Positions 1-64,000 of a stretch of DNA of 64,000 nt are shown here, piece by piece. Numbering within the stretch: position 1 is the first letter of the stretch; every line of letters starts with the position of its first letter. A model generated the notes under the pieces. That model had not been told where the DNA came from. It made no database searches and saw only the letters and a list, made by a program, of their open reading frames with translations. The position numbers and the translations under genes are program-made. Source of the DNA: a bacterium (GTDB taxonomy: Bacteria; Eisenbacteria; RBG-16-71-46; CAIMUX01); assembly GCA_030431975.1 (NCBI GenBank), contig JAUIHP010000005.1, forward strand, positions 186,001 to 250,000, read 5' to 3'.

Positions 1-402
1 CCGGTCGGCGAGAAAGGGAACGCGACTCATGGACTCGGTTCCACCCACAACGACCGTATCGGCTTCGCCCGCGCGGAGAAGACGCGCGCCCTGGGCGATG
101 GCCTCCATTCCTGAGGCGCAGGCCATATTGATCGTGGAGGAAACCGTCGTGTCGGCAAGGCCCGCGCCGAGCGCGATTTGTCGGGCGGGATTCGGCCCGG
201 TCCCGGCCTGACGGGCGCAACCGATGACCACCCGGACCTCTCCCCGGTCTTCGGGCAGGTCCTGTAGAGCGTCCCGGACGACCTGAACACCGATCTCGAC
301 ACCGGTCAGGGGTGAGAGTGCGCCCAGAAACTTTCCGATCGGAGAACGACGGGCTCGAACGATCGCGATGGAATCGCGTTGGGCGCCGGAAGCATCAGAC
401 AT
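1..402 (-). CDS. Acetyl-CoA acetyltransferase (thiolase), N-terminal part, cut by window edge
   Basis: The reading frame starts at ATG 402 after a GAGGAGG ribosome-binding site and runs off the window at base 1 after 134 codons. The protein begins MSDASGAQRDSIAIV and has the thiolase N-terminal pattern RRSPIGKFLG, then NMACASGMEA with the nucleophilic Cys at about residue 95, then GGTESMSR. Thiolases condense or cleave acyl-CoA and acetyl-CoA. A second, complete thiolase lies at 22214-23410. The two differ around the active Cys (ACASG here, VCGSG there), so they are paralogues with probably different chain-length roles. The C-terminal catalytic His and Cys lie outside the window and cannot be checked. 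Confidence 0.93.
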   Translation of the reverse strand, partial: MSDASGAQRDSIAIVRARRSPIGKFLGALSPLTGVEIGVQVVRDALQDLPEDRGEVRVVIGCARQAGTGPNPARQIALGAGLADTTVSSTINMACASGMEAIAQGARLLRAGEADTVVVGGTESMSRVPFLADR

Positions 403-782
403 GGCGGTCCCTCCTCCTCGAACTGAAAAGTACTCGGCCAAGGCAAACGCACAGCCTAACGCTCGAAAAGACCCCAAATCAATCCGTGAGCGGTACGGAG
501 CCCCTTCCAGCCGGCCCTGCCCTACCTCGAGGAGAGTTCGAACCGTCCATCCTGGCTCGAGGCGGGCGGAGTGGGTCCTGCCACAAAACGCGCCGTCGCA
601 GGCTCCCGCGGTCCGTTTTTGCGCCCACCTGTGGCACCGGATTCACAGGTCCCCGTTCTCCCGAGCGGGTCGCCTTGCCTGTATACTCCTCCCTCGCAGT
701 AAGTTGTGAACTCAACCCTGCCACCCCCACCGTCCGGCATGACACTTACCCCCGTGTAGTGAGCCGGCCGCGAAATGAACAG
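403..782. other. Divergent intergenic region, 380 bp
   Basis: No credible gene is seen between the divergent thiolase and Omp85-like genes. A TATACT hexamer at 682-687, preceded directly by TG, could be a -10 element for the rightward operon, but no good -35 element stands 16-18 bases upstream. A sequence resembling a sigma-54 -24 element (TGGCAC) near 634 lacks the matching -12 GC and was not accepted. Confidence 0.4.
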
Positions 783-2222
783 GTGCGGGAGGCTGGAAAG
801 AACGCAATCCGGCAGCGGAAACCGTTCGCACGACTCTGGGGACTTTCTTTGACCGCGACCGCTCGACACTGCAGCCGCCTGGTGCTGTTCGTACTTCTCC
901 TCTCGCTCTGCGCGACCGTGTTTCCGGTGAGTTCCCGGGCAAACCCCGGGCCGGGTGACTCCAGATCGCTGGAAGTCACGGGTTTGGAGTTCGAGGGACT
1001 CGAGAAGACGCGCGAAACTCTGGCCCGACGGGCTGCGGGAATCGAAGTGGGCCACACCGTGACGCCTGCGCAACTGGCCGGTCTGGAGTCACGGCTCGAA
1101 CGCTCCCGGCTCTTTCGGAAGGCCGAGGTCCGAGTCCTTGCGGGAGCGGAACGAGGTGAGGTTCAGCTCGTCATTCGAGTCGAGGAGAGCCGGCCCCACT
1201 TCCGATTCGGGCTGGGCCACCAGGACCTGGACGGTTGGTTCCTCGAACCGGTCGAATTCAACCTCGACAACCTTACCGGTCGCGGCGAGCACTTCGACCT
1301 GTCGTGGCGGATCGGCTTCCGAACGAACGGGCTCCATCTCAACTGGCGCCTTCCCTCGCCCGAGTCCCATCGAACCTACGTCGGTTGGGGATGGCACGGG
1401 GTGTCCCACGATCGACTCTACTTCGCCGAGAGCACGGAAATCGCTCACGAGGTGCGTCGGCAGAGTTTCGACGTCAACGGTTCGGTTGATTTAGGGCGCG
1501 GGTTCTACTGGGAAGGCAGCGTCGCCTACGAGAGAACGGCCGTCGACTCCTCGGCACGTGTCTATGTCGACTCGCCCAGCGGCGCCGAATCCGGTACCGA
1601 GATTCGCTACGCACAGCTCCCTGAGACGATTCAGGCGTCGGTCGACACGACGATGGGAGTTCGTGTTCGGAGCGCGTGGATTTTCGACGGACGTCGCGGG
1701 CAGGAATTGGCTCGTGAGGGCACCTGGGGTCGTGTCGTTTACGAAGCCCTCAGCTCGGAGAGAAGACCGATCCACCGCGGAGAGTTGGATCTACGCGCAT
1801 ACAAGGCACCCTTTCCCGGCTGGCAATTGGCCGCGCGGCTCCATGTCGAAGCGGTCTCCAAGAACTCACCGTTCCATGAACGCATCTACCTCGGTGGGCT
1901 CTACACGGTCCGCGGATACGCCACCCATGTCTTCTCTCCGCCGGAAGGACACCGACGTCGAGTCGTCGTCTCGGCGGAGATTCGTCGCGTCTGGGTAGGA
2001 ACCGCGGAAGCGCCCCGGGTTGCCGGGTTGGCCTTCGTCGACTTTGGTCGTGCCTGGAACTCGTCCGCCACGAATCCAACGCATGCCGCGGCTGCCGGCT
2101 TCGGTTGGCGGGTCGGGGTTCCCTGGCTGGGATATCTCGGTTTGGACGTCGGCATCCCTCTCGATGACAGCATCGTGGACGAGAGTTTTCATCTGAGTAC
2201 GAGCCTGGGATGGACGTTTTGA
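783..2222 (+). CDS. Omp85/BamA-superfamily outer-membrane protein with one POTRA-like domain
   Basis: The start is uncertain. GTG 783 gives a charged N-terminus before a hydrophobic segment ending VFPVSSRA, and TTG 849 gives a shorter classical signal peptide; neither has a strong Shine-Dalgarno site. After the signal comes a POTRA-like unit (LEVTGLEFEGLEKTRE to RLFRKAEVRVL) and then a C-terminal surface-antigen (D15) barrel. The barrel contains YLGGLYTVRGY, which matches the VRGY loop motif of Omp85 proteins, later GLAFVDFGRAW, and ends in an aromatic residue (SLGWTF) as outer-membrane beta-signals do. One POTRA and about 480 residues is much shorter than BamA, so a TamA- or FhaC-like role or an uncharacterised subfamily is more likely. 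It is the first gene of a rightward run that includes NtrYX. Confidence 0.85.
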   Translation: MREAGKNAIRQRKPFARLWGLSLTATARHCSRLVLFVLLLSLCATVFPVSSRANPGPGDSRSLEVTGLEFEGLEKTRETLARRAAGIEVGHTVTPAQLAGLESRLERSRLFRKAEVRVLAGAERGEVQLVIRVEESRPHFRFGLGHQDLDGWFLEPVEFNLDNLTGRGEHFDLSWRIGFRTNGLHLNWRLPSPESHRTYVGWGWHGVSHDRLYFAESTEIAHEVRRQSFDVNGSVDLGRGFYWEGSVAYERTAVDSSARVYVDSPSGAESGTEIRYAQLPETIQASVDTTMGVRVRSAWIFDGRRGQELAREGTWGRVVYEALSSERRPIHRGELDLRAYKAPFPGWQLAARLHVEAVSKNSPFHERIYLGGLYTVRGYATHVFSPPEGHRRRVVVSAEIRRVWVGTAEAPRVAGLAFVDFGRAWNSSATNPTHAAAAGFGWRVGVPWLGYLGLDVGIPLDDSIVDESFHLSTSLGWTF

Positions 2223-3055
2223 ATCGCCCACGGCTTTCCGAATGTCGCGTGAATGCCGCGGATCCGCCGCGCCATTCGCGACGGCATCGAACCCGGGCAA
2301 CGGTGGCCCGCACGTTCATCGTGTTCATCGCGGACACTGCGTTCTTCGCGCACACGACGTTCCTCGCGCACTCTGCGTCCCGCTCGTTCGCTGTGATCAC
2401 AGCGATAACCACGCTCACATTGCTGACTGTATTGGGAGTGGGTCTCGCCCGGGCCGAGGACGCCGGGACTCCCGAACCCAGACTGATCGCTCTCGAGCCT
2501 GCCATCCGAGGGCCATGGATCGTTTGCCGCGTGCTCGGAGAAGGTCTTCCCGGAGAGGCAGCCTTGGAGACACTGAAGAGCGGACTACCGACTTCGATTC
2601 TGCTCGACTTTCTTACGCACACGCCGGGCAGCAGTGAGTCCCGATCCCGACGGGTCCTCGTTCAGGTCGAGCCCGACCTTTGGGAAGGTGATTACCGCGT
2701 CCGCTGGAACGAAGGAGAGCATCGTTATCCCGATCTGTCCGGACTGCGAGTGGGGCTCGGGCATCTGGGTCCATTCGCGGTCGCTCCTGTGCCCACGGAG
2801 GAAAGTGCTCGACGTCGCTTCGACGCCCGAATGCAGGTGTTCCCGGTCGCAGCCGAGGACAAGGCCGCAGAACTCGGCATTCGACAGGAAGACGAGACTT
2901 CCAGCGAGCGACAGCGATCGATCGGCTTCGGCAGCCTCTTCCGCTTTCTCTTCGGCAAAAGAGAGTCGCGTGAGGTCGTGACTTTGGAACTGGGTACGGA
3001 ACCCGTCGCAATCGATACGCTACCGCGAATCGAAGTCGAGGACCCTGTCCGGTGA
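2210..3055 (+). CDS. Exported DUF4390-like protein upstream of an NtrY kinase
   Basis: It overlaps the previous gene by 13 bases and the kinase by four (GTGA), so it is translationally coupled. The annotated start at 2210 gives an odd Arg/His/Thr-rich N-terminus with short repeats (FIVFIADTAFFAHTTFLAH). GTG 2393 would instead begin directly at a signal-peptide-like segment (TLTLLTVLGVGLARA), without a clear ribosome-binding site. The mature part has a pattern reminiscent of DUF4390 (VLGEGLPGEAALETLKSGLP), a family known to sit next to NtrY-type kinases in proteobacteria. That assignment is from memory of the family. A late GSLFRFLFGKR segment is unexplained. A role in periplasmic signal input to the kinase is inference. 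Confidence 0.6.
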   Translation: MDVLNRPRLSECRVNAADPPRHSRRHRTRATVARTFIVFIADTAFFAHTTFLAHSASRSFAVITAITTLTLLTVLGVGLARAEDAGTPEPRLIALEPAIRGPWIVCRVLGEGLPGEAALETLKSGLPTSILLDFLTHTPGSSESRSRRVLVQVEPDLWEGDYRVRWNEGEHRYPDLSGLRVGLGHLGPFAVAPVPTEESARRRFDARMQVFPVAAEDKAAELGIRQEDETSSERQRSIGFGSLFRFLFGKRESREVVTLELGTEPVAIDTLPRIEVEDPVR

Positions 3056-4539
3056 AGTCCTGGAGAGCACAGTTGCTGTTGCTTGTGGCCGCGGTTGGAC
3101 TCGCGCCGCTGGTACCGGCCGGTTTTGCTTTGCGCTCGCTTCTCGCGGAAACGGCTCGTCCGCTTCTCGGCCCCGAAATGAAGAACGGGGTCGACACGGC
3201 TCTCGAACTGACACGCGAACTCATGGAAGCGGAGCGGATCGCGTTTCGGGATCAGATCGAGGCCGGAGCTCTCGTCGATACACTGGACCGAAATCTCTCG
3301 GATTCGGATCGGCACACTCTGGAGGCACTGAAACTGCAGCCCGGTGACGACCCGGTTCGTGTCGAACTGGAATCGGGACTCGGTTTCGTTGCCCTCGCGA
3401 CTGCAACCAGACCTGGCGACGATGAAGTCTTTGTAGAATCCGCACCAGGCGCCCCTTCGAAAAAGGCTCAGACTTCGGGGGCGTGGGTTTTCGCGCCGCT
3501 CTCAGAGACCCTGGTCACCCACAGTCGGAACGTCGAGTCGGCCGTTCGTCGAATGGAGTCTTTCCGGCGGGACCGGGAAGCGTGGCTGAGCAGTGCACTC
3601 GGCGCATTCTTCATTGTCGAGCTGGGAATCCTCGCCCTCGCTCTGGGACTGGGGATCCTGCTCACGCGAAGGCTGACGGCGCCGATCACTGCATTGGAAG
3701 GCGGGATCGAACGCGTGGCGCAAGGTGACCTCGAAACGTCCGTCCGTCCACGCGGCCACCCGGAGCTCAAGGTCGTCCTCGATCGGTTCAACCGAATGGT
3801 TTCGCAACTCCGCTCGCAGCAGGCGGAGCTTCTGCGGCTGGAGAAGCAGACGGCGTGGCAGCAGATGGCGCGTTCCCTGGCGCACGAGATCAAAAACCCG
3901 CTGACACCCATCCAGCTCGCGACCGAAGAGGTCCACAATGCCTACCGGGGAGACGATGAATCGTTCCGGATCCTTCTCGACGAGAGCACCAGGATCATCG
4001 AGGAGGAAATCAGCCGGCTGCGTGAACTGGTTGCCGGGTTCTCGCAGTTGGCGAAACCGGCGACATCCTCGCAATCCGTCGACATCGCCGAAGTCGCCGT
4101 CGATCTCGGCCGCGTCTACGGCGACCGTGTCCAGATCGATGTATCGAGCGCGGATGCGTTTCTCCCCACGGTTCGGGGGGACCTGGAAGCTCTGCGAAGA
4201 GTCCTACTCAACCTCATCAACAACGGGCTCCAGGCACAGGACGCTGCCGGACGGGACGGGCCCGTGAAACTAAGGCTGCGATCGACGGATCGCGAGGTCT
4301 TCGTCACAGTTTCGGATCACGGCGAGGGAGTTCCAGAAGAGAACCGCGCCCGTATCTTCGAGCCCGACTTCACCACTCGGTCCGACGGAATCGGACTTGG
4401 GCTGGCCATTGCCCGAAGCACAGTCGAGGGTCATGGCGGCACGCTGGAACTCGTGGTTCCGGACTCGCCGACGGAGGCCGCCGAACCCGGATCGACATTC
4501 CTGCTCACGCTGCCGAGAAGAAACGGAGACTCCGCATGA
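3052..4539 (+). CDS. NtrY-like membrane sensor histidine kinase
   Basis: It starts at GTG 3052, overlapping the upstream stop. The 495 residues show a first membrane segment (about 4-28), a periplasmic stretch of roughly 150 residues, a second membrane segment (about 180-205, FFIVELGILALALGLGILL) and a HAMP domain. The HisKA H-box LAHEIKNPLTPIQLA follows with the phospho-acceptor His at residue 278, then a HATPase domain with N-box LLNLINNGLQA, DHGEGVP and GIGLGLAIAR. The H-box style is that of NtrY/NtrB kinases. No PAS domain is seen between HAMP and HisKA, unlike many NtrY proteins. The response-regulator gene overlaps it by four bases, so the two should form one two-component system. Confidence 0.93.
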   Translation: MKSWRAQLLLLVAAVGLAPLVPAGFALRSLLAETARPLLGPEMKNGVDTALELTRELMEAERIAFRDQIEAGALVDTLDRNLSDSDRHTLEALKLQPGDDPVRVELESGLGFVALATATRPGDDEVFVESAPGAPSKKAQTSGAWVFAPLSETLVTHSRNVESAVRRMESFRRDREAWLSSALGAFFIVELGILALALGLGILLTRRLTAPITALEGGIERVAQGDLETSVRPRGHPELKVVLDRFNRMVSQLRSQQAELLRLEKQTAWQQMARSLAHEIKNPLTPIQLATEEVHNAYRGDDESFRILLDESTRIIEEEISRLRELVAGFSQLAKPATSSQSVDIAEVAVDLGRVYGDRVQIDVSSADAFLPTVRGDLEALRRVLLNLINNGLQAQDAAGRDGPVKLRLRSTDREVFVTVSDHGEGVPEENRARIFEPDFTTRSDGIGLGLAIARSTVEGHGGTLELVVPDSPTEAAEPGSTFLLTLPRRNGDSA

Positions 4540-5990
4540 AACACCGCGTACTCATCGTCGATGACGAGAAGAACATTCGACGCACACTGCGAATGGTCCT
4601 GACGAGTGCGGGCTACGAATGCTTCGACGTCGACTCCGGGGAGGCGGCCTTGGCCCATGTACGGGACGAGCCGGCGGACGTCGTGTTGCTGGACATCGGC
4701 CTTCCGGGACAAGACGGGATCGAGACTCTCAGCATGCTGAAGTCAGACCTTCCGACGTTGCCGGTAATCATGATCTCCGGTCGCGCCACCGTGGCCGCGG
4801 CGGTGGAGTCGACGCAGAAGGGAGCGTTCGACTTTCTGGAGAAACCGCTCTCGCGCGATCGCGTCCTTCTTGCCGTTCGCAACGCACTTCGAGTGTCGGA
4901 ACTCGACACGACCGTTGACCAGTACCGAGCGCAGGAGGCACGCGACCGGGCCCTGATCGGGGAGAGCGATGCTTTGCAGGACGTTCGCGATCGCGCCGCC
5001 CGGGTCGCGCCGATGAGTGCAACCGTGTTGATCACGGGCGAAAGTGGAACGGGAAAGGAACTCCTGGCCCGGTTTGTTCACGACTCCAGCCCGCGGAAGG
5101 ACCAGGCGTTCATCAAGGTCAACTGCGCAGCCATTCCCGAAGAGCTCATCGAGACCGAACTGTTCGGGTGCGTCCGCGGCGCGTACACCGGCGCCGATCG
5201 GGCGCGAGACGGCAAGTTCCAAGCCGCCGACGGGGGCACGCTTTTCCTCGACGAGGTCGGAGACATGAGTCCGAAGGTTCAGGCCAAGGTCCTCCGAGCC
5301 ATCCAGGAAAAGGAAATCGAACGTGTCGGGGAGTCGACGACCCGCCAGGTCGATGTCCGCATCATCGCGGCCACGAACAAAGATTTGGAAGCCGAAGCCC
5401 AAAGTGGAGGCTTCCGCGAGGATCTCTTTTACAGGCTGAACGTCGTTCCCCTCCGGATTCCACCGCTCCGCGAACGCAAGAGCGACATTGCGCGCCTGGC
5501 GCGTCACTTTGCCCTGCGGTACGCAAAGGAGAACGCGCTTCCCGAACCCGATTTCACTACTTCGGCGCTGGCCGCCCTCGTCGAATCCGACTGGCCGGGA
5601 AACGTCCGCGAACTTCGCAACGCCATCGAACGTCTCGTCATTCTCGGCGCCGGACCGACCCTCACCATCGATGACGTGCAGAACATCGTCGGTTCGGGGG
5701 CAGCAACGACGGGAGCCGAACCTCGCGTTGAGCGAGAAGAATCGGAAGTGCGCAAAGACGCCGCCAGCGGCTTGCCCCTTCCGACGATCGAAGTGGTCGA
5801 AACCCTCGGCGGTTTGTCTGCCGCACGTGACGAGTTCGAGCGGATCTGTATCGAACTGGCGCTCGATGCCACCGGGGGTAATGTCTCGCAGTCGGCACGC
5901 AGGCTCGGCGTCGAACGGAGCAACCTGCACAAGAAGATGGCCAAGCACGGGCTGGAGGCACGACCGCCCCGATCGGCCAACGGAGGCTGA
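4536..5990 (+). CDS. NtrX-like sigma-54-dependent response regulator
   Basis: A 484-residue three-domain activator. The receiver domain has Asp53 ([11 protein letters not shown]). The AAA+ domain has Walker A GESGTGKE (168-175), a sigma-54 contact loop GAYTGA (215-220) and arginine-finger region [11 protein letters not shown]. The C-terminus is a Fis-type helix-turn-helix ([20 protein letters not shown]). The contact loop is GAYTGA rather than GAFTGA, a conservative change tolerated in some natural activators. The preceding FGCVRG also differs from the usual FGHEKG. It should activate sigma-54 RNA polymerase after phosphorylation by the kinase at 3052-4539. Two sigma-54-type promoters in this window (7975-7992 minus, 17972-17989 plus) are possible targets. 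Confidence 0.94.
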
Positions 5991-6023
5991 CTGGGGTGCG
6001 ACCCGGCGACTCGCCGAGGGCAG

Positions 6024-6075
6024 GAACGAGCGGCGGGAACAGGCGGCGGGAACGAGCTGCGGGAACGAACGCCGG
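6024..6075. repeat. Four tandem 13-bp repeats
   Basis: Four consecutive 13-base units begin at 6024, 6037, 6050 and 6063 (GAACGAGCGGCGG and close variants). They lie between the ntrX-like stop and the ribosome-binding site of the next gene. They are probably untranslated. They look like a replication-slippage array, though a leader function cannot be excluded. Confidence 0.75.
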
Positions 6076-6100
6076 CGGCAAGGTAAAGGAGCGATCGATC

Positions 6101-6916
6101 ATGAATCTGACACCCCGTCGAAAGCCGGAGCAGCGCGGCCGTGCAGCCGCGGCTTACGTCCCCTTTTGTCTCGCGGCCGGTCCCGTGTTGAGCCATGCGA
6201 AACGGTGGCTGGAAGGAGCGCAGTGGCTGGCCGCAGAACAGGTGCGGAGTGCGGTAGTGCTCGCATTGGGTCTCGTAGGTCTCACGTTGAGCCTCGCGCT
6301 TCCCGGTGCGTCGCACGCTGCGCCTCAGTTGACCGGATCCTCACCTGTTCCGGATGGAAGTTCGAGTTCTCAACCCAGGCTACGGGTGGCTCTCGAAGCC
6401 TTTGGAAGCCTGGCTCCCGACGACAAAGCGAACGCTGCAAACTCACCGTTCTTGGTTCCGATCGAGAAGGGCGGCGGCGGAATCTCGCTCAGCGCCGGCT
6501 ACTTCATCAACCGCTCGCTGGAACTGGGCCTTCGGTTTCAAGGGGCTGCTCACAAAACGACCGGCGCGCCCGTCGAGTACGGAATCGGATCGCTGCTTCT
6601 CGAGTTCCGCTGGTTTCCTTCGAAGTTGGGGTCGATTCGACCTTACGTCATGACGGGACTGGGAGGATCCAACCTGGTTGCGGACGGCGGCGGCGCCCGA
6701 ACACAGATCCGGGGCGAGAGTGCGGCCGTTGGATTCGGGGCACTCTTTCCGCTGACCTCACGTCTCGGCCTGGACCTCGCCGCACGCTGGCAGTGGATCA
6801 ACTGGGACGAGACCCGTGTTCCGGTGGAAGTGCCCGGGAACGATGATCTCTATACCCCGAACGACCGAAGTGGAATGACGGGGCAACTCGGTGCGGGAAT
6901 GAGCTTCTTCTTCTAG
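6101..6916 (+). CDS. Outer-membrane beta-barrel protein (OmpA/OmpW-like size)
   Basis: The start at ATG 6101 follows AAGGAG at a good distance. The hydrophobic export signal (VVLALGLVGLTLSLALPGASHA) lies unusually far in, at about residues 48-70; GTG 6242 would give a conventional signal peptide but has no ribosome-binding site. The mature part is about 200 residues with alternating strands (GGISLSAGYFINRSLELGL, IRPYVMTGLGGSNL, LDLAARWQWINW) and ends in MSFFF, a typical barrel C-terminus. No enzyme motif is seen. It ends the operon carrying the Omp85-like protein and NtrYX and is followed by a strong terminator. It may be an output or a sensed component of that system, which is inference. Confidence 0.75.
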   Translation: MNLTPRRKPEQRGRAAAAYVPFCLAAGPVLSHAKRWLEGAQWLAAEQVRSAVVLALGLVGLTLSLALPGASHAAPQLTGSSPVPDGSSSSQPRLRVALEAFGSLAPDDKANAANSPFLVPIEKGGGGISLSAGYFINRSLELGLRFQGAAHKTTGAPVEYGIGSLLLEFRWFPSKLGSIRPYVMTGLGGSNLVADGGGARTQIRGESAAVGFGALFPLTSRLGLDLAARWQWINWDETRVPVEVPGNDDLYTPNDRSGMTGQLGAGMSFFF

Positions 6917-6927
6917 TCGAAACTCGG

Positions 6928-6967
6928 ATCGGCGAAAGGCCCCGATGTACCTCGGGGCTTTTCGCCG
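6928..6967 (+). terminator. Strong intrinsic hairpin terminator
   Basis: A 17-base arm at 6928-6944 pairs with 6951-6967 around a six-base loop, with one G-U pair. The right arm contains a CTTTT run. It lies between converging genes (stops at 6916 and 7043) and can end transcription from both sides. Confidence 0.85.
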
Positions 6968-7042
6968 ACCATCCGCTAGCGGCTGCGGAAACAAGCCCGA
7001 ACCTCTCAGCAACCGGATCGAAACGCATCGGGCTTGCACCCA

Positions 7043-7888
7043 CTAGGCGCCGATTCCTCCATCGGCGCAGTCAACGTCTTCCTGCTCTTCGTCCCAACAC
7101 GCACGCCGGCCTTCGTTGAACTCCGGCGTCAGAATGGAACCGGCGCCCGAAGTCTCGTCCCAGGTCACGTAGGACACCTGGTTGTCATCCCGCCACTCGA
7201 CTCGAATGATGGTGTCGTCGACGCTGTAGGCCAAGCGGCTGCCCGTGTTCTCGCGTCCCTCCCCGATGATCTCCAGACTGAGTTCGGCATCGCGCTCGCC
7301 CTCGACGTTCCAGTCCAGACGAACAATGTCCTCCGTCGTTCCGTCGAGTGCGCGGAACAACCAGTAACCGTCGCGGCCGAGGTCCGAAGTTTGGCCGTGG
7401 AACCACAGTTCGTCCTCGAGCTGCTTTCCGTCGAAGTTGCCCGACAGGTAGAGTGCCCAGTCGGTGCCGTTGCCGTTCCAGGCGCCTTCGAGGTCGATCT
7501 CGACCCGCTCGCTTCCTTCCCGCCAGACGTATTCCCAGCGGTAGGTGCGGTCTCCCACCTTTTTGGGCTCGGCGTCGAAGGCCAGAGCCAGAGCATGTGC
7601 CGGGGGTTCCAGGGCGACCGCAGTAACCAGGTTCATCGCCGTGACATGAACGACGGCCGTGATCCAGTTCCACTTCGTCGCGGCCGCGCTCATGGAGGCC
7701 GTTTCCGCAGCCGCTACGGCTCCGGAGTTGGTGAAGAAACCGAAATCCATCGTCATGGACGAGGTCGGGGGAACGTCGGGGGCTTGCTCCGTTGAGTCCG
7801 CGGGTCCGGCGGGATCATCGCTGCCGCATCCCCAGAAAACGATGGAGGCGGCGCAGAGAGTCAGCCAGGTTCGGGTGGTCGGTTTCAT
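7043..7888 (-). CDS. Lipoprotein of unknown function
   Basis: ATG 7888 is chosen because AAGGAG lies about 10 bases upstream and because it gives a lipoprotein signal, [15 protein letters not shown] then FWGCGSDDP with the lipobox Cys near residue 20. The mature protein of about 260 residues is acidic, with Ala-rich helices near the start and beta-rich stretches ([36 protein letters not shown]) that suggest a barrel- or lipocalin-like sheet. I do not recognise the family. Its promoter region has a very good sigma-54 element at 7975-7992, about 80 bases upstream of the start, so expression is probably activator-dependent. It is divergent from the propionyl-CoA carboxylase genes. Confidence 0.8.
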
Positions 7889-8262
7889 GTTTGGGATTCT
7901 CCTTTTTGCGTTTTGAAGCTCGTTCGCTCCGCAGCTCATCTCGGGCTCCGGTCGCCCGCGTTCGAGTACGGATGAAGCAGGGACCGTGCCAGTTCGGCCT
8001 GCCGAATCGGGGCTTCCGGTTGCGGCTTGTTTGCCAAACACTTAGCCGCTTCCAGCCGCCGGGGACCGGGCCACAACGGGCATCCTGTACCGCTTATCCG
8101 TGTCGTGGTTATCCGAGCCTTGGCCCCACCTGTGAGTCTGGTTCACGCTGGCCGGGTTGCCATGTCGAAGGGCTCGCGAAAAGGAGACGGGAACGGTTAG
8201 TCTCCACTTTCCCGATCTGCAACCGGGACTCGCCAAAACTTTCCGGAGGAAGAGAGAGCCGA
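7889..8262. other. Divergent intergenic region between lipoprotein and carboxylase genes
   Basis: 374 bases without a gene. It holds the leftward sigma-54 element at 7975-7992 and a TGTTTG-C-CAAACA inverted repeat at 8028-8040, about 65-75 bases upstream of the predicted leftward start site, which could be an activator site. No convincing -35/-10 pair was found for the rightward carboxylase operon. Confidence 0.5.
7975..7992 (-). promoter_or_regulatory. Sigma-54 (-24/-12) promoter for the lipoprotein gene
   Basis: Read on the minus strand the site is CTGGCACGGTCCCTGCTT. It matches the sigma-54 consensus YTGGCACGRNNNTTGCWW except for one base in the -12 box (CTGC for TTGC) and has the required GG-N10-GC spacing. 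Transcription would start near 7966, leaving a leader of about 78 bases before ATG 7888 with its AAGGAG site. Confidence 0.65.
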
Positions 8263-9813
<1,551 letters not shown>

Positions 9814-9827
9814 GTGAGCACAACGCT

Positions 9828-11354
<1,527 letters not shown>

Positions 11355-11442
11355 GCGACGCCGGGGCATCCAGCAAGTTTGGTCTGGAGGCAGACCTCAA
11401 GGTTTCAGACTCGTCCGCGGGTCGAGACAGGAGTTTTTGTTC

Positions 11443-12060
11443 ATGTCGACGCAACAACCCCTTCGATTCTTCACCCAGATCGACGGTGAGCAGACCGAGC
11501 TGATGGTTGACCGGAGCAATCCGGGCTACGTGGTCTCTCCGATCGTGCCCGTCGAAGAGTCCGATGCTTCGGATTCCGACGACTCGTCTTCCGGTTCGTC
11601 CGGGAAGAGCGGAGGCAACGGAGCGAAGGTCACCACATTGGATGGCGAGGAACTCGAGTGGTCGGCTCTCGGCCACGGACGCGTTCGTCTGGTCTGGAGA
11701 GGGCGCGTCTTCATCGCGCGTGTCGCCCACTCGGCGCAAAACGAGTACGCCCTCGAGATCGACGGCCGACACCTCATCGTCCGTGTCGACGACGAAGTTT
11801 CCCACCGCGCCCACCATGCCGCGGGCGGAGGCGCCGCCTCCGGCACTGCGCAGATCGCGTCCCCGATGCCGGGTACGGTCGTCAAGATTCTCGTCGAGGA
11901 GGGAGAGTCGGTGGCCAAGGACCAACCCGTCGTCATCGTCGAGGCCATGAAGATGCAAAACGAGCTGGCGTCTCCGGTGGCCGGAGTCGTGCAGAACGTT
12001 TCCGCGCAACCAGGGCAGGCCGTCGATGCGCGGCAGCTCATTTGCGAGATCGTTCCCTGA
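11443..12060 (+). CDS. Biotin carboxyl carrier protein of acyl-CoA carboxylase
   Basis: ATG 11443 lies 9 bases after AGGAG. The 205-residue protein has an N-terminal region of unknown fold, a Ser/Asp/Gly-rich linker (about 43-62) and a middle beta-rich segment that may correspond to the BT interaction domain of propionyl-CoA carboxylase alpha subunits. The C-terminal biotinyl domain has EAMKMQNELASP, where the first Lys is the biotinylation site. It shuttles carboxybiotin between the two preceding gene products. The 88-base gap from the biotin carboxylase gene shows no separate promoter that I could identify. Confidence 0.93.
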   Translation: MSTQQPLRFFTQIDGEQTELMVDRSNPGYVVSPIVPVEESDASDSDDSSSGSSGKSGGNGAKVTTLDGEELEWSALGHGRVRLVWRGRVFIARVAHSAQNEYALEIDGRHLIVRVDDEVSHRAHHAAGGGAASGTAQIASPMPGTVVKILVEEGESVAKDQPVVIVEAMKMQNELASPVAGVVQNVSAQPGQAVDARQLICEIVP

Positions 12061-12210
12061 GCAGAACGACGTGGACCGCAGTCACTGCCCGAGGCTGAAG
12101 CCGCGAGAAAACCGCGTCCAGCTTACGCGTCGGAAACACAAAACGTTCCCATGTCAGGGACGGTTGCAACGATGGATCGCGACAAACGCGATCCCAAGGG
12201 AGTTGGAACG

Positions 12211-12663
12211 ATGATCAAAAAGATCGATCACCTCGGTATCGCCGTCCTCGACCCAAAACGAGCTTTGGCCACCTACCGGGACGCTCTGGGACTCCGACTC
12301 GAGCAGATCGAGGAGGTCCCCAGCCAGAAGCTCGTCTCCTACCACCTGGAAATCGGCGAATCGACGATCGAGCTGCTACATCCCACGGATGAGGATTCGG
12401 TCATCGCGAAGTACCTGGCCAAGAACGGCCCCGGCATCCACCATGTCGCGCTTCAGGTCGATGACATCGAGGCCGAGCGCGATCGTCTGGTCGAGAGCGG
12501 ACTTCAGGCTCTCAGCGAAGAGCCGTTCATCGGCGCCAACGGAAAGAAAGTGCTCTTCTTTCATCCACGAACGACGGGCGGGGTTCTCCTGGAAATCTGT
12601 CAGGTGGTCGAAGCGGAGTCTCCTGGCGAGAACGGGGCGCCGACCCGGGGCAACGGCGCGTAA
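12211..12663 (+). CDS. mce: Methylmalonyl-CoA epimerase
   Basis: ATG 12211 follows AGGGAG and begins MIKKIDHLGIAVLD, the typical glyoxalase-fold start. Metal-ligand candidates are His7 (DHLGIAV), His78 (PGIHHVALQV) and Glu128 (GVLLEIC). The core ends at about residue 133 and is followed by a short Gly/Glu tail. The enzyme interconverts the S and R forms of methylmalonyl-CoA, linking propionyl-CoA carboxylase to methylmalonyl-CoA mutase, which is not encoded in this window. It is the last gene of the carboxylase cluster and is followed by a hairpin. Confidence 0.93.
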   Translation: MIKKIDHLGIAVLDPKRALATYRDALGLRLEQIEEVPSQKLVSYHLEIGESTIELLHPTDEDSVIAKYLAKNGPGIHHVALQVDDIEAERDRLVESGLQALSEEPFIGANGKKVLFFHPRTTGGVLLEICQVVEAESPGENGAPTRGNGA

Positions 12664-12719
12664 CCCGTCCGCCCCTCTCTCCCCACGTCGGTACGAGTCC
12701 GCGGATCGGCAACGCTACC

Positions 12720-12740
12720 GGCCGAAACTATTCGGCCTTT
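12720..12740 (+). terminator. Hairpin terminator after the epimerase gene
   Basis: GGCCGAA (12720-12726) pairs perfectly with TTCGGCC (12731-12737) around ACTA and is followed by TTT then a C run. It overlaps the stop codon of the converging ECF sigma gene. The stem is strong but the T tract is short, so termination may be partial. Confidence 0.55.
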
Positions 12741-13303
12741 CCCCCCATGTGCTCCGCCAATCGCGCCAGGGCGCGCGCAGCTTTGACCCGTGCGGCGTCC
12801 GGACTGGCCAATCCCAGGGCCGTCGCCACCTCCTGATGAGAGAGCCCGAATTCGACCCGCAGAACGATGGCCGCGCGGTCGTCTTCCTTCAGCAGCGGCA
12901 GAGCCTTTTCGTAGTCGATGAGAGCCTCTCGCGTTCCGTCGGAAAGCTGCTGATCCGGAAACGCCGTATCGATGGGGCTTCCCTGGGGTCGACGCCCGGA
13001 GTCGCGCAGGGCATTGCTCAACCGATTGCGGAGGGTCTCCCGCAGATAGAGCCAGAAGGCCCCGGGACGCTGCACCTCGATGTGATCGAGCCGCTTGTAG
13101 ACGGAGATCATCGAGTCCTGGACCAGGTCCACGGTGTCGACGAGGCCTCGGGCCGATGCGGGAACACGTCCGTGGGCCCAACGCTCCAGAAGCGGGCGAA
13201 AGCGTTCCACCAGCACGGAGACCGCGCTCTCGTCACCTGATCGGGCACGCGCGACGAGTTCCATCGTCTGCTCGGCGTGAAGGACTTCCGGTGGCGGAGT
13301 CAT
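12728..13303 (-). CDS. ECF-type RNA polymerase sigma factor
   Basis: The 191-residue protein starts at ATG 13303 without a clear ribosome-binding site. Region 2 is recognisable (ELVARARSGDESAVSVLVERF, LVDTVDLVQDSMISVYKRL), and region 4 has LPLLKEDDRAAIVLRVEFGLSHQEVATALGL split across the helix-turn-helix. The order and spacing are those of ECF sigma-70 factors. It lies 22 bases after a gene for a predicted secreted protein and is probably co-transcribed. No anti-sigma factor with a membrane anchor is adjacent, so its control is unknown. Confidence 0.88.
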   Translation of the reverse strand: MTPPPEVLHAEQTMELVARARSGDESAVSVLVERFRPLLERWAHGRVPASARGLVDTVDLVQDSMISVYKRLDHIEVQRPGAFWLYLRETLRNRLSNALRDSGRRPQGSPIDTAFPDQQLSDGTREALIDYEKALPLLKEDDRAAIVLRVEFGLSHQEVATALGLASPDAARVKAARALARLAEHMGGKAE

Positions 13304-13325
13304 GAATCGTTTCGGCCCGTCGGCA

Positions 13326-14213
13326 TCAGTCGGCCGACTTCCAGACGCCGTCCACCTTGTGCAGTGTTGCCCATTGCTTGGTGTCGTCTCCAGTTTCGAA
13401 GATGACGACGGCGTGGTCCTCCCGCACGACCACCCTTCGGATCATTTCGAGGACGGCATACCCCATCTCTCCGGCGCCCTTCATCATCTCTTTGAGGCTC
13501 GATTCGTCGAGGCCCTGCGCCTTCTGGAATGCCTCCATCCTGCCGACCGATTCGGTCGTGGAAAGGCCCCGCACGGCCTCGATGTCGCCGCGAGCCATGG
13601 CCGCAGTCCGGTCCCGAAGCGCCTCCACCGGAGGGCTGGCCAACGCCTCTTTCCCTTCGAGGTCCGCCGTGATCTCGCGTTCCCGAAAGAGCGGCGCGTC
13701 GAAGCGCAAACCGGGGTCGATCCAACCTAACGCAACCTCCGCTTCGCTGAGGTCGGGCATGTGTCCGACGACGCGAAGATCCCCGACTCCGAGTTCGATC
13801 CACAACTCCTTGTCGGCGAGGGTCGTCGCCATCAGCGCATGCCCAGGCTCGGCTGGGAACAGCAACGTGGTCGAGACCTCGTTCGGACGCGCCGGGTCCA
13901 CCGTCATGAGGATTCCCCGCACCTCGCCGCGGCGAGCCATGTGCTCGACGGGCAGAAAGGCCACCCCTCGCAGGGCCTCATTGTCGATCTCCCGGTCGGT
14001 GAGACAGATCCTCAGCTCGGGTGTCGATCCCAGCAATCCTTCTGCATTGTCATGCAAGAGCACATAGGAGTGGTTCAGTTCGAGGGTTTCGCCGTCAACG
14101 CTCAAGCTTCCCTCGATCCGTCCGGAGTCAATGGCCTGGGAGGAAGTGCTCATGATGGAGGCGGCGCACAGCGCAAGGCCCAACCCTCCGACTCCACCCC
14201 GTTTTCCACTCAT
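13326..14213 (-). CDS. Predicted secreted protein upstream of the ECF sigma gene
   Basis: ATG 14213 follows GGGAGGGGG and gives 295 residues starting MSGKRGGVGGLGLALCAAS, a likely signal peptide cut after TSSQA. The mature part contains a beta-rich N half (YVLLHDNAEGLLGSTPELRI, VRGILMTVDPARPNEVSTTL) and a helical C half with RMEAFQKAQGLDESSLKEMM. It ends in HAVVIFETGDDTKQWATLHK and VDGVWKSAD, which resembles the last strands of NTF2/SnoaL-type modules. That comparison is weak. It is the first gene of the sigma-factor pair, so it may belong to the sigma factor's signal or regulon. I do not recognise a family. Confidence 0.7.
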   Translation of the reverse strand: MSGKRGGVGGLGLALCAASIMSTSSQAIDSGRIEGSLSVDGETLELNHSYVLLHDNAEGLLGSTPELRICLTDREIDNEALRGVAFLPVEHMARRGEVRGILMTVDPARPNEVSTTLLFPAEPGHALMATTLADKELWIELGVGDLRVVGHMPDLSEAEVALGWIDPGLRFDAPLFREREITADLEGKEALASPPVEALRDRTAAMARGDIEAVRGLSTTESVGRMEAFQKAQGLDESSLKEMMKGAGEMGYAVLEMIRRVVVREDHAVVIFETGDDTKQWATLHKVDGVWKSAD

Positions 14214-14304
14214 CCGTGTTCCCCCTCCCGTCTGCAGTTTGATTCTAGCGCCCTTTCCTGCCGGAAAGGAGTCGGTATACTGGGCTTCGAAGGAGACGCG
14301 TCCC

Positions 14305-14952
14305 ATGGCCAACTTCGAAAAACTGTTCATCGGAATCGCCGGCATGATCGGGGCCGGAAAATCGACCCTGGCCACCTCATTGGCCAAGCATCTGGACATC
14401 GACGTCTACTACGAGCCGGTCGACAACAACGAGTATCTTGAGGACTTCTACCGGGACACAGCCCGCTACTCCTTTGCGACCCAGATCTACCTGCTCAACA
14501 AGCGTTTCGCACAGCATCAGGAGATCATTTGGCGAGGTCGCCCGGCCGTCCAGGACCGGACCATCTATGAAGACTCCATCTTCGCCAAGATGCTGGCCGA
14601 AACGGGACTGATGGATGCCCGAGACTACCGCACCTATTTGGAGCTCTTCGGCAACATGAGCAACTTCATGTGCAAGCCGAACCTCATCGTCTACCTCGAC
14701 GTCTCGCCGGAACGATCCATGCAACGAATCGAGGCACGCGGACGCAACGTCGAGACCGGCATCTCCATGGACTACCTGCGCGCGCTCTACAAAGGTTACG
14801 AAGACTTCGTGAACGACATTTCACGCGTCATCCCGGTCATCTCCGTTGACTACGATCGCTTTGCCACGGCGGAAGAAATGGCCGAAGTCATCCAGGAACA
14901 CTTCCACGATCACAACTTCCTGCGGGAAGTTCGGCTCGACGTCACACCGTAG
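14305..14952 (+). CDS. Deoxynucleoside kinase (deoxyadenosine/deoxyguanosine kinase family)
   Basis: ATG 14305 lies about 10 bases after AAGGAG. The 215-residue protein has P-loop GMIGAGKS (13-20), YYEPVDNNEYLEDFYRD for nucleoside binding, the VQDRTIYED motif equivalent to the DRS motif, and an Arg-rich lid (SPERSMQRIEARGRNVE). It phosphorylates deoxynucleosides in the salvage pathway using ATP. A TATACT hexamer at 14276-14281 could be a -10 element leaving a short leader, but no good -35 is present. It is a single gene between diverging and converging neighbours. Confidence 0.93.
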   Translation: MANFEKLFIGIAGMIGAGKSTLATSLAKHLDIDVYYEPVDNNEYLEDFYRDTARYSFATQIYLLNKRFAQHQEIIWRGRPAVQDRTIYEDSIFAKMLAETGLMDARDYRTYLELFGNMSNFMCKPNLIVYLDVSPERSMQRIEARGRNVETGISMDYLRALYKGYEDFVNDISRVIPVISVDYDRFATAEEMAEVIQEHFHDHNFLREVRLDVTP

Positions 14953-15056
14953 CCTGAAACGCGCCGGGACCGGCAGCACTCAGACCCGAATCGGTCGCTG
15001 CCCTCAATTGTCGGTCGCTGCCTCCACGTCGCTGCGCCCACTTCGTAAGGTCGAGG

Positions 15057-16202
15057 CTACTCGGCGATGACGGCCCGCCCGATGACGATGCGTTGCATCT
15101 CCGACGTGCCTTCGTAGATCTCCGTGATTCGCTGATCCCGGTAGTAGCGTTCGACCGGGTACTCCTTGATGTAACCCGCGCCTCCGTGAATCTGTACCGC
15201 CTGATGGACGACCCGATGCGCCATCTCTGACGCGTAGAGTTTGGCCATCGCCGCCTCTTTTCCATGCGGCTGGTCCGAGTCCTTCAGCCATGCCGCGCGT
15301 CGGACGAGATTGCGGGCGGCGGAAATCTCCGTCTCCATGTCCGCCAACTTGAACTGTACCGCCTGGTGCTCGGCAATCGGGCGCCCGAAAGCCACCCTCT
15401 CCTTGGCGTACTTGATCGCTTCCTCGAGAGCGCCGCGTGCGATCCCCACCGCCTGGGAACCCACACCGATTCGGCCGTTGTCCAAGGCCTGCATGGCGAT
15501 CTTGAACCCGACGCCTTCTTCCGAAACCAAAGCACTGGCCGGAACGCGGCAACCGTCGAACTGGATCTCCGCCGTGTCGGAACCGCGCAGTCCCATCTTG
15601 TCCTCGAGCTTTCCGACGATGAGTCCGGGCGTGTCCTTCTCCACGAGGAAGGCACTGATACCCCGGTGCGGCTTGTCGGGAACGTCCGCGGTCTTGGCCA
15701 TGACCAGGTAGAGATTGGCGATCGATCCGTTGGTGACCCAGAGCTTGCTGCCGTCGAGGACGTAGTCATCGCCATCGCGTTTGGCTTTGAGCTCCAGCGC
15801 AGAGGCATCGCTACCGGAGGCCGCCTCCGAAAGACAGAAGGCGCCGATCCAGTCGCCGGCCAGCTTCGGCATGTACTTCTGTTTCTGCTCTTCGCTTCCG
15901 AAGCGCAGGATGGGGTAGGCGCCGACCGAGTTGTGCACGGAAAGCACGATGGCCACGGCCGCGCAGACGCGCGCGAGTTCCTCGATGACTTGCGCGTAGC
16001 AGGACGTCCTGACGCCGGCGCCTCCGTACTCTTCCGGAATCATGAGGCCGAGAAGACCGAGTTCCTGCATCTTGCGCAGCGCTTCGATGGGAACGCGCTT
16101 CTCCTGGTCGATACTCTCGGCGATGGGAGCAAGCTCGTTCTCCGCAAAGTCGCGGGCGAGTTCGATGACCATCCGTTCTTCGTCATTGAAAGTCAGGTTC
16201 AT
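15057..16202 (-). CDS. Acyl-CoA dehydrogenase, downstream paralogue
   Basis: 381 residues from ATG 16202, preceded by GAGGAAG. Family signatures are CLSEAASGSDASALELKA, KLWVTNGSIANLYLVMAKT, GRIGVGSQAVGIARGALEEA and the C-terminal IYEGTSEMQRIVIGR, whose Glu aligns with the catalytic base of short-chain acyl-CoA dehydrogenases. It oxidises acyl-CoA to the 2,3-enoyl-CoA with FAD. It lies 34 bases downstream of a second acyl-CoA dehydrogenase gene, and the two are probably one transcript. Chain-length preference cannot be read from the sequence, and no electron-transfer flavoprotein genes are adjacent. Confidence 0.94.
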   Translation of the reverse strand: MNLTFNDEERMVIELARDFAENELAPIAESIDQEKRVPIEALRKMQELGLLGLMIPEEYGGAGVRTSCYAQVIEELARVCAAVAIVLSVHNSVGAYPILRFGSEEQKQKYMPKLAGDWIGAFCLSEAASGSDASALELKAKRDGDDYVLDGSKLWVTNGSIANLYLVMAKTADVPDKPHRGISAFLVEKDTPGLIVGKLEDKMGLRGSDTAEIQFDGCRVPASALVSEEGVGFKIAMQALDNGRIGVGSQAVGIARGALEEAIKYAKERVAFGRPIAEHQAVQFKLADMETEISAARNLVRRAAWLKDSDQPHGKEAAMAKLYASEMAHRVVHQAVQIHGGAGYIKEYPVERYYRDQRITEIYEGTSEMQRIVIGRAVIAE

Positions 16203-16236
16203 GTTCTTCCTCGAAGGCTCGTCTCGAACGTGTGGT

Positions 16237-17376
16237 CTACTTCGTCACCCCGCGTCCGATGACGATGCGCTGGATCTCACTCGTTCCTTCGTACAGCTCG
16301 GTGATCTTGGCGTCCCGGAAGTGACGTTCGACGTGGTACTCCTCGACGTAGCCGTAACCGCCATGAATCTGGATGGCATCGTCCGCCACTTCGACCGAAA
16401 CGCGCGACGCCATCAGCTTGGCCTTGGCCGCCGCCATCGAATAGTCCTCGCCTCGGTCCTTGAGATGCGCCGCTTCGAGCGTGAGCAGCCGGGCCGCGTC
16501 GATCTTGGTCGCCATGTCGGCCAACTTGAACTGAATGGCCTGGAAGTTGGCGATCGGTTGGTCGAACTGCTGCCGCGTCTTCGCATACTCGATGGAGCGC
16601 TCGAACGCGGCCTGCGCGATTCCCAGCGCCTGTGCGGCAATCCCGATGCGTCCGCCGTTCAGCGTGATCATCGCGACCTTGAAGCCTTTGTTCTCCTCAC
16701 CCAGCTTGTGGGAGTCGGGAATGCGTACGTTCTCGAAGATGATCTCGGAGGTGCAGGATCCGCGGATTCCCATCGTCTTCTCACGTGTGCCGACGGAAAC
16801 ACCGTCGCGCTCCATTTCGATGACGAAGGCGCTGATGCCGCGGGTCTTCTGGGCCGGATCCGTCGAGGCGTAGACGACAAAGGTGTCGGCATAGGCTCCG
16901 TTGGTCACGAAGATCTTCACGCCGTTGACGATCCAGTCGTCTCCGTCGCGAACGGCCGTGGTTTTGGTCGCACCGGCGTCCGAGCCGGCCATCGGCTCCG
17001 TGAGGCAGTAGGAGCCGAGCTTTTGACCGGAGGCCAGCGGCTTGAGGAACTTCTCCTTCTGCTCGTCGGTGCCGAACCGCTCCAGCGGATCGCAGACCAG
17101 CGAGTTGTTCACGCTCATGATGACGCCGGTCGACGCGCAGCCGCGCGAGATCTCCTCGATGGCCAGGGCATAGGAAACAGAGTCCATCCCCCCGCCGTCC
17201 CACTGCGGATCGACCATCATCCCGAGGAAACCGAGCTCGGCCAGCTTGCCGATGGCCTCCTTGGGAAACTCCCGGTTCTGGTCCCATTTCGGGGCGTTGG
17301 GAACCAGTTCCCGCTCGGCAAAGTCCCGGGCGGTGTCGCGGATCATCTGTTGTTCGTCGGTGAGCGCGAAGTCCAT
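16237..17376 (-). CDS. Acyl-CoA dehydrogenase, upstream paralogue
   Basis: 379 residues from ATG 17376 with AAGGAG upstream. It shows CLTEPMAGSDAGATKTTA, KIFVTNGAYADTFVVYAS, GIRGSCTSEIIFENVRIPD, GRIGIAAQALGIAQAAFE and LYEGTSEIQRIVIGR with the predicted catalytic Glu. It resembles butyryl-CoA dehydrogenases. A possible promoter (TTGTTG, 17 bases, TCCTAT) lies in the 30-60 bases upstream but is weak. Together with the thiolase, 3-hydroxybutyryl-CoA dehydrogenase and SCOT genes further right it supports butyrate or ketone-body oxidation. No crotonase is present in this window. Confidence 0.94.
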   Translation of the reverse strand: MDFALTDEQQMIRDTARDFAERELVPNAPKWDQNREFPKEAIGKLAELGFLGMMVDPQWDGGGMDSVSYALAIEEISRGCASTGVIMSVNNSLVCDPLERFGTDEQKEKFLKPLASGQKLGSYCLTEPMAGSDAGATKTTAVRDGDDWIVNGVKIFVTNGAYADTFVVYASTDPAQKTRGISAFVIEMERDGVSVGTREKTMGIRGSCTSEIIFENVRIPDSHKLGEENKGFKVAMITLNGGRIGIAAQALGIAQAAFERSIEYAKTRQQFDQPIANFQAIQFKLADMATKIDAARLLTLEAAHLKDRGEDYSMAAAKAKLMASRVSVEVADDAIQIHGGYGYVEEYHVERHFRDAKITELYEGTSEIQRIVIGRGVTK

Positions 17377-17540
17377 GTTCGAGGCTCCTTCAAAAGGCGG
17401 ATAGGACCTTTTCCTGCCGTATCCAACAACCGTTCAGACAGTTACGTCCGAGCTACCCACTCGTTTTCCGCTGCCGTCCCAGAATGATTCAAACCCGGAT
17501 TTTAGTGAACTCGAGCCCGTGGCTCCAGTCTTGTCCATTC

Positions 17541-17808
17541 CGACAGGATCTCGCAGGTCCCCTTCCCGTGGACGCGATTCTCTTCTCTTCCGACCTGCTG
17601 AAAGAAACGACGGACGACATCGCGCAGGAGGTTCGGTCTCTTCGCGACGAAGCGATTCCGATCGGTGTCATCGACCAATTAGGGGGCGGCCTGTTTCGGT
17701 GCGGGAATGAACGAGCACCTGGCGAAGCCTATTGATGCCCGCCGGCTCGGCGAAGTCGTGGATCGACTCGTCCGCCCACGGACAGATAAGGATTCCGAAG
17801 CCGCATAG
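17541..17808 (+). pseudogene. Frameshifted receiver-domain remnant
   Basis: One frame reads LPVDAILFSSDLLKETTDD and then IAQEVRSLRDEAIPIGVIDQ, which follows the beta3-alpha3-beta4 pattern of a response-regulator receiver with the acceptor Asp replaced by Ser. About base 17690 the pattern shifts to the next frame as CFGAGMNEHLAKPIDARRL then GEVVDRLVRP, a classical receiver C-terminus containing the conserved Lys-Pro, ending at TAG 17806-17808. Neither frame has a start codon with a ribosome-binding site. This looks like the decayed end of a hybrid kinase or regulator gene. No upstream kinase part is recognisable. Confidence 0.65.
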
Positions 17809-17971
17809 CTAGTGGCTGGCTACCCAATCCGTCGAACTCCCCTTCTGGGACGACCGAAATGGTCTCATCCTCTCGCGCCGTGGACTCACCAGGCTGCCCA
17901 CGCACGTCGGTTCCGGGTCCAACCTCTCTTCAGTTCAACGTTTGTGCATGGGTTCCCTTAGCGCCATTTCG

Positions 17972-17989
17972 TTGGCACCGCACTTGCAT
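17972..17989 (+). promoter_or_regulatory. Sigma-54 (-24/-12) promoter upstream of the TPR/PDZ gene
   Basis: The site TTGGCACCGCACTTGCAT has a perfect TTGGCAC -24 box and a perfect TTGCAT -12 box with GG-N10-GC spacing. Transcription would start near 17999 and leave a leader of about 160 bases before ATG 18159. The next gene encodes an exported protein, and an NtrX-type activator is encoded at 4536-5990. Confidence 0.75.
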
Positions 17990-18040
17990 CACACGTAGAT
18001 TCGCGGCGACGTTGCAGGAGCGGTCGCCGGAGCGTTTGCG

Positions 18041-18090
18041 ATACGGCCTGTAGTATGGCCCGGCAATGCGGCCCTGCAGTGCGGCCTCTA
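18041..18090. repeat. Tandem 12-13-bp repeats in the leader
   Basis: Units begin at 18041, 18054, 18066 and 18079 with a shared core (A/G)T(A/G)(C/T)GGCC. They fall inside the predicted leader of the sigma-54-driven gene, between the promoter and ATG 18159. Their purpose is unknown. Confidence 0.6.
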
Positions 18091-18158
18091 ACACGGTTTG
18101 CGATCCGGCACCCGCGTTCGGATCCTCGGTTTCGATCCACATAGCCTTCGGAGAGTTC

Positions 18159-19937
18159 ATGGTTTATTCCAAGTCCGCCGACGACAGACACCATTCCCAG
18201 TGGATGTATTTCCACAGCAGGGCCGCATGGGTTCTGCTCGTTCTCTTCACCGTTCTCGTGACCCCTGTGCGAGCGAACGACAGCGGGTCTCCGAGCGGGT
18301 CTCTGGAGGTTCTGCGCACACGGGCTAACGAAGCGTTCGAGGACGGTCGCTGGGCCGACGCGGTTCCGCTCTTCGAGGAGCTCTACCGCCGGAATCCGGA
18401 TCATTGGCAGTCCGCCTTTCGGCTCGCGCACTGCAAGCACCTTGCAGGCGACTTCGAAGGCTCGATACAGGCCCACCGCGAGGCAGCGAAGTTTCCGCCG
18501 GCACGGCCGGCATCTCTCTTCAACATCGCCTGTGCAAACGCTCAGCTGGGACGAACCGACGAGGCGATTTCCGCGCTCACGGACGCGATCGAAGCCGGCT
18601 ATGACGATCTCGAATCTATTCGGACGGATCCGGAGCTCGCTTCGATCCAGTCCGATCCACGTCTCGAGGCGCAGGTCGAAGCAGCCTTCGGAGACGGAGG
18701 CGACTTGCCTCCTTTGACCTATGAGAACCTGGCGGAGCGCTTGGAAGCCGAGGAACGGGACGGCGCATCGGGTGCGCTGCTCGTCCTCCGCGACGGGCAG
18801 CCCTTCTTTCGAGAAGCGTTCGGGCTGGCCAACCGCGAGAAGGGAATCCCTGTAAACCCAAGGACGATCTTTGCCATCGGTTCGACACCCATCGACTTCA
18901 CCCGGGCCTCGATCCTCCTGTTGGCTCAGCGTGGAAAACTGAAACTCGAAGACTCGGTGACCCGGTACTTCGACAACGTTCCGTCCGACAAGACGGGAAT
19001 CACTCTCTGGCACCTGATGTCCGGTCAATCCGGTCTTCGAGACTTTCATGACCTGCCGGGCGATCGTGACCCCGATCACGCCTGGATCGACCGTGACGAA
19101 GCGATCCGTCGGATCTGGAATCACAAGCTGCTCTTCGCGCCGGGAGAGGGCGAGGAACATTCGCACTCTGCCTGGGGCGTCCTTGCCGCCGTCGTCGAGA
19201 TCGTCAGTGGACAGACGTATCCGGAGTTCACCCGGGAACATCTCTTCGGCCCGGCCGGGATGAACGACACCGGCTTCTTTGGTGAACCGATCCCCGAAGA
19301 GAGACTCGCCATCGGCTACGGCGACGCAAGCGACGGCAAGATCAACGCTCCGCCATACTGGGGGCGGACTTCGTGGCTGGTCATGGGAAGTGGCGGACAA
19401 ACCTCGACCATCGACGATATGCATCGCTGGCACGAGTCGCTACGTTCCGGACGCATCCTCGAAGACGAGTGGCTCGACCTCTACTGGGCGCCGCCCGGCG
19501 CGCTCCTGGTCGGCGGAGACATGTTCGGGTTCGAAATCGCCTACATGCAAAACCCGCAGGACACGTTCATCCTGATGAGCAACGCCGTCCCGGCCCAAAG
19601 GCAGCGATCCTGGCGTCGTCTGATCGACGACCTGGTCGGACTGGCGGCTCCACCAAGCGGGCCGATGAGTCCGTACACTCTTGGCATCTCGATCGGAGTG
19701 GAAGCCATTGGAGTCCGTCGCGTCTTCGTCATCACCGGCGTGGCCCCGGAAAGCGCGGCCCAAGAGGCGGGGCTCGAAACCGGCGACGAGATTCATGCCG
19801 TCGACGACGTCGGGACAGACTCGACAGACCTTGTGGAGATGCTGCAGCCAGCCCTGCGCGACGGCCGAGCGGTCGTCCTGACCATCCACCGAGACGGCGA
19901 GCCTCGTGAAGTCACGGTCCAGCCAAGGAAGCGGTGA
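18159..19937 (+). CDS. Exported TPR - degenerate beta-lactamase fold - PDZ protein
   Basis: ATG 18159 follows CGGAGAG. An export signal ends near VLVTPVRAND (residues 20-42). Residues about 50-170 form TPR-like helices (ANEAFEDGRWADAVPLFEEL, ASLFNIACANAQLGRTDEA). Residues about 190-490 align with the serine beta-lactamase/PBP4 fold (FFREAFGLANREKGIPVNP, LWHLMSGQSGLRDFH, FGPAGMNDTGFF). Residues about 505-592 are a PDZ domain (VAPESAAQEAGLETGDEIHA). The catalytic motifs are altered: SxxK reads S242-T-P-I245 and the YxN site reads H334-S-H336, so classical acyl-enzyme chemistry is unlikely. It may be a binding or scaffolding protein. A sigma-54-type promoter precedes it. Confidence 0.85.
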   Translation: MVYSKSADDRHHSQWMYFHSRAAWVLLVLFTVLVTPVRANDSGSPSGSLEVLRTRANEAFEDGRWADAVPLFEELYRRNPDHWQSAFRLAHCKHLAGDFEGSIQAHREAAKFPPARPASLFNIACANAQLGRTDEAISALTDAIEAGYDDLESIRTDPELASIQSDPRLEAQVEAAFGDGGDLPPLTYENLAERLEAEERDGASGALLVLRDGQPFFREAFGLANREKGIPVNPRTIFAIGSTPIDFTRASILLLAQRGKLKLEDSVTRYFDNVPSDKTGITLWHLMSGQSGLRDFHDLPGDRDPDHAWIDRDEAIRRIWNHKLLFAPGEGEEHSHSAWGVLAAVVEIVSGQTYPEFTREHLFGPAGMNDTGFFGEPIPEERLAIGYGDASDGKINAPPYWGRTSWLVMGSGGQTSTIDDMHRWHESLRSGRILEDEWLDLYWAPPGALLVGGDMFGFEIAYMQNPQDTFILMSNAVPAQRQRSWRRLIDDLVGLAAPPSGPMSPYTLGISIGVEAIGVRRVFVITGVAPESAAQEAGLETGDEIHAVDDVGTDSTDLVEMLQPALRDGRAVVLTIHRDGEPREVTVQPRKR

Positions 19938-19964
19938 CGGCGAAGGCCCGAAGGCGAACGAAGG

Positions 19965-21197
19965 TCAGCTTTGCGTGACGAGGGCTCCGACCGTTCGAAG
20001 CGCGGTCTCCATCTGCTCCCACCGTTGCTCCAGACTTCCGGTGTAACCGATGGAGATTCGGACGAGCCCCGGACGAATCCCGGCACGCGCCTGCTCTTCC
20101 TCCGGCATCTCGCTGGACGTCGACGCGGATGGGCACGACATGAGCGTGTCAAAGTACCCGAGGCTGACGGCCATCCAACCGAAACGCGAGTCGTTTTGCA
20201 GATGCTCCATGAGGTCGTCGGCCCGTTCGCGCGTCCCCAGGTCGACACAGAAGACGCCGCCGGCGCCGTACTCCGAGTTGCCCGACTTCTGAAGCAGGTT
20301 GTGGTCCGGATGCGCGGGCAAGCCCGGATAGATGACGGGAAGGCCCAAGGCTTCCAGATGCTCGGCGAAGTACTGAGCCCTTCGCCCATGTTCCTTCATT
20401 CGAATTCCAAGATGGGGCAGTCGCAAACTGATGGCGTGAGCTGCGCGTGGATCCATCGTCGGTCCCAGTAGCATCAAGGAACCCGTGTGCAGATCCATGA
20501 GGCTACCCACGAACTCGGTCGTGCCGCACACCGATCCCGCGATGATGTCGGATGCGCCTCCCATGAACTTGGTCAGGCTGTGCACGACGACGTCGGCCCC
20601 AAGTTGGATCGGCGAGATGACCAGCGGAGAGAAGGTGTTGTCGACGATGAAGGTGATCCCGTGAGCTTTGGCCAGCCGTGCGAGTCCTTCGATATCGGCC
20701 ACTCGCAACGTCGGGTTGGAGAGCGTCTCTACGAACAGCACTCTCGTCTTCGGGCCGATGGCGCCCTGGACTTCTCCCAAGTCGGTGGCTTCGACGAAGG
20801 TCACATCGATACCCGCCTTGAGCGGCAGATAGTCGTGCAACAGGGCGAAGGTTCCGCCGTAAACGGCACGGCTCGAGACGATGTGATCCCCACTCGAGCA
20901 GCACTGAAGCACGGCCCCCGCGATCGCGCTCATTCCACTGGCGGTGCAGTATCCCGCTTCCGCTCCCTCCAAGGCCGCGATCTGTCGTCCAAGCACCGAG
21001 ATGGTCGGGTTGTAGTGCCGACCATACAGGTAACAGCCTCCCTCAGGGCCGTGCAGTCCGCGGAACACCTCCGGCATCACTTCGGCATCGAGGAAGGTGA
21101 AGGTCGTGCTGGCCTCGATGGACATGTTGACGCCGCCGTGTTCGCCGAACTCATGGCGGGCGTTGGCCAGGGACTCGATCGGATCGAACCGTTTCAT
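19965..21197 (-). CDS. Cys/Met metabolism PLP enzyme (gamma-lyase/gamma-synthase family)
   Basis: ATG 21197 gives 410 residues. Features of the family are YLYGRHYNPTISVLGRQIAA, TASGMSAIAGAV, VETLSNPTLRVADI, FIVDNTFSPL and the PLP lysine K210 in HSLTKFMGG. The C-terminus has PGLVRISIGYTGS. In methionine gamma-lyase a Cys follows YG at the active site; here the stretch is AVYGGTFALLHDYLP with Gly, so methionine gamma-lyase activity is uncertain, and cystathionine or O-acyl-homoserine chemistry is possible. It is the last gene of the leftward cluster with thiolase and SCOT. If it makes 2-oxobutyrate, that would feed propionyl-CoA to the carboxylase encoded nearby, which is inference. Confidence 0.85.
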   Translation of the reverse strand: MKRFDPIESLANARHEFGEHGGVNMSIEASTTFTFLDAEVMPEVFRGLHGPEGGCYLYGRHYNPTISVLGRQIAALEGAEAGYCTASGMSAIAGAVLQCCSSGDHIVSSRAVYGGTFALLHDYLPLKAGIDVTFVEATDLGEVQGAIGPKTRVLFVETLSNPTLRVADIEGLARLAKAHGITFIVDNTFSPLVISPIQLGADVVVHSLTKFMGGASDIIAGSVCGTTEFVGSLMDLHTGSLMLLGPTMDPRAAHAISLRLPHLGIRMKEHGRRAQYFAEHLEALGLPVIYPGLPAHPDHNLLQKSGNSEYGAGGVFCVDLGTRERADDLMEHLQNDSRFGWMAVSLGYFDTLMSCPSASTSSEMPEEEQARAGIRPGLVRISIGYTGSLEQRWEQMETALRTVGALVTQS

Positions 21198-21258
21198 GAT
21201 CACTCCTTCCTCGTCATGCCTTCGAGGCCGGGGCTCTCGCCAGCCCGAACTAGCCCGA

Positions 21259-22116
21259 CTAGGCTGAGTAGTCGAAGACTCCCCGTCCGGATTTTCGACC
21301 CAGATGTCCGGCCGCCACCATCTTGCGCAGCAGCGGACAGGCCCGGTACTTGTCGTCTCCGAGGCCGTTCTGCAGGACTTCCATGATGTTGAGACAGACA
21401 TCGAGGCCAATGAAGTCCGCGAGCGTGAGCGGTCCCATCGGATGGTTCATGCCCAACTTCATCACCGTATCGATGTCCTCGGCAGAGGCCACGCCCTCCA
21501 TCAACGTGAAGAAGGCCTCGTTGATCATCGGCATGAGAATCCGGTTGGAGATGAAGCCCGGGTAGTCCTGCACCTCGACCGGCGTCTTGTCCAGATCCCG
21601 CGTCAGGGTCTCGACGGCCGCGTAGGTCTCGTCAGAGGTGGCCAGGCCTCGGATGATTTCGACCAACTTCATCATCGGAACCGGGTTCATGAAATGCATC
21701 CCGATGACTTTCTGCGGACGATGGGTCGCCGAGGCGAGTTCAGTGATCGAAATGGACGAGGTGTTGGTCGCGAGAATGGCATCCGGGGCCGTGACCTCGT
21801 CGAGCTTGGTCAGGATCTCGCGCTTGGCGTTTGCGTCTTCGAAGATGGCTTCGACGACAAGCTGACACTCGCGGGCCGTCTCCGTCTTCGTCGTACGGGT
21901 GATCCGTTCGAGGATGGCCGGCACCTGTTCCTGTCCCAGAGTTCCCTTCTTGACCAGTCGGCCAAGACTCTTCTCGATCGTCGCAGCCGCACGATCGAGG
22001 GCTTCGGGATGCTGGTCGAGGAGAACGACGGGATAGCCGGTCTGTGCGAAGACCTGGGCGATTCCGCTGCCCATCGTCCCGCTTCCGACGACCCCGATTC
22101 GGCGATTCTTCTCCAT
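21259..22116 (-). CDS. hbd: 3-hydroxybutyryl-CoA dehydrogenase
   Basis: ATG 22116 gives 285 residues, the normal length for single-domain enzymes. The N-terminus has the NAD-binding loop GVVGSGTMGSGIAQVFAQTG. The catalytic region reads ATNTSSISITELA and GMHFMNPVPMMKLVEII with the active-site His, then PGFISNRILMPMINEAF and MGPLTLADFIGLD. It oxidises 3-hydroxybutyryl-CoA to acetoacetyl-CoA. It sits between the thiolase gene and the PLP-enzyme gene on the same strand, 97 and 61 bases away, and is probably co-transcribed. Confidence 0.95.
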   Translation of the reverse strand: MEKNRRIGVVGSGTMGSGIAQVFAQTGYPVVLLDQHPEALDRAAATIEKSLGRLVKKGTLGQEQVPAILERITRTTKTETARECQLVVEAIFEDANAKREILTKLDEVTAPDAILATNTSSISITELASATHRPQKVIGMHFMNPVPMMKLVEIIRGLATSDETYAAVETLTRDLDKTPVEVQDYPGFISNRILMPMINEAFFTLMEGVASAEDIDTVMKLGMNHPMGPLTLADFIGLDVCLNIMEVLQNGLGDDKYRACPLLRKMVAAGHLGRKSGRGVFDYSA

Positions 22117-22213
22117 GAGTGACTCCTCCGCTTCGTTCCTTCGAGCCCGGTTCAAGAAGGACACCGGGCTTGCGAGATTTTCCTGGTCGGACCCGTGGAT
22201 CGAATCCGAACTA

Positions 22214-23410
22214 TCAGATCATTTCGACGGAGAGCGCGACGGCATTACCTCCGCCGAGACAGAGCGTGGCCATTCCATGATTCTTGCCACGGTCCTTGAG
22301 GGCATAGAGCAAGGTCGTGAGAACACGTGCGCCGCTCGCTCCGATCGGATGTCCGAGGGCAATCGCTCCGCCGTTGACATTGCACTTGTCCCAGTCCCAA
22401 CCGAGCTCGTTGCCATCGACCAATGCCTGGGCGGCAAATGCCTCGTTGGCCTCGATCAGGTCATAGTCGTCGATCTTGGCGCCGGTCTTTTCCATGAGAC
22501 GCTGCACTGCGTAGACCGGAGCGTAGAAGATCATCTTCGGAGACGTTGCTCCGGTGGCATAGCCGGTGATACGCGCCATCGGTTTGAGACCGAGTTCCTT
22601 CACCTTCGCACCCGAGGCGATCACGAGGGCCGAGCCACCATCATTGACGGAGGGCGCATTGCCTGCGGTCACCGTTCCATCCTTCTCGAAAGCCGGACGA
22701 AGCTTGGCCAGCCCCTCCATGCTCGAGTCCGCGCGCGGACCTTCGTCCGTATCGAAGACGATCGGGTCGCCTTTGCGTTGCGGAATCTCGACGGGGACGA
22801 TCTCGTCCTTGAACTTGCCGGCCTCGATGGCCGCCACCGCCTTCTGCTGGCTGCCGAGAGCGTACTCATCCTGCATTTCGCGGCTGATCTTGAACTCGCG
22901 CGCGATGTGTTCGGCGGCGCTGCCCATGTGCCAGTTTTCGAACGAACACCAAAGTCCGTCGTGAACCATGGAGTCCAGGAGCTGTCCGTTCCCGAGGCGG
23001 TAACCGGTCCGCGCCTGAGGCAGCAGGAACGGTGCACTCGACATGCTTTCCATACCGCCGGCTACGACCACATCCGACTCACCGGCCGCGATGGCGCTCG
23101 CGGCCAACATGACGGCGCGAAGGCCCGAGCCGCAAACCATGTTCACGGTCATGGCGGGAACGTCGTCCGGAACTCCGCCCTTGATAGCAGCCTGACGGGC
23201 CGGGGCCTGGCCCACGCCGGCCTGCAGCACATTTCCCATGAAGACTTCGTCGATCTGGTCTCCGGCGACTCCGGCGCGATCGACCGCCGCCTTGACGGCA
23301 AAGCCACCGAGGTCGGTGGCAGAGAATCCGGAGAGGCTACCGATGAACTTTCCTACCGGAGTCCTCACGGCGCTGACGACGTAGGCCTCACGATCCTTGA
23401 TTTCTGTCAT
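22214..23410 (-). CDS. Acetyl-CoA C-acetyltransferase (thiolase)
   Basis: ATG 23410 gives 398 residues. The nucleophile is Cys93 in [12 protein letters not shown], followed by [14 protein letters not shown]. The C half has [29 protein letters not shown] with the catalytic His, and [14 protein letters not shown] with the second Cys. In the last motif the usual GGGMG is GGGNA, a small deviation next to the catalytic Cys. It interconverts two acetyl-CoA and acetoacetyl-CoA. It lies 89 bases after the SCOT B gene and precedes the hydroxybutyryl-CoA dehydrogenase gene, a classical ketone-body or butyrate set. Confidence 0.95.
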
Positions 23411-23499
23411 TTCCTGCGTCTCCAAGAGTTTGCTCTTCGTCGACGAAGAGTCTGTTTGAGAGAGGCCCTTATGCGGCCGGATTTCGGTGGGCGCCGGCT

Positions 23500-24165
23500 T
23501 CAGACCGGAATGGTCCGCACCTCGCCTTCGACGTGAAGGGTCGCCCCCGTCTTTTCCTGCACTTCTTCGACCGTCCACTCGGGCGCGATCTCGCGGAGAA
23601 CGAATCCCTTCCCCGGAACCACGTCGATGACGGCCAGCTCGGTCATGATCCGATGGACAACGGAGCGTCCGGTCAGCGGCAACGAGCAACGCTCGAGCAA
23701 CTTGGGCGCCCCGCTCTTCGAAGTGTGGGTCATGAGGACCAGAACTCGCTTCGCTCCCGCGACCAGGTCCATGGCTCCACCCATTCCTTTGACCATCTTT
23801 CCCGGAATCATCCAATTGGCCAAGTCGCCGTTTTCCGCTACTTCCATCGCGCCCAGAATCGAGAGATCGATGTGGCCGCCGCGAATCATGGCGAAGGAGT
23901 CGGCACTCGAAAAATAGGACGATCCGTCGATCTCGGTGATCGTCTGCTTTCCCGCGTTGATGAGATCGGCGTCCTCATCACCTTCGAAAGGAAACGGACC
24001 GATACCGAGGAGCCCGTTCTCCGACTGCAGGACGATGTCGACGTCGTCAGGAACATAGTTCGACACCAACGTCGGCATCCCGATCCCGAGATTGACGAAG
24101 AACCCGGGTTCCAACTCGGTGGCCGCCCTACGAACGAGTTGTTCTCTGCTCAATCCGCTTTTCAT
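23500..24165 (-). CDS. scoB: 3-oxoacid CoA-transferase subunit B
   Basis: ATG 24165 follows AGGGAG six bases away and gives 221 residues. Family signatures are [17 protein letters not shown] and [14 protein letters not shown], where the Glu of SENG carries the CoA thioester, and [20 protein letters not shown]. With subunit A it moves CoA from succinyl-CoA to acetoacetate. The first 38 bases of the gene lie inside the end of the subunit A gene, a longer overlap than usual, which suggests coupled translation of the two subunits. Confidence 0.95.
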
Positions 24166-24832
24166 ACTGGTCTCCCTGAAAGACGTAGTCGACGTAGACG
24201 GCCGGAGTCACGACGTGGTCGGGTTCGATGCTCCCGACCTCGACCAGTGACTCACACTCCGCAATGACCACCGATCCGGCGGTGGCCATCATCGGATTGA
24301 AGTTGCGTGCGGTCTTGCGGTACGTGAGGTTGCCCCAGTGATCCGCCTGGTCACATTTGATGAAAGAGAAGTCGGCTTTGAGCGCACTTTCCAAGACGTA
24401 GTCCGTGCCCCCGAAGTCCCGAATCTCCTTTCCTTCCGCGACCTTGGTTCCGACACCCGTCGGCGTGTAGAAGGCAGGAATGCCAGCGCCTCCGGCTCGA
24501 ATGCGTTCGGCGAAGGTTCCTTGCGGCACGAGTTCCACCTCGAGTTCGCCGCTTAGGAACTGCGACTCGAAGAGTTTGTTCTCGCCGACGTAGGTCGAAA
24601 TCATCTTGCGGACCTGCCGTGTCTGCAGCAGCAGCCCGATGCCGAAATCGTCGACACCTGCGTTGTTGCTCATCACGACCAGGTCTTTGCAGCCCCGGCG
24701 CTTGAGCGCCGCGATGAGGTGCTCGGGAATGCCGCAGAGCCCGAAACCGCCCATCATGATGTGAGCGCCGTCGCTGACCCCGGCCTTCTCCAGCGCCTGG
24801 TCGGCGGAAGCCACGCGTTTGTCCAGTCCCAT
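24128..24832 (-). CDS. scoA: 3-oxoacid CoA-transferase subunit A
   Basis: ATG 24832 follows AAAGGA and gives 234 residues. It has the subunit A motif [19 protein letters not shown], then [37 protein letters not shown] and [15 protein letters not shown], with [20 protein letters not shown] near the end. The last residues ([10 protein letters not shown]) are encoded in the part that overlaps scoB. A perfect 18-base palindrome at 24861-24878 lies about 30 bases upstream of the start and is a good operator candidate for the whole leftward cluster. Confidence 0.95.
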
Positions 24833-25270
24833 CAGGGTTCCTTTCGTGGCGAGTGAAGGGTTGGATGGATCCATCCAAGTTATTGCAAAAGAGCACGATA
24901 ACAGAGCGATTTCCGGAAGGTCAAAAGGAAACGCCCAACCACTTAGACGGGTCGGACAACTCGGACTTCGGTCGAGAGGAGCGGTGAAGCCAGCCCGGTT
25001 TCGCAGCCGCGCCGGTACGAGCACCGAGCCGGAGCCGAGCCGTCGCCCGGGAATCCGGCCACTCCCGGCCTTCCTGTCCAACTTCTAGCAAAGAAACCTC
25101 TTGGGTGACTTCGGAGCCCCAACGTAACCTTTAAGTCCGCTGTTTGGAACGGTCTGGTGACGAGGTCGGACTCCCTCTCCACACGTGTCCCTCCCCGTTC
25201 GAACGTCTGAACCGACGGCATCGGCTCTCCGAAGGATCCGTCTACTCGTGGGAGCGCACTTTGTTTGGAC
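24833..25270. other. Divergent intergenic region between scoA and the RRM gene
   Basis: No gene is seen. It carries the palindrome at 24861-24878. A leftward -12-like TTTTGCAA near 24885 lacks a -24 GG and was not accepted as a sigma-54 site. No clear -35/-10 pair was found for the rightward gene. Confidence 0.4.
24861..24878. promoter_or_regulatory. Perfect 18-bp palindrome, operator candidate for the SCOT cluster
   Basis: TTGGATGGATCCATCCAA is identical to its reverse complement over all 18 bases. It sits between the predicted promoter area and ATG 24832 of scoA. The geometry suits a dimeric repressor. No regulator gene is adjacent, so the protein is unknown. Confidence 0.6.
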
Positions 25271-25316
25271 GCCCTGTCGTTGGCAGGGCGCCGCTTCGGG
25301 GTCGATCCAGCGACCC
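25271..25316 (+). promoter_or_regulatory. Two stem-loops in the leader of the RRM gene
   Basis: GCCCTG (25271-25276) pairs with CAGGGC (25284-25289), and GGGTCG (25299-25304) pairs with CGACCC (25311-25316). Both stems are perfect, with loops of seven and six bases. The second ends two bases before the GGAG ribosome-binding site of the start at 25329. A temperature- or protein-responsive leader is possible. Confidence 0.5.
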
Positions 25317-25328
25317 GTGGAGATCACC

Positions 25329-25610
25329 GTGAAGAAACTGTACGTGGGCAATCTGCCCTTTTCCGCAACCGACGACGAAGTCCAAGAGCTGTTCTCCCAG
25401 CACGGCACCGTGCACTCCGTCCGTTTGATCAACGATCGCGAAACCGGCCGTCCCCGCGGGTTTGGTTTCGTCGAGATGGATGACGACGCCGCTCTGCAGG
25501 CGATGGACGCCATCAACGGAACGCAGATGGGTGGACGCGACCTTCGGGTCAATGAAGCCGAGGATCGTCGTGGTGGTGGTGGCGGAGGGGGCGGAGGCTT
25601 CCGTCGCTAG
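25329..25610 (+). CDS. RRM-type RNA-binding protein with Gly/Arg tail
   Basis: GTG 25329 is chosen because GGAG lies seven bases upstream and because it gives the usual start MKKLYVGNLPFSATDDE. RNP2 is LYVGNLPF and RNP1 is RGFGFVEM, each in its proper place in a single RRM. The last residues are a short Gly-rich stretch ending FRR. Length 93 residues is typical of bacterial RNA-binding RRM proteins found in cyanobacteria and other phyla, several of which are cold-induced. That family knowledge does not prove cold induction here. A structured leader precedes the gene and a clear terminator follows it, so it is a single transcription unit. Confidence 0.93.
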   Translation: MKKLYVGNLPFSATDDEVQELFSQHGTVHSVRLINDRETGRPRGFGFVEMDDDAALQAMDAINGTQMGGRDLRVNEAEDRRGGGGGGGGGFRR

Positions 25611-25651
25611 GTACGCCGCGACCGAAACCCGCCCGGAATCCCCGCACAAGT

Positions 25652-25690
25652 AAAGCCCTCGTTCTGCACAGGACGAGGGCTTTCTCTATT
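25652..25690 (+). terminator. Intrinsic terminator of the RRM gene
   Basis: AAAGCCCTCGT (25652-25662) pairs with ACGAGGGCTTT (25673-25683) around a 10-base loop and is followed by a T-rich stretch (TTTCTCTATT). The GC-rich stem with T tail is typical of a rho-independent terminator. Confidence 0.9.
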
Positions 25691-25716
25691 GCCGTCCAAG
25701 ATGAGCGTGTCGTGAT

Positions 25717-25772
25717 GGCGGTCGGGATGAGGGTCGGGATGAGGGTCGGGATGGGCGTGCCGGGATGGGCGT
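25717..25772. repeat. Tandem 12-14-bp repeats
   Basis: Units of the form GGGTCGGGATGA are repeated directly from about 25717 to 25772, drifting to GCGTGCCGGGATGG. They lie in the short gap between the RRM terminator and the stop of the leftward yraN gene and are not translated in a credible frame. Confidence 0.7.
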
Positions 25773-25796
25773 GTCGTCGTGATGGCCGCATGGATC

Positions 25797-26204
25797 TCAA
25801 CCGCTCTCCCGTCCCGGTCCCGCGGGGTCGAGGAAGTTTCGGCAGTGTCGTAACACCAAGCCTTTGGGCTCGACGATGATTCCCACCAGATCGATGCGCA
25901 GTCTCAGCTCGGGATTGCCTTCCCGTTCCCAGAGACGTCTCGCCGCCGATCGCAGCCCCCGCCGTTTCCGAGCGTTGAGCGTCTCGTCGGGCCGCCCCTG
26001 ACGTCTCCCACGGCGGCTACGCACTTCGACAACGACGAGGTCGCTGTTCTCCAAAGCCAGCAGGTCGACCTCGAGCGGCCCGACCTTGAGGTTGCGGCCG
26101 CGTATCTCGAAGCCCATCAGTTCGAGGAAACCTTGGGCTACCGTTTCGCCCGCCCGGCCTCGAGCCACCCGGCGGCTGGGAGCGACGATCTCTCGTGAAT
26201 CCAT
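25797..26204 (-). CDS. yraN: YraN family (UPF0102) nuclease-fold protein
   Basis: ATG 26204 gives 135 residues beginning MDSREIVAPSRR. The conserved core is RGRAGETVAQGFLELMGFEI, then LKVGPLEVDLLALEN and LVVVEVRSR, the E-x-D ... E-V-R arrangement of restriction-endonuclease-like folds, followed by KRRGLRSAARRLW. The normal length is 110-130, so this is complete with a slightly longer end. No Shine-Dalgarno site precedes the start. A sigma-54-like sequence at 26216-26232 would place the transcript start at the start codon, which is probably chance. The cellular role of the family is still not well defined. Confidence 0.88.
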   Translation of the reverse strand: MDSREIVAPSRRVARGRAGETVAQGFLELMGFEIRGRNLKVGPLEVDLLALENSDLVVVEVRSRRGRRQGRPDETLNARKRRGLRSAARRLWEREGNPELRLRIDLVGIIVEPKGLVLRHCRNFLDPAGPGRESG

Positions 26205-26302
26205 ACGGACGTTTCTGCATGGTTCGTGCCACGACGCTGCACACGCGCGGCGGGCACCGCGGACACCGCGGACGCGCGCGGAATCGCGCAAACCGAGAAA
26301 CC

Positions 26303-26833
26303 TCAGTCGGGCTTCGAACGAAGATGCGGCGGCGAGCTGCCCGGCTCATCACCCCGGGCCAGGGCTTGGACGTAGGACCGAAGGGTGAACATGTCGTCGG
26401 TGCTGAGTCCCTGACCGATAAACGCCGCTCCATAGACGAAGGCAATCAGCGCGACCGAAACCGGCCCGGCCAGAAGCCAGTGCCACCCCTCCCCCAGCAT
26501 CATCTTGGAGATGCCGAAGATGACTCCGGCCAACCCCAACAATGCCAACGTCCCGAAAAGAGCCATGAATCCCGTCCAGACGTTCGGCTGCGGACTGAAT
26601 CGGCCATGCACCTGTTCGTGACCGTGCTCTCCGACGAGCTCCAACTCCAGGTACGGGGAAAGCATCGAGCGTTCGGACTCGGGGAGGCGGATCGAGGCGT
26701 GGCCTCCCAACACCTGTCCCTCGAGAGGACAGTCCGGCTCGGAGAGGCGATTCTGAAGTAGACGAAGGAAGTCGCGCCCCTCCGTGTCGAGAGGCGCGGT
26801 GAAGTCCGGACGCATTCGCGGAATGAAAGACAC
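26303..26833 (-). CDS. Small membrane protein of unknown function
   Basis: GTG 26833 is preferred because AAGGAG lies six bases upstream, giving MSFIPRMRPDFTAPL and 176 residues. The N half is soluble and has RDFLRLLQNRLSEPDCPLEG followed by beta-like stretches. Two membrane segments follow, about residues 82-108 (WTGFMALFGTLALLGLAGVI) and about 112-136 (WHWLLAGPVSVALIAFVYGA), and then a helical tail (MFTLRSYVQALARGDE). The layout suggests a membrane-anchored cytoplasmic domain. I do not recognise the family. It lies 98 bases upstream of yraN on the same strand. Confidence 0.65.
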   Translation of the reverse strand: MSFIPRMRPDFTAPLDTEGRDFLRLLQNRLSEPDCPLEGQVLGGHASIRLPESERSMLSPYLELELVGEHGHEQVHGRFSPQPNVWTGFMALFGTLALLGLAGVIFGISKMMLGEGWHWLLAGPVSVALIAFVYGAAFIGQGLSTDDMFTLRSYVQALARGDEPGSSPPHLRSKPD

Positions 26834-26888
26834 GACCACCTCCTTGGTGTGGAGGAAGTCTAGCCGAAGCCCGGGATCCGAGTTCGGG

Positions 26889-28583
26889 CTAAGGGGCCCG
26901 CCGGACGACTTTGACCGGGATCTCCTCACCACCGGTATTCAAACGGAGGAAGTAGACTCCCGCACCGACATCAACGCCGCTCGAATCCTTACCGTCCCAA
27001 AGAAGGTCATGGCGTCCCGCAGGGAGATTTCCCTGGTGAACGACGCGGAGTTCGCGCCCGGAAGCGTCATACACCGCGACCTGCACCGTGGCCGGTTCCG
27101 GCAGCGCGAGATCGATGCGGAGATCCTCTCCAATCATCGGATTCGGGGTCGCACGAATCATCAGCCTGGAAGGCGAGGGTTCGGTCGAGGCCTCGCCCTC
27201 ATCCGGTGTCGAGGCGGGCTCCAGCTTCTGCAGCGCAAACTGATCGCGAACCTGACCGGTCTCATCCAGAAAAACGGCGTCCATCCGCGGTCCGTCGATC
27301 TCGACGATGAGAGCGCCGTACTCCATGAAGCCGCGGACCATGACCGGATGATCGAAGTCGCCGGGATAGACGATGGAACCAGTGCCGACCACCGCAGAGA
27401 CCGAACCGGAATGCGGGATGCGTCCCATCGGCTTGACGTAGGCGCCATTGCCATTGGGGTCTCCATCACCACCGCTCACGACCATCCCCTGCTCGAATGT
27501 GTCCGACGCCCCGTAGTGTCCATCAAAGAGCAAGGAGCGTTCGTAGGAGTGTGAGTGTCCAGTGAGCACGAGATCGACGCCGTAGTCTTCGAGCACCGGC
27601 ATGATGTTCTCTCGCATCTGGATCGGACGGTACTCCGAATCCGAATCGTGTGAACCCTTCGTGTACGCCGCATGATGCCAGTAGGCGATGACCCACTCCT
27701 GTGTCGTCGCCGCCAGATCCGCCGCCAACCAGTTCAACATCGGGCTGTTGGGTTCACGGCTACTGCCTTCGGAGTCGAGGCAGACGAAGTGCGCGTTGGC
27801 GTAGTCGAAACTGTAGTAGGCCTCGGTCCCTGACGGGACGCCTCCCGCCTCCCCGTTGGTAGGAAACTCGAAGTGCTCGTAGTAGTCGTTATTCTCACCC
27901 GGCCACTCTTCGTCGTGATTCCCACGGGTCGACCAAACCGGGGTCGCCGCCAGCATGTTCGCGAACGGATCGAAGAACGCGAACTGGTACTCATCATCGA
28001 AACCATCCGGGTACGAGTTGTCCCCGAGCAGAAGCCAGACATCCGGAGTCTCACCGTTGGAGTACTCGAGGTAGGTCGCCTGGAGCTGGGCCTGGACCAG
28101 CCCAACCCAACCGCTGTCTCCGAAGATCCAGGTCCGGAACGGCCTCACGGTCCCCGCCGGAGCCGCAGTCTCGAACGTCTGGTGTGGGTTCTGTGTCGGA
28201 AACTGCCCCGTCGCCGTGCCCACTGCGTAGTAGTACTGCGTCTCGGGCTCCAGCCCGGTCAGTTCGATTCGATGGTCCGTCTTGGCGGGACCCATCGTGA
28301 CCGACTCCGTCAGCGACTCCGGGGAAGTCCCGAACCACACACCGCTCGTCACCGGGTCGTCGGTCCTCCACTTCACGACCATGGCGTCGGTCCGTGGGTG
28401 CTGCAGGTAGGGACCGCGAATGACCTCGGCGGCATCTGCCCGGTTTGCGCCCCAAGCCAACCCCATCAACGCGACGGCAAAGACGATCGTCATGTTGTAA
28501 CAGACGACTCGGATTCGCCAAACCAGCCCGATCCGGGCCGGTTCTACGGGAACCAGGGCAAGAGCCGATCCCTTCATCTTCAT
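26889..28583 (-). CDS. Secreted purple-acid-phosphatase-like metallophosphoesterase
   Basis: ATG 28583 follows GGAAGGA. The signal segment is within the first 55 residues (MTIVFAVALMGLAWGANRADA). A fibronectin-III-like domain follows (VIRGPYLQHPRTDAMVVKW). The calcineurin-like domain carries metal motifs IFGDSG, LLGDNSYPDG, TRGNHDEEW, YWHHAAYT and LTGHSHSYERS in the usual order, so it should be an active binuclear phosphatase. The C-terminus is a FlgD/T9SS-like sorting sandwich (ATPNPMIG, VAVYDASGRELRVV, LLWDGKDSSGVDVGAGVYFL). Substrate is unknown. It follows another secreted metal-enzyme gene by 94 bases, and both probably share a transcript. Confidence 0.9.
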   Translation of the reverse strand: MKMKGSALALVPVEPARIGLVWRIRVVCYNMTIVFAVALMGLAWGANRADAAEVIRGPYLQHPRTDAMVVKWRTDDPVTSGVWFGTSPESLTESVTMGPAKTDHRIELTGLEPETQYYYAVGTATGQFPTQNPHQTFETAAPAGTVRPFRTWIFGDSGWVGLVQAQLQATYLEYSNGETPDVWLLLGDNSYPDGFDDEYQFAFFDPFANMLAATPVWSTRGNHDEEWPGENNDYYEHFEFPTNGEAGGVPSGTEAYYSFDYANAHFVCLDSEGSSREPNSPMLNWLAADLAATTQEWVIAYWHHAAYTKGSHDSDSEYRPIQMRENIMPVLEDYGVDLVLTGHSHSYERSLLFDGHYGASDTFEQGMVVSGGDGDPNGNGAYVKPMGRIPHSGSVSAVVGTGSIVYPGDFDHPVMVRGFMEYGALIVEIDGPRMDAVFLDETGQVRDQFALQKLEPASTPDEGEASTEPSPSRLMIRATPNPMIGEDLRIDLALPEPATVQVAVYDASGRELRVVHQGNLPAGRHDLLWDGKDSSGVDVGAGVYFLRLNTGGEEIPVKVVRRAP

Positions 28584-28677
28584 ACTTCCTTCCAAGGTGC
28601 TTTACGCCGAGGCGCCGACTGGCGTCGGCTCGTTGTTCACTTTCCGTCTTCGGATGACGAGCCGATCGGCGGAACGT

Positions 28678-30882
28678 CTACCGCATTCGTACGATCTGCA
28701 CACGAACTCCATCTGAGGGACGTTCCAACTCCCCATTCAGTCGTACCCAGTACGATCCGTTGGCGACCGGTCGCCCCCAAACGTCCGAACCATCCCACAT
28801 GATTTCGCGTTGACCCCGAGCCACCACCGCACGATGTCGCACTCGTCCGAGCACATCGAAGATCTCCAACGTCCGTTCCCGTTCGACATCCGGTCCCACG
28901 AGGCGTAGGCAGACACTTTCCATGAACGGATTGGGTGAGACCGCCAGGCGAAGCGCCCCCGTGTTCCACCCATCCTCCGCCACCTCCGCCGCCCCGGACT
29001 CGAATCGAATGGAGCGAAGCCCCTCGGCTGGATAGCTCTCGTTCAAAGCCAGGTCCGTCGCCACGACCTGCCAGAAATGATCTCCGAAAGCCGGCGGTTG
29101 AGGAACGACTTCGATGCTCAAGAGCTCCCCCGCCGGTGCGACGTAGGCCAACGTCGTGTCCGGCCTCAGGATCTCCAGGCGGTACTGAAAGCGATCCTCA
29201 GCAACGGGATCGGTGGCAGCGGTCCACGTGAACGTCGTGGGGACGAGAGGGTCGACCGTGGCTCCCGGCGCCGGACTCAGAAGCTCCACTCCGCCAGGCG
29301 GCTCCGCGAAGACCTCGCGGAAGTAATCCCGTGTTTCTGCGATCCGCCCGTGAACGTGATCGGCATGCCAAGACTGGGACCACCCCCCTCTCTGGTTGAC
29401 GAAGAGATCGAGCGAGTCCGTCCACGCCATGAAGTGCAAGGCCGACTCCGGAGTTCTCACCGGCTCGCTCCCAACGTCGACGTAGACCGCGCCGGTGTGG
29501 GCAAAGAGACGGTCGTTTGCGGGATGGAAGAGTTCGGTCTCACCTTCGACCCGAACGGCAATCCAGGTCGGACCGCCGATCGGCACCTGAACATCGAACT
29601 CACGATCGATGACCGGGCCCGTCATCGGGAGGTCGTGGGTAGAGTAGATCTCGCCACCCACGATGACCTCCGCCCGATCTACGTCGAGGACGGACCGGAC
29701 GCGAAAGTTGACGAGGACATCGGACTCTTCCGTCACATCGAGCGTGGCTCCCGCCATCTCACCTTCGACCGTGAACTGAGTGATGAGTGGGTAGTTCGTG
29801 ACGAAGACGCGCCCTCCTCGGAGGCTCTCCACCCAAGCCTCCGCGTCCAGGGTTGCGCCTCCGGTATAGACGTAGGCCCGGTAGGATCCGGGCGGACGGG
29901 TCAGGTAGTTGTTGACCGCAGAGTCCGTTCCGGCGGCGGGCGGGACCCGGAAGCCGGAATTCAAAAGGTGGTACCAGTCGTCGATTTGAATGTCATCGAC
30001 GTTGCTGTGAGAGACGATCTCGTAGGCGTCCAGATTGCCGGAGGCTGCGAGTACCGGCGTTCCGCGCGCGAGTCCCCATTCCGGCCATCCCCCATCGCCC
30101 ATGAACTGCCCCCCATTGCAGGGATGGGCCAGCACCATGGCCTGGTCGGGTGCGGGCGCCCACGATTCGCGAGTGTCGGAGAGCATCGGGTAAGCCCCGC
30201 CGGTCGTGCAGCAGCCATTGCTCACGACTTCGTGCAGACCGATGAGACAGGCGTGTCCATAGACCTGATTGCGGTGTTCGGTCCCATACCAGACGAGATG
30301 ATCCAAAGTGCTCACACTGTGAACACCGCCGGTGAAGTGCCGGTACGCGTCCTGCACCCAGGACATCGACAGGTCTTCTGCCTGGGCGATAAGCAGAATC
30401 TCCTCCGGCGAGATGTCATAGTCATCGGGTGTGTGATGAGAATGCATGTGGACGTCGCCTCCGTACCAGCCGGCGGCGGGCATGTCGAAAAACCTGGGGA
30501 GGGTCAACTCCACTTCGCGATCGGTCGTGACATTTCCTTCCCAGAACTGCGGCGGGGACTCGAAGCCCTTTCCTACCTCTACATTGACCCAACCCGCGGC
30601 TACTTCGACATCGATGACCCCGGGAGAGTAGATGTAGCCACCGATATGGGGCCAGGAGCGGTGTGCATGCAACGTGGAGTCCGGCCCATCCGGAACCCAC
30701 CCGTTCAGGTCGCGGACGTGAGCTCGGGCCGGTATGGGATTTCCGAGTTCATCGACGGTACGCAATGTCAGAGTTGCGGCCTCGGCGACGAAGGCTGCAA
30801 CGAACATTCCGGAACTGCCGGTCAAGACCGACAGCAGGAGCATGGATTGGCGGCGCTTTACCATCAGCTCGACCACGTGCAT
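28678..30882 (-). CDS. Secreted CehA/McbA-like metallohydrolase with C-terminal sorting domain
   Basis: 734 residues from ATG 30882; ATG 30864 (MVKRRQSMLLLSV) is an alternative. A signal peptide precedes an N-terminal beta domain (TLRTVDELGNPIPARAHVRD). The PHP-like metal site reads WYGGDVHMHSHHTPDDYDIS and continues with DHLVWYGTEHRNQVYGH, VLAHPCNGG and PPAAGTDSAVN, as in CehA/McbA-family hydrolases. A later beta domain (VELLSPAPGATVDPLVPTTF) precedes the sorting sandwich (AVSPNPFMES, LEIFDVLGRVRHR, IMWDGSDVWGRPVANGSY). A hydrolytic role outside the cell is likely; the substrate is unknown. Confidence 0.88.
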   Translation of the reverse strand: MHVVELMVKRRQSMLLLSVLTGSSGMFVAAFVAEAATLTLRTVDELGNPIPARAHVRDLNGWVPDGPDSTLHAHRSWPHIGGYIYSPGVIDVEVAAGWVNVEVGKGFESPPQFWEGNVTTDREVELTLPRFFDMPAAGWYGGDVHMHSHHTPDDYDISPEEILLIAQAEDLSMSWVQDAYRHFTGGVHSVSTLDHLVWYGTEHRNQVYGHACLIGLHEVVSNGCCTTGGAYPMLSDTRESWAPAPDQAMVLAHPCNGGQFMGDGGWPEWGLARGTPVLAASGNLDAYEIVSHSNVDDIQIDDWYHLLNSGFRVPPAAGTDSAVNNYLTRPPGSYRAYVYTGGATLDAEAWVESLRGGRVFVTNYPLITQFTVEGEMAGATLDVTEESDVLVNFRVRSVLDVDRAEVIVGGEIYSTHDLPMTGPVIDREFDVQVPIGGPTWIAVRVEGETELFHPANDRLFAHTGAVYVDVGSEPVRTPESALHFMAWTDSLDLFVNQRGGWSQSWHADHVHGRIAETRDYFREVFAEPPGGVELLSPAPGATVDPLVPTTFTWTAATDPVAEDRFQYRLEILRPDTTLAYVAPAGELLSIEVVPQPPAFGDHFWQVVATDLALNESYPAEGLRSIRFESGAAEVAEDGWNTGALRLAVSPNPFMESVCLRLVGPDVERERTLEIFDVLGRVRHRAVVARGQREIMWDGSDVWGRPVANGSYWVRLNGELERPSDGVRVQIVRMR

Positions 30883-31128
30883 TTCCGTCAGGGACGGGCA
30901 CAGTGAGGGACACCATCTATCCTCGACTCGACAATCTTTCGCGGCTGAAATCGCCTTCGGCTCGCGCCATAGCGATTCGCCTCGAGAAATATTGACGGAT
31001 CGAGGCTGTTACACGGAGAGGTGACTGTCGTAATGGTATTGGGGCCGCGAGTTCGTAGGCAAGTTATTGTTCGCTGCGGCAAGTTAGTCACGTCAGCAAA
31101 TCGTTAGACTAGACTAACCAGGTTCCGC

Positions 31129-31587
31129 CTACCGAGACCGCCGCGCCCCGCTGGAGAACCCACGCCAAACAAACGCGGAACCCACGACGGCTCCTGTGAC
31201 CACGGGGATGACGAACCAGGGAGAAACGGCGCCTCGACTGGCCATCATCAGGCAGCTGCCAGCGACGGCGACCCAGATCAAAAGGATCGTTGCCGCCTTC
31301 GCCTTTCTCGGCATCTCGGCGTCTCCGTCCAGGAACCGCAGATAGGGCCGGAAGAACCGGGTCCGGATGAGCCGCTCTTCCAACCAGGGACAACTCTTCG
31401 TGAAGCAGTAGGAAGCGAGCAACAGGAACACCGTCGTCGGGAGACCCGGCACGACAACTCCGACACCCGCCAGTCCTACGCAGAGAACGCCGACGCCGGC
31501 GAGCAACCAGCGCCGCAGTCCCGCTTTGGGGCCAACGGACTCGGGGGAAAGAGCCGTCACCGGCTGGGGGACCTTTCGTCGAACCAT
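31129..31587 (-). CDS. DUF454 (YbaN-like) inner-membrane protein
   Basis: ATG 31587 lies six bases after GAGGAGG and gives 152 residues. The family pattern is clear: LLAGVGVLCVGLAGVGVVVP, then GLPTTVFLLLASYCFTKSCP and LEERLIRTRFFRPYLRFLDG, followed by two more membrane segments. DUF454 proteins are small inner-membrane proteins without a firmly known role. A leader of about 170 bases with several hairpins precedes the start. The gene is single, divergent from the chemotaxis operon. Confidence 0.88.
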   Translation of the reverse strand: MVRRKVPQPVTALSPESVGPKAGLRRWLLAGVGVLCVGLAGVGVVVPGLPTTVFLLLASYCFTKSCPWLEERLIRTRFFRPYLRFLDGDAEMPRKAKAATILLIWVAVAGSCLMMASRGAVSPWFVIPVVTGAVVGSAFVWRGFSSGARRSR

Positions 31588-31760
31588 AGGGACCTCCTCT
31601 GCACGTTGGAGTGAGGTAAACCCAGCCATTTCAGAGGAGATCGCGGCTCCTCCCTCGCTTAAACGGCTGCACGGGTTTTCGGTCTCCCGGAAGCGTTCCT
31701 TCACCAATGCGTAGGGTTTCCCCTCATGGGCTGAGGGAAATCCTTCAGGCACGCTCCCGG
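31588..31760 (-). promoter_or_regulatory. Multi-hairpin leader upstream of the DUF454 gene
   Basis: On the minus strand this stretch can form several stems in a row, including CCCTCA...TGAGGG, GGAA..TTCC and GAGGAG...CTCCTC, the last ending near the ribosome-binding region. An open frame runs through it without a ribosome-binding site and shows no protein features. I could not match it to a known riboswitch class. A cis-acting RNA is possible but unproven. Confidence 0.3.
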
Positions 31761-31850
31761 CGGCCGACTTCCTGGAGCATCTTTCACAGCCAAGTCTTTC
31801 TGTTGATACAACGTGCCTTAGCCACCAAATCGGACAGGCAATCGACGGAT

Positions 31851-31868
31851 TTCGCGCATTTGCGCGAA
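31851..31868. promoter_or_regulatory. Palindrome in the divergent DUF454/chemotaxis intergenic region
   Basis: TTCGCGCA (31851-31858) and TGCGCGAA (31861-31868) are perfect inverted arms around TT. The site is about 150 bases upstream of the first chemoreceptor start. It could be an operator or a small hairpin. The remaining part of the gap up to 32016 holds nothing recognisable, and no sigma-28 or sigma-54 consensus was found. Confidence 0.45.
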
Positions 31869-32016
31869 GTCGCTAAACCCCCGCCTCGCGACGGCCGCTA
31901 CTAGTACCGATGATTTCCACCGCGACTTCCGACTCGAGGTGGGTCATTCGAGCTCCGGGGCATCGCCAAAGGCCGCGATGTCGAATGTTCTTGGGCACAC
32001 GGCAGAGAGGCACACA

Positions 32017-33501
32017 ATGAGCGCGGTTACGACGCCTGCAGATACGAAGATTTTTCGAGAGATGGTCGAGAACATGCCCATTGGGGTGATGACCTGCGAC
32101 CTTGAAGAGTTCCGGATCGACTACCTCAATCGTTTCTCCCGGGAAAAGCTTCGGGAGATCGAGCACCTACTTCCCTGCAAGGCTGACGACCTTCTCGGTA
32201 GCTGCATCGATATCTTCCATCGCGATCCATCGGTACAACGGCGGCTGCTTTCCGATCCGGCAAACCTTCCGCACCGCGCCCACATTCAGCTGGGAGACGA
32301 GCACCTCGACCTCAACATCAGCGCGATCATCGATGATGACGGAAACTACGTGGCACCCATGGTGACCTGGTCCATCGTCACGGACAAGGTTCAGGCCGAG
32401 CGCGAGAACATGCAGCAGCGTCAGATGATCGATCAGATGCCGATCAACGTGATGTTCATGGAGCCAGAAAACTGCACGATCACTTTCGCCAATGAGACGA
32501 GCCTCAAGACTCTGAGCGGCCTCTCTCACCTGTTGCCGGTTCCGGTCGACGAAATCGTCGGGAACTCGGTTGACATCTTCCACAAGAACCCTGCGCATCA
32601 GCGACAGATCCTGAGCAACCCGAATCACTTCCCCCACTCCGCCCGGATCCAGCTCGGCGACGAGCACCTCGATCTGAGAATCTCCGCCGTTCGCGACCGC
32701 GAGCAGAACTACATCGGCGCCATGTTGACGTGGTCTGTCGTCTCCGATCAGGTACGGTTGGCCAGCAGCTTCGAGGAGCAGATCCAGTCCGTCGTCCAGA
32801 CGGTTGCGAGTGCCTCCTCGGAACTCGAGTACACGGCCAGTAGTCTCTCCAGCACGGCCGACGAGACGATGAACCGATCGAACTCCGTGAGTGTCGCATC
32901 CGAAGAACTGGGCGCGGCCATCAACGAGATCTCCTCGCAGGTCACCCGTTCCGACTCGATCGCCCAGGAAGCCGTTTCACAGGTCCATCGCTCCTCCGAG
33001 CTTGTCGACTCGTTGGCCGAGGCCGCCGGAAAGATCGACCAGGTCGTCCGGCTCATCACCAACATCGCAAGCCAAACCAACCTTCTCGCTTTGAACGCGA
33101 CGATCGAAGCATCCCGTGCCGGTGAGGCCGGGAAGGGCTTCGCCGTGGTCGCTTCCGAAGTGAAGGAACTGGCCAAGGAAACCTCGACGGCGACCGGAGA
33201 AATCGCACAGCAGATCGAAGAGATCCAGTCGGCGACCCACCGCACCGTCGAGGCGATGGGATCGATCCGGAAGACGATCGAAGAGATCAGCGACATCACG
33301 ACGAACATCGCATCTGCGATCGAAGAGCAAGGTGCGGCCACTCAGGAAGTCGCGCGCAACATCTCCGGGGTCAGCGAGTCCTCGTCCGAAACGAAGAACG
33401 GTTCGGGACAGGTACTCGAGGCCGCCGGGGAGCTTTCGAAGCAATCCGACGCCCTGCAATCACAGGTCGAGGGCTTCCTCGAGCAGATCAAGTCCTGGTA
33501 G
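32017..33501 (+). CDS. Soluble methyl-accepting chemotaxis protein with two PAS domains
   Basis: ATG 32017 follows AGAGG and gives 494 residues without any membrane segment or signal peptide. Two PAS repeats occupy about residues 10-125 and 130-245. Both contain the same unusual block: IFH..P, then PH.A.IQLGDEHLDL.ISA, then a TWS end (MVTWSIVT and MLTWSVVS). The signalling half has the receptor hairpin with [20 protein letters not shown] then [20 protein letters not shown]. No C-terminal CheR-docking pentapeptide is present. It should sense a cytoplasmic cue. It is the first gene of the chemotaxis operon, 93 bases ahead of cheA. Confidence 0.94.
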   Translation: MSAVTTPADTKIFREMVENMPIGVMTCDLEEFRIDYLNRFSREKLREIEHLLPCKADDLLGSCIDIFHRDPSVQRRLLSDPANLPHRAHIQLGDEHLDLNISAIIDDDGNYVAPMVTWSIVTDKVQAERENMQQRQMIDQMPINVMFMEPENCTITFANETSLKTLSGLSHLLPVPVDEIVGNSVDIFHKNPAHQRQILSNPNHFPHSARIQLGDEHLDLRISAVRDREQNYIGAMLTWSVVSDQVRLASSFEEQIQSVVQTVASASSELEYTASSLSSTADETMNRSNSVSVASEELGAAINEISSQVTRSDSIAQEAVSQVHRSSELVDSLAEAAGKIDQVVRLITNIASQTNLLALNATIEASRAGEAGKGFAVVASEVKELAKETSTATGEIAQQIEEIQSATHRTVEAMGSIRKTIEEISDITTNIASAIEEQGAATQEVARNISGVSESSSETKNGSGQVLEAAGELSKQSDALQSQVEGFLEQIKSW

Positions 33502-33511
33502 GCGAGTCCGG

Positions 33512-33536
33512 CGGCGGCGTGCAAGCGTCGCCGCCG
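33512..33536 (+). other. GC-rich hairpin between receptor gene and cheA
   Basis: CGGCGGCG (33512-33519) pairs with CGCCGCCG (33529-33536) around TGCAAGCGT. No T tract follows, so it is more likely an mRNA-stability or attenuation structure than a full terminator. It may set the ratio of receptor to kinase. Confidence 0.45.
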
Positions 33537-33594
33537 TGTCCGTACGCACGAAAACCTGAGACCCGGCTCCGGCCGCCTAAGCGGGGTACGCAGA

Positions 33595-35988
33595 ATGCTT
33601 CAGGAAGACGACGCTCTGATCCAAGAGTTCTTGGTCGAGAGTCACGAGAATTTGGACCGCCTGGACAACGACTTCGTCAACCTCGAAGAGGATCCGACGA
33701 ACCGCGAACTGCTTTCCAGCGTCTTTCGCACCATCCACACGATCAAGGGAACGGCCGGTTTTCTCGCTTTCGAGAAACTGGAGACCCTGACCCACGCTGC
33801 GGAGAACCTGCTCTCCCGGCTCCGGGACGGCGACATTCTCCTCAACCAGGAGATCACGACGGCCCTTCTGACCGTCGTCGACGCCGTGCGGATCATGTTG
33901 GCCCACGTCGAGACCAGCAACAACGACGGGCCGCAGCGCTACGAAGATCTGATCGAACAGCTGAAGGGAATCGTAGAGCGAGGCGGCGAAGCGGCTCCGG
34001 CTTCGTCTTCTGAGGAGGCGGAGGCTTCCGCGACTCCGGCTTCGTCCTCTGCGGAGGCGGAGACTTCCGCGGCTCCGGCCGACGGCGACGCTTCCGATTC
34101 GTCCACTGAAGCGGCATCCGAGCCGACCGAGGAAACGGACGCATGTGATGTCACCGCGGCCGCTGAAACAGCTGGGGACGTCACCGGTAAAGCCGCAGAC
34201 GCCGAGGACGCGCCGACGGGAGTAGCGGCGCCCCAAACGGACCCCAAGTCCGCGGCCTCTTCCCCGGCCGGTGGCGAGACGAAATCCGAAGGCGCACATT
34301 CCAACGTCGCCGACGCCAGCGTTCGCGTCGGCGTCGAACTTCTCGATCAGCTCATGACTCTGGTCAGTGAGCTCGTCCTGGCGCGGAATCAGATCGTGCA
34401 GCACGTCGGAAACGACCGTGAAGCCTCGTTCCTGCGCGCGACGCAACGCCTCAACCTGATCACGACCGAGTTGCAGGAAGGCGTCATGAAAGCCCGCATG
34501 CAACCGATCGGAAACGCCTGGGGCAAGTTGCCGCGAATGGTTCGGGACGTCTCCCGCGCCTGTGGAAAGAAAGTTCGACTCGAGCAGGAAGGACGCGACA
34601 CGGAACTCGATCGCACCATCCTCGAGGCGATCAAGGATCCGCTCACCCATATCGTCCGCAACGCTGCCGACCACGGCATCGAGTTGCCGGAAGAGCGTCA
34701 GGCTGCGGGCAAAGAGCCGGAAGGCACACTGAGGCTCCGCGCCTTCCATGAAGGCGGCCAGGTCAACATCGAGATCGCAGACGACGGCAAGGGCATCGAC
34801 GCGGCCAAGATCCGTGAGAAAGCGATTCGCAACGGGCGTATCACCGTCGACCAGGCAGACCGCATGGGCGAACGCGAGCTCATGAACCTCATCTTTCTTC
34901 CCGGACTCTCGACTGCCGAGACCATCACCAACGTCTCCGGTCGAGGTGTCGGGATGGACGTCGTCAAAACGAACATCGAAAAAATCGGCGGCACGGTCGA
35001 CCTCTCGAGCGAGGTCGGGCGGGGCACGACGATCAAGATCAAGATTCCTCTGACCCTGGCTATCATTCCCGCACTCATCGTGAACGCGGGTCGGGATCGA
35101 TACGCCATTCCGCAGGTCGGATTGAAGGAACTCGTCCGCCTCGAAGGCGAAGGGGCCGAGTCCGGCATCGAACTCGTTCACGACAAGCCGGTCTACCGAC
35201 TGCGGGGCCGGCTCCTTCCCCTCATCGACCTGACATCGCTGCTCAAGGTCGGAGAGGAGAAGTCGGAAGAGAGCAAAGACGAAGACCCCGTGGTCAACAT
35301 CGTCGTCCTGCAGGCGGACAACACGCAGTTCGGATTGGTGGTCGACTCAGTTGACGATACCGAAGAGATCGTCGTCAAGCCGCTCGGGCCCCAGCTCAAG
35401 ACCCTGGAAGTCTTCGCGGGAGCGGCCATCATGGGTGATGGCAAGGTTGCTCTCATCCTCGACGTCCTGGGCCTGGCCCAACACTCCGGCGTCGTCACGG
35501 ATGGACATGATGCCGGCGTCAAGGACGATGCCGACGAGAAGCGCGGCGACCGTGAAGAAACACAGTCTCTGCTCCTCTTCCGCGTCGGCGAGGACCGGCG
35601 GATGGCAACCCCACTGCACGAGGTCGCCCGCCTCGAGGAACTGCCGAGCAACCAGGTCGAGATCGCAGGCGGCCACCCTGCCGTTCAGTATCGAGGCGAG
35701 ATCATGCCTCTCATCTACCTCGACGAAATGATGGGAGTGGGCCGTTCCGCAGCCGACCGGGAGATCATTCCCGTCGTCGTGACCAATCGGGACGGGCACA
35801 GCGTTGGGGTCGTCGTCGACGAGATCCTCGGCGTGGTCGAAGAGAGCCTGCACATCAATACCGAGGATGCAGAGTCGGGCTCGTCCATGCTCGACTCGGC
35901 CGTCATCGAAGGTCGGATCACCGACATTCTCAGCCTTCAGTCGATGATCGAACCGGAAGCATCGTCATTGCGACTGATGGCGGCGTAG
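33595..35988 (+). CDS. cheA: Chemotaxis histidine kinase CheA with two CheW-like domains
   Basis: 797 residues from ATG 33595. The Hpt domain has phospho-acceptor His48 in FRTIHTIKGTAGF. A low-complexity Ala/Ser/Glu linker (about 125-240) contains 39-bp repeats and no recognisable P2 domain. The dimerisation region (VELLDQLMTLVSELVLARNQ) leads to the kinase domain with HIVRNAADHGIELPE, NIEIADDGKGID and SGRGVGMDVVKTNIEKIGG. Two CheW-like domains follow: one around PALIVNAGRDRYAIPQ and QFGLVVDSVDDTEEIVV, and a second around LLLFRVGEDRRMATPL and GVVVDEILGVVEE. Most CheA proteins have one. It phosphorylates the CheY and CheB encoded downstream. Confidence 0.95.
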   Translation: MLQEDDALIQEFLVESHENLDRLDNDFVNLEEDPTNRELLSSVFRTIHTIKGTAGFLAFEKLETLTHAAENLLSRLRDGDILLNQEITTALLTVVDAVRIMLAHVETSNNDGPQRYEDLIEQLKGIVERGGEAAPASSSEEAEASATPASSSAEAETSAAPADGDASDSSTEAASEPTEETDACDVTAAAETAGDVTGKAADAEDAPTGVAAPQTDPKSAASSPAGGETKSEGAHSNVADASVRVGVELLDQLMTLVSELVLARNQIVQHVGNDREASFLRATQRLNLITTELQEGVMKARMQPIGNAWGKLPRMVRDVSRACGKKVRLEQEGRDTELDRTILEAIKDPLTHIVRNAADHGIELPEERQAAGKEPEGTLRLRAFHEGGQVNIEIADDGKGIDAAKIREKAIRNGRITVDQADRMGERELMNLIFLPGLSTAETITNVSGRGVGMDVVKTNIEKIGGTVDLSSEVGRGTTIKIKIPLTLAIIPALIVNAGRDRYAIPQVGLKELVRLEGEGAESGIELVHDKPVYRLRGRLLPLIDLTSLLKVGEEKSEESKDEDPVVNIVVLQADNTQFGLVVDSVDDTEEIVVKPLGPQLKTLEVFAGAAIMGDGKVALILDVLGLAQHSGVVTDGHDAGVKDDADEKRGDREETQSLLLFRVGEDRRMATPLHEVARLEELPSNQVEIAGGHPAVQYRGEIMPLIYLDEMMGVGRSAADREIIPVVVTNRDGHSVGVVVDEILGVVEESLHINTEDAESGSSMLDSAVIEGRITDILSLQSMIEPEASSLRLMAA
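33991..34080 (+). repeat. 39-bp tandem repeats in the CheA linker
   Basis: Two near-identical 39-base units (33991-34029 and 34030-34068) and a partial third (to 34080) keep the reading frame, encoding Ala/Ser/Glu-rich 13-residue units. They lengthen the flexible linker after the Hpt domain. Confidence 0.8.
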
Positions 35989-35999
35989 GGAGAAACGAA

Positions 36000-36437
36000 A
36001 TGATCCACAACCAAATCTGCACGTTCTTCCTCGGTGACTCGTGCTTCGGCGTCGACGTCAGTTGCGTGCAGGAAATCCTGAGGCACCAGGAATCCACTCG
36101 GGTCCCCTTGGCCAACGGAGAGGTCGGCGGTCTCATCAACCTTCGAGGCCAGATCGTCACTGCGATCGAACTCCGAGCTCGGATGAAGATGCCGGAACGG
36201 GATCCGGAGAAGCGTCCGACCAATGTCGTCATCAGAACCGAGAGCGGACCGGTCAGTCTTCTCGTCGACTCCATCGGCGACGTTCAGGAGCTCAGCGACG
36301 AATCGCTCGAGGCCACTCCAGAAACCTTGACCGGGCGCGCCCGGGAACTCATCGAAGGCGTCTACAAGATGAACGACCGTCTGATTCTCGTTCTCGACGT
36401 GGACAAGACGATCGGTTTCGACGCAAGCGTGGTGTGA
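36000..36437 (+). CDS. cheW: Chemotaxis coupling protein CheW
   Basis: ATG 36000 follows GGGAGAAACG, 11 bases after cheA. The 145 residues show the CheW pattern: QICTFFLGDSCFGVDVSCVQ, STRVPLANGEVGGLINLRGQ, IVTAIELRARM, GPVSLLVDSIGDVQEL and a final DRLILVLDVDKTI. It couples receptors to CheA. CheA carries two further CheW-like domains, so the array stoichiometry may be unusual. Confidence 0.95.
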   Translation: MIHNQICTFFLGDSCFGVDVSCVQEILRHQESTRVPLANGEVGGLINLRGQIVTAIELRARMKMPERDPEKRPTNVVIRTESGPVSLLVDSIGDVQELSDESLEATPETLTGRARELIEGVYKMNDRLILVLDVDKTIGFDASVV

Positions 36438-36481
36438 TGCACGTGCGCCTCTCGGAGGCGCGCGCATAGGAGAACGATCCC

Positions 36482-38092
36482 ATGGGTGCAGCCGTCGCCA
36501 AGAAGAAGGGGCCCGCCAAGGTCTCGAAGAAGGCTGGCGTCAAGAAGAGCTCAGGCTCAAAGCCACGGTTCCACATCGAGAAAGCGCAGCTGGCTGCACT
36601 TGGCACATCGCTCGCAATCATCGAACTCGATGTGAATGGACAGATCCTTTCGGCCAACGACACCTTTCTTCAACTCCTCGGGCATTCCGAGGAAAGTATG
36701 GTCGGAAAACAGCTTGGGATCGTCTTCGAAGAGTCGTACGCCCTCGGACCGGAGTTCCGTCGCCTTTGGGACGGACTGAAGGCCGGTAAGGCCCAGAGTG
36801 GCGATTTCAAGGCCGTGCGAAAAGACGGACGACCCATTTGGCTACACGCCACCTACAACCCCGTCCTCAACGCTTCCGGCGAAGTCATCCAGGTCCTTGG
36901 AACGGCGATGGATGTGACGGACGCTCTCGAGCAGAAACGAGAGTCTGCCGCATGCATCACCGCCATGCGTGAGACACACGGAATCATCGAGTACTCGATC
37001 GACGGCACCATTCTGGACGCCAACGCCGTCTTCCTTCGCACGTTCGGCTACACCCTCGCCGAACTCAAAGGCAAGCCCCATGATCTTCTGACGGACAGCG
37101 GTTGCAAGACGGAGAACCAATCCGTCTGGAGTTCCCTCCGCAAGGGCGAGTCCGTTTCGGCGAACTATCGCCGCGTCGGAAAAGGAGGAAGGCAGGTCTT
37201 CATCGACGCCTCCTACCATCCGATCGCCGGGATCGACGGGAAGCCGTACAAGGTGATTGAGTTCGCCACCGACATCTCCACCCAACGACAGGTCCTGGAG
37301 GACGTCGCACAGATCGCCGACTCCATCGCCGCTTCTTCGGGCGAACTCATCGCCGTCAGTTCCCAGATGGCCCACGCAGCCGAGTCCACCGCGACCGGCG
37401 CGTCGGAGGCCGCCAACTCCGCCGAGGCCGTCAACACCAACGTCGGCAGCGTCGCCACGGCCGCGGAGGAACTGTCCGCGAGCATCGCGGAGATCGCAAC
37501 GAACACGTCCACGGCGACGACGATCGCCGGGGAAGCGGTCGAAGCTGCCATCCGCACGAACGACATGGTGACCAAGCTAGGTGAGAGCAGTGCGGAGATT
37601 GGGAGCGTCGTCAAGGTCATCGCGTCCATCGCGCAGCAGACCAACCTTCTCGCTCTCAACGCCACGATCGAAGCCGCGCGCGCCGGTGAATCCGGCAAGG
37701 GTTTCGCCGTGGTTGCGAACGAGGTCAAGGAGCTGGCGAAGAAGACCGCCGTCGCTACCGAAGAGATCAGTCGGAAGATCCACGCCATTCAAGACGACTC
37801 GAAGCTCTCCGTCGACGCGATCCAGCAGATCGGTCAGATCATCGATCAGATCAACGAGAACCAGACGACGATCGCCACGGCTGTCGAGGAGCAAACTGCC
37901 ACGACCAGCGAGATCGGGCGGAACATCACGGCGGCCGCCGACGGCACCGCCGGGATCGCCGCCAACGTCACCCGGGTCGCGACCGTCGCGGGCGAGACTC
38001 GTTCACAGGTCGATCTCATCCAGGGATCGGCGGAAACTCTCAACGGTATCGCCGACAACCTTCTGGGGATCGTCGCGAAGTTCGAGCTCTAA
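36482..38092 (+). CDS. Soluble methyl-accepting chemotaxis protein, second receptor
   Basis: ATG 36482 gives 536 residues. The first 30 are Lys/Ala/Ser-rich and disordered-looking ([18 protein letters not shown]). Two PAS domains follow (about 40-155, with [20 protein letters not shown]; about 165-280, with [20 protein letters not shown]). These are ordinary PAS domains, unlike those of the first receptor. The signalling hairpin has [20 protein letters not shown] and then [20 protein letters not shown]. There is no membrane segment. The gene is embedded between cheW and cheY, so the receptor is dedicated to this pathway. The basic N-terminus could bind nucleic acid, membrane or a partner; this cannot be told from sequence. 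Confidence 0.94.
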
Positions 38093-38095
38093 ACT

Positions 38096-38473
38096 ATGAC
38101 AAAAGCACTTGCCATCGATGACAGCCGGGCCATGCGAGCATTGATTTCCAGAATGCTCAAAGGCATGGGCTTTGAAGTGGAGACGGCGGAGCACGGTCAG
38201 GCCGGGCTCGAGTGCCTGGACAACTCCACTGAACTTCCGGATCTCGTCCTCGTCGACATCAACATGCCGGTGATGAACGGCTACGACTTCGTCGCCACGA
38301 TGCGCGCCGATGAACACTACGCCAACGTTCCCGTCGTCGTCGTGACCAGCGAAACCGAGATGTCTCAGGTCATGCGATGTCTCGACGCCGGAGCCGACGA
38401 GTATCTGATGAAGCCGTTCACCGCTGACGCACTCCATGACAAACTTGCCGTTCTCGGCGTGGTGGTATCGTGA
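38096..38473 (+). CDS. cheY: Chemotaxis response regulator CheY
   Basis: A single receiver domain of 125 residues, three bases after the receptor stop. Acidic pair Asp8-Asp9, phospho-acceptor Asp54 (LVDINMPVMNG), the switch Thr in VVVTSETEM and Lys in EYLMKPFTADAL are all present. It carries the signal from CheA to the output, which is not identifiable here because no flagellar or pilus genes are in the window. The cheB gene overlaps its end by four bases. Confidence 0.95.
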   Translation: MTKALAIDDSRAMRALISRMLKGMGFEVETAEHGQAGLECLDNSTELPDLVLVDINMPVMNGYDFVATMRADEHYANVPVVVVTSETEMSQVMRCLDAGADEYLMKPFTADALHDKLAVLGVVVS

Positions 38474-39573
38474 AAAACAACTCAGACCAACCCCGTAGAC
38501 GCGTTCTCATCGTCGACGACTCTTCCGTCTTCTGCAAAGTGATGGAAAGAGTCCTGCAATCGAATCCCCGCCTCACGGTCGTGGGCACCGCACCAAACGG
38601 ACGCATTGCTCTTCAGCGGATCGAAGAGCTTCAACCGGACGTCGTCACTCTGGATATCGAGATGCCGGAGATGGACGGATTTCAGACGCTGGATGCGTTG
38701 AAAGCCGCCGGTTCCAAGCTCCCGGTCATCGTGGTCAGTGATCACACGGAGCGCGGAGCCCAGATCACGATGAAGGCACTGTTGAGCGGGGCTCTCGACT
38801 ACATCACGAAACCCGGAGGACCGGAGTCGACGGGACCGGGCAGCGCCGAGAAGATTGCCGACAAGGTCCTGGCCGTCGCCGACCGCTCCGCCGCGTACCG
38901 GCGCCGCGAGGGGAAAGCACCCGCGACAGCACCCCGTGCCCGCGCCAGAAGATCCGGCGGTACCGGAACCATCACCAAGGCCCCAAGGATCGACGCCGTC
39001 GTCATCGGAGCCTCGACCGGCGGTCCCAACGCTCTGGCCACGGTCATACCCGCACTCGGGCGGGAGCTCTCCGTGCCGGTGTTCATCGTTCAACACATGC
39101 CCGCCCTCTTCACCGCCAACCTGGCTCGGAGCCTCGACGCACAGTCCCGGATCCACGTTCAGGAAGGGGCGGAAGGACGGAAGGCGCGTCCCGGCGAAGT
39201 CTGGATCGCTCCGGGTAACTATCACATGGAGATCGAAGGCCGCTCGGCTCCGTGGACTCTCAAACTCAATCAGGGACCGGAAGAAAACTTCTGCCGTCCC
39301 GCTGTCGACGTTCTCTTTCGCTCCGCGGCCCGGCAGTTCGGGAAGCACGTCCTCGCCGTTGTCCTAACCGGCATGGGGCAGGACGGCTTGCTCGGCTGCC
39401 ACAAGATTCATCAGGCCGGAGGCCAAATCCTCATCCAGGACGAAGAAACTTCGGTCGTCTGGGGAATGCCAGGCGCGATCGCCGACTCCGATTTGCCCTA
39501 CGTGTCCAAACCTATCGGAGAAATCGGTCCAGAGATCATGAGGCGGGTCGCACAACGTGTCACTACAGTCTAA
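38470..39573 (+). CDS. cheB: Protein-glutamate methylesterase CheB
   Basis: GTG 38470 overlaps cheY by four bases. The 367 residues contain a receiver domain with Asp62 (TLDIEMPEMDG) and a methylesterase domain with the catalytic triad motifs GASTGGPNAL (Ser182), IVQHMPALFT (His) and LTGMGQDGLLG (Asp). An Arg/Ala-rich linker joins them. It removes methyl groups from, or deamidates, the receptors. The next gene, cheR, starts inside its last codons, giving coupled expression of the adaptation pair. Confidence 0.95.
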   Translation: MKNNSDQPRRRVLIVDDSSVFCKVMERVLQSNPRLTVVGTAPNGRIALQRIEELQPDVVTLDIEMPEMDGFQTLDALKAAGSKLPVIVVSDHTERGAQITMKALLSGALDYITKPGGPESTGPGSAEKIADKVLAVADRSAAYRRREGKAPATAPRARARRSGGTGTITKAPRIDAVVIGASTGGPNALATVIPALGRELSVPVFIVQHMPALFTANLARSLDAQSRIHVQEGAEGRKARPGEVWIAPGNYHMEIEGRSAPWTLKLNQGPEENFCRPAVDVLFRSAARQFGKHVLAVVLTGMGQDGLLGCHKIHQAGGQILIQDEETSVVWGMPGAIADSDLPYVSKPIGEIGPEIMRRVAQRVTTV

Positions 39574-40435
39574 AACAAGGGCTCCCGGGAGCTCGCAAAG
39601 CAAACTCGGGGCGGTTGGGTTCAAACAGGTCCAGGAGATCGTCAGGGACCAGGCCGCCATCATCATCCCCGAGGACAAAGCCTACCTCGTCGAGAACCGG
39701 CTGAGGGACCTCGCTCTCCGCGAGAGTCTCGACCACATCGACAAGGTTCTCCTCGAGATGAAGAAAGGAAACCGCGGCATCATCTCGAAGGTCGTCGAAG
39801 CGATGACGATCAACGAGACCAGCTTCTTCCGCGACTTCCACGTCTTCGAAGCGCTTCGCGACGTCATTCTCCCTGATCTCTTCCAGCGGCGGGCCTCCGA
39901 GAAAAAGCTGAACTTCTGGTGCGCGGCCAGTTCTTCCGGCCAGGAGTCGTACAGCGTTCTCATGCTTCTGCACGAGCACTTCAAGGACAAGCTCGGGAGC
40001 TACAAAGTCGACTTTCGTGCGAGTGATATCTCTGACGAAATGTTGGAACGAGTTCGGTCGGGCTGCTACAGCCAGGTCGAGATCAACCGCGGACTCCCCG
40101 CCAAGAATCTGGTTCGCTACTTCGAAAAGAACGGACTGGAATGGCAGGTCAAGCCCGAGATCCGTCGGATGCTGACCGTGGAGAAGCGAAACCTCGCCCA
40201 AAATCTGACGGGAATGCCTCCGCAGGACGTCGTCTTCATGCGCAACGTGCTCATCTACTTCGATGTCAAAACGAAGGAAGCCATCCTCGGACGGGTCCGC
40301 AAGATCATGAAGCCCGACGGCTATCTGCTCCTCGGCGGAGCGGAAACGACGATCGGCATGGACACGGCCTTCATTCCGCAGAGACTGGCCCGGACTGTCC
40401 TCTACCGCCCCGAGGAAATGGAAGGAAAGTTCTGA
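39557..40435 (+). CDS. cheR: Chemotaxis protein methyltransferase CheR
   Basis: GTG 39557 overlaps cheB by 17 bases. The 292 residues begin with the N-terminal helical domain (RLRDLALRESLDHIDKVLLE, EAMTINETSFFRDFHVFEAL) and then the SAM-binding domain (NFWCAASSSGQESYSVLML, FRASDISDEMLERVRSGCY, DVVFMRNVLIYFDVKTKEAI). In the SAM motif the usual SAACSSGEE is CAASSSGQE, a mild variant. It methylates receptor glutamates. No TPR extension is present. Confidence 0.95.
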   Translation: MSLQSKTRAPGSSQSKLGAVGFKQVQEIVRDQAAIIIPEDKAYLVENRLRDLALRESLDHIDKVLLEMKKGNRGIISKVVEAMTINETSFFRDFHVFEALRDVILPDLFQRRASEKKLNFWCAASSSGQESYSVLMLLHEHFKDKLGSYKVDFRASDISDEMLERVRSGCYSQVEINRGLPAKNLVRYFEKNGLEWQVKPEIRRMLTVEKRNLAQNLTGMPPQDVVFMRNVLIYFDVKTKEAILGRVRKIMKPDGYLLLGGAETTIGMDTAFIPQRLARTVLYRPEEMEGKF

Positions 40436-40902
40436 TGATACGGGACTCCGAACAACTCATCGACATCCTCAACCAGGTCTGGACCTCCGTTCTCGGACGG
40501 ATGGTCGACGAAACGGGCGGGGACTCCTTCGGCACAGGAGCCGAGTCGAAGCGGCTTGGATGGTGCGAAACCGTCGGTCTCGATCCGAGCATCATCCTTC
40601 TGGAGTGCTCTGAGGATGCGGCCCGGCTGGCCACGACCGCGTTCTTCGACATTGAGCCGGAGAATGTGACCGAGGACGACATCGACGATGCCATGGAAGA
40701 ACTGATCAACATGGTCGGCGGCCTCGTCAAGTCGATGGTGTGTGACAGCGCACGCCTACTCCTGCCCACGGGAGGCCGCGAGTGGCCGGCGGAGCTCGAC
40801 AAGTACGAACCCTCTTCGATCATCTTCGCCAACGCCACGTGCGATGGAAGCCCCGTGTCCGTCGCCGTCATGAAATCGAAAGAAGCTCAGGCGACGGGCT
40901 GA
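40435..40902 (+). CDS. CheX/CheC-like chemotaxis phosphatase
   Basis: ATG 40435 overlaps the cheR stop by one base. The 155-residue protein contains DDAMEELINMVGGLVKSMV, which fits the D-x3-E-x2-N active-site pattern of the CheC/CheX/FliY phosphatases, with a Pro in LLLPTGG after it. The N half has helices and strands like CheX. It probably dephosphorylates the CheY encoded in the same operon. It is the last gene of the chemotaxis block. Sequence alone does not separate CheX from single-site CheC proteins. Confidence 0.8.
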   Translation: MIRDSEQLIDILNQVWTSVLGRMVDETGGDSFGTGAESKRLGWCETVGLDPSIILLECSEDAARLATTAFFDIEPENVTEDDIDDAMEELINMVGGLVKSMVCDSARLLLPTGGREWPAELDKYEPSSIIFANATCDGSPVSVAVMKSKEAQATG

Positions 40903-41089
40903 GTCCGCAGCATTCGTCGCCGTGCCACCGCGTGCACGGCCGGCGGGCGGCACGAAGGACATTGGGTCGTAGCCAGGGTCCTTCGCCGGCTGCCGCGCCG
41001 ACGTTATCGCTCGCTTCCCCCACCCCACGTTGTATGATGGCGGACGGAGTTGGCCGAACTCCACGCCACTCCGGACCGGAGTCCGAGCG

Positions 41090-41803
41090 ATGCCGACGAC
41101 TGATGTGTGTCGCGACTGTCCGTCCCGCAAGTCCGGGATCTTTTCCCGCCTCGATTCCGTGCAGTTCGGGGCCCTGACCCGAAACGCCTCGACACATCGT
41201 CACGGACCCGACGAGGTCGTATTCTACGAAGGCAATCCCGCCTTCGCGGTCCACTGCATCTCTTACGGGCGGGTCAAACTCTATCGACACGGCCGACACG
41301 GAAGCGATCTCATCCTGCGCATTCTCGGTCCTGGGGAGGTCATTGGGCTTCGCGCGGTGTTGGGCGAGGAAGCGTACGCATCGACCGCAGAGACGATCGA
41401 GACGGCCACGATCTGTACCCTGCCCAAGGAGTCCCTGCTCGACGTCCTCGAGCAGGACTCGAATCTGTCAAAGCACATCATTCGTTGGTTGGCGCGCGAG
41501 GTTCGGCTCGCCGACGACCGATTCGTGGAAAGGTCGGAGGAGACGGTGCCGAGACGAACGGCTCACGCCCTGTTGCACCTCGATGCCTCTCTGCCGCTAG
41601 AGGGCGCTAAGGTCTCAACAGGAGTACTGGGATCCCTCAAGTACCAAGATTTGGCCGCACTTGTCGGAACGTCTCCGGAGACCCTCTCGCGGGTGCTTCA
41701 TGACTTCGAGAGGAGGAACGCCGTCGAGTTGAAACGAGGTGACGTATGCCTCCTCGACCGTCCTCTTCTCTACCGAATCGCTCGTCTCGAACCTCCGTCC
41801 TGA
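41090..41803 (+). CDS. Crp/Fnr family transcriptional regulator
   Basis: ATG 41090 follows GGAG and gives 237 residues. The N-terminus has a C-x2-C pair (VCRDCPSRKSGIFSRL), as in FNR-related proteins, and further Cys residues in AVHCISYGR and TICTLP. The spacing does not match the four-Cys set of FNR, so an Fe-S cluster is uncertain. The cyclic-nucleotide-fold region (VVFYEGNPAFAVHCISYGRV, LRILGPGEVIGLRAVLG) and a C-terminal winged helix (KYQDLAALVGTSPETLSRVL) are clear. It lies 187 bases after the chemotaxis genes. Palindromes resembling FNR boxes occur at 42311-42338, so it may act there. Confidence 0.92.
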   Translation: MPTTDVCRDCPSRKSGIFSRLDSVQFGALTRNASTHRHGPDEVVFYEGNPAFAVHCISYGRVKLYRHGRHGSDLILRILGPGEVIGLRAVLGEEAYASTAETIETATICTLPKESLLDVLEQDSNLSKHIIRWLAREVRLADDRFVERSEETVPRRTAHALLHLDASLPLEGAKVSTGVLGSLKYQDLAALVGTSPETLSRVLHDFERRNAVELKRGDVCLLDRPLLYRIARLEPPS

Positions 41804-41842
41804 TTCTTCGTCACCTGTGGTTATTCTTCGTCACCTTTCGTT
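41803..41842. repeat. Two tandem 20-bp units after the Crp/Fnr gene
   Basis: ATTCTTCGTCACCT occurs at 41803-41816 and again at 41823-41836, each followed by a six-base segment ending GTT, giving a 20-base period. It lies just between the converging stops of the Crp/Fnr gene and the Cys-rich protein gene. Confidence 0.75.
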
Positions 41843-41849
41843 CATGCTG

Positions 41850-42209
41850 CTATTGAAGCCATCCCTGTAGGTGGCGAAGAAGGCGGGCTATCCTGCCCAT
41901 TTCCTCCTGGCGGCAACACATCTCGACACAGGCAGAGTCGCTCGGAGGCAGGTCCTCATCCAGGACCGACCCCTGCGGAGTCGGCGGCGCGAAGTCGCCT
42001 TCCGAGCTGTTTCCCCAATCCGCGGTCCAGTAAGGGCAGCCGACGGTGATACAGCAACAGTCATCGCCCGTGACGGAATGGCCCCCGCCGGATCCGCCCG
42101 GGGTCCCGTCATGCTCCGAGGGAAGGATGTCGGCGTGAGCCGCAGACGCCAATCCCACGAGGGCCGTCACAACCAAGAAGATGAACAGCCGTTTCATTTT
42201 CGTTTCCAT
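41850..42209 (-). CDS. Small Cys-rich secreted protein
   Basis: 119 residues from ATG 42209 (ATG 42197 is an alternative). The signal peptide is clear (KMKRLFIFLVVTALVGLASA, cut near HADI). The mature part is short, acidic and rich in Cys: DDCCCITVGCPYWTADWG and then ACVEMCCRQEEMG, seven Cys in all, and Gly/Ser/His-rich at the start (SGGGHSV). A disulfide or metal-binding protein is plausible. I do not recognise the family. It is transcribed away from the kinase gene across palindromes that resemble Crp/Fnr sites. Confidence 0.65.
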   Translation of the reverse strand: METKMKRLFIFLVVTALVGLASAAHADILPSEHDGTPGGSGGGHSVTGDDCCCITVGCPYWTADWGNSSEGDFAPPTPQGSVLDEDLPPSDSACVEMCCRQEEMGRIARLLRHLQGWLQ

Positions 42210-42310
42210 GCCTTTCTTCGGGCCCGTCCTTCGAGCCCTGCGGGCTCCCATCCATCGGGAGCCACTTGAGAGGAAGCTAGCGTCTGGCTTCCGAGAGTCG
42301 ATGTCGGGTC

Positions 42311-42338
42311 TCAAGTCCGGACTTGATCTTCCTCAAGT
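42311..42338. promoter_or_regulatory. Overlapping palindromes resembling Crp/Fnr boxes
   Basis: TCAAGTCCGGACTTGA (42311-42326) is a perfect 16-base palindrome. Its right arm is shared with ACTTGATCTTCCTCAAGT (42321-42338), which contains TTGAT-N4-CTCAA, one base away from the FNR/Anr consensus TTGAT-N4-ATCAA. The site lies 70 bases before the kinase start and about 100 bases from the divergent Cys-rich protein gene. Confidence 0.55.
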
Positions 42339-42407
42339 CGGGTGGGAGAGCCGTTTCAAGGCACGTGCTATGCTCCCGGCCGCACAGCGGAAACCAGCGG
42401 AGACCGG

Positions 42408-45029
42408 ATGGAAAAGCTCGGAAAATACGAGATCGACTCGGAACTCGGAAGAGGCGGGATGGGCGTGGTCTACAAGGCCCATGACTCCATCATCGGTCGT
42501 GACGTTGCCATCAAGGTCATCCACGAGTCCGCCGTCTCCACTCCGGGAGCGATCGACCGTTTTCGCCGGGAAGCGCGCTCCGCCGGTCGTCTGTCCCATG
42601 ACAACATCATGACCCTCTATGACTTCGATGAGTCGGACGGCCGCCCCTACCTGGTCATGGAGCTGCTCGACGGGACGGATCTCCGGTCGCTCATCCAGGA
42701 CAAGAAGCTGACGTTCCGCGAGAAGATCAACATTCTCATCCAGATCGCCAGCGGACTGGAGTACGCGCACGACAACAAGGTCGTCCACCGGGATATCAAG
42801 CCGGGCAACATCCAGGTGACGGAAAGCGGTCGCGTCAAGATCCTCGACTTTGGGATCGCAAGACTCGATTCCGATCCGGGGACGATGACTCACTCCAGTC
42901 TGGGAACCCCGCGGTACATGTCGCCGGAGCAGATCAAGGGTGATCCCGTCGACCGGCGTTCGGACATCTTTTCATTCGGAGCGCTGGCCTACGAAGTGAT
43001 CGCCGAGCGGGTGCCCTTCAAAGGTGACACCGCAACATCGGTCATGTACAACGTGATCCACGAAGAGCCGGCCGAGCTGCATCTGCTGCCCGAACACATC
43101 GGATCCGAACTCAACCGCATCATCGCGGAGTGCCTGGCCAAGGACATCGACTCCCGCGCGCCGAACCTTGAGGGCATCCTGACGCGGCTACGGCTTCTGC
43201 TGCTGGACCGCGCGATCGACCGGGTCGAGGAAGCGAGCGAACCCGGCACGCTGTTGCCCGGGCAAGCCAAGCCGGTTCAGGGTGCGGGATCGGGTACGGG
43301 TGCGGGTGCGGGCGCGGAATCAGGTTTGGGTGCGGGACCGGGTGCGGATGCAGGATCAGGTCCGAGCGCGGGCGCACCCGGCAAGGGAGCCGGCTCTACC
43401 GTCGCATTCTTCGGAGATCAGGCCGCCAACGATGCGGGTGCCCCGGCTTCCCCACAGACGGCGGCGGGTTCCGGAGCATCTGCCGGGTCCGGAGTATCTG
43501 CCGAGTCCGACCCATCGCGGCTCAAGTCTCCCCAGCGCGGCGCATTCCAAAGTGTGGACAGCGCCGGAGAGGGAACCCCAAATTCCCCGGCCAAGCTTGC
43601 TCTTTGGTCTCTGGTCGGCTTGGCCGCCGTGACCGTGGCGGTTCTTCTGGTCACGCGTCCCTGGTCTGGTTCCGACACACAAACGACCGAGCCCGAGCCC
43701 TCACAAGGCACGGAAACACCCGCCGTCTCAGAAGCCGTTCGTCGAGTCCGGACCTTGGCCGAGGACTCGCGAGACTCGTGGGGTACGTTCACCACGTCCA
43801 GCACCGAGGAGGCTGCCCGACTGTTTGCTCAAGCCGAGCAAGCATTGGAAGCGGGCAACGAAGATCAGGCCGAAACGCTCTTTTCCCAGTCCGCCGCCCA
43901 CTGGGCTCGAGGTGCTGCCGAGCAGGCGCGAAGCGACTTCGATCCGGACGCGCTTTCGAGCTGCGCCTCCACCAGCTACGAAACGGCGGAGTCTTCACGG
44001 AAAGAAGCCACTGCGCTGTTGGAGGAAGAGGAGTTCATCGCCGCGCGTGCCGGTTTTGCCGACGCCTATGACGAGTACTCGCGAACGCGACATCTGCAGG
44101 ACGAAGCTTCGGAGCTCGCCGCCCTCCAACAGGAAACACAGAGTCTGATCGCGAACATTGAAACCCAGCTGGGCGAAGGCTGGAAGCTGGCCGATGCCAA
44201 CGAAGCCGGATGGCGCTCAGCCTCCTCTGCATTCGAAAGAGCCGAACAGCTTGCCGAGGACTGTGAGATCGCCGAAGCCATGGCCGGCTTCGAGCGGGCC
44301 CGCTTCGATCTGAAGGCGGCCGAGAGTTCTCTTCGTCGAAACGAGTCGTCGCCCGTCGCCGACAAGAGCCCAACGACTCCAACCCGAGGCGACGCTGACG
44401 CCGGCGACGAACGCAACCGAACGGATGGTCAGGCAAAGGCTGCCAATTCGGCCGGGAGCGACGGAACACCTCGCGATCGAACCACGGGTCAGGCGAAGGT
44501 TGATAGCCCGGCCGGGAACGGTAAGTCCTCTTCCGATCGAACCGAGACGGCTTCAAGAAACTCCGGCGATGCGCCACGCGGCAACTCCTCCCGTGACTCC
44601 GGGTCGAACGCAAATCCGAACGCGACTCCGAAGAAGACGGACAACTCCACGCCGCCGCCCCCGAAGGAAGCGGCCACTCCCGCTTTGTCCGCCCGGGAAC
44701 TCGTGGTGGCCAAGTTCCAAAACGTCGGTGCGTCTCTCTGCGACGCGATGAAGAACGGCCGCTGGAACCAGGTACCACAAACCGTTCGAAACACCTACGA
44801 ACCGTTCTCGCGCGCCCTGAGTGAAGATCACATCATTCGCGACGCCCGGGTCCGACAAGACATCCTTCGCGCCGAGGGCGGCACCGTCGAGCAAAGGGTC
44901 CGACTCACCGTGGTCCAGCAACAAAAGGGGCGGGACGACACCAACGAGCCGGTCGACATCCCCATGGTTTGGATCTGGACCCTCAACGGTGGGGAACCTA
45001 TAGTTTCCGCCGTCGAGACCGCTCGCTGA
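42408..45029 (+). CDS. Membrane-anchored Ser/Thr protein kinase with extracytoplasmic region
   Basis: ATG 42408 follows CGGAG. The 873 residues begin with a bacterial Hanks-type kinase: LGRGGMGVVYKA loop, Lys36, HRDIKPGN with Asp129, DFG 147-149 and the activation-segment end GTPRYMSPEQ. A Gly/Ala repeat linker (about 290-325) leads to one membrane segment at about 396-418 (WSLVGLAAVTVAVLLVTRPW). The outer part is Glu/Ala-rich and helical with TPR-like repeats, then a low-complexity Asn/Arg/Thr stretch, and ends in a compact domain (LCDAMKNGRWNQVPQTV ... MVWIWTLNGGEPI). No PASTA domain is present. Targets are unknown. Confidence 0.92.
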   Translation: MEKLGKYEIDSELGRGGMGVVYKAHDSIIGRDVAIKVIHESAVSTPGAIDRFRREARSAGRLSHDNIMTLYDFDESDGRPYLVMELLDGTDLRSLIQDKKLTFREKINILIQIASGLEYAHDNKVVHRDIKPGNIQVTESGRVKILDFGIARLDSDPGTMTHSSLGTPRYMSPEQIKGDPVDRRSDIFSFGALAYEVIAERVPFKGDTATSVMYNVIHEEPAELHLLPEHIGSELNRIIAECLAKDIDSRAPNLEGILTRLRLLLLDRAIDRVEEASEPGTLLPGQAKPVQGAGSGTGAGAGAESGLGAGPGADAGSGPSAGAPGKGAGSTVAFFGDQAANDAGAPASPQTAAGSGASAGSGVSAESDPSRLKSPQRGAFQSVDSAGEGTPNSPAKLALWSLVGLAAVTVAVLLVTRPWSGSDTQTTEPEPSQGTETPAVSEAVRRVRTLAEDSRDSWGTFTTSSTEEAARLFAQAEQALEAGNEDQAETLFSQSAAHWARGAAEQARSDFDPDALSSCASTSYETAESSRKEATALLEEEEFIAARAGFADAYDEYSRTRHLQDEASELAALQQETQSLIANIETQLGEGWKLADANEAGWRSASSAFERAEQLAEDCEIAEAMAGFERARFDLKAAESSLRRNESSPVADKSPTTPTRGDADAGDERNRTDGQAKAANSAGSDGTPRDRTTGQAKVDSPAGNGKSSSDRTETASRNSGDAPRGNSSRDSGSNANPNATPKKTDNSTPPPPKEAATPALSARELVVAKFQNVGASLCDAMKNGRWNQVPQTVRNTYEPFSRALSEDHIIRDARVRQDILRAEGGTVEQRVRLTVVQQQKGRDDTNEPVDIPMVWIWTLNGGEPIVSAVETAR
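43274..43380 (+). repeat. Degenerate GGTGCG hexanucleotide repeats in the kinase linker
   Basis: About 100 bases made of GGTGCG, GGATCG and related hexamers encode alternating Gly-Ala/Ser pairs in the juxtamembrane linker of the Ser/Thr kinase. The array is prone to in-frame expansion and contraction. Confidence 0.75.
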
Positions 45030-45084
45030 CGGATCCTGCCGACACGGCGATTCCCTCTTCCGAAACCACCCTGGAGACTCTCAC

Positions 45085-46377
45085 ATGAGACATCGCGCCA
45101 TCCGCTTCCTACGCCAATCCCTTGTGGCCGGCACCATCCTCGTCGCGGGAACGAGCGCCATGGCCGGTGGTCCCCTGGAAGACGCTCTCGGCGATCTCTA
45201 CGCAATCTGCCTCTTCGAACCGGTTCAGAGCAATCCGTTCGCCGGCGCGGCGCTCCTCTCCCGTAGTGCGCTGGCCCCGGGAATCACGGGCTTCATCGAG
45301 AACAATCTGGCCTCGATCCCGATGACTCCCCCCGCCGTAAAATCCGTCTTCGAAGACGGGCGCATCGTCAACGTCGTGACCGGCTTCTCCCCCATCTTTA
45401 CGGAGAACAGCGCAACCGTCGGGGCCGGAAAGCTCTTCTTCGGAGCGAACTACTCCTACTTCGACTTTACGAAAGTACGTGGCGAGGACCTGTCCGACAT
45501 CTCACTCTCGTTTGCACAGGACAACGGATCGGACGTCGTCTCCGTAACGATGCCGCTCGAGGTCAAAGCCAACGTCTTCACGCTCTACAGCACATTCGGA
45601 ATCACCAATCAGTTCGACATTGGAATGGCCTTTCCCATCGTCGACATGTCCGTCAAGTCCGGCGGTACCGTCTTCACCGTCAACGGAAATGACTCCGGCT
45701 GCCGCTACGGCCCCCTCGACTGCAACTCGAGCAATCCACAGGGAGTCCGCAGCACACCCGAACTGACTCTGGACGCGGTCAGCTCCTCGGTATCCGAAGA
45801 CGACCTCAATCCGATGTTTCTGAGCACGATTGCCGTACGCTTGAAGTACCGGTTTCCCTACTTGGCCAACTCGGGACGCGTCGCTCTGGTCGGAGACTTC
45901 CGATTGCCCGTTCGCTCTCGCGACAGCCTGCTCGGTGAAAGCGAGTTCGGAGGCTTCCTGACCTTCATCGGTGAGGCCCCGACCCGTGGCGGATTCACGC
46001 CGTACGTCAACCTCGGCACACGGCTCTGGAGCGGCGACGCCACCAGCAGCATCAACGCGGCCGTCGGATTCACTCAACTCTTCGCGAACAAGCTTTCGTT
46101 CAGCTTCGACCTGCTCGGCGACTTCGACCTGGAGAGCGACCCGTTCCTGGAGTTGATCGATGATGAGGTGCCCGTGGGTACCCAGGGCAACGCACTGACC
46201 GTGGCCGGCAGCTCCATCCCGAGCGTGGACCGGGACCACCGTCTCGATGCGGCGATGGGCTTCCAGTATGCGCTGAGCCAGGACTTCCAGATTTACGGAA
46301 GCGCCCTCTTCTCCCTGCTCGATCGGGGGTTGCAGGCTGGGGTCGTCCCGACAATCGGCCTCTCCGCTCACTACTAG
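45085..46377 (+). CDS. Outer-membrane beta-barrel protein, transporter-like
   Basis: 430 residues from ATG 45085 with a signal peptide ending TSAMAGG. The protein is beta-rich with many alternating strands (VGAGKLFFGANYSYFDF, LYSTFGITNQFDIGMAFPIV, RLKYRFPYLANSGRVALVGD) and ends in GLSAHY, an aromatic barrel terminus. It resembles the transporter-type barrels found in hydrocarbon-degradation loci, but that is only a general likeness. It follows the kinase gene by 55 bases and may be co-transcribed with it. The first 75 residues contain a conserved-looking soluble stretch of unknown role. Confidence 0.75.
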   Translation: MRHRAIRFLRQSLVAGTILVAGTSAMAGGPLEDALGDLYAICLFEPVQSNPFAGAALLSRSALAPGITGFIENNLASIPMTPPAVKSVFEDGRIVNVVTGFSPIFTENSATVGAGKLFFGANYSYFDFTKVRGEDLSDISLSFAQDNGSDVVSVTMPLEVKANVFTLYSTFGITNQFDIGMAFPIVDMSVKSGGTVFTVNGNDSGCRYGPLDCNSSNPQGVRSTPELTLDAVSSSVSEDDLNPMFLSTIAVRLKYRFPYLANSGRVALVGDFRLPVRSRDSLLGESEFGGFLTFIGEAPTRGGFTPYVNLGTRLWSGDATSSINAAVGFTQLFANKLSFSFDLLGDFDLESDPFLELIDDEVPVGTQGNALTVAGSSIPSVDRDHRLDAAMGFQYALSQDFQIYGSALFSLLDRGLQAGVVPTIGLSAHY

Positions 46378-46541
46378 GGTTGTGGACGGAGGATTGCGGA
46401 CGCCAAACTCCTAAACAGCGACGACACAGCGTCCTCGGTGATCCAATCGGGGGGAGCAACCAAGACGCCGGATCGTCGCGGCAGCCTCAACCAATCAAAA
46501 GCACTTAGCCCGATCCTGTCCGCAATCTTCCGTCCACAACC
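46378..46541. repeat. 24-bp inverted repeats bounding a 164-bp element
   Basis: Bases 46378-46401 and 46518-46541 are reverse complements over 24 positions with a single mismatch. The left copy starts immediately after the TAG of the outer-membrane protein gene. The 116 bases between them contain no gene. This can be a large hairpin terminator or a miniature inverted-repeat element; no flanking target duplication was recognised. Confidence 0.65.
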
Positions 46542-46556
46542 TTTCGGTTGCCTTCC

Positions 46557-46592
46557 TACTACGTAAAACGTAATACTACGTATTACGTAGTA
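46557..46592. promoter_or_regulatory. PadR operator candidate, three ACGTA arms
   Basis: TACTACGTA occurs at 46557-46565 and 46574-46582, and its reverse complement TACGTAGTA at 46584-46592. The last two form a perfect 9-1-9 palindrome, and the first two are spaced 17 bases apart. The site ends 20 bases before the GTG of the PadR gene and overlaps its probable promoter, as expected for autorepression. Confidence 0.75.
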
Positions 46593-46612
46593 ACTCTGAA
46601 GGAGGCAGATCC

Positions 46613-46942
46613 GTGGGCCGAAAGTCAGAAGACCTGGAGGACTTTGGGCGCTTCGCTGAGCCCTCCCTGCTCATATTGATCAGCCTGGCTGAAAGACCGA
46701 GACACGGTTATGCCATCTCCCAGGACGTCGAGGACGTGACAGGCTACCGGCCCGGGCCGGGAACTCTGTACGGGGCCATCGCCCGTCTGGAAAACCGTGG
46801 CTTCGTCCGCGCACTCGAGTCCACCGGAGACCGGAAGGTCACCTATGAACTCACGGCCGCCGGAGAGAAAGCTCTGCGAGCGAGACTGGCCGCGATGGCC
46901 TCGGTGACCCAGATCGGTCAGCAAAGGCTGGCCGGCGCATGA
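46613..46942 (+). CDS. PadR family transcriptional regulator
   Basis: GTG 46613 is preceded by AAGGAGG. The 109 residues have the PadR winged helix: PSLLILISLAERPRHGYAIS, YRPGPGTLYGAIARLENRGF and VTYELTAAGEKALRARL. It is preceded by a strong palindromic operator candidate and followed 16 bases later by a small membrane-protein gene. PadR proteins usually repress their own operon. The signal is unknown. Confidence 0.93.
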   Translation: MGRKSEDLEDFGRFAEPSLLILISLAERPRHGYAISQDVEDVTGYRPGPGTLYGAIARLENRGFVRALESTGDRKVTYELTAAGEKALRARLAAMASVTQIGQQRLAGA

Positions 46943-46958
46943 AGCGGTTGGCCCGCCC

Positions 46959-47465
46959 ATGAAGTGGTTGCTGCGCCTCTACCCGCCGAGGTGGCAACAC
47001 CGCTTTCGGGACGAAGTCGCGGCGCACCTGGAAGAAGAATCGTCCTGGAGCCTCCGCACGGCCGTCGACCTGATCGCCGGGGCGGTCGACGCCTGGCGTC
47101 ATCCAGAGTGGTTCCCGGAGGCCTCGCCTTCGACATCATTGAAGGGAGAAATCATGAAAGTCGCCATGCCCTGTTGTGAACCGGTCCACGTGTCCAGAGA
47201 GGAGGCTCGGCAGAGCTCGATCGAAATGATCGTCATCAGTCTCCTTCTCGTCTCAACCGCCGTGGTCCTGGACAAAGCCTTCGGCGACTCCATCTATGCC
47301 GAGGCTCTCATCTATTCTTCGTTCTTCATCGCCCTGACGATCTCGTCGCGGCGAACCTACTTCAAGGGCTACAGTCGGGAGGCACGCAACCTCCTCACCT
47401 TTTTGGGTGCCGTCGTGTCCTACGCGTTCTTTCTGGGAGTCGCTGCGTTGGCTGTGCGGATCTGA
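46959..47465 (+). CDS. PadR-associated membrane protein
   Basis: 168 residues from ATG 46959. The N-terminal 60 residues (LLRLYPPRWQHRFRDEVAAH, TAVDLIAGAVDAWRHPEW) match the prefix commonly found in membrane proteins next to PadR regulators. After a Cys/Pro stretch come three membrane segments (IEMIVISLLLVSTAVVLDKA, YSSFFIALTISS, LGAVVSYAFFLGVAALAV). The 20 bases around its start are a tandem near-duplicate of the 20 just before, which also contain ATGAAG. Function is unknown; partnership with the PadR protein is inferred from position. Confidence 0.8.
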   Translation: MKWLLRLYPPRWQHRFRDEVAAHLEEESSWSLRTAVDLIAGAVDAWRHPEWFPEASPSTSLKGEIMKVAMPCCEPVHVSREEARQSSIEMIVISLLLVSTAVVLDKAFGDSIYAEALIYSSFFIALTISSRRTYFKGYSREARNLLTFLGAVVSYAFFLGVAALAVRI

Positions 47466-47481
47466 CGAATAGAGGACTACT

Positions 47482-48336
47482 GTGGACCCCAAGCTCGAAC
47501 CCCTCATCCTGAATCTGCTGGAATGGATGTCCGCTCGTCCTCGCTCCCACAGCGAGGTCATGGCTACGTGGAAGACCAGCTGTCCGCAACTGACGGTCTG
47601 GGAAGACGCGCAGGAAGCCGGACTCGTGGACGCGCACCACAAGGCCGGCGGTTTGGTTTGGTTCGAGATGAGCGGGATCGGCCGGAAGTTTCTGGAGGAA
47701 CGTCGTCCAGCGTCGACAGCGACGCCACAGGCAAAGGACGATTCGGATTCGCCGGACGGGAAGAGGGCCAAGTCTCATTCCGATTCGACTCAAGTGCCTG
47801 TCGCGAATCGACCATTTCTCATCAGCAGGGAACTCTTCCGCACCGACCGGCTGGTCGTCCGTCATCTCGACTATCCGGACTACGACGACTTCTACGCCGT
47901 CTACAGCGATCCCGCAGCGATGCGTTGGGTCGATGACGGAACACCGATCCAAGCCGAAGACTGCTTCCGTTGGATCGAGATCACGCACAAAAACTACGCT
48001 GCACGCGGCTACGGAATGTCAGCGCTCGTTCTGCAGGAGACTGGCGACATCGTCGGCTTCTGCGGACTGGTCCACCCCGGCGGACAGGAGGACGTCGAGA
48101 TCAAGTACGCCCTCAAGCGGTCGGTTTGGGGGCAAGGTCTCGCCACGGAAGCCGTCCGAGGTATGCTGGAGTACGCGCGTCGAGAGTTCGGGGTCGAACG
48201 CGTCATCGCGACGGTGGCTCCGGAGAACTCGGCCTCCACCAACGTATTGGCGAAGGCCGGAATGTTCGAAACGGACCGGATCATGGAGGAAGACGGAGCC
48301 GAGACCGCTGTCTACACCTGGTCCCTTTCTCCTTGA
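47482..48336 (+). CDS. GNAT acetyltransferase (RimJ/RimL type) with N-terminal extra domain
   Basis: 284 residues from GTG 47482. Residues 1-75 (LILNLLEWMSARPRSHSEVM, VWFEMSGIGRKFLEERR) look like a small winged-helix unit, then a Ser/Asp/Lys linker. Residues about 115-284 are a GNAT domain: LFRTDRLVVRHLDYPDYDDF, GDIVGFCGLVHPG, the acetyl-CoA-binding VWGQGLATEAVRGMLEYARR, and ENSASTNVLAKAGMFETDRI. It probably acetylates an N-terminal or small-molecule amine. The N-terminal fusion is unusual for the family. It converges on the giant secreted protein gene with two bases between the stops. Confidence 0.85.
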   Translation: MDPKLEPLILNLLEWMSARPRSHSEVMATWKTSCPQLTVWEDAQEAGLVDAHHKAGGLVWFEMSGIGRKFLEERRPASTATPQAKDDSDSPDGKRAKSHSDSTQVPVANRPFLISRELFRTDRLVVRHLDYPDYDDFYAVYSDPAAMRWVDDGTPIQAEDCFRWIEITHKNYAARGYGMSALVLQETGDIVGFCGLVHPGGQEDVEIKYALKRSVWGQGLATEAVRGMLEYARREFGVERVIATVAPENSASTNVLAKAGMFETDRIMEEDGAETAVYTWSLSP

Positions 48337-48338
48337 CT

Positions 48339-51300
48339 CTATTTCAACAGGACGAGCCTTGACGCACCGTGGTAGCTCTCCGTCTCCATTCTTGCCCAAT
48401 AGGTTCCACTCGGTAGGGATTGGCCGTCATCGCCAGTCCCGTCCCACACGGCTTGATGCCGGCCGGCCTCCTGCGTCCCCTGACTGAGCCTGCGCACTCG
48501 TCGCCCTTTCACGTCGTAAATCGATATCTCTACGGCCTCCCCGACCGCAAGCGTGTAGCTCAACGTCGTCCTGGGATGGAACGGGTTGGGTTCAATGCGT
48601 TCCAGATGGGTTCGCGCCGAGACCCCGGATCCCGGCAGATCAGGCGTGCTCGAAGGTGGAAGCGTCGGGTCCTCACAGTAGTCCGCGGCGCCTCCCACTC
48701 CGAAGAACCACTCCCTGGCCGCACGGATTTCGTTGGAGATCGCGTCGATGATCTCAGCATCGCCCGTCGTACAGTTTCCGGAGACATCCCGGTCCACCAT
48801 CAGATGCCATGCGGTTCCATCGACTACGGCTCCCCAAGTATCCCCTTCTCCTGCGGACACGATCTGGGAGAACCCGGTCTCGGCGCCTCCCGATGCCTGG
48901 TGGTAGCTTCGGTTGCCGACTCCCGAACCGGTCGGCTGAAGTACATCGGTCCTCAGTTCCGGAGGGCATCGGGTGGAAAACGCATCGATGTCGTAGTCTC
49001 CCCCGGAGTGCGAAGTGCCAAACAACTCGCCACCACCGGAAGGTGTGTCGATCTCGACACAGGGCGCGAAGTCTCCGGAGAAGTCGCTGTAGCGGTCATC
49101 CAGAACCGTGAATCCCAAGGTTGCCGCCAACCCCGGAGCTTTCTCCTCCACGACCGACGGCGCGCCAGTGCCGTTGATCATCAACATTCGTTTCCCGGTG
49201 AGCGACGTATCCTCCAACAACCAACTGTGGAGGAGTTCGTAGTCGGACGGGAACATGAGGTTGCTCGACTCCGACGCTCCGGTCGAAATCAGCACCGTGC
49301 GGTAGCCGAGCAGTTGAGCCAAGGTAGCGCCGTTGTTGGAGAGCGCATTGGCACCCCGAGCCAACGGGCTCTTCCAACTCGAAGTTGCATCCAGGTAGTC
49401 ATACTCGTCGTAGTCGATTCCCAGGTTAGTCAGCGCGGACTTGACATATCGGCCTGTACCGCGGTGATAGGTCTCCACAAAGAGTAGGCAAGGGAAGCGG
49501 ATGACGTCGTCACCAAGGTCACGCCACCTTGGCAGGATTTCGAACTCGTAGAAGTTGCCACCCGACGTATCCGGCAGGAGGTACTCCTCCCCACCACTCA
49601 GGTAGCGTGCGGATAGGAAGTACTCTACCTGGCTGCCGGGTAGCAGCACGTTGTCGGGAATGATCTCCACGGACTCGGACAACTCCGGTCCCGCAACCCC
49701 GAACGAGGCCCACTCGTCCTCACGGAGGTAACCGCTAAACCTGTAGTTGAAGGGATTCGGACCGATCTGTACCGAGTCCATGTATGCAAAGGCAAACTCC
49801 CCGGCCTCGACATCGACACCGCGTGCCGAGTTGACCCGGGAGATCCAATCGTCATACGTGGCACTGTGCCCAGGGCTGGTCTCGGCCATCCGAAACCAGA
49901 GTCGAGGCTCCCAGCTGTTCTCCGACCCGGTTACGAGTTCACCCGAGATCACCAAGGAATCTCCCAACACAAAGAGATTCTCTCCGTCGGTTCGAATCGA
50001 AATGGTGACATCCGCACGACCTGGGGTCGACAGATCGTTGAACGTGGCCTGGGAAAAACCATCCTGGTAGCGACTCCCCGCATCGAGCCCGATGTATGGC
50101 GCGACGACATCCTCTCGGAAGTCGATCCGAACATTGTCGATTAGCGGCGTCTCATTGCTTTGCAGGCAGTCCTCCGGGGGCACGCCGAAGTGGTCGCACG
50201 ATGAGTAGATCTCGTAGATCGCCCGCACCTGCTCGGCATTCTGGGGGACTGGATCGCTGGTGTTCGTTCCGGGGAAGATCAAACTCTGGCAGCTTGGGAT
50301 GTTCGGCGTGAACCCGTAGGGAGAGACCGCGACGGGAGGAGACCAAACCGGATCCCCGGTTGCGGGGCACTCGTAGGGATAATACTGAAAGCCAATCCGG
50401 TATCTCATGCCGCCACTGCTCGGAAGAAGTGCGTACTGGTCCCAACGCAGCTCAATGATCAGGTTGCCATCCCCGAAAAAGGGAAGGACGTCATTGACGA
50501 CATCGACCGGCGGAGTGGTCAGGCGTACGTTCTGACCGTCCGGATGCTCGCCAAACTCATCGTGCATCTCGAGTACGTTTCCCGCGAGGTCGCAACAGTC
50601 ATCTTCGATCACGTAGTTCCCAAGGGGGGCCACTCCGACATTCGAAAGAGGGGAGGGAGGAGCAACCGTTTCCCACCCGTCCAGTCCGGAATCGAAGTCA
50701 AAGTCCGCAACGACCATTCCACTGGGAATCTCCGTCACCTTGACATCGTCGAAACCGGCCGCACCGTAGAACGAATCGTGACCGCCGTCTTCATCGGATC
50801 CGGTTGGAGAAGAGACCACCTCGAAGAGAAGGCGAAAGTCCAGAGCACCCATCAGGTCCGTATCCAGGAGGAAGGCTCCGACCGGGGACCCCGGCGGCGG
50901 GTCGATGGGATGATTGCCCGCAAGCCCGATCGGGCCGGTGAACGATCCCAAGGGGATGACTTCAGAACTGGGGAGCAGTTCGAGGTAGATGTTGAATTCA
51001 TCATCATTGATCTCGAGTTCGCTGAAGAACCGCCAGTCGATGTCGAGCGCCTCACCGGGGGACCGGGAAAAAACCGGCGACCTGAGTTGCTGAACCCATC
51101 GATTCCCGTAGCCCAGGCCGTTCTCGTAGCAAACTTCGTTGGCTTCACTTTGAAACAACCCGAACCAGAGAGAGCCCGTTCCGGTGAGGATGGGCGCATC
51201 CACACTGTTCTCCGGATCCGAGATCCATGTCGCCGCATCGATCCGTCGACCGAAGGTCCCCGCCTGACCGGCAAGATTGAGCACTGAGATTCCCTCGAGC

Positions 51301-51605
51301 GGATCCGGCCCCCCGTGATCGAAGGTCCAGGTTTCACCCTGGACCGCAAATCCATCCTCATCGACAAACCCGAAGGAGAGCGCTTCTGAGATTCCCCTCT
51401 GCGCTCCCGTGGTTTCAAAGATCGGGCCATCCGCATCAGCTTCCGCTTGCAGGACGCGCTCGGCGCCACTCACGGTGGGACTGCTGAAGGAAAGAAGGAC
51501 GACGAGTACCACCAGGTACGCAGGTGTTTCGCACTCGGCTCTCCTTCCGGACGTCATCGGAAACAACCGCTCCGTCATTCGTCGGCGTTGCGTTCTGTTC
51601 TTCAT
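48339..51605 (-). CDS. Giant secreted protein with FlgD/T9SS-like C-terminal domain
   Basis: 1088 residues from ATG 51605 with AAAGGAG upstream. A signal peptide (about 28-47, LVVLVVLLSFSSPTVSGA) is followed by beta-rich domains with carbohydrate-binding-like features (GFVDEDGFAVQGETWTFDHG; VVADFDFDSGLDGWETV). A mixed alpha/beta part (about 680-960) contains LLFVETYHRGTGRYVKSAL, YRTVLISTGASESSNLMFPS and RMLMINGTGAPSVVEEKAPG, resembling a Rossmann-like or gingipain-like subdomain. No catalytic residues can be assigned. The end is the sorting sandwich (RIEPNPFHPRTTL, ISIYDVKGRRVRRLSQG, VWDGTGDDGQSLPSGTY). It lies just downstream of the S8 protease gene on the same strand. Confidence 0.78.
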   Translation of the reverse strand: MKNRTQRRRMTERLFPMTSGRRAECETPAYLVVLVVLLSFSSPTVSGAERVLQAEADADGPIFETTGAQRGISEALSFGFVDEDGFAVQGETWTFDHGGPDPLEGISVLNLAGQAGTFGRRIDAATWISDPENSVDAPILTGTGSLWFGLFQSEANEVCYENGLGYGNRWVQQLRSPVFSRSPGEALDIDWRFFSELEINDDEFNIYLELLPSSEVIPLGSFTGPIGLAGNHPIDPPPGSPVGAFLLDTDLMGALDFRLLFEVVSSPTGSDEDGGHDSFYGAAGFDDVKVTEIPSGMVVADFDFDSGLDGWETVAPPSPLSNVGVAPLGNYVIEDDCCDLAGNVLEMHDEFGEHPDGQNVRLTTPPVDVVNDVLPFFGDGNLIIELRWDQYALLPSSGGMRYRIGFQYYPYECPATGDPVWSPPVAVSPYGFTPNIPSCQSLIFPGTNTSDPVPQNAEQVRAIYEIYSSCDHFGVPPEDCLQSNETPLIDNVRIDFREDVVAPYIGLDAGSRYQDGFSQATFNDLSTPGRADVTISIRTDGENLFVLGDSLVISGELVTGSENSWEPRLWFRMAETSPGHSATYDDWISRVNSARGVDVEAGEFAFAYMDSVQIGPNPFNYRFSGYLREDEWASFGVAGPELSESVEIIPDNVLLPGSQVEYFLSARYLSGGEEYLLPDTSGGNFYEFEILPRWRDLGDDVIRFPCLLFVETYHRGTGRYVKSALTNLGIDYDEYDYLDATSSWKSPLARGANALSNNGATLAQLLGYRTVLISTGASESSNLMFPSDYELLHSWLLEDTSLTGKRMLMINGTGAPSVVEEKAPGLAATLGFTVLDDRYSDFSGDFAPCVEIDTPSGGGELFGTSHSGGDYDIDAFSTRCPPELRTDVLQPTGSGVGNRSYHQASGGAETGFSQIVSAGEGDTWGAVVDGTAWHLMVDRDVSGNCTTGDAEIIDAISNEIRAAREWFFGVGGAADYCEDPTLPPSSTPDLPGSGVSARTHLERIEPNPFHPRTTLSYTLAVGEAVEISIYDVKGRRVRRLSQGTQEAGRHQAVWDGTGDDGQSLPSGTYWARMETESYHGASRLVLLK

Positions 51606-51650
51606 GCGGTCTCCTTTGCTGCTTGGTTTTCATTCGGTGACGGAGAGGAG

Positions 51651-54557
51651 TTAGCGAACGACGATTTTGTGATCCGCGGTCAGGCCCGACGCCTCGAGCC
51701 GAAGGAGGTAGACTCCCGCCGGCGCCGTGCTAGGCCATTGTTCGGCCGACCACACGATCTCGTGATCCCCCGCTTGACGATAGTTCCGGTCGAGGGAAAG
51801 GACACGCCGTCCGAGGACGTCGACGACGTAAACGTGAACCTGACCGGGAACGGCCAGGGAGAACCGGAGAAATCCTTCGCCGGACGACGGGTTAGGCTGG
51901 AAGCTCAGAGACGGGAAGTTTCGAATCGGAGCCTCTTCCACAGACGTGGTGGATGCTCCGGGCTCGTATGCCCCTGTCCTTGCGAAGTTGCCTCGGTGGG
52001 TCGGCCACTCGAAGCTTGCCATCACTCCCGCAGGGCTTTCAAACAAGTAGACACGGCCGTCTTCGGTACCGAAGGCGATCTCCACCCGTCCATCAAGGTC
52101 GATGTCTGCTACGGAGGGGACGGATCGTATCGTTCCGGTCGAGGTCAACGGAAACGGGGCTTCCAACCTTCCCGTGTGAGAAAGGCCGAAGAAACGGGAG
52201 GTCGTTCCGAACATCACCTCGGACTCGGCGTCCAGGTTGATGTTTGCAATCGAAACAGGGGTTGCCAGGTTTTCTCCGGCGTGACCACTCGGCCAACCCT
52301 CCAGGAAAGTCCCGTCATAACCCATCGCAAGAGTCTGTCCGTCGGACTTTCCTACCACAATCTCCGGCACTCCATCGCCATTCAGATCTGCGATTGCCGG
52401 CTCGTTGAGGGCCAGATCGCTCAGGTCGATGGGCCAGCCGGTCACATACGCTCCCGACGCCGTGAACACGTGCAGTCGCCCTTGGGAGTCGCCAACGACA
52501 ATCTCGGCGGAGCCGTCATCGTTCAGGTCTCCGGCAACGGGGGACGTGTAGGTTGCAGCCGGCAGCGAGGTCGACCACACGTCAAGGCCGAAGGAGTCGA
52601 AGGCCTCCAATCGCGTCTCCGTTCCCATGGTCGAGAGAACCACGATTTCCAGTCGCTCGTCTCCCGACAGATCCACTGTCGCGGGAGCTCCTGCCGGCAA
52701 ACCAAAGGCGTAGCGGGGCCAGTTCCCGGGAGAGATGGTTCCGTCCTTCTCGTACAGAACGAGATTGAAGAAGTTGGTGGCCCGGGTCGCGACAACGAGT
52801 TCCAACTCACCGTCGGCATCCACGTCTGCAATCGGCGCCGTAAACGTCGGATCGAGGTGGAAGATCGGCCAGCCGTCAAGCTGGCTACCGTCCCCGTCAA
52901 ACGCCCAGACAGACTGTTCGTCTGCCTGCAGGAACACTTCGGCTGCTCCATCGCCATCGACGTCTGCGACGGTTGGCGACGTCGTCAACGACTGGTTCAA
53001 AAACTGCGGCCATCCCGAAACCGGAGATCCATCCGCACGATGAGCGTGGAGCCAGCCGTCAGAGGTCGCAACGATGACCTCTGCAACCCCATCGCCGTCG
53101 AGGTCCGCCAACGCCGGACTCGACCGGACGGAAGCGCCCAGCTCAAGAGGCCATCCCGCCTCGAGCGTGACTCCCGTTTGCAACGCAGCCGTCGCCGTCG
53201 CGGTCTGTCCGTGAACGTCCCGGACCGTAAGACGAACCTGGGACGGTTCGTCCGGAAGGTTGACCAAGGGAATCGTACCCAGACTTCCACCCGAAACTTC
53301 GGACGTCCCTCCAGTGCTCGGGCCGTCGAAGTCCAGCGGATACACTCCGGAACCGACCTCGATGACGTAATCCAGGAGGTCCGGCGAGAGAACGGTCCCG
53401 AAGACCTCGAGCAGCCCGCCATCCATTTGAAACAGGGTCGGATCCAGAACAGCAACCGGATGTGACCCGAGAGTTTCCGCGGTGTCCGCGGCCTCGACGG
53501 CCTTTTGTGCATTCACCCTTCCCGCACCCACGTACAGGCTGGGCGACACCAACGGGTCTACTGAACTCGTGATGATGGACTGAACTTCGGGAGCCGTTAG
53601 CGCCGGGGCGACGCTTCGAACGAGAGCACCGACACCTGCAACCATCGGCGTCGCAACGGACGTCCCCCCGATGAGGCGATAGCCTCCCCCTAACTGGGTC
53701 GTTTTGACGTCATCCGCGGGAGCGGCGACATCGACGATCGGCCCCGTCGAGGACCCTTGCCATGAACGGTCATACGAGTCCGAACCCGTGACGCACAATA
53801 CCTCCGGCCGGGAGCAGACATTGTTGGGAACGGCGAGTTCTCCGTTCCCACTCGCTGCGACCACGAGCACACCCATGTCCCGAGCGTAGTCCAACGAGGC
53901 GACGAGTCCCGGAGTGAGGCTCGAGACGCAGGAAAGGTTGATGACCGTGGCGCCGAGGTCCACCGCGTAGTCGATGGCTTCCGGGCGGCAAGACCCCCGG
54001 ATAGCGACGAAGGTGCAAGTCGGACAGATGCCGGCGATGCCGAGTGAGTTGTCACCCCGGGCCGCAAGAACTCCGTTGACGTAGGTACCGTGTTCTCCGA
54101 CGGGATCATTGTCCCCGTCGGTAAAGTCCCATCCGATAAGGTCGTCGACGAGACCGTTTCCATCATCGTCAACGCCGTTCAAGTCGCCCGGGTCGAAAAC
54201 GTAGCGGCCTTGGCCCGAGTCCCACTCCAGGACGGTTCCGTCTCCGTCGGCATCTTCCCCAAGATTGCGCCAGAGGTTCTCTACGAGGTCAGGATGAAAC
54301 CACTCGACACCCGAGTCCACAGCCGCAACCAGCACCGCTCCCGTGGTCAGATCCCACGCCTCCGGAGTGTCCAGGTCGGCATCGGGTGTACCCGGCACGC
54401 CTGGATTGCTTCCGGTGTTGATGTGGTACCACTGCTCGTCGAACAAGGGGTCATTCGGCGAATCAGCGGATACATCGGTCGCCTCGGCCACAAGAAGGAC
54501 GCAAGTTACCATTCCGAACACACGGAACACGGCCGAGGCACGAATGCGGTTTCGCAT
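51651..54557 (-). CDS. Secreted subtilisin-like (S8) protease with FG-GAP/VCBS-like repeats
   Basis: ATG 54557 is chosen because GGAGG lies five bases upstream; it gives a signal peptide (FRVFGMVTCVLLVAEATDVSA) and 968 residues. The catalytic triad is Asp81 (AAVDSGVEWFHPD), His156 (GEHGTYVNGVLA) and Ser300 (GGTSVATPMVAG), with oxyanion Asn238 (AASGNGE), so it should be active. Residues about 490-880 hold repeated FG-GAP/VCBS-like blades (ALADLDGDGVAEVIVATSDG, PTVADVDGDGAAEVFLQ and others), a likely beta-propeller. A sorting sandwich ends it (FQPNPSSGEGF, VYVVDVLGRRVLSL, PAGVYLLRLEASG). Confidence 0.92.
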   Translation of the reverse strand: MRNRIRASAVFRVFGMVTCVLLVAEATDVSADSPNDPLFDEQWYHINTGSNPGVPGTPDADLDTPEAWDLTTGAVLVAAVDSGVEWFHPDLVENLWRNLGEDADGDGTVLEWDSGQGRYVFDPGDLNGVDDDGNGLVDDLIGWDFTDGDNDPVGEHGTYVNGVLAARGDNSLGIAGICPTCTFVAIRGSCRPEAIDYAVDLGATVINLSCVSSLTPGLVASLDYARDMGVLVVAASGNGELAVPNNVCSRPEVLCVTGSDSYDRSWQGSSTGPIVDVAAPADDVKTTQLGGGYRLIGGTSVATPMVAGVGALVRSVAPALTAPEVQSIITSSVDPLVSPSLYVGAGRVNAQKAVEAADTAETLGSHPVAVLDPTLFQMDGGLLEVFGTVLSPDLLDYVIEVGSGVYPLDFDGPSTGGTSEVSGGSLGTIPLVNLPDEPSQVRLTVRDVHGQTATATAALQTGVTLEAGWPLELGASVRSSPALADLDGDGVAEVIVATSDGWLHAHRADGSPVSGWPQFLNQSLTTSPTVADVDGDGAAEVFLQADEQSVWAFDGDGSQLDGWPIFHLDPTFTAPIADVDADGELELVVATRATNFFNLVLYEKDGTISPGNWPRYAFGLPAGAPATVDLSGDERLEIVVLSTMGTETRLEAFDSFGLDVWSTSLPAATYTSPVAGDLNDDGSAEIVVGDSQGRLHVFTASGAYVTGWPIDLSDLALNEPAIADLNGDGVPEIVVGKSDGQTLAMGYDGTFLEGWPSGHAGENLATPVSIANINLDAESEVMFGTTSRFFGLSHTGRLEAPFPLTSTGTIRSVPSVADIDLDGRVEIAFGTEDGRVYLFESPAGVMASFEWPTHRGNFARTGAYEPGASTTSVEEAPIRNFPSLSFQPNPSSGEGFLRFSLAVPGQVHVYVVDVLGRRVLSLDRNYRQAGDHEIVWSAEQWPSTAPAGVYLLRLEASGLTADHKIVVR

Positions 54558-54652
54558 AGGGGCCTCCATAACGGAGAGGGGAGCCTTAAGTAAATCATCA
54601 CCGTGCGGCAAACGTCAAGCGAGACGCCGTGAGTCGCCGAGTCGTGTTCGGT

Positions 54653-54679
54653 TTGACATCGATGAGCTTTCGATACAGT
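54653..54679 (+). promoter_or_regulatory. Possible sigma-70 promoter for the lipoprotein gene
   Basis: A perfect TTGACA at 54653-54658 is followed 15 bases later by TACAGT (54674-54679). The spacing is short and the -10 match is 4 of 6. It lies about 60 bases before ATG 54737. Confidence 0.4.
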
Positions 54680-54736
54680 TCGCAACCTTCGCGCCCGAAA
54701 CCATAAGGAAGTGTTTCGCTCTACGAGGAGGGGTCC

Positions 54737-55363
54737 ATGTCACCGATTGCGCAAACCCGACAGTTCTGCTTCGCTCTGCTTGGATCCATCGGCTTGGCAA
54801 CGGTTTCCGGTCTCGGATGCAGTCAGCAGAAGGAGATCGACCCCAACGCTCCCTTTCAGATGGAACTCAACGGCGCACCCTTCGAGGTTCCGATGAAGCC
54901 GGGCGCCGCCTTCGTGGACCATCACGAAACGGCCCTCGGGGGCAAACCGCAGTTCGGCATTCGCTTCCCTACCGGCACCACGATGGCGACTCTCTATCCG
55001 GGCGTTGAGATCCAGTTCGATCCAAGCAGAATCGAAGCAGGACGCGATATCGAGATCAACGACTCGTGGGACTGCGCCGTCCGCGTTCACTACCGGCCGG
55101 CGCGCGGCCACCGCATGAGTGAAGCGCAGATTCTTACCTACACTCCGGCCGGGGGCGGACACGGCATCGTCCGCTTCGATGTCTTCGATCCGTCCCCGAA
55201 CGGACGCATCACAGGATCGCTGCAGACGGCGACGCTCTATGGGGCTTTTGAAGATATCGACGACGGCATGTGGGTCGATGCCGAGTCGCCGCTTGAGCTA
55301 AAACTCAAGAACTTCACCTTCGACTGCACGTTTCCCGACTACAACGCGCACGTCTTCCACTGA
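54737..55363 (+). CDS. Lipoprotein of unknown function
   Basis: ATG 54737 follows GAGGAGG. The 208 residues start MSPIAQTRQFCFALLGSIGL and have a lipobox ending VSGLGCSQQ. The mature protein is beta-rich (FQMELNGAPFEVPMKPGAAF, FGIRFPTGTTMATLYPGVEI, GIVRFDVFDPSPNGRITGSL). A late GSLQTATLYGAF ... NFTFDC pattern resembles DUF-type beta-sandwich lipoproteins of outer membranes. I do not recognise the family. It is a single gene between the S8 protease (divergent) and rplS (convergent). Confidence 0.75.
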   Translation: MSPIAQTRQFCFALLGSIGLATVSGLGCSQQKEIDPNAPFQMELNGAPFEVPMKPGAAFVDHHETALGGKPQFGIRFPTGTTMATLYPGVEIQFDPSRIEAGRDIEINDSWDCAVRVHYRPARGHRMSEAQILTYTPAGGGHGIVRFDVFDPSPNGRITGSLQTATLYGAFEDIDDGMWVDAESPLELKLKNFTFDCTFPDYNAHVFH

Positions 55364-55549
55364 TCACGAAACCCGTACGCAAGTACAGGTGATGGCGACC
55401 GTAGCGGGGGCTGTGGCAGGACCGCTCGCGCTGCTATGTCGTGAGTCGCCGGGAAGCACTGCGGGCAACGCCTCAACGACAGGCGACGCACATCCCCGGA
55501 CGGAACACTTCGGCAGCGTGGTCCGGAACGTCCCAACCACCTGACGCAA

Positions 55550-55578
55550 GAAGCCCCGCGAGATTCTCGCAGGGCTTC
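55550..55578 (-). terminator. Terminator of the ffh-rpsP-rplS operon
   Basis: GAAGCCCCGCGAG (55550-55562) pairs with CTCGCAGGGCTTC (55566-55578) around ATT with one mismatch. Read leftward it lies 35 bases after the rplS stop and is followed by TTCTTG. The rest of the 250-base gap to 55363 holds no gene. Confidence 0.65.
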
Positions 55579-55612
55579 GACAGAACCAGGAACGCAGGTG
55601 CGGAGGCCGTAG

Positions 55613-55969
55613 CTACGACTTCCGAGGCGGACGCTTCTCGCGGATCCGCGCCTTCTTCCCCTTGAGCTCACGCAGGTAGTAGATCTTGGACCGACGAACC
55701 CGACCGCGCTTCAGCACTTCGAGATTGTCGATCGAGGGGGAGTGCAGCGGGAAGATTCGTTCCACGCCGACTCCGTCCGAAACCTTGCGGACGGTGAAGG
55801 TCTCCCGCAGACCGGAACCACGGCGTTGGATGACCGTGCCCTGAAATCGCTGCAGGCGCTCTTTGTCACCTTCGCGAACACGGACCTGGATACGAACCGT
55901 GTCCCCGGGTCCGAAGTCGGGGATGTCGCTGCGCTTTTGCGCATCTTCGATTGCCTTCAACACTTCCAC
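55613..55969 (-). CDS. rplS: 50S ribosomal protein L19
   Basis: 118 residues with the L19 signatures [60 protein letters not shown] and the basic C-terminal [18 protein letters not shown]. It is the last gene of the conserved ffh-rpsP-khpA-rimM-trmD-rplS order, four bases after trmD, followed by a terminator hairpin. Confidence 0.97.
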
Positions 55970-55973
55970 TTTC

Positions 55974-56756
55974 TTATCCCTCCTGACCCGGTCGCGACCA
56001 GCCCTGAGACTTCAGCCACCTGATCTCTTCATCGGAAAGCTCGGCCGTTTCCAACAGGTCGGGACGCTTTTCCAGCGTCCGTTCGAGCCCGTCGCGCTGC
56101 CGCGCTTCCTCGATCTTCTTGTGGTGTCCCGAGAGATAGACCTCCGGGACGGTCAGGCCGCGAAACTCTTCCGGCCGAGTATAGTAACCCGAATCCAGTC
56201 GATCATGCTCGAAGGAATCGCCTTCGGCCGATTCGATGTCTCCAAGGACCCCCGGGACCAACCGGACCAGGGCGTCCGCCAGGACGAGAGCCGCCGGCTC
56301 CCCTCCCGAGAGGATGTAGTCGCCGATCGAGATTTCCTTCGTTATGAAGGAACGGACCCGCTCGTCGATCCCCTTGTACCTCCCGAAAACCAGGACGATG
56401 TCCCGGGACTCGAGGAGGCCCCGCACCATCTTCTGATCGAGGGTCTCGCCTTGGGGACTCAGGAGAATGACTTCCCGGCTTCCCCCGAGGGGCGGCGGCA
56501 ACGACTCCAAGGCCTTCACCACCGGCTCGATCTTGAGGATCATGCCCGGACCGCCGCCGTAGGGATGGTCATCGATCGACCGGTGAAGGTCGTCGGTGAA
56601 GTCCCTCAGGAAAACGATCCTGATTTCCACTTTGCCGGTGGATTGGGCCACCCGCAGCATCCCTTCCTCGAGGGGCCCCTCGAACATGCGCGGAAACCCG
56701 GTCAGGATGCTGATCCGAAGCTGCGGCTCCGGTGGACTCTGAGTCTCTGCGTCCAC
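55974..56756 (-). CDS. trmD: tRNA (guanine37-N1)-methyltransferase
   Basis: 260 residues, a complete TrmD. It shows [38 protein letters not shown], the knot region [20 protein letters not shown] and the catalytic-Asp region [17 protein letters not shown], then [18 protein letters not shown]. It methylates G37 of tRNAs reading CNN codons to prevent frameshifting. It lies between rimM (seven bases upstream) and rplS. Confidence 0.97.
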
Positions 56757-56763
56757 CTTCTAC

Positions 56764-57531
56764 CTAAACTCCGTGTTCGGTCTCGAGCTTGCCGCCGCGC
56801 TTTCCTCGGGATCGCTGCTTCGATCCAGCGTCCAGATCGGTCGGCGTCCCCTCGACAACGTCGGCGTCCCATGAGTTCCGTTTCTTCCGGCCCTCTGCAG
56901 ACGTCGACGCATCACGCTCTTTGGCATCACGCTCGGTGGCGTTCCGCTCCTTGGCTTTTCGTCGGGCTTCCTCGCGCGCCTTGCGCCGGATCTTCCCCGG
57001 CGACTCTTTTTGGCTACGCGCCTGCCCCACCGCTTCGAGCAGATCGTCGCGTGCGATCAGATGCACGACCCCGGCTTCGACATCGATGCCGGAGACGAAC
57101 TCTTCCGTCCGCGGGATCATCCACTCGTGTTCCGACCCTTGAACCTCGAAGACGTCCGACGCGGGAAGCTCGTGAACTCGCACGATCCTGCCCAACTCGG
57201 CTTCATCTTCCCGGACCACTCGAAGGCCGATGAGTTGGAAGTGGTAGAACTCTCCGTCCGGGAGTTCCGGCAGCGCCTCTTCGTCCTGATAGAGGACGAC
57301 ATTGCGCATCCCTTCCGCTTCATTTCTGTCGTCGATGCCCCGGAACCGGACGACCAGTCGATCGCTTTGTACACGACCCGACTCGATCACGAACTCCCGG
57401 CCCCCTTCCGCAGCCCCATAGAGGACGACGTCCGGAGCAAATCTGTCCGGATCCTCTCCCATCGGCGCTACGACGACATCGCCTCGCACGCCGAAGGCCT
57501 TGACGATACGGCCCACGACGACGCGTCCCAC
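56764..57531 (-). CDS. rimM: 16S rRNA maturation factor RimM with long charged tail
   Basis: GTG 57531 begins MGRVVVGRIVKAFGVRGDVV, one base after the khpA stop. The RimM N-domain (VLYGAAEGGREFVIESG, LVVRFRGIDDRNEAEGMRNV) and PRC-barrel (FYHFQLIGLRVV, IPRTEEFVSGIDVEAGVVHL) are normal to about residue 170. After that comes a tail of about 80 residues made of Arg/Lys/Glu/Ala-rich repeats (EEARRKAKERNATERDAKER) ending EHGV, which ordinary RimM lacks. RimM binds S19 and aids 30S assembly; the tail could add rRNA contact. Confidence 0.93.
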   Translation of the reverse strand: MGRVVVGRIVKAFGVRGDVVVAPMGEDPDRFAPDVVLYGAAEGGREFVIESGRVQSDRLVVRFRGIDDRNEAEGMRNVVLYQDEEALPELPDGEFYHFQLIGLRVVREDEAELGRIVRVHELPASDVFEVQGSEHEWMIPRTEEFVSGIDVEAGVVHLIARDDLLEAVGQARSQKESPGKIRRKAREEARRKAKERNATERDAKERDASTSAEGRKKRNSWDADVVEGTPTDLDAGSKQRSRGKRGGKLETEHGV

Positions 57532-57532
57532 G

Positions 57533-57787
57533 TTACTCGAGTACCTCCAGCACCGGTCGCTGGTCGGTCTTCGCGGCCGCGGCCGAAAGAAGAGTGCGGA
57601 TCGCACGAACCGTGCGCCCGTTCTTTCCGATCAGCTTTCCGAGATCGCCGTCAGCCACCCGAAGTTCGTACACCGTGGTCTTCTCACCGTTGACCACCTG
57701 CACGTCGACATCGTCCGGATGCTCGACGAGCGAACGACTGACGAACTCGACCAGACCTTTGAGGTCCGGCTCACCGTTCTCTGCCAT
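57533..57787 (-). CDS. khpA: KH-domain RNA-binding protein
   Basis: ATG 57787 is preceded by GGGAG. The 84-residue protein is a single KH domain with [19 protein letters not shown] holding the GxxG loop (GKNG). This is the small KH protein normally found between rpsP and rimM. It binds RNA and in some bacteria works with KhpB. The next gene starts one base after its stop. Confidence 0.93.
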
Positions 57788-57799
57788 CAACTACTCCCT

Positions 57800-58171
57800 T
57801 TACTCGCCGCTTTCGGCGCTGTCACCTTCACTCGCTGCCGCCTCAGCCTTGGCCGCTGCCTGGGCAGTCGCCGCCTTGGCCGCACGCTTGCGCTCCTTCG
57901 CCTTGGGAACTCCCGTCAGCTCACCCAGCTTTCCTTCCTGCTGGCGCTTGAGCAACGACGCGACGGACTCGGAGCACTTGGCGCCGTGTCCCATCCAATG
58001 CGAAACGCGCTCCTCGTCGATGTTGATGAGGACGGGGTTCGAGCGCGGGTTGTAGAACCCGACCTTCTCGATGAAACGTCCGTCGCGAGGGTTGCGCGAG
58101 TCGGTCACCACGATGCGGTAGGTTGGGTGATTGCGAGCACCCGCCCGTTGCATGCGGATCATTGTGGCCAT
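57800..58171 (-). CDS. rpsP: 30S ribosomal protein S16
   Basis: ATG 58171 follows GGAAGGAGG. The 123 residues have the S16 core: TMIRMQRAGARNHPTYRIVV, DGRFIEKVGFYNPRSN and VSHWMGHGAKCSESV, followed by an Ala/Lys/Glu-rich tail of about 40 residues, longer than in E. coli. It belongs to the conserved ribosomal and tRNA operon. Confidence 0.97.
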   Translation of the reverse strand: MATMIRMQRAGARNHPTYRIVVTDSRNPRDGRFIEKVGFYNPRSNPVLINIDEERVSHWMGHGAKCSESVASLLKRQQEGKLGELTGVPKAKERKRAAKAATAQAAAKAEAAASEGDSAESGE

Positions 58172-58258
58172 CCGTTCACCTCCTTCCGGCCAAAAAAGGC
58201 CGCCAGGTTTCTCCAGTCTCCGATTGGATCACTCGGCGACCTGTCGAACGCGCGTCTC

Positions 58259-59587
58259 CTAGCGACGCGCCATCTTCATCATGTCCTTCGGACTCATCCG
58301 ACTCATCTGGCCCATCATCTTACGCATGGCCAGGAAGTCTTTGATCAGCTTCTTCACGTCAGAGCCGGAGGTCCCGCTGCCCTTGGCAATGCGACGACGC
58401 CGGCTCGAGTCGATGACGTCGGGGCGATTGCGCTCCAACGGCGTCATCGATTGAATGATCGCTTCGACCCGGGTCAGCTGCTTCTCGTCGATCTGAAAGT
58501 CGGAGGGAAGTTGCTTGGAAAGTCCCGGAATCATCTTTACCAGCTCGGTCAGCGGACCCATCTTGCGGATCTTCTTGAGCTGACCGGCGAAATCTTCGAG
58601 CGAGAAGGTCTCTTTGCGCATGCGCTCTTCCAGCTGCATGGCCTCTTCTTCCGAGACCTCTTCCTGCGCCTTCTCGACCAGCGAAACCACGTCGCCCATG
58701 CCAAGGATGCGTTGCGCCAACCGGTCGGGATGAAAGACGTCGAGCATGTTCGGCGTCTCGCCCGTACCGATGAAGAGAATGGGAATCCCCGTCACCGAAC
58801 GGATGGAAAGCGCGGCGCCGCCTCGCGCATCGCCATCCATCTTGGTCAGGACCAATCCGTCGACACCCAACTTCTCGTGGAAGCTCTCGGCAACGCTGAT
58901 CGCGTCCTGGCCGGTCATACCGTCGAGGACGAGCACGATCTGATGCGGCTTGAGCTCGCTCTTGATCCGAGCGAGTTCGTCCATGAGCTCTTCGTCAATA
59001 TGAAGGCGGCCAGCGGTATCGATGAGGAGGTAATCGTGACCTTTGGTCTCTGCAACCTCGAGAGCGCGCTTGGCAATGCCGACTGCGTCGGTCTCTCCCT
59101 TTTCGATGTGAACCGGAATATCGATCTGCTTGCCGAGGCTGCCGAGCTGGTCCATGGCGGCGGGACGGTAGACGTCACATGCGGCGAGAAGGGCCGTCTT
59201 CTTACGACGTTTTCTCAGATGGAATCCGAGCTTGGCCGTGAACGTCGTCTTACCGGAACCCTGCAAACCGACGATGAGGATCCTCGTCGGCTTCTTTTTT
59301 GAATCCGCAAGCTCGGAGGCCACGCTCCCCAAGGTCTCGACCATGACGTCGTGGACGACCTTGATGACCTGCTCTCCGGGATTGAGGCTCTTGAGAACCT
59401 CCGTCCCGACGGCACGCTCCTGCACCTTCTTGACGAAGTCCTTCGCCACCTGAAAGTTGACGTCGGCTTCGAGCAGCGCGCGACGCACTTCCCGCATGGA
59501 CTCCTTGATGTTGTCCTCGGTCAGCGTGCCGTGTCCGCGAAGGTTCTTGAAGACACCGTTCAGCTTGTCAGAGAGCTGCTCGAACAT
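58259..59587 (-). CDS. ffh: Signal recognition particle protein Ffh
   Basis: 442 residues from ATG 59587, without a strong ribosome-binding site. It has the N domain (LSDKLNGVFKNLRGHGTLTE), the G domain with GLQGSGKTTFTAKLGFHL, LLIDTAGRLHIDEELMDELA, VLTKMDGDARGGAALSI and a C-terminal Met-rich M domain (MRKMMGQMSRMSPKDMMKMA). It delivers nascent membrane proteins to FtsY. It is the first gene of the operon, and a region of 367 bases divides it from the rightward gene at 59955. Confidence 0.97.
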   Translation of the reverse strand: MFEQLSDKLNGVFKNLRGHGTLTEDNIKESMREVRRALLEADVNFQVAKDFVKKVQERAVGTEVLKSLNPGEQVIKVVHDVMVETLGSVASELADSKKKPTRILIVGLQGSGKTTFTAKLGFHLRKRRKKTALLAACDVYRPAAMDQLGSLGKQIDIPVHIEKGETDAVGIAKRALEVAETKGHDYLLIDTAGRLHIDEELMDELARIKSELKPHQIVLVLDGMTGQDAISVAESFHEKLGVDGLVLTKMDGDARGGAALSIRSVTGIPILFIGTGETPNMLDVFHPDRLAQRILGMGDVVSLVEKAQEEVSEEEAMQLEERMRKETFSLEDFAGQLKKIRKMGPLTELVKMIPGLSKQLPSDFQIDEKQLTRVEAIIQSMTPLERNRPDVIDSSRRRRIAKGSGTSGSDVKKLIKDFLAMRKMMGQMSRMSPKDMMKMARR

Positions 59588-59954
59588 TCGTGATCTTGCG
59601 TTTTCGTTCCCGGTAGGGGTTCAGATCCGCGTAGGCGGAGCCGTGCCCAGACCGACTCGGCTGGGCGCACAAAACGGGGAGAATACCACTCCCGGTCCGG
59701 CCTCTACAAGGGAGTCTCGCGGGGGCAGAACCCCTGGGGCGCCCCGACCAAATGCGAACATTTGTTTGTTGTCACAACAAGGTCCTCGACGATCCGCAGA
59801 GGTTGCCCCGAGCTGCGGGGAGTTTTCTGAGGTCCCAGGCCCCTCCACCGAGGGCCTCGCCCCGAATCCGTCCATCCGAACGAGAACCTGTGCGCTTTTC
59901 AGCCTCTCCCGAGTTCCTTTCCCGAAGGCCAATTGAGTCGAGAGGAGGCTGGCC
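59588..59954. other. Divergent intergenic region between ffh and the 59955 gene
   Basis: 367 bases without a gene. It contains the inverted repeat TTGTTGTCACAACAA (59766-59780) and several GC-rich hairpins, for example CCCCG near 59803 pairing with CGGGG and AGGCCC near 59838 pairing with GGGCCT. These could form a structured leader for the rightward gene. No standard promoter was identified. Confidence 0.5.
59766..59780. promoter_or_regulatory. Perfect 7-1-7 inverted repeat
   Basis: TTGTTGT and ACAACAA are exact reverse complements around a single C. The site is centred in the divergent ffh region and is AT-rich compared with its surroundings, which suggests an operator. Confidence 0.5.
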
Positions 59955-60704
59955 ATGACCCTACTCACCGCCGGATCCCCGGGTTTGCTCCGGGCTGAGC
60001 GACGCACCATCTCGGCCTCGGTCGGCCAGGGAGGCTCGAACCGTTCATTGGACGTCGTCCAGGTCCAGGAGCTGCTCAACCTCATCCCCACCTTCGAAGG
60101 AGGCGCCTCACCTCTTCTCACCGTGGACGGCAAAATCGGCCCCAAGACGATCGGGGCCATCCAGCAGTTTCAGCTGAAGAGGTTCGGGTGGGGTGGCGCC
60201 GACGGACGCGTCGATGTCGACGGCCAGTCCGCGCGCTGGCTTCGGGCACTGGAGGGCCAGTATGGCCGGTCGGAGTTCCAGGTCGCCCGGGCCGAGCTCA
60301 CGCAACCGCTTCCCGCGAGCACCGACGTCTTCTTCGTCATCTTTGCCCGGTCGCAAAGCGCCCACTTCTCGTTGGGACCCGGCCCGGAACAGAACCCCGG
60401 GTCTCTTCTCGCCCGCCTGACCTTTGTCGGCGACCCGTCCGCCTTCAAGACGTTCCGGACGGGACGGCTGCAGTCGATGCGAAGCCTTCAGACTCCCGCC
60501 GCCCGCGAAACCATTTTTCCGAACCCGACCGATCCCGAGCGTTCGCTGGTCGTCCTTCATCTTGATCTTCCGAACCTGCAGCAAAGGGACGACGTCGTGG
60601 ACTCGGGTTTCGTTCACGATTGGATCGATCCGGCGCACAAGCCGCATGGGCATCGGACGCGCGAGGGTGGGTTCCATCTTCTCGGCGAGCCGGCCTTTCA
60701 GTAG
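59955..60704 (+). CDS. Protein with N-terminal peptidoglycan-binding-like domain
   Basis: ATG 59955 lies after GGAGG. The 249 residues have no signal peptide. Residues about 30-95 match a PG_binding_1-like fold (DVVQVQELLNLIPTFEGG, LTVDGKIGPKTIGAIQQFQL, GRVDVDGQSARWLRALE). The rest (STDVFFVIFARSQSAHFSLG, SLVVLHLDLPNLQQRDDVVD, HDWIDPAHKPHGHRTREGGF) is of unknown fold, with two His-containing motifs near the end. Without a secretion signal it may be exported by a dedicated system or act inside the cell. I do not recognise the full architecture. Confidence 0.65.
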   Translation: MTLLTAGSPGLLRAERRTISASVGQGGSNRSLDVVQVQELLNLIPTFEGGASPLLTVDGKIGPKTIGAIQQFQLKRFGWGGADGRVDVDGQSARWLRALEGQYGRSEFQVARAELTQPLPASTDVFFVIFARSQSAHFSLGPGPEQNPGSLLARLTFVGDPSAFKTFRTGRLQSMRSLQTPAARETIFPNPTDPERSLVVLHLDLPNLQQRDDVVDSGFVHDWIDPAHKPHGHRTREGGFHLLGEPAFQ

Positions 60705-61038
60705 ATGCATCGACGGATACATCCACGCATAGATTAGAAAACTGCAGCGTCGCCCAAACGGCTCAGATCTTGAGCTTCCGCCAGCATCGACTGCTACGAA
60801 GACAACCCTGTGGTCAGATGCATCGACCCGGCACGTCCTTGCGGCGCGGAGACACCGGACAGTAGAGATCCCCGAAACGAGGTGACATCTAAGCGTAGAC
60901 CCGTCACCGAAGCGCGCACCTTTCCGCCTTGGTCGACCCGTATGCTCCCACCTCGAGTGAAACACCAGTCTGAACCCGATCAATTCGTCACCGCAGCGAC
61001 CTTCATGAATGGATCGGGTTCGTGGGAAGGATTTCCCG
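60705..61038. other. Intergenic region with short repeats
   Basis: 334 bases with no credible gene. AGATGCATCGAC occurs twice (about 60704 and 60815). A sequence near 60830 resembles a sigma-54 promoter but its spacing is one base short. No terminator with a T tract was found after 60704. Confidence 0.45.
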
Positions 61039-61884
61039 ATGAAGAACATTCCTTTGCTCGGCCGCCAGCAATTGACCACGTATCGCAAAATCTCCATTGC
61101 CAGTTGGGATCACCCAAGGGATCCCAGCACCTACGGCTCCGTCGACGTTCCGGTTGAGAAGGTCCTGTCCTTCCTGGAAGAGCGTTCGAAGGATGTCCGC
61201 ATCACCCTGACCCATTTTGTCGCCAAAGCGATCGCCAACTGCCTCGAAAAGTATCCCCAGCTCAACCATCTGCTCCGGCTCGATCAACTCTATGAACGCG
61301 CGCGCACCGACGTCTTCATCACGACGCTCGTTCGAGGTGACGAGGGGAAGGACCTCTCGGGATTCGTCCTTCGGGACACGCCCAAGCTCAGTTTGGAGGA
61401 CGTCGCCGAACTCTGCTCGGATCGGGTGGATTCTCTTCAACAGGAGAACGACCGTGCTGCGAGGCGAGAGCAGAAATGGATCCGTGCCCTGCCGACGTTC
61501 CTACTACGGCCGATGCTTCGTGCGCGCGACTTCGTGGTGCACACACTCAATCTGTCCGCGGCGAAACTGGGGTTGGCAAGGGATCGCTTCGGGTCGGTGA
61601 TGATCTCCAACATCGGCGCGCTCGGCATCGATCAGGCGCTCATTCCGCTGTCGCCCTATTCGCGCTGTCCTTTGATCCTCGGCGTCGGGCGAGTCCGGGA
61701 GGCGCCCGTGGTGCGTGACGGGCAGGTCGTCGTCGGCCGAATCGCGACCATCACATTCACATACGATCACCGATATGCCGATGGCGCCCACGGCGCTCAG
61801 ATCATTCGGCGTTTCCAAAAGATCTTCGAGAATCCTGAAGCGTTTTCGGAGATCTTCGATCGGGCCGCGCCATCCAAAGCCTAG
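61039..61884 (+). CDS. Stand-alone 2-oxoacid dehydrogenase E2-type acyltransferase
   Basis: ATG 61039 follows GAAGGA. The 281 residues align with the catalytic domain of dihydrolipoamide acyltransferases: YRKISIASWDHPRDPSTYGS at the start, TLTHFVAKAIANCLEKYPQL, SVMISNIGALGIDQALIPL, and the active-site FTYDHRYADGAHGAQIIRRF with His and Asp of the H-x3-D-G motif. Lipoyl and E1/E3-binding domains are absent, and no E1 or E3 genes are adjacent. It could be an acyltransferase acting on other acyl-CoA acceptors, like the related chloramphenicol acetyltransferase fold. The substrate is unknown. Confidence 0.85.
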   Translation: MKNIPLLGRQQLTTYRKISIASWDHPRDPSTYGSVDVPVEKVLSFLEERSKDVRITLTHFVAKAIANCLEKYPQLNHLLRLDQLYERARTDVFITTLVRGDEGKDLSGFVLRDTPKLSLEDVAELCSDRVDSLQQENDRAARREQKWIRALPTFLLRPMLRARDFVVHTLNLSAAKLGLARDRFGSVMISNIGALGIDQALIPLSPYSRCPLILGVGRVREAPVVRDGQVVVGRIATITFTYDHRYADGAHGAQIIRRFQKIFENPEAFSEIFDRAAPSKA

Positions 61885-61914
61885 TGGACCGTAACCGAGG
61901 AATCAGTCCACTAG
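61881..61914. terminator. Bidirectional hairpin spanning two converging stop codons
   Basis: CTAGTGGAC (61881-61889) pairs perfectly with GTCCACTAG (61906-61914) around a 16-base loop. The left arm contains the TAG of the E2-like gene and the right arm the stop of the leftward rpe gene. There is no T tract. Confidence 0.5.
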
Positions 61915-62654
61915 TTCGCGAGTCCCCTGTAGGCGGCGACCGGATCGGGGGCGCCGAAGATGGAACTGCCGGCGACCAACCACTGGACACCCGCCTCGAC
62001 CGCTCCCGGAGCCGTCTTCGAATCGATTCCCCCGTCGACTTCGAGAATCGGGCGGACTCCGAGTTCCTTGCAGATCTCGGCGGCGCGAGCCAACCGAGCG
62101 TTCGACTCGGGAATGAAGGACTGTCCGCCGAAACCGGGTTCAACGCTCATGATGAGAAGAAGGTCGACGTACGGCGCCCAGCGTCGCACGTTGTTCTCGA
62201 GCGGCGTTCCCGGTTTGATCGCCGCTCCCAACCCGATCCCGACGCGATCCGCTTCCGATCGGGCGGATGCGGGTGACACACTGCATTCCACGTGCAAGGT
62301 ACACAGGTCGGACCCGGCCTTGGCGAATGGTTCGAAGTACTCGAGCGGGTTCGAAATCATGAGGTGAGTGTCGAGAAACACTTCCGCGCCCACATACCGA
62401 CGCAACCCCGCCACGACGGGGACGCCCAGCGAGATGTTGGGGACGAAGTGCCCATCCATGACGTCGACGTGGAGTACCTGGGCCCCGGCTTCCACCAACG
62501 GGTCCACGGCCGGACCGAGACGGGCAAAGTCCGCAGCGAGAATCGAGGGCAACGCTCGCACTCCCGTGCCGAGCGCCGTCAGTCGACGAAGAACCTCCGG
62601 GCGTGTCTCGGTTCCCGAACCGTTGGAAAGAGTCGGGTCAGTCTTCTGCGACAC
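61911..62654 (-). CDS. rpe: Ribulose-phosphate 3-epimerase
   Basis: GTG 62654 is chosen because AAGGAGG lies five bases upstream. The 247 residues start with a 30-residue extension, then PSILAADFARLGPAVDPLV, VLHVDVMDGHFVPNISLGVP (metal and catalytic Asp), FLDTHLMISNPLEYFEPFA, LIMSVEPGFGGQSFIPESN and ILEVDGGIDSKTA. It interconverts ribulose- and xylulose-5-phosphate. It is the last gene of an operon with rsmB and a PASTA-domain gene, 17 bases after the latter. Confidence 0.95.
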   Translation of the reverse strand: MSQKTDPTLSNGSGTETRPEVLRRLTALGTGVRALPSILAADFARLGPAVDPLVEAGAQVLHVDVMDGHFVPNISLGVPVVAGLRRYVGAEVFLDTHLMISNPLEYFEPFAKAGSDLCTLHVECSVSPASARSEADRVGIGLGAAIKPGTPLENNVRRWAPYVDLLLIMSVEPGFGGQSFIPESNARLARAAEICKELGVRPILEVDGGIDSKTAPGAVEAGVQWLVAGSSIFGAPDPVAAYRGLAN

Positions 62655-62671
62655 GGACGCCTCCTTGGAAG

Positions 62672-63538
62672 TTAGCGGCCAAACCGCCGCTTGAAACGAT
62701 CCCGCCAACCGGAGTCTTCTTCATCCATCTCGTTTCGTTCCTTCGAGACGACAAGCTGGATGGTCGTGCCCGGATAGACACCCGCCCCGGGAGGCGGATC
62801 CTGCCGCTGCACTTCGCCCGGATCTCCGGGAAAGCTGCTCTCTTCGATCTGTACCTCGAAACCACACTGTTCCAACCAGGCTGCGGTCTCGACTCCGTTG
62901 CGCCCGGAGAAGTCCGGCATCCACAAAGGAACCGCCGCTTTCTCACGGCTGAGTAGGATCTCGACCTTTCCGCCTTCGGGACCCGGCTCGCCGGGGCCGG
63001 GAGACGAAGCGAGCACTTCACCGTCGCGGACTCCGCCGACGGCGGCATAGCGAATCTCACCGGTCTCGAGACCGACGGAGCGCAGCTTTGTCTTGGCAAT
63101 GCGCAGCGTCATTCCGCTGAGTTCCGGGACGACGCGGCTTTCGATCCCGAGACTGGGCGTCAGAAACACCCGCCGCCCGGTCTTGACCCGGATGCCGTCT
63201 TCCGGAGACACCGCAAGGACCAGTCCACCGGGAACGGATGGGCTGAACTTTCCTTCCGTGACCTCAGGCTCCAGGCCCGCGGCTCGTAGCGACTCGACGG
63301 CGTCGGCCACGGCCATTTCCGAAACACTCGGAACGACAACGTCGTCTCCAAAGCGAACGACCCGAGGCATCAGCAACTTGTCAAAGAGAAGAACGCCGAC
63401 GATGGCGCCCAGACCCAGCTGGATGCACCAGAAGAGAAGGGTCAGCAGACGTCGACCCCATCCGGGGGACTGCGACTTTTCCTTCCGCTTCGGAAGGATG
63501 TTCACCTTACGCCGAGGTTCCTGGGTTGCTTCGGTCAC
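62672..63538 (-). CDS. Membrane-anchored protein with three PASTA domains and no kinase
   Basis: GTG 63538 overlaps the rsmB stop (GTGA). The 288 residues have a basic cytoplasmic start (RRKVNILPKRKEKSQSPG), one membrane segment at about 31-52 (LLTLLFWCIQLGLGAIVGVL) and three PASTA repeats: DVVVPSVSEMAVADAVESLR, RVVPELSGMTLRIAKTKLRS and LWMPDFSGRNGVETAAWLEQ. The tail is acidic then basic (EEDSGWRDRFKRRFGR). PASTA domains bind muropeptides or beta-lactams in kinases of the PrkC/PknB type. Here no kinase is fused. Confidence 0.9.
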   Translation of the reverse strand: MTEATQEPRRKVNILPKRKEKSQSPGWGRRLLTLLFWCIQLGLGAIVGVLLFDKLLMPRVVRFGDDVVVPSVSEMAVADAVESLRAAGLEPEVTEGKFSPSVPGGLVLAVSPEDGIRVKTGRRVFLTPSLGIESRVVPELSGMTLRIAKTKLRSVGLETGEIRYAAVGGVRDGEVLASSPGPGEPGPEGGKVEILLSREKAAVPLWMPDFSGRNGVETAAWLEQCGFEVQIEESSFPGDPGEVQRQDPPPGAGVYPGTTIQLVVSKERNEMDEEDSGWRDRFKRRFGR

Positions 63539-64000
63539 CGCGAATCCCTTCGCATCACAAACGCGTAGCCGCCATCGGTTCCATGCTCCCCGGGGACGAG
63601 AAAGGTCTCACCTTCGTCGCGACGGACCGAATCCGGAACCCAATCGGGCACCGGAACCGGAGACCATCCGGATTGCGTTTCCAGAAACCACTCCCGGTGG
63701 TTCCAAGTTTCCTGCGGCTCGATCGTGCATACACTATAGACGAGCCACCCCCCGGGAGCGACCGTCGCGGTCGCCGCCTGAAGCAGTCCTCGTTGGACTT
63801 CGGCCAGGCGGCCGATCTCGTCTTCGCGGGCGCGCCAACGAACATCCGGACGGCGACGAACGACCCCCAGATTTGAACAGGGTGCGTCCACGAGGATCCC
63901 GTCGACGGCCCGAACCCAGGCCGGGTGCGCTCCATCCGCAGCAACACGATGGAGTGCAACGTCTTTTCCCGACTCCGAGCCGGCGGGTCCGGTTCGGGAC
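63535..64000 (-). CDS. rsmB: 16S rRNA (cytosine967-C5)-methyltransferase, C-terminal part, cut by window edge
   Basis: The frame enters at base 64000 and ends at TGA 63535-63537. The visible 155 residues include DGILVDAPCSNLGVVRRRPD with the helper Cys and WLVYSVCTIEPQETWNHREW with the catalytic Cys, followed by WSPVPVPDWVPDSVRRD and YAFVMRRDSR. This is the C-terminal SAM-binding part of the RsmB/Sun family. The N-terminal NusB-like domain lies outside the window. It is first of the rsmB-PASTA-rpe set here and overlaps the PASTA gene by four bases. Confidence 0.88.
   Translation of the reverse strand, partial: SRTGPAGSESGKDVALHRVAADGAHPAWVRAVDGILVDAPCSNLGVVRRRPDVRWRAREDEIGRLAEVQRGLLQAATATVAPGGWLVYSVCTIEPQETWNHREWFLETQSGWSPVPVPDWVPDSVRRDEGETFLVPGEHGTDGGYAFVMRRDSR

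Follow-up and report, generated by a model that had tools for sequence, protein, structure and literature searches.

A sigma-54 promoter very probably lies ahead of the gene for an exported TPR/PDZ protein with a degenerate beta-lactamase-family domain

The 64-kb stretch of DNA analysed here (the window) carries at 18159-19937 a predicted gene for an exported protein of 592 residues; this gene and the features given below by window coordinates, the 312-6916 cluster aside, lie on the forward strand. It is a single-gene unit, with the next gene on the opposite strand. Its likely start is at 18159 rather than 18066: a GGAGAG lies upstream of 18159, and the N-terminus that follows is hydrophobic and reads as a signal peptide. 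Domain searches placed a TPR region at residues 54-114 (TPR_16, 18318-18500), with weaker TPR matches up to residue 146, a PF00144 beta-lactamase-family domain at residues 197-442 (18747-19484; E 2e-47), which structure matches also identified, and a PDZ domain at residues 512-587 (19692-19919). The domains and the hydrophobic N-terminus thus bear out the original prediction of an exported TPR/beta-lactamase/PDZ protein. Upstream of the gene lies a sigma-54 promoter core at 17972-17989. With the transcription start (+1) predicted at 17999 from sigma-54 geometry, 12 bases past the C of the -12 GC, the 5' leader would span about 160 nt (17999-18158).

The PF00144 domain has the fold and overall sequence of the PF00144/S12 serine hydrolases (AmpH, DD-peptidase R61, FmtA, LACTB and EstB), and its predicted structure matched DD-peptidases, FmtA and EstB. 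Unlike these hydrolases, the protein has its SxxK, YxN and HxG motifs altered or lost and has TPR and PDZ domains added. Alignment with homologues revealed that at residues 242-245 (18882-18893) Ser-Thr-Pro-Ile has taken the place of SxxK (K to I), and at residues 334-337 (19158-19169) His-Ser-His-Ser that of YxN (Y to H and N to H). At the third motif, (K/H)-x-G, the segment is shortened and HxG is missing when the protein is aligned with canonical paralogues. Relatives of the canonical type encoded by this genome keep SxxK and YxN. Five homologues at 49-59% in other lineages (Phycisphaerae and other MAGs; L055, L056, L057, L058 and L136) share the replacements, so that SxPI stands in place of SxxK and H-x-H (HSH) in place of YxN in all six family members, and the clade carries a new near-invariant stretch, DRDPDHxWIDR. 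The original prediction had spoken of a degenerate beta-lactamase, and these clade-conserved replacements (SxPI and HSH) both uphold and sharpen that description. The clade is sporadic in its distribution, and TPR and PDZ domains are variably present in it. A literature search turned up no beta-lactamase pseudoenzyme that also has PDZ and TPR domains.

Judged from its sequence, the beta-lactamase-fold domain, lacking the serine-hydrolase catalytic residues, probably serves for binding, either in the periplasm or elsewhere in the envelope. It is possible, if rather unlikely, that the domain instead remains an enzyme whose active site has been rebuilt from Ser242, H334-x-H336 and the DFHD...DRDPDHAWIDR loop: the replacements and the D/H-rich segment are almost invariant across several lineages, tighter than decay would leave, but the general-base Lys and the Tyr of the fold are lost and the HxG of motif 3 is not visible. 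Around the altered site the structure model is unreliable: residues 240-244 and 298-309 have pLDDT values below 50, too low for the active-site geometry to be judged.

Direct reading of the promoter core, TTGGCACCGCACTTGCAT, gives a -24 element TTGGCAC (17972-17978), a 5-bp spacer CGCAC and a -12 element TTGCAT (17984-17989). The GG (17974-17975) and the GC (17986-17987) are separated by exactly 10 bases, just as the original prediction had described. All consensus bases of the known -24/-12 RpoN promoters (TGGCAC-N5-TTGCW) are therefore present together with their 10-bp GG-GC spacing. This is the sole sigma-54 match without mismatch in the window, where the runner-up has two mismatches, and it also has the top window score (19.1 bits) under a matrix derived from other sites of the same genome. 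Also like known RpoN promoters, the core sits about 170 bases 5' of the start codon in a genome that holds rpoN and activators; unlike them, it has no recognised activator site upstream. As to rpoN, whose absence from the genome the original prediction had named as refuting it, we found two complete copies, L001 (contig C13) and L002 (contig C3), both with the RRTV(A/T)KYR box. A genome search further returned about 35 strong PF00158 matches to sigma-54 activators of the AAA+ type (E < 1e-56) and 6 weak ones. The core is an ordinary example of a well-known promoter type. We found no earlier link of this TPR/beta-lactamase/PDZ gene to sigma-54 in the literature search.

Which of these activators would work at the promoter is a separate matter. 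The window holds one candidate at 4536-5990, a protein with receiver, AAA+ and Fis-type HTH domains, adjoined by a HAMP histidine kinase at 3052-4539. Within 312-6916 an Omp85-type protein, the histidine kinase, the sigma-54 response regulator and a beta-barrel protein are clustered, and this cluster looks like an envelope two-component system. The original prediction had proposed an envelope response in which the activator in the window serves this promoter. Such an arrangement would suit a response regulator with its kinase, clustered with Omp85 and beta-barrel genes, and an exported target protein; however, the activator gene is more than 12 kb from the promoter and is one of about 35, no activator genes adjoin 18159-19937, and no shared or recognisable binding site for it lies at the promoter. 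A search for 6-bp dyads in the 230 bases upstream (17741-17971) detected no enhancer dyad; sigma-54 activator binding sites are often imperfect. Nothing beyond co-occurrence in the window connects this activator with the promoter, and we consider the pairing improbable. A short way upstream of the promoter, 17484-17808 contains an apparent frameshifted receiver-domain remnant, with its second frame reading GMNEHLAKPIDARRLGEVV; identified by eye only, it looks like a non-working response-regulator remnant that may form part of a possible enhancer region.

The leader itself offered little. Its predicted RNA fold is not unusual (z = +1.2). The 13-bp tandem repeats noted in the original prediction do exist, as a single weak array at 18057-18086 with 2.3 copies matching at 88%. 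None of 300 leader shuffles reached its repeat score of 46, but 8 of 378 window segments of the same size did. We therefore rejected it as a regulatory array: its length is insufficient, and such arrays are not uncommon in the window. The bases of the promoter core can also be read as an overlapping sigma-70-type promoter (TTGGCA, 18 bp, TAGATT) that would drive the gene without an activator, on the strength of one weak 9/12 match at 17972-18001, with 0.1 expected in the region. We give this reading very little credence, since its first hexamer is the sigma-54 -24 element itself and its second is poor (TAGATT), while the sigma-54 core matches without mismatch and sites of its type are enriched across the genome.

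That enrichment emerged from a survey of the 6.19-Mb genome (59 contigs), for which site sets were assembled from pattern searches and retrieved stretches. Promoter position was assigned to any site that fell between genes and had the start of a co-oriented gene no more than 350 bases away. The genes around sites, and hence the gene starts, come from a home-made codon-usage caller trained on activator genes; by this measure 7.2% of random positions fall in promoter position. The full pattern TGGCACN5TTGCW occurs four times genome-wide, each time in promoter position. For TGGCACN5TTGC the figure is 10 of 11 (p = 4e-11 against the background), a placement 5' of co-oriented genes beyond chance, compared with 3 of 17 sites that have a broken -24 core and a perfect -12. 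Total counts do not exceed those of the reversed control pattern (exact sites, 4 versus 16; TTNC, 41 versus 62). That the core is a chance match, with the gene transcribed from another promoter, could draw on these totals and on the four distant homologues scanned, which have no site, but is most improbable given that about 0.1 of the TTGC sites would be expected in promoter position from the one match inside genes (which make up about 82% of the sampled DNA) and ten were found there.

Two sites show that this lineage makes use of the motif. A TGGCAC-N5-TTGC site (L097, 3002-3016) stands before the gene for a 265-aa protein (MTQRQHYIELPTS...), and the same gene carries the site in two relatives (L205 and L212). 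In addition, the flgB promoter position is common to this genome and one relative. The 265-aa protein has no Pfam match, and a gene for a membrane protein is transcribed divergently from its gene. For the promoter at 17972-17989 itself, the family offered no orthologue of the 18159-19937 gene for comparison, and no sigma-54 site was found upstream of the homologues scanned, which were four of the five (0 of 4, L055-L058). One match from the phylum, at 33%, was rejected as an orthologue, being a canonical hydrolase.

Taken together, the placement of 10 of the 11 TTGC sites, the rarity of the motif and the presence of rpoN and activators imply that 17972-17989 is very probably a working promoter; the two rpoN genes, the roughly 35 strong activators and the concentration of consensus sites before genes likewise bear out the sigma-54 control originally predicted. 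On the sequence evidence, we hold with high confidence that this is a genuine sigma-54 promoter, from which the gene of the exported dead-enzyme protein would be transcribed on its own. In the mechanism we propose, sigma-54 RNA polymerase would bind the GG (-24) and GC (-12) as a closed complex, and one of the approximately 35 AAA+ activators, bound upstream and answering to a putative signal, would remodel this complex with ATP. Transcription would then start near 17999 and yield a transcript of this gene alone; the beta-lactamase-fold domain of the exported protein, its catalytic residues lost, probably has a binding role in the periplasm or envelope beside TPR and PDZ. Expression of an exported protein whose enzyme domain is dead in a conserved way would thereby depend on an activator, in a lineage about which little is known; for that lineage the genome-wide check also yields a clean set of sigma-54 promoters.

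Control of the exterior of bacteria has been described as a role of sigma-54 (Francke et al. 2011, PMC3162934), and the original prediction had likewise suggested an envelope response and a genome scan for clustering of sites on envelope genes. Such a scan indicated an excess of exported-looking genes behind intact-TGGCAC sites, 16 of 30 (53%) compared with 73 of 221 other genes (33%; p = 0.026, by a crude signal-peptide rule), so that an envelope focus of sigma-54 targets in this genome is weakly supported. As in the published theme, sites here also stand before flagellar genes and before genes for lipoproteins and further exported products; the enrichment differs from it in being modest, and many targets are unnamed. 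A flagellar rod gene and the gene for GroES are among the genes behind sites. The GroES gene (L099, G000:C10, about 400961-400976) has a TGGCAC-N5-TTGTA site 135 bases upstream. Control of GroES by sigma-54 is known in Bacteroidota and has been suggested in Planctomycetota (PMC12316311). The resemblance of these targets to known sigma-54 regulons (PMC3162934, PMC12316311) counts in favour of a real promoter at 17972-17989.

The most interesting result of the survey is an unusual further group of sigma-54-like sites at other places in the genome, whose -12 element seems to be altered in a lineage-specific way. The -13 G of sigma-54 promoters is normally near-invariant. We nevertheless found that TGGCACN5TTTC, with T at -13, lies in promoter position at 9 of 15 sites and outside genes at 12 of 15 in this genome (class sites L091 at G000:C28:60804-60818, L092, L096, L106, L107/L161, L110/L155, L039, L175 and L181). 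In three relatives of the same order (compared sites L245 and L184-L248), promoter position was seen for 0 of 18 TTTC sites versus 12 of 24 TTGC sites (Fisher p = 1e-4), a comparison in which the relatives' TTGC sites were sampled in part, G007 least, and the gene caller had been trained on the genome of the window. The promoter of the flgB-flgC operon (L091), which adjoins an activator gene, has TTTC here and TTGC at the matching flgB promoter of a relative (L245). The core at 17972-17989 belongs to the ordinary TTGC class and not to the altered TTTC class.

The pair of RpoN proteins is old and common to the family (G001 and G002), and in the tree the C13 copy of this genome sits on a long branch. 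Paralogue-specific single-base differences between promoters are among the cases cited in PMC3162934, at -11 in Rhodobacter sphaeroides and at -12 in Bradyrhizobium japonicum. Like these bacteria, the present genome combines two old RpoN paralogues with two promoter classes one base apart (TTGC and TTTC); unlike them, it has the change at -13, and the link between class and paralogue is hypothetical. We tentatively suggest, while thinking it unlikely, that sigma-54 promoters here are split into a TTGC and a TTTC class, each read by one of the old RpoN paralogues. If this split were true, the genome would have two distinct sigma-54 regulons, and the 18159-19937 gene would fall into one of them. 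With a lineage-specific -12 change in a genome that encodes two RpoN proteins, paralogue-specific reading of promoters becomes testable.
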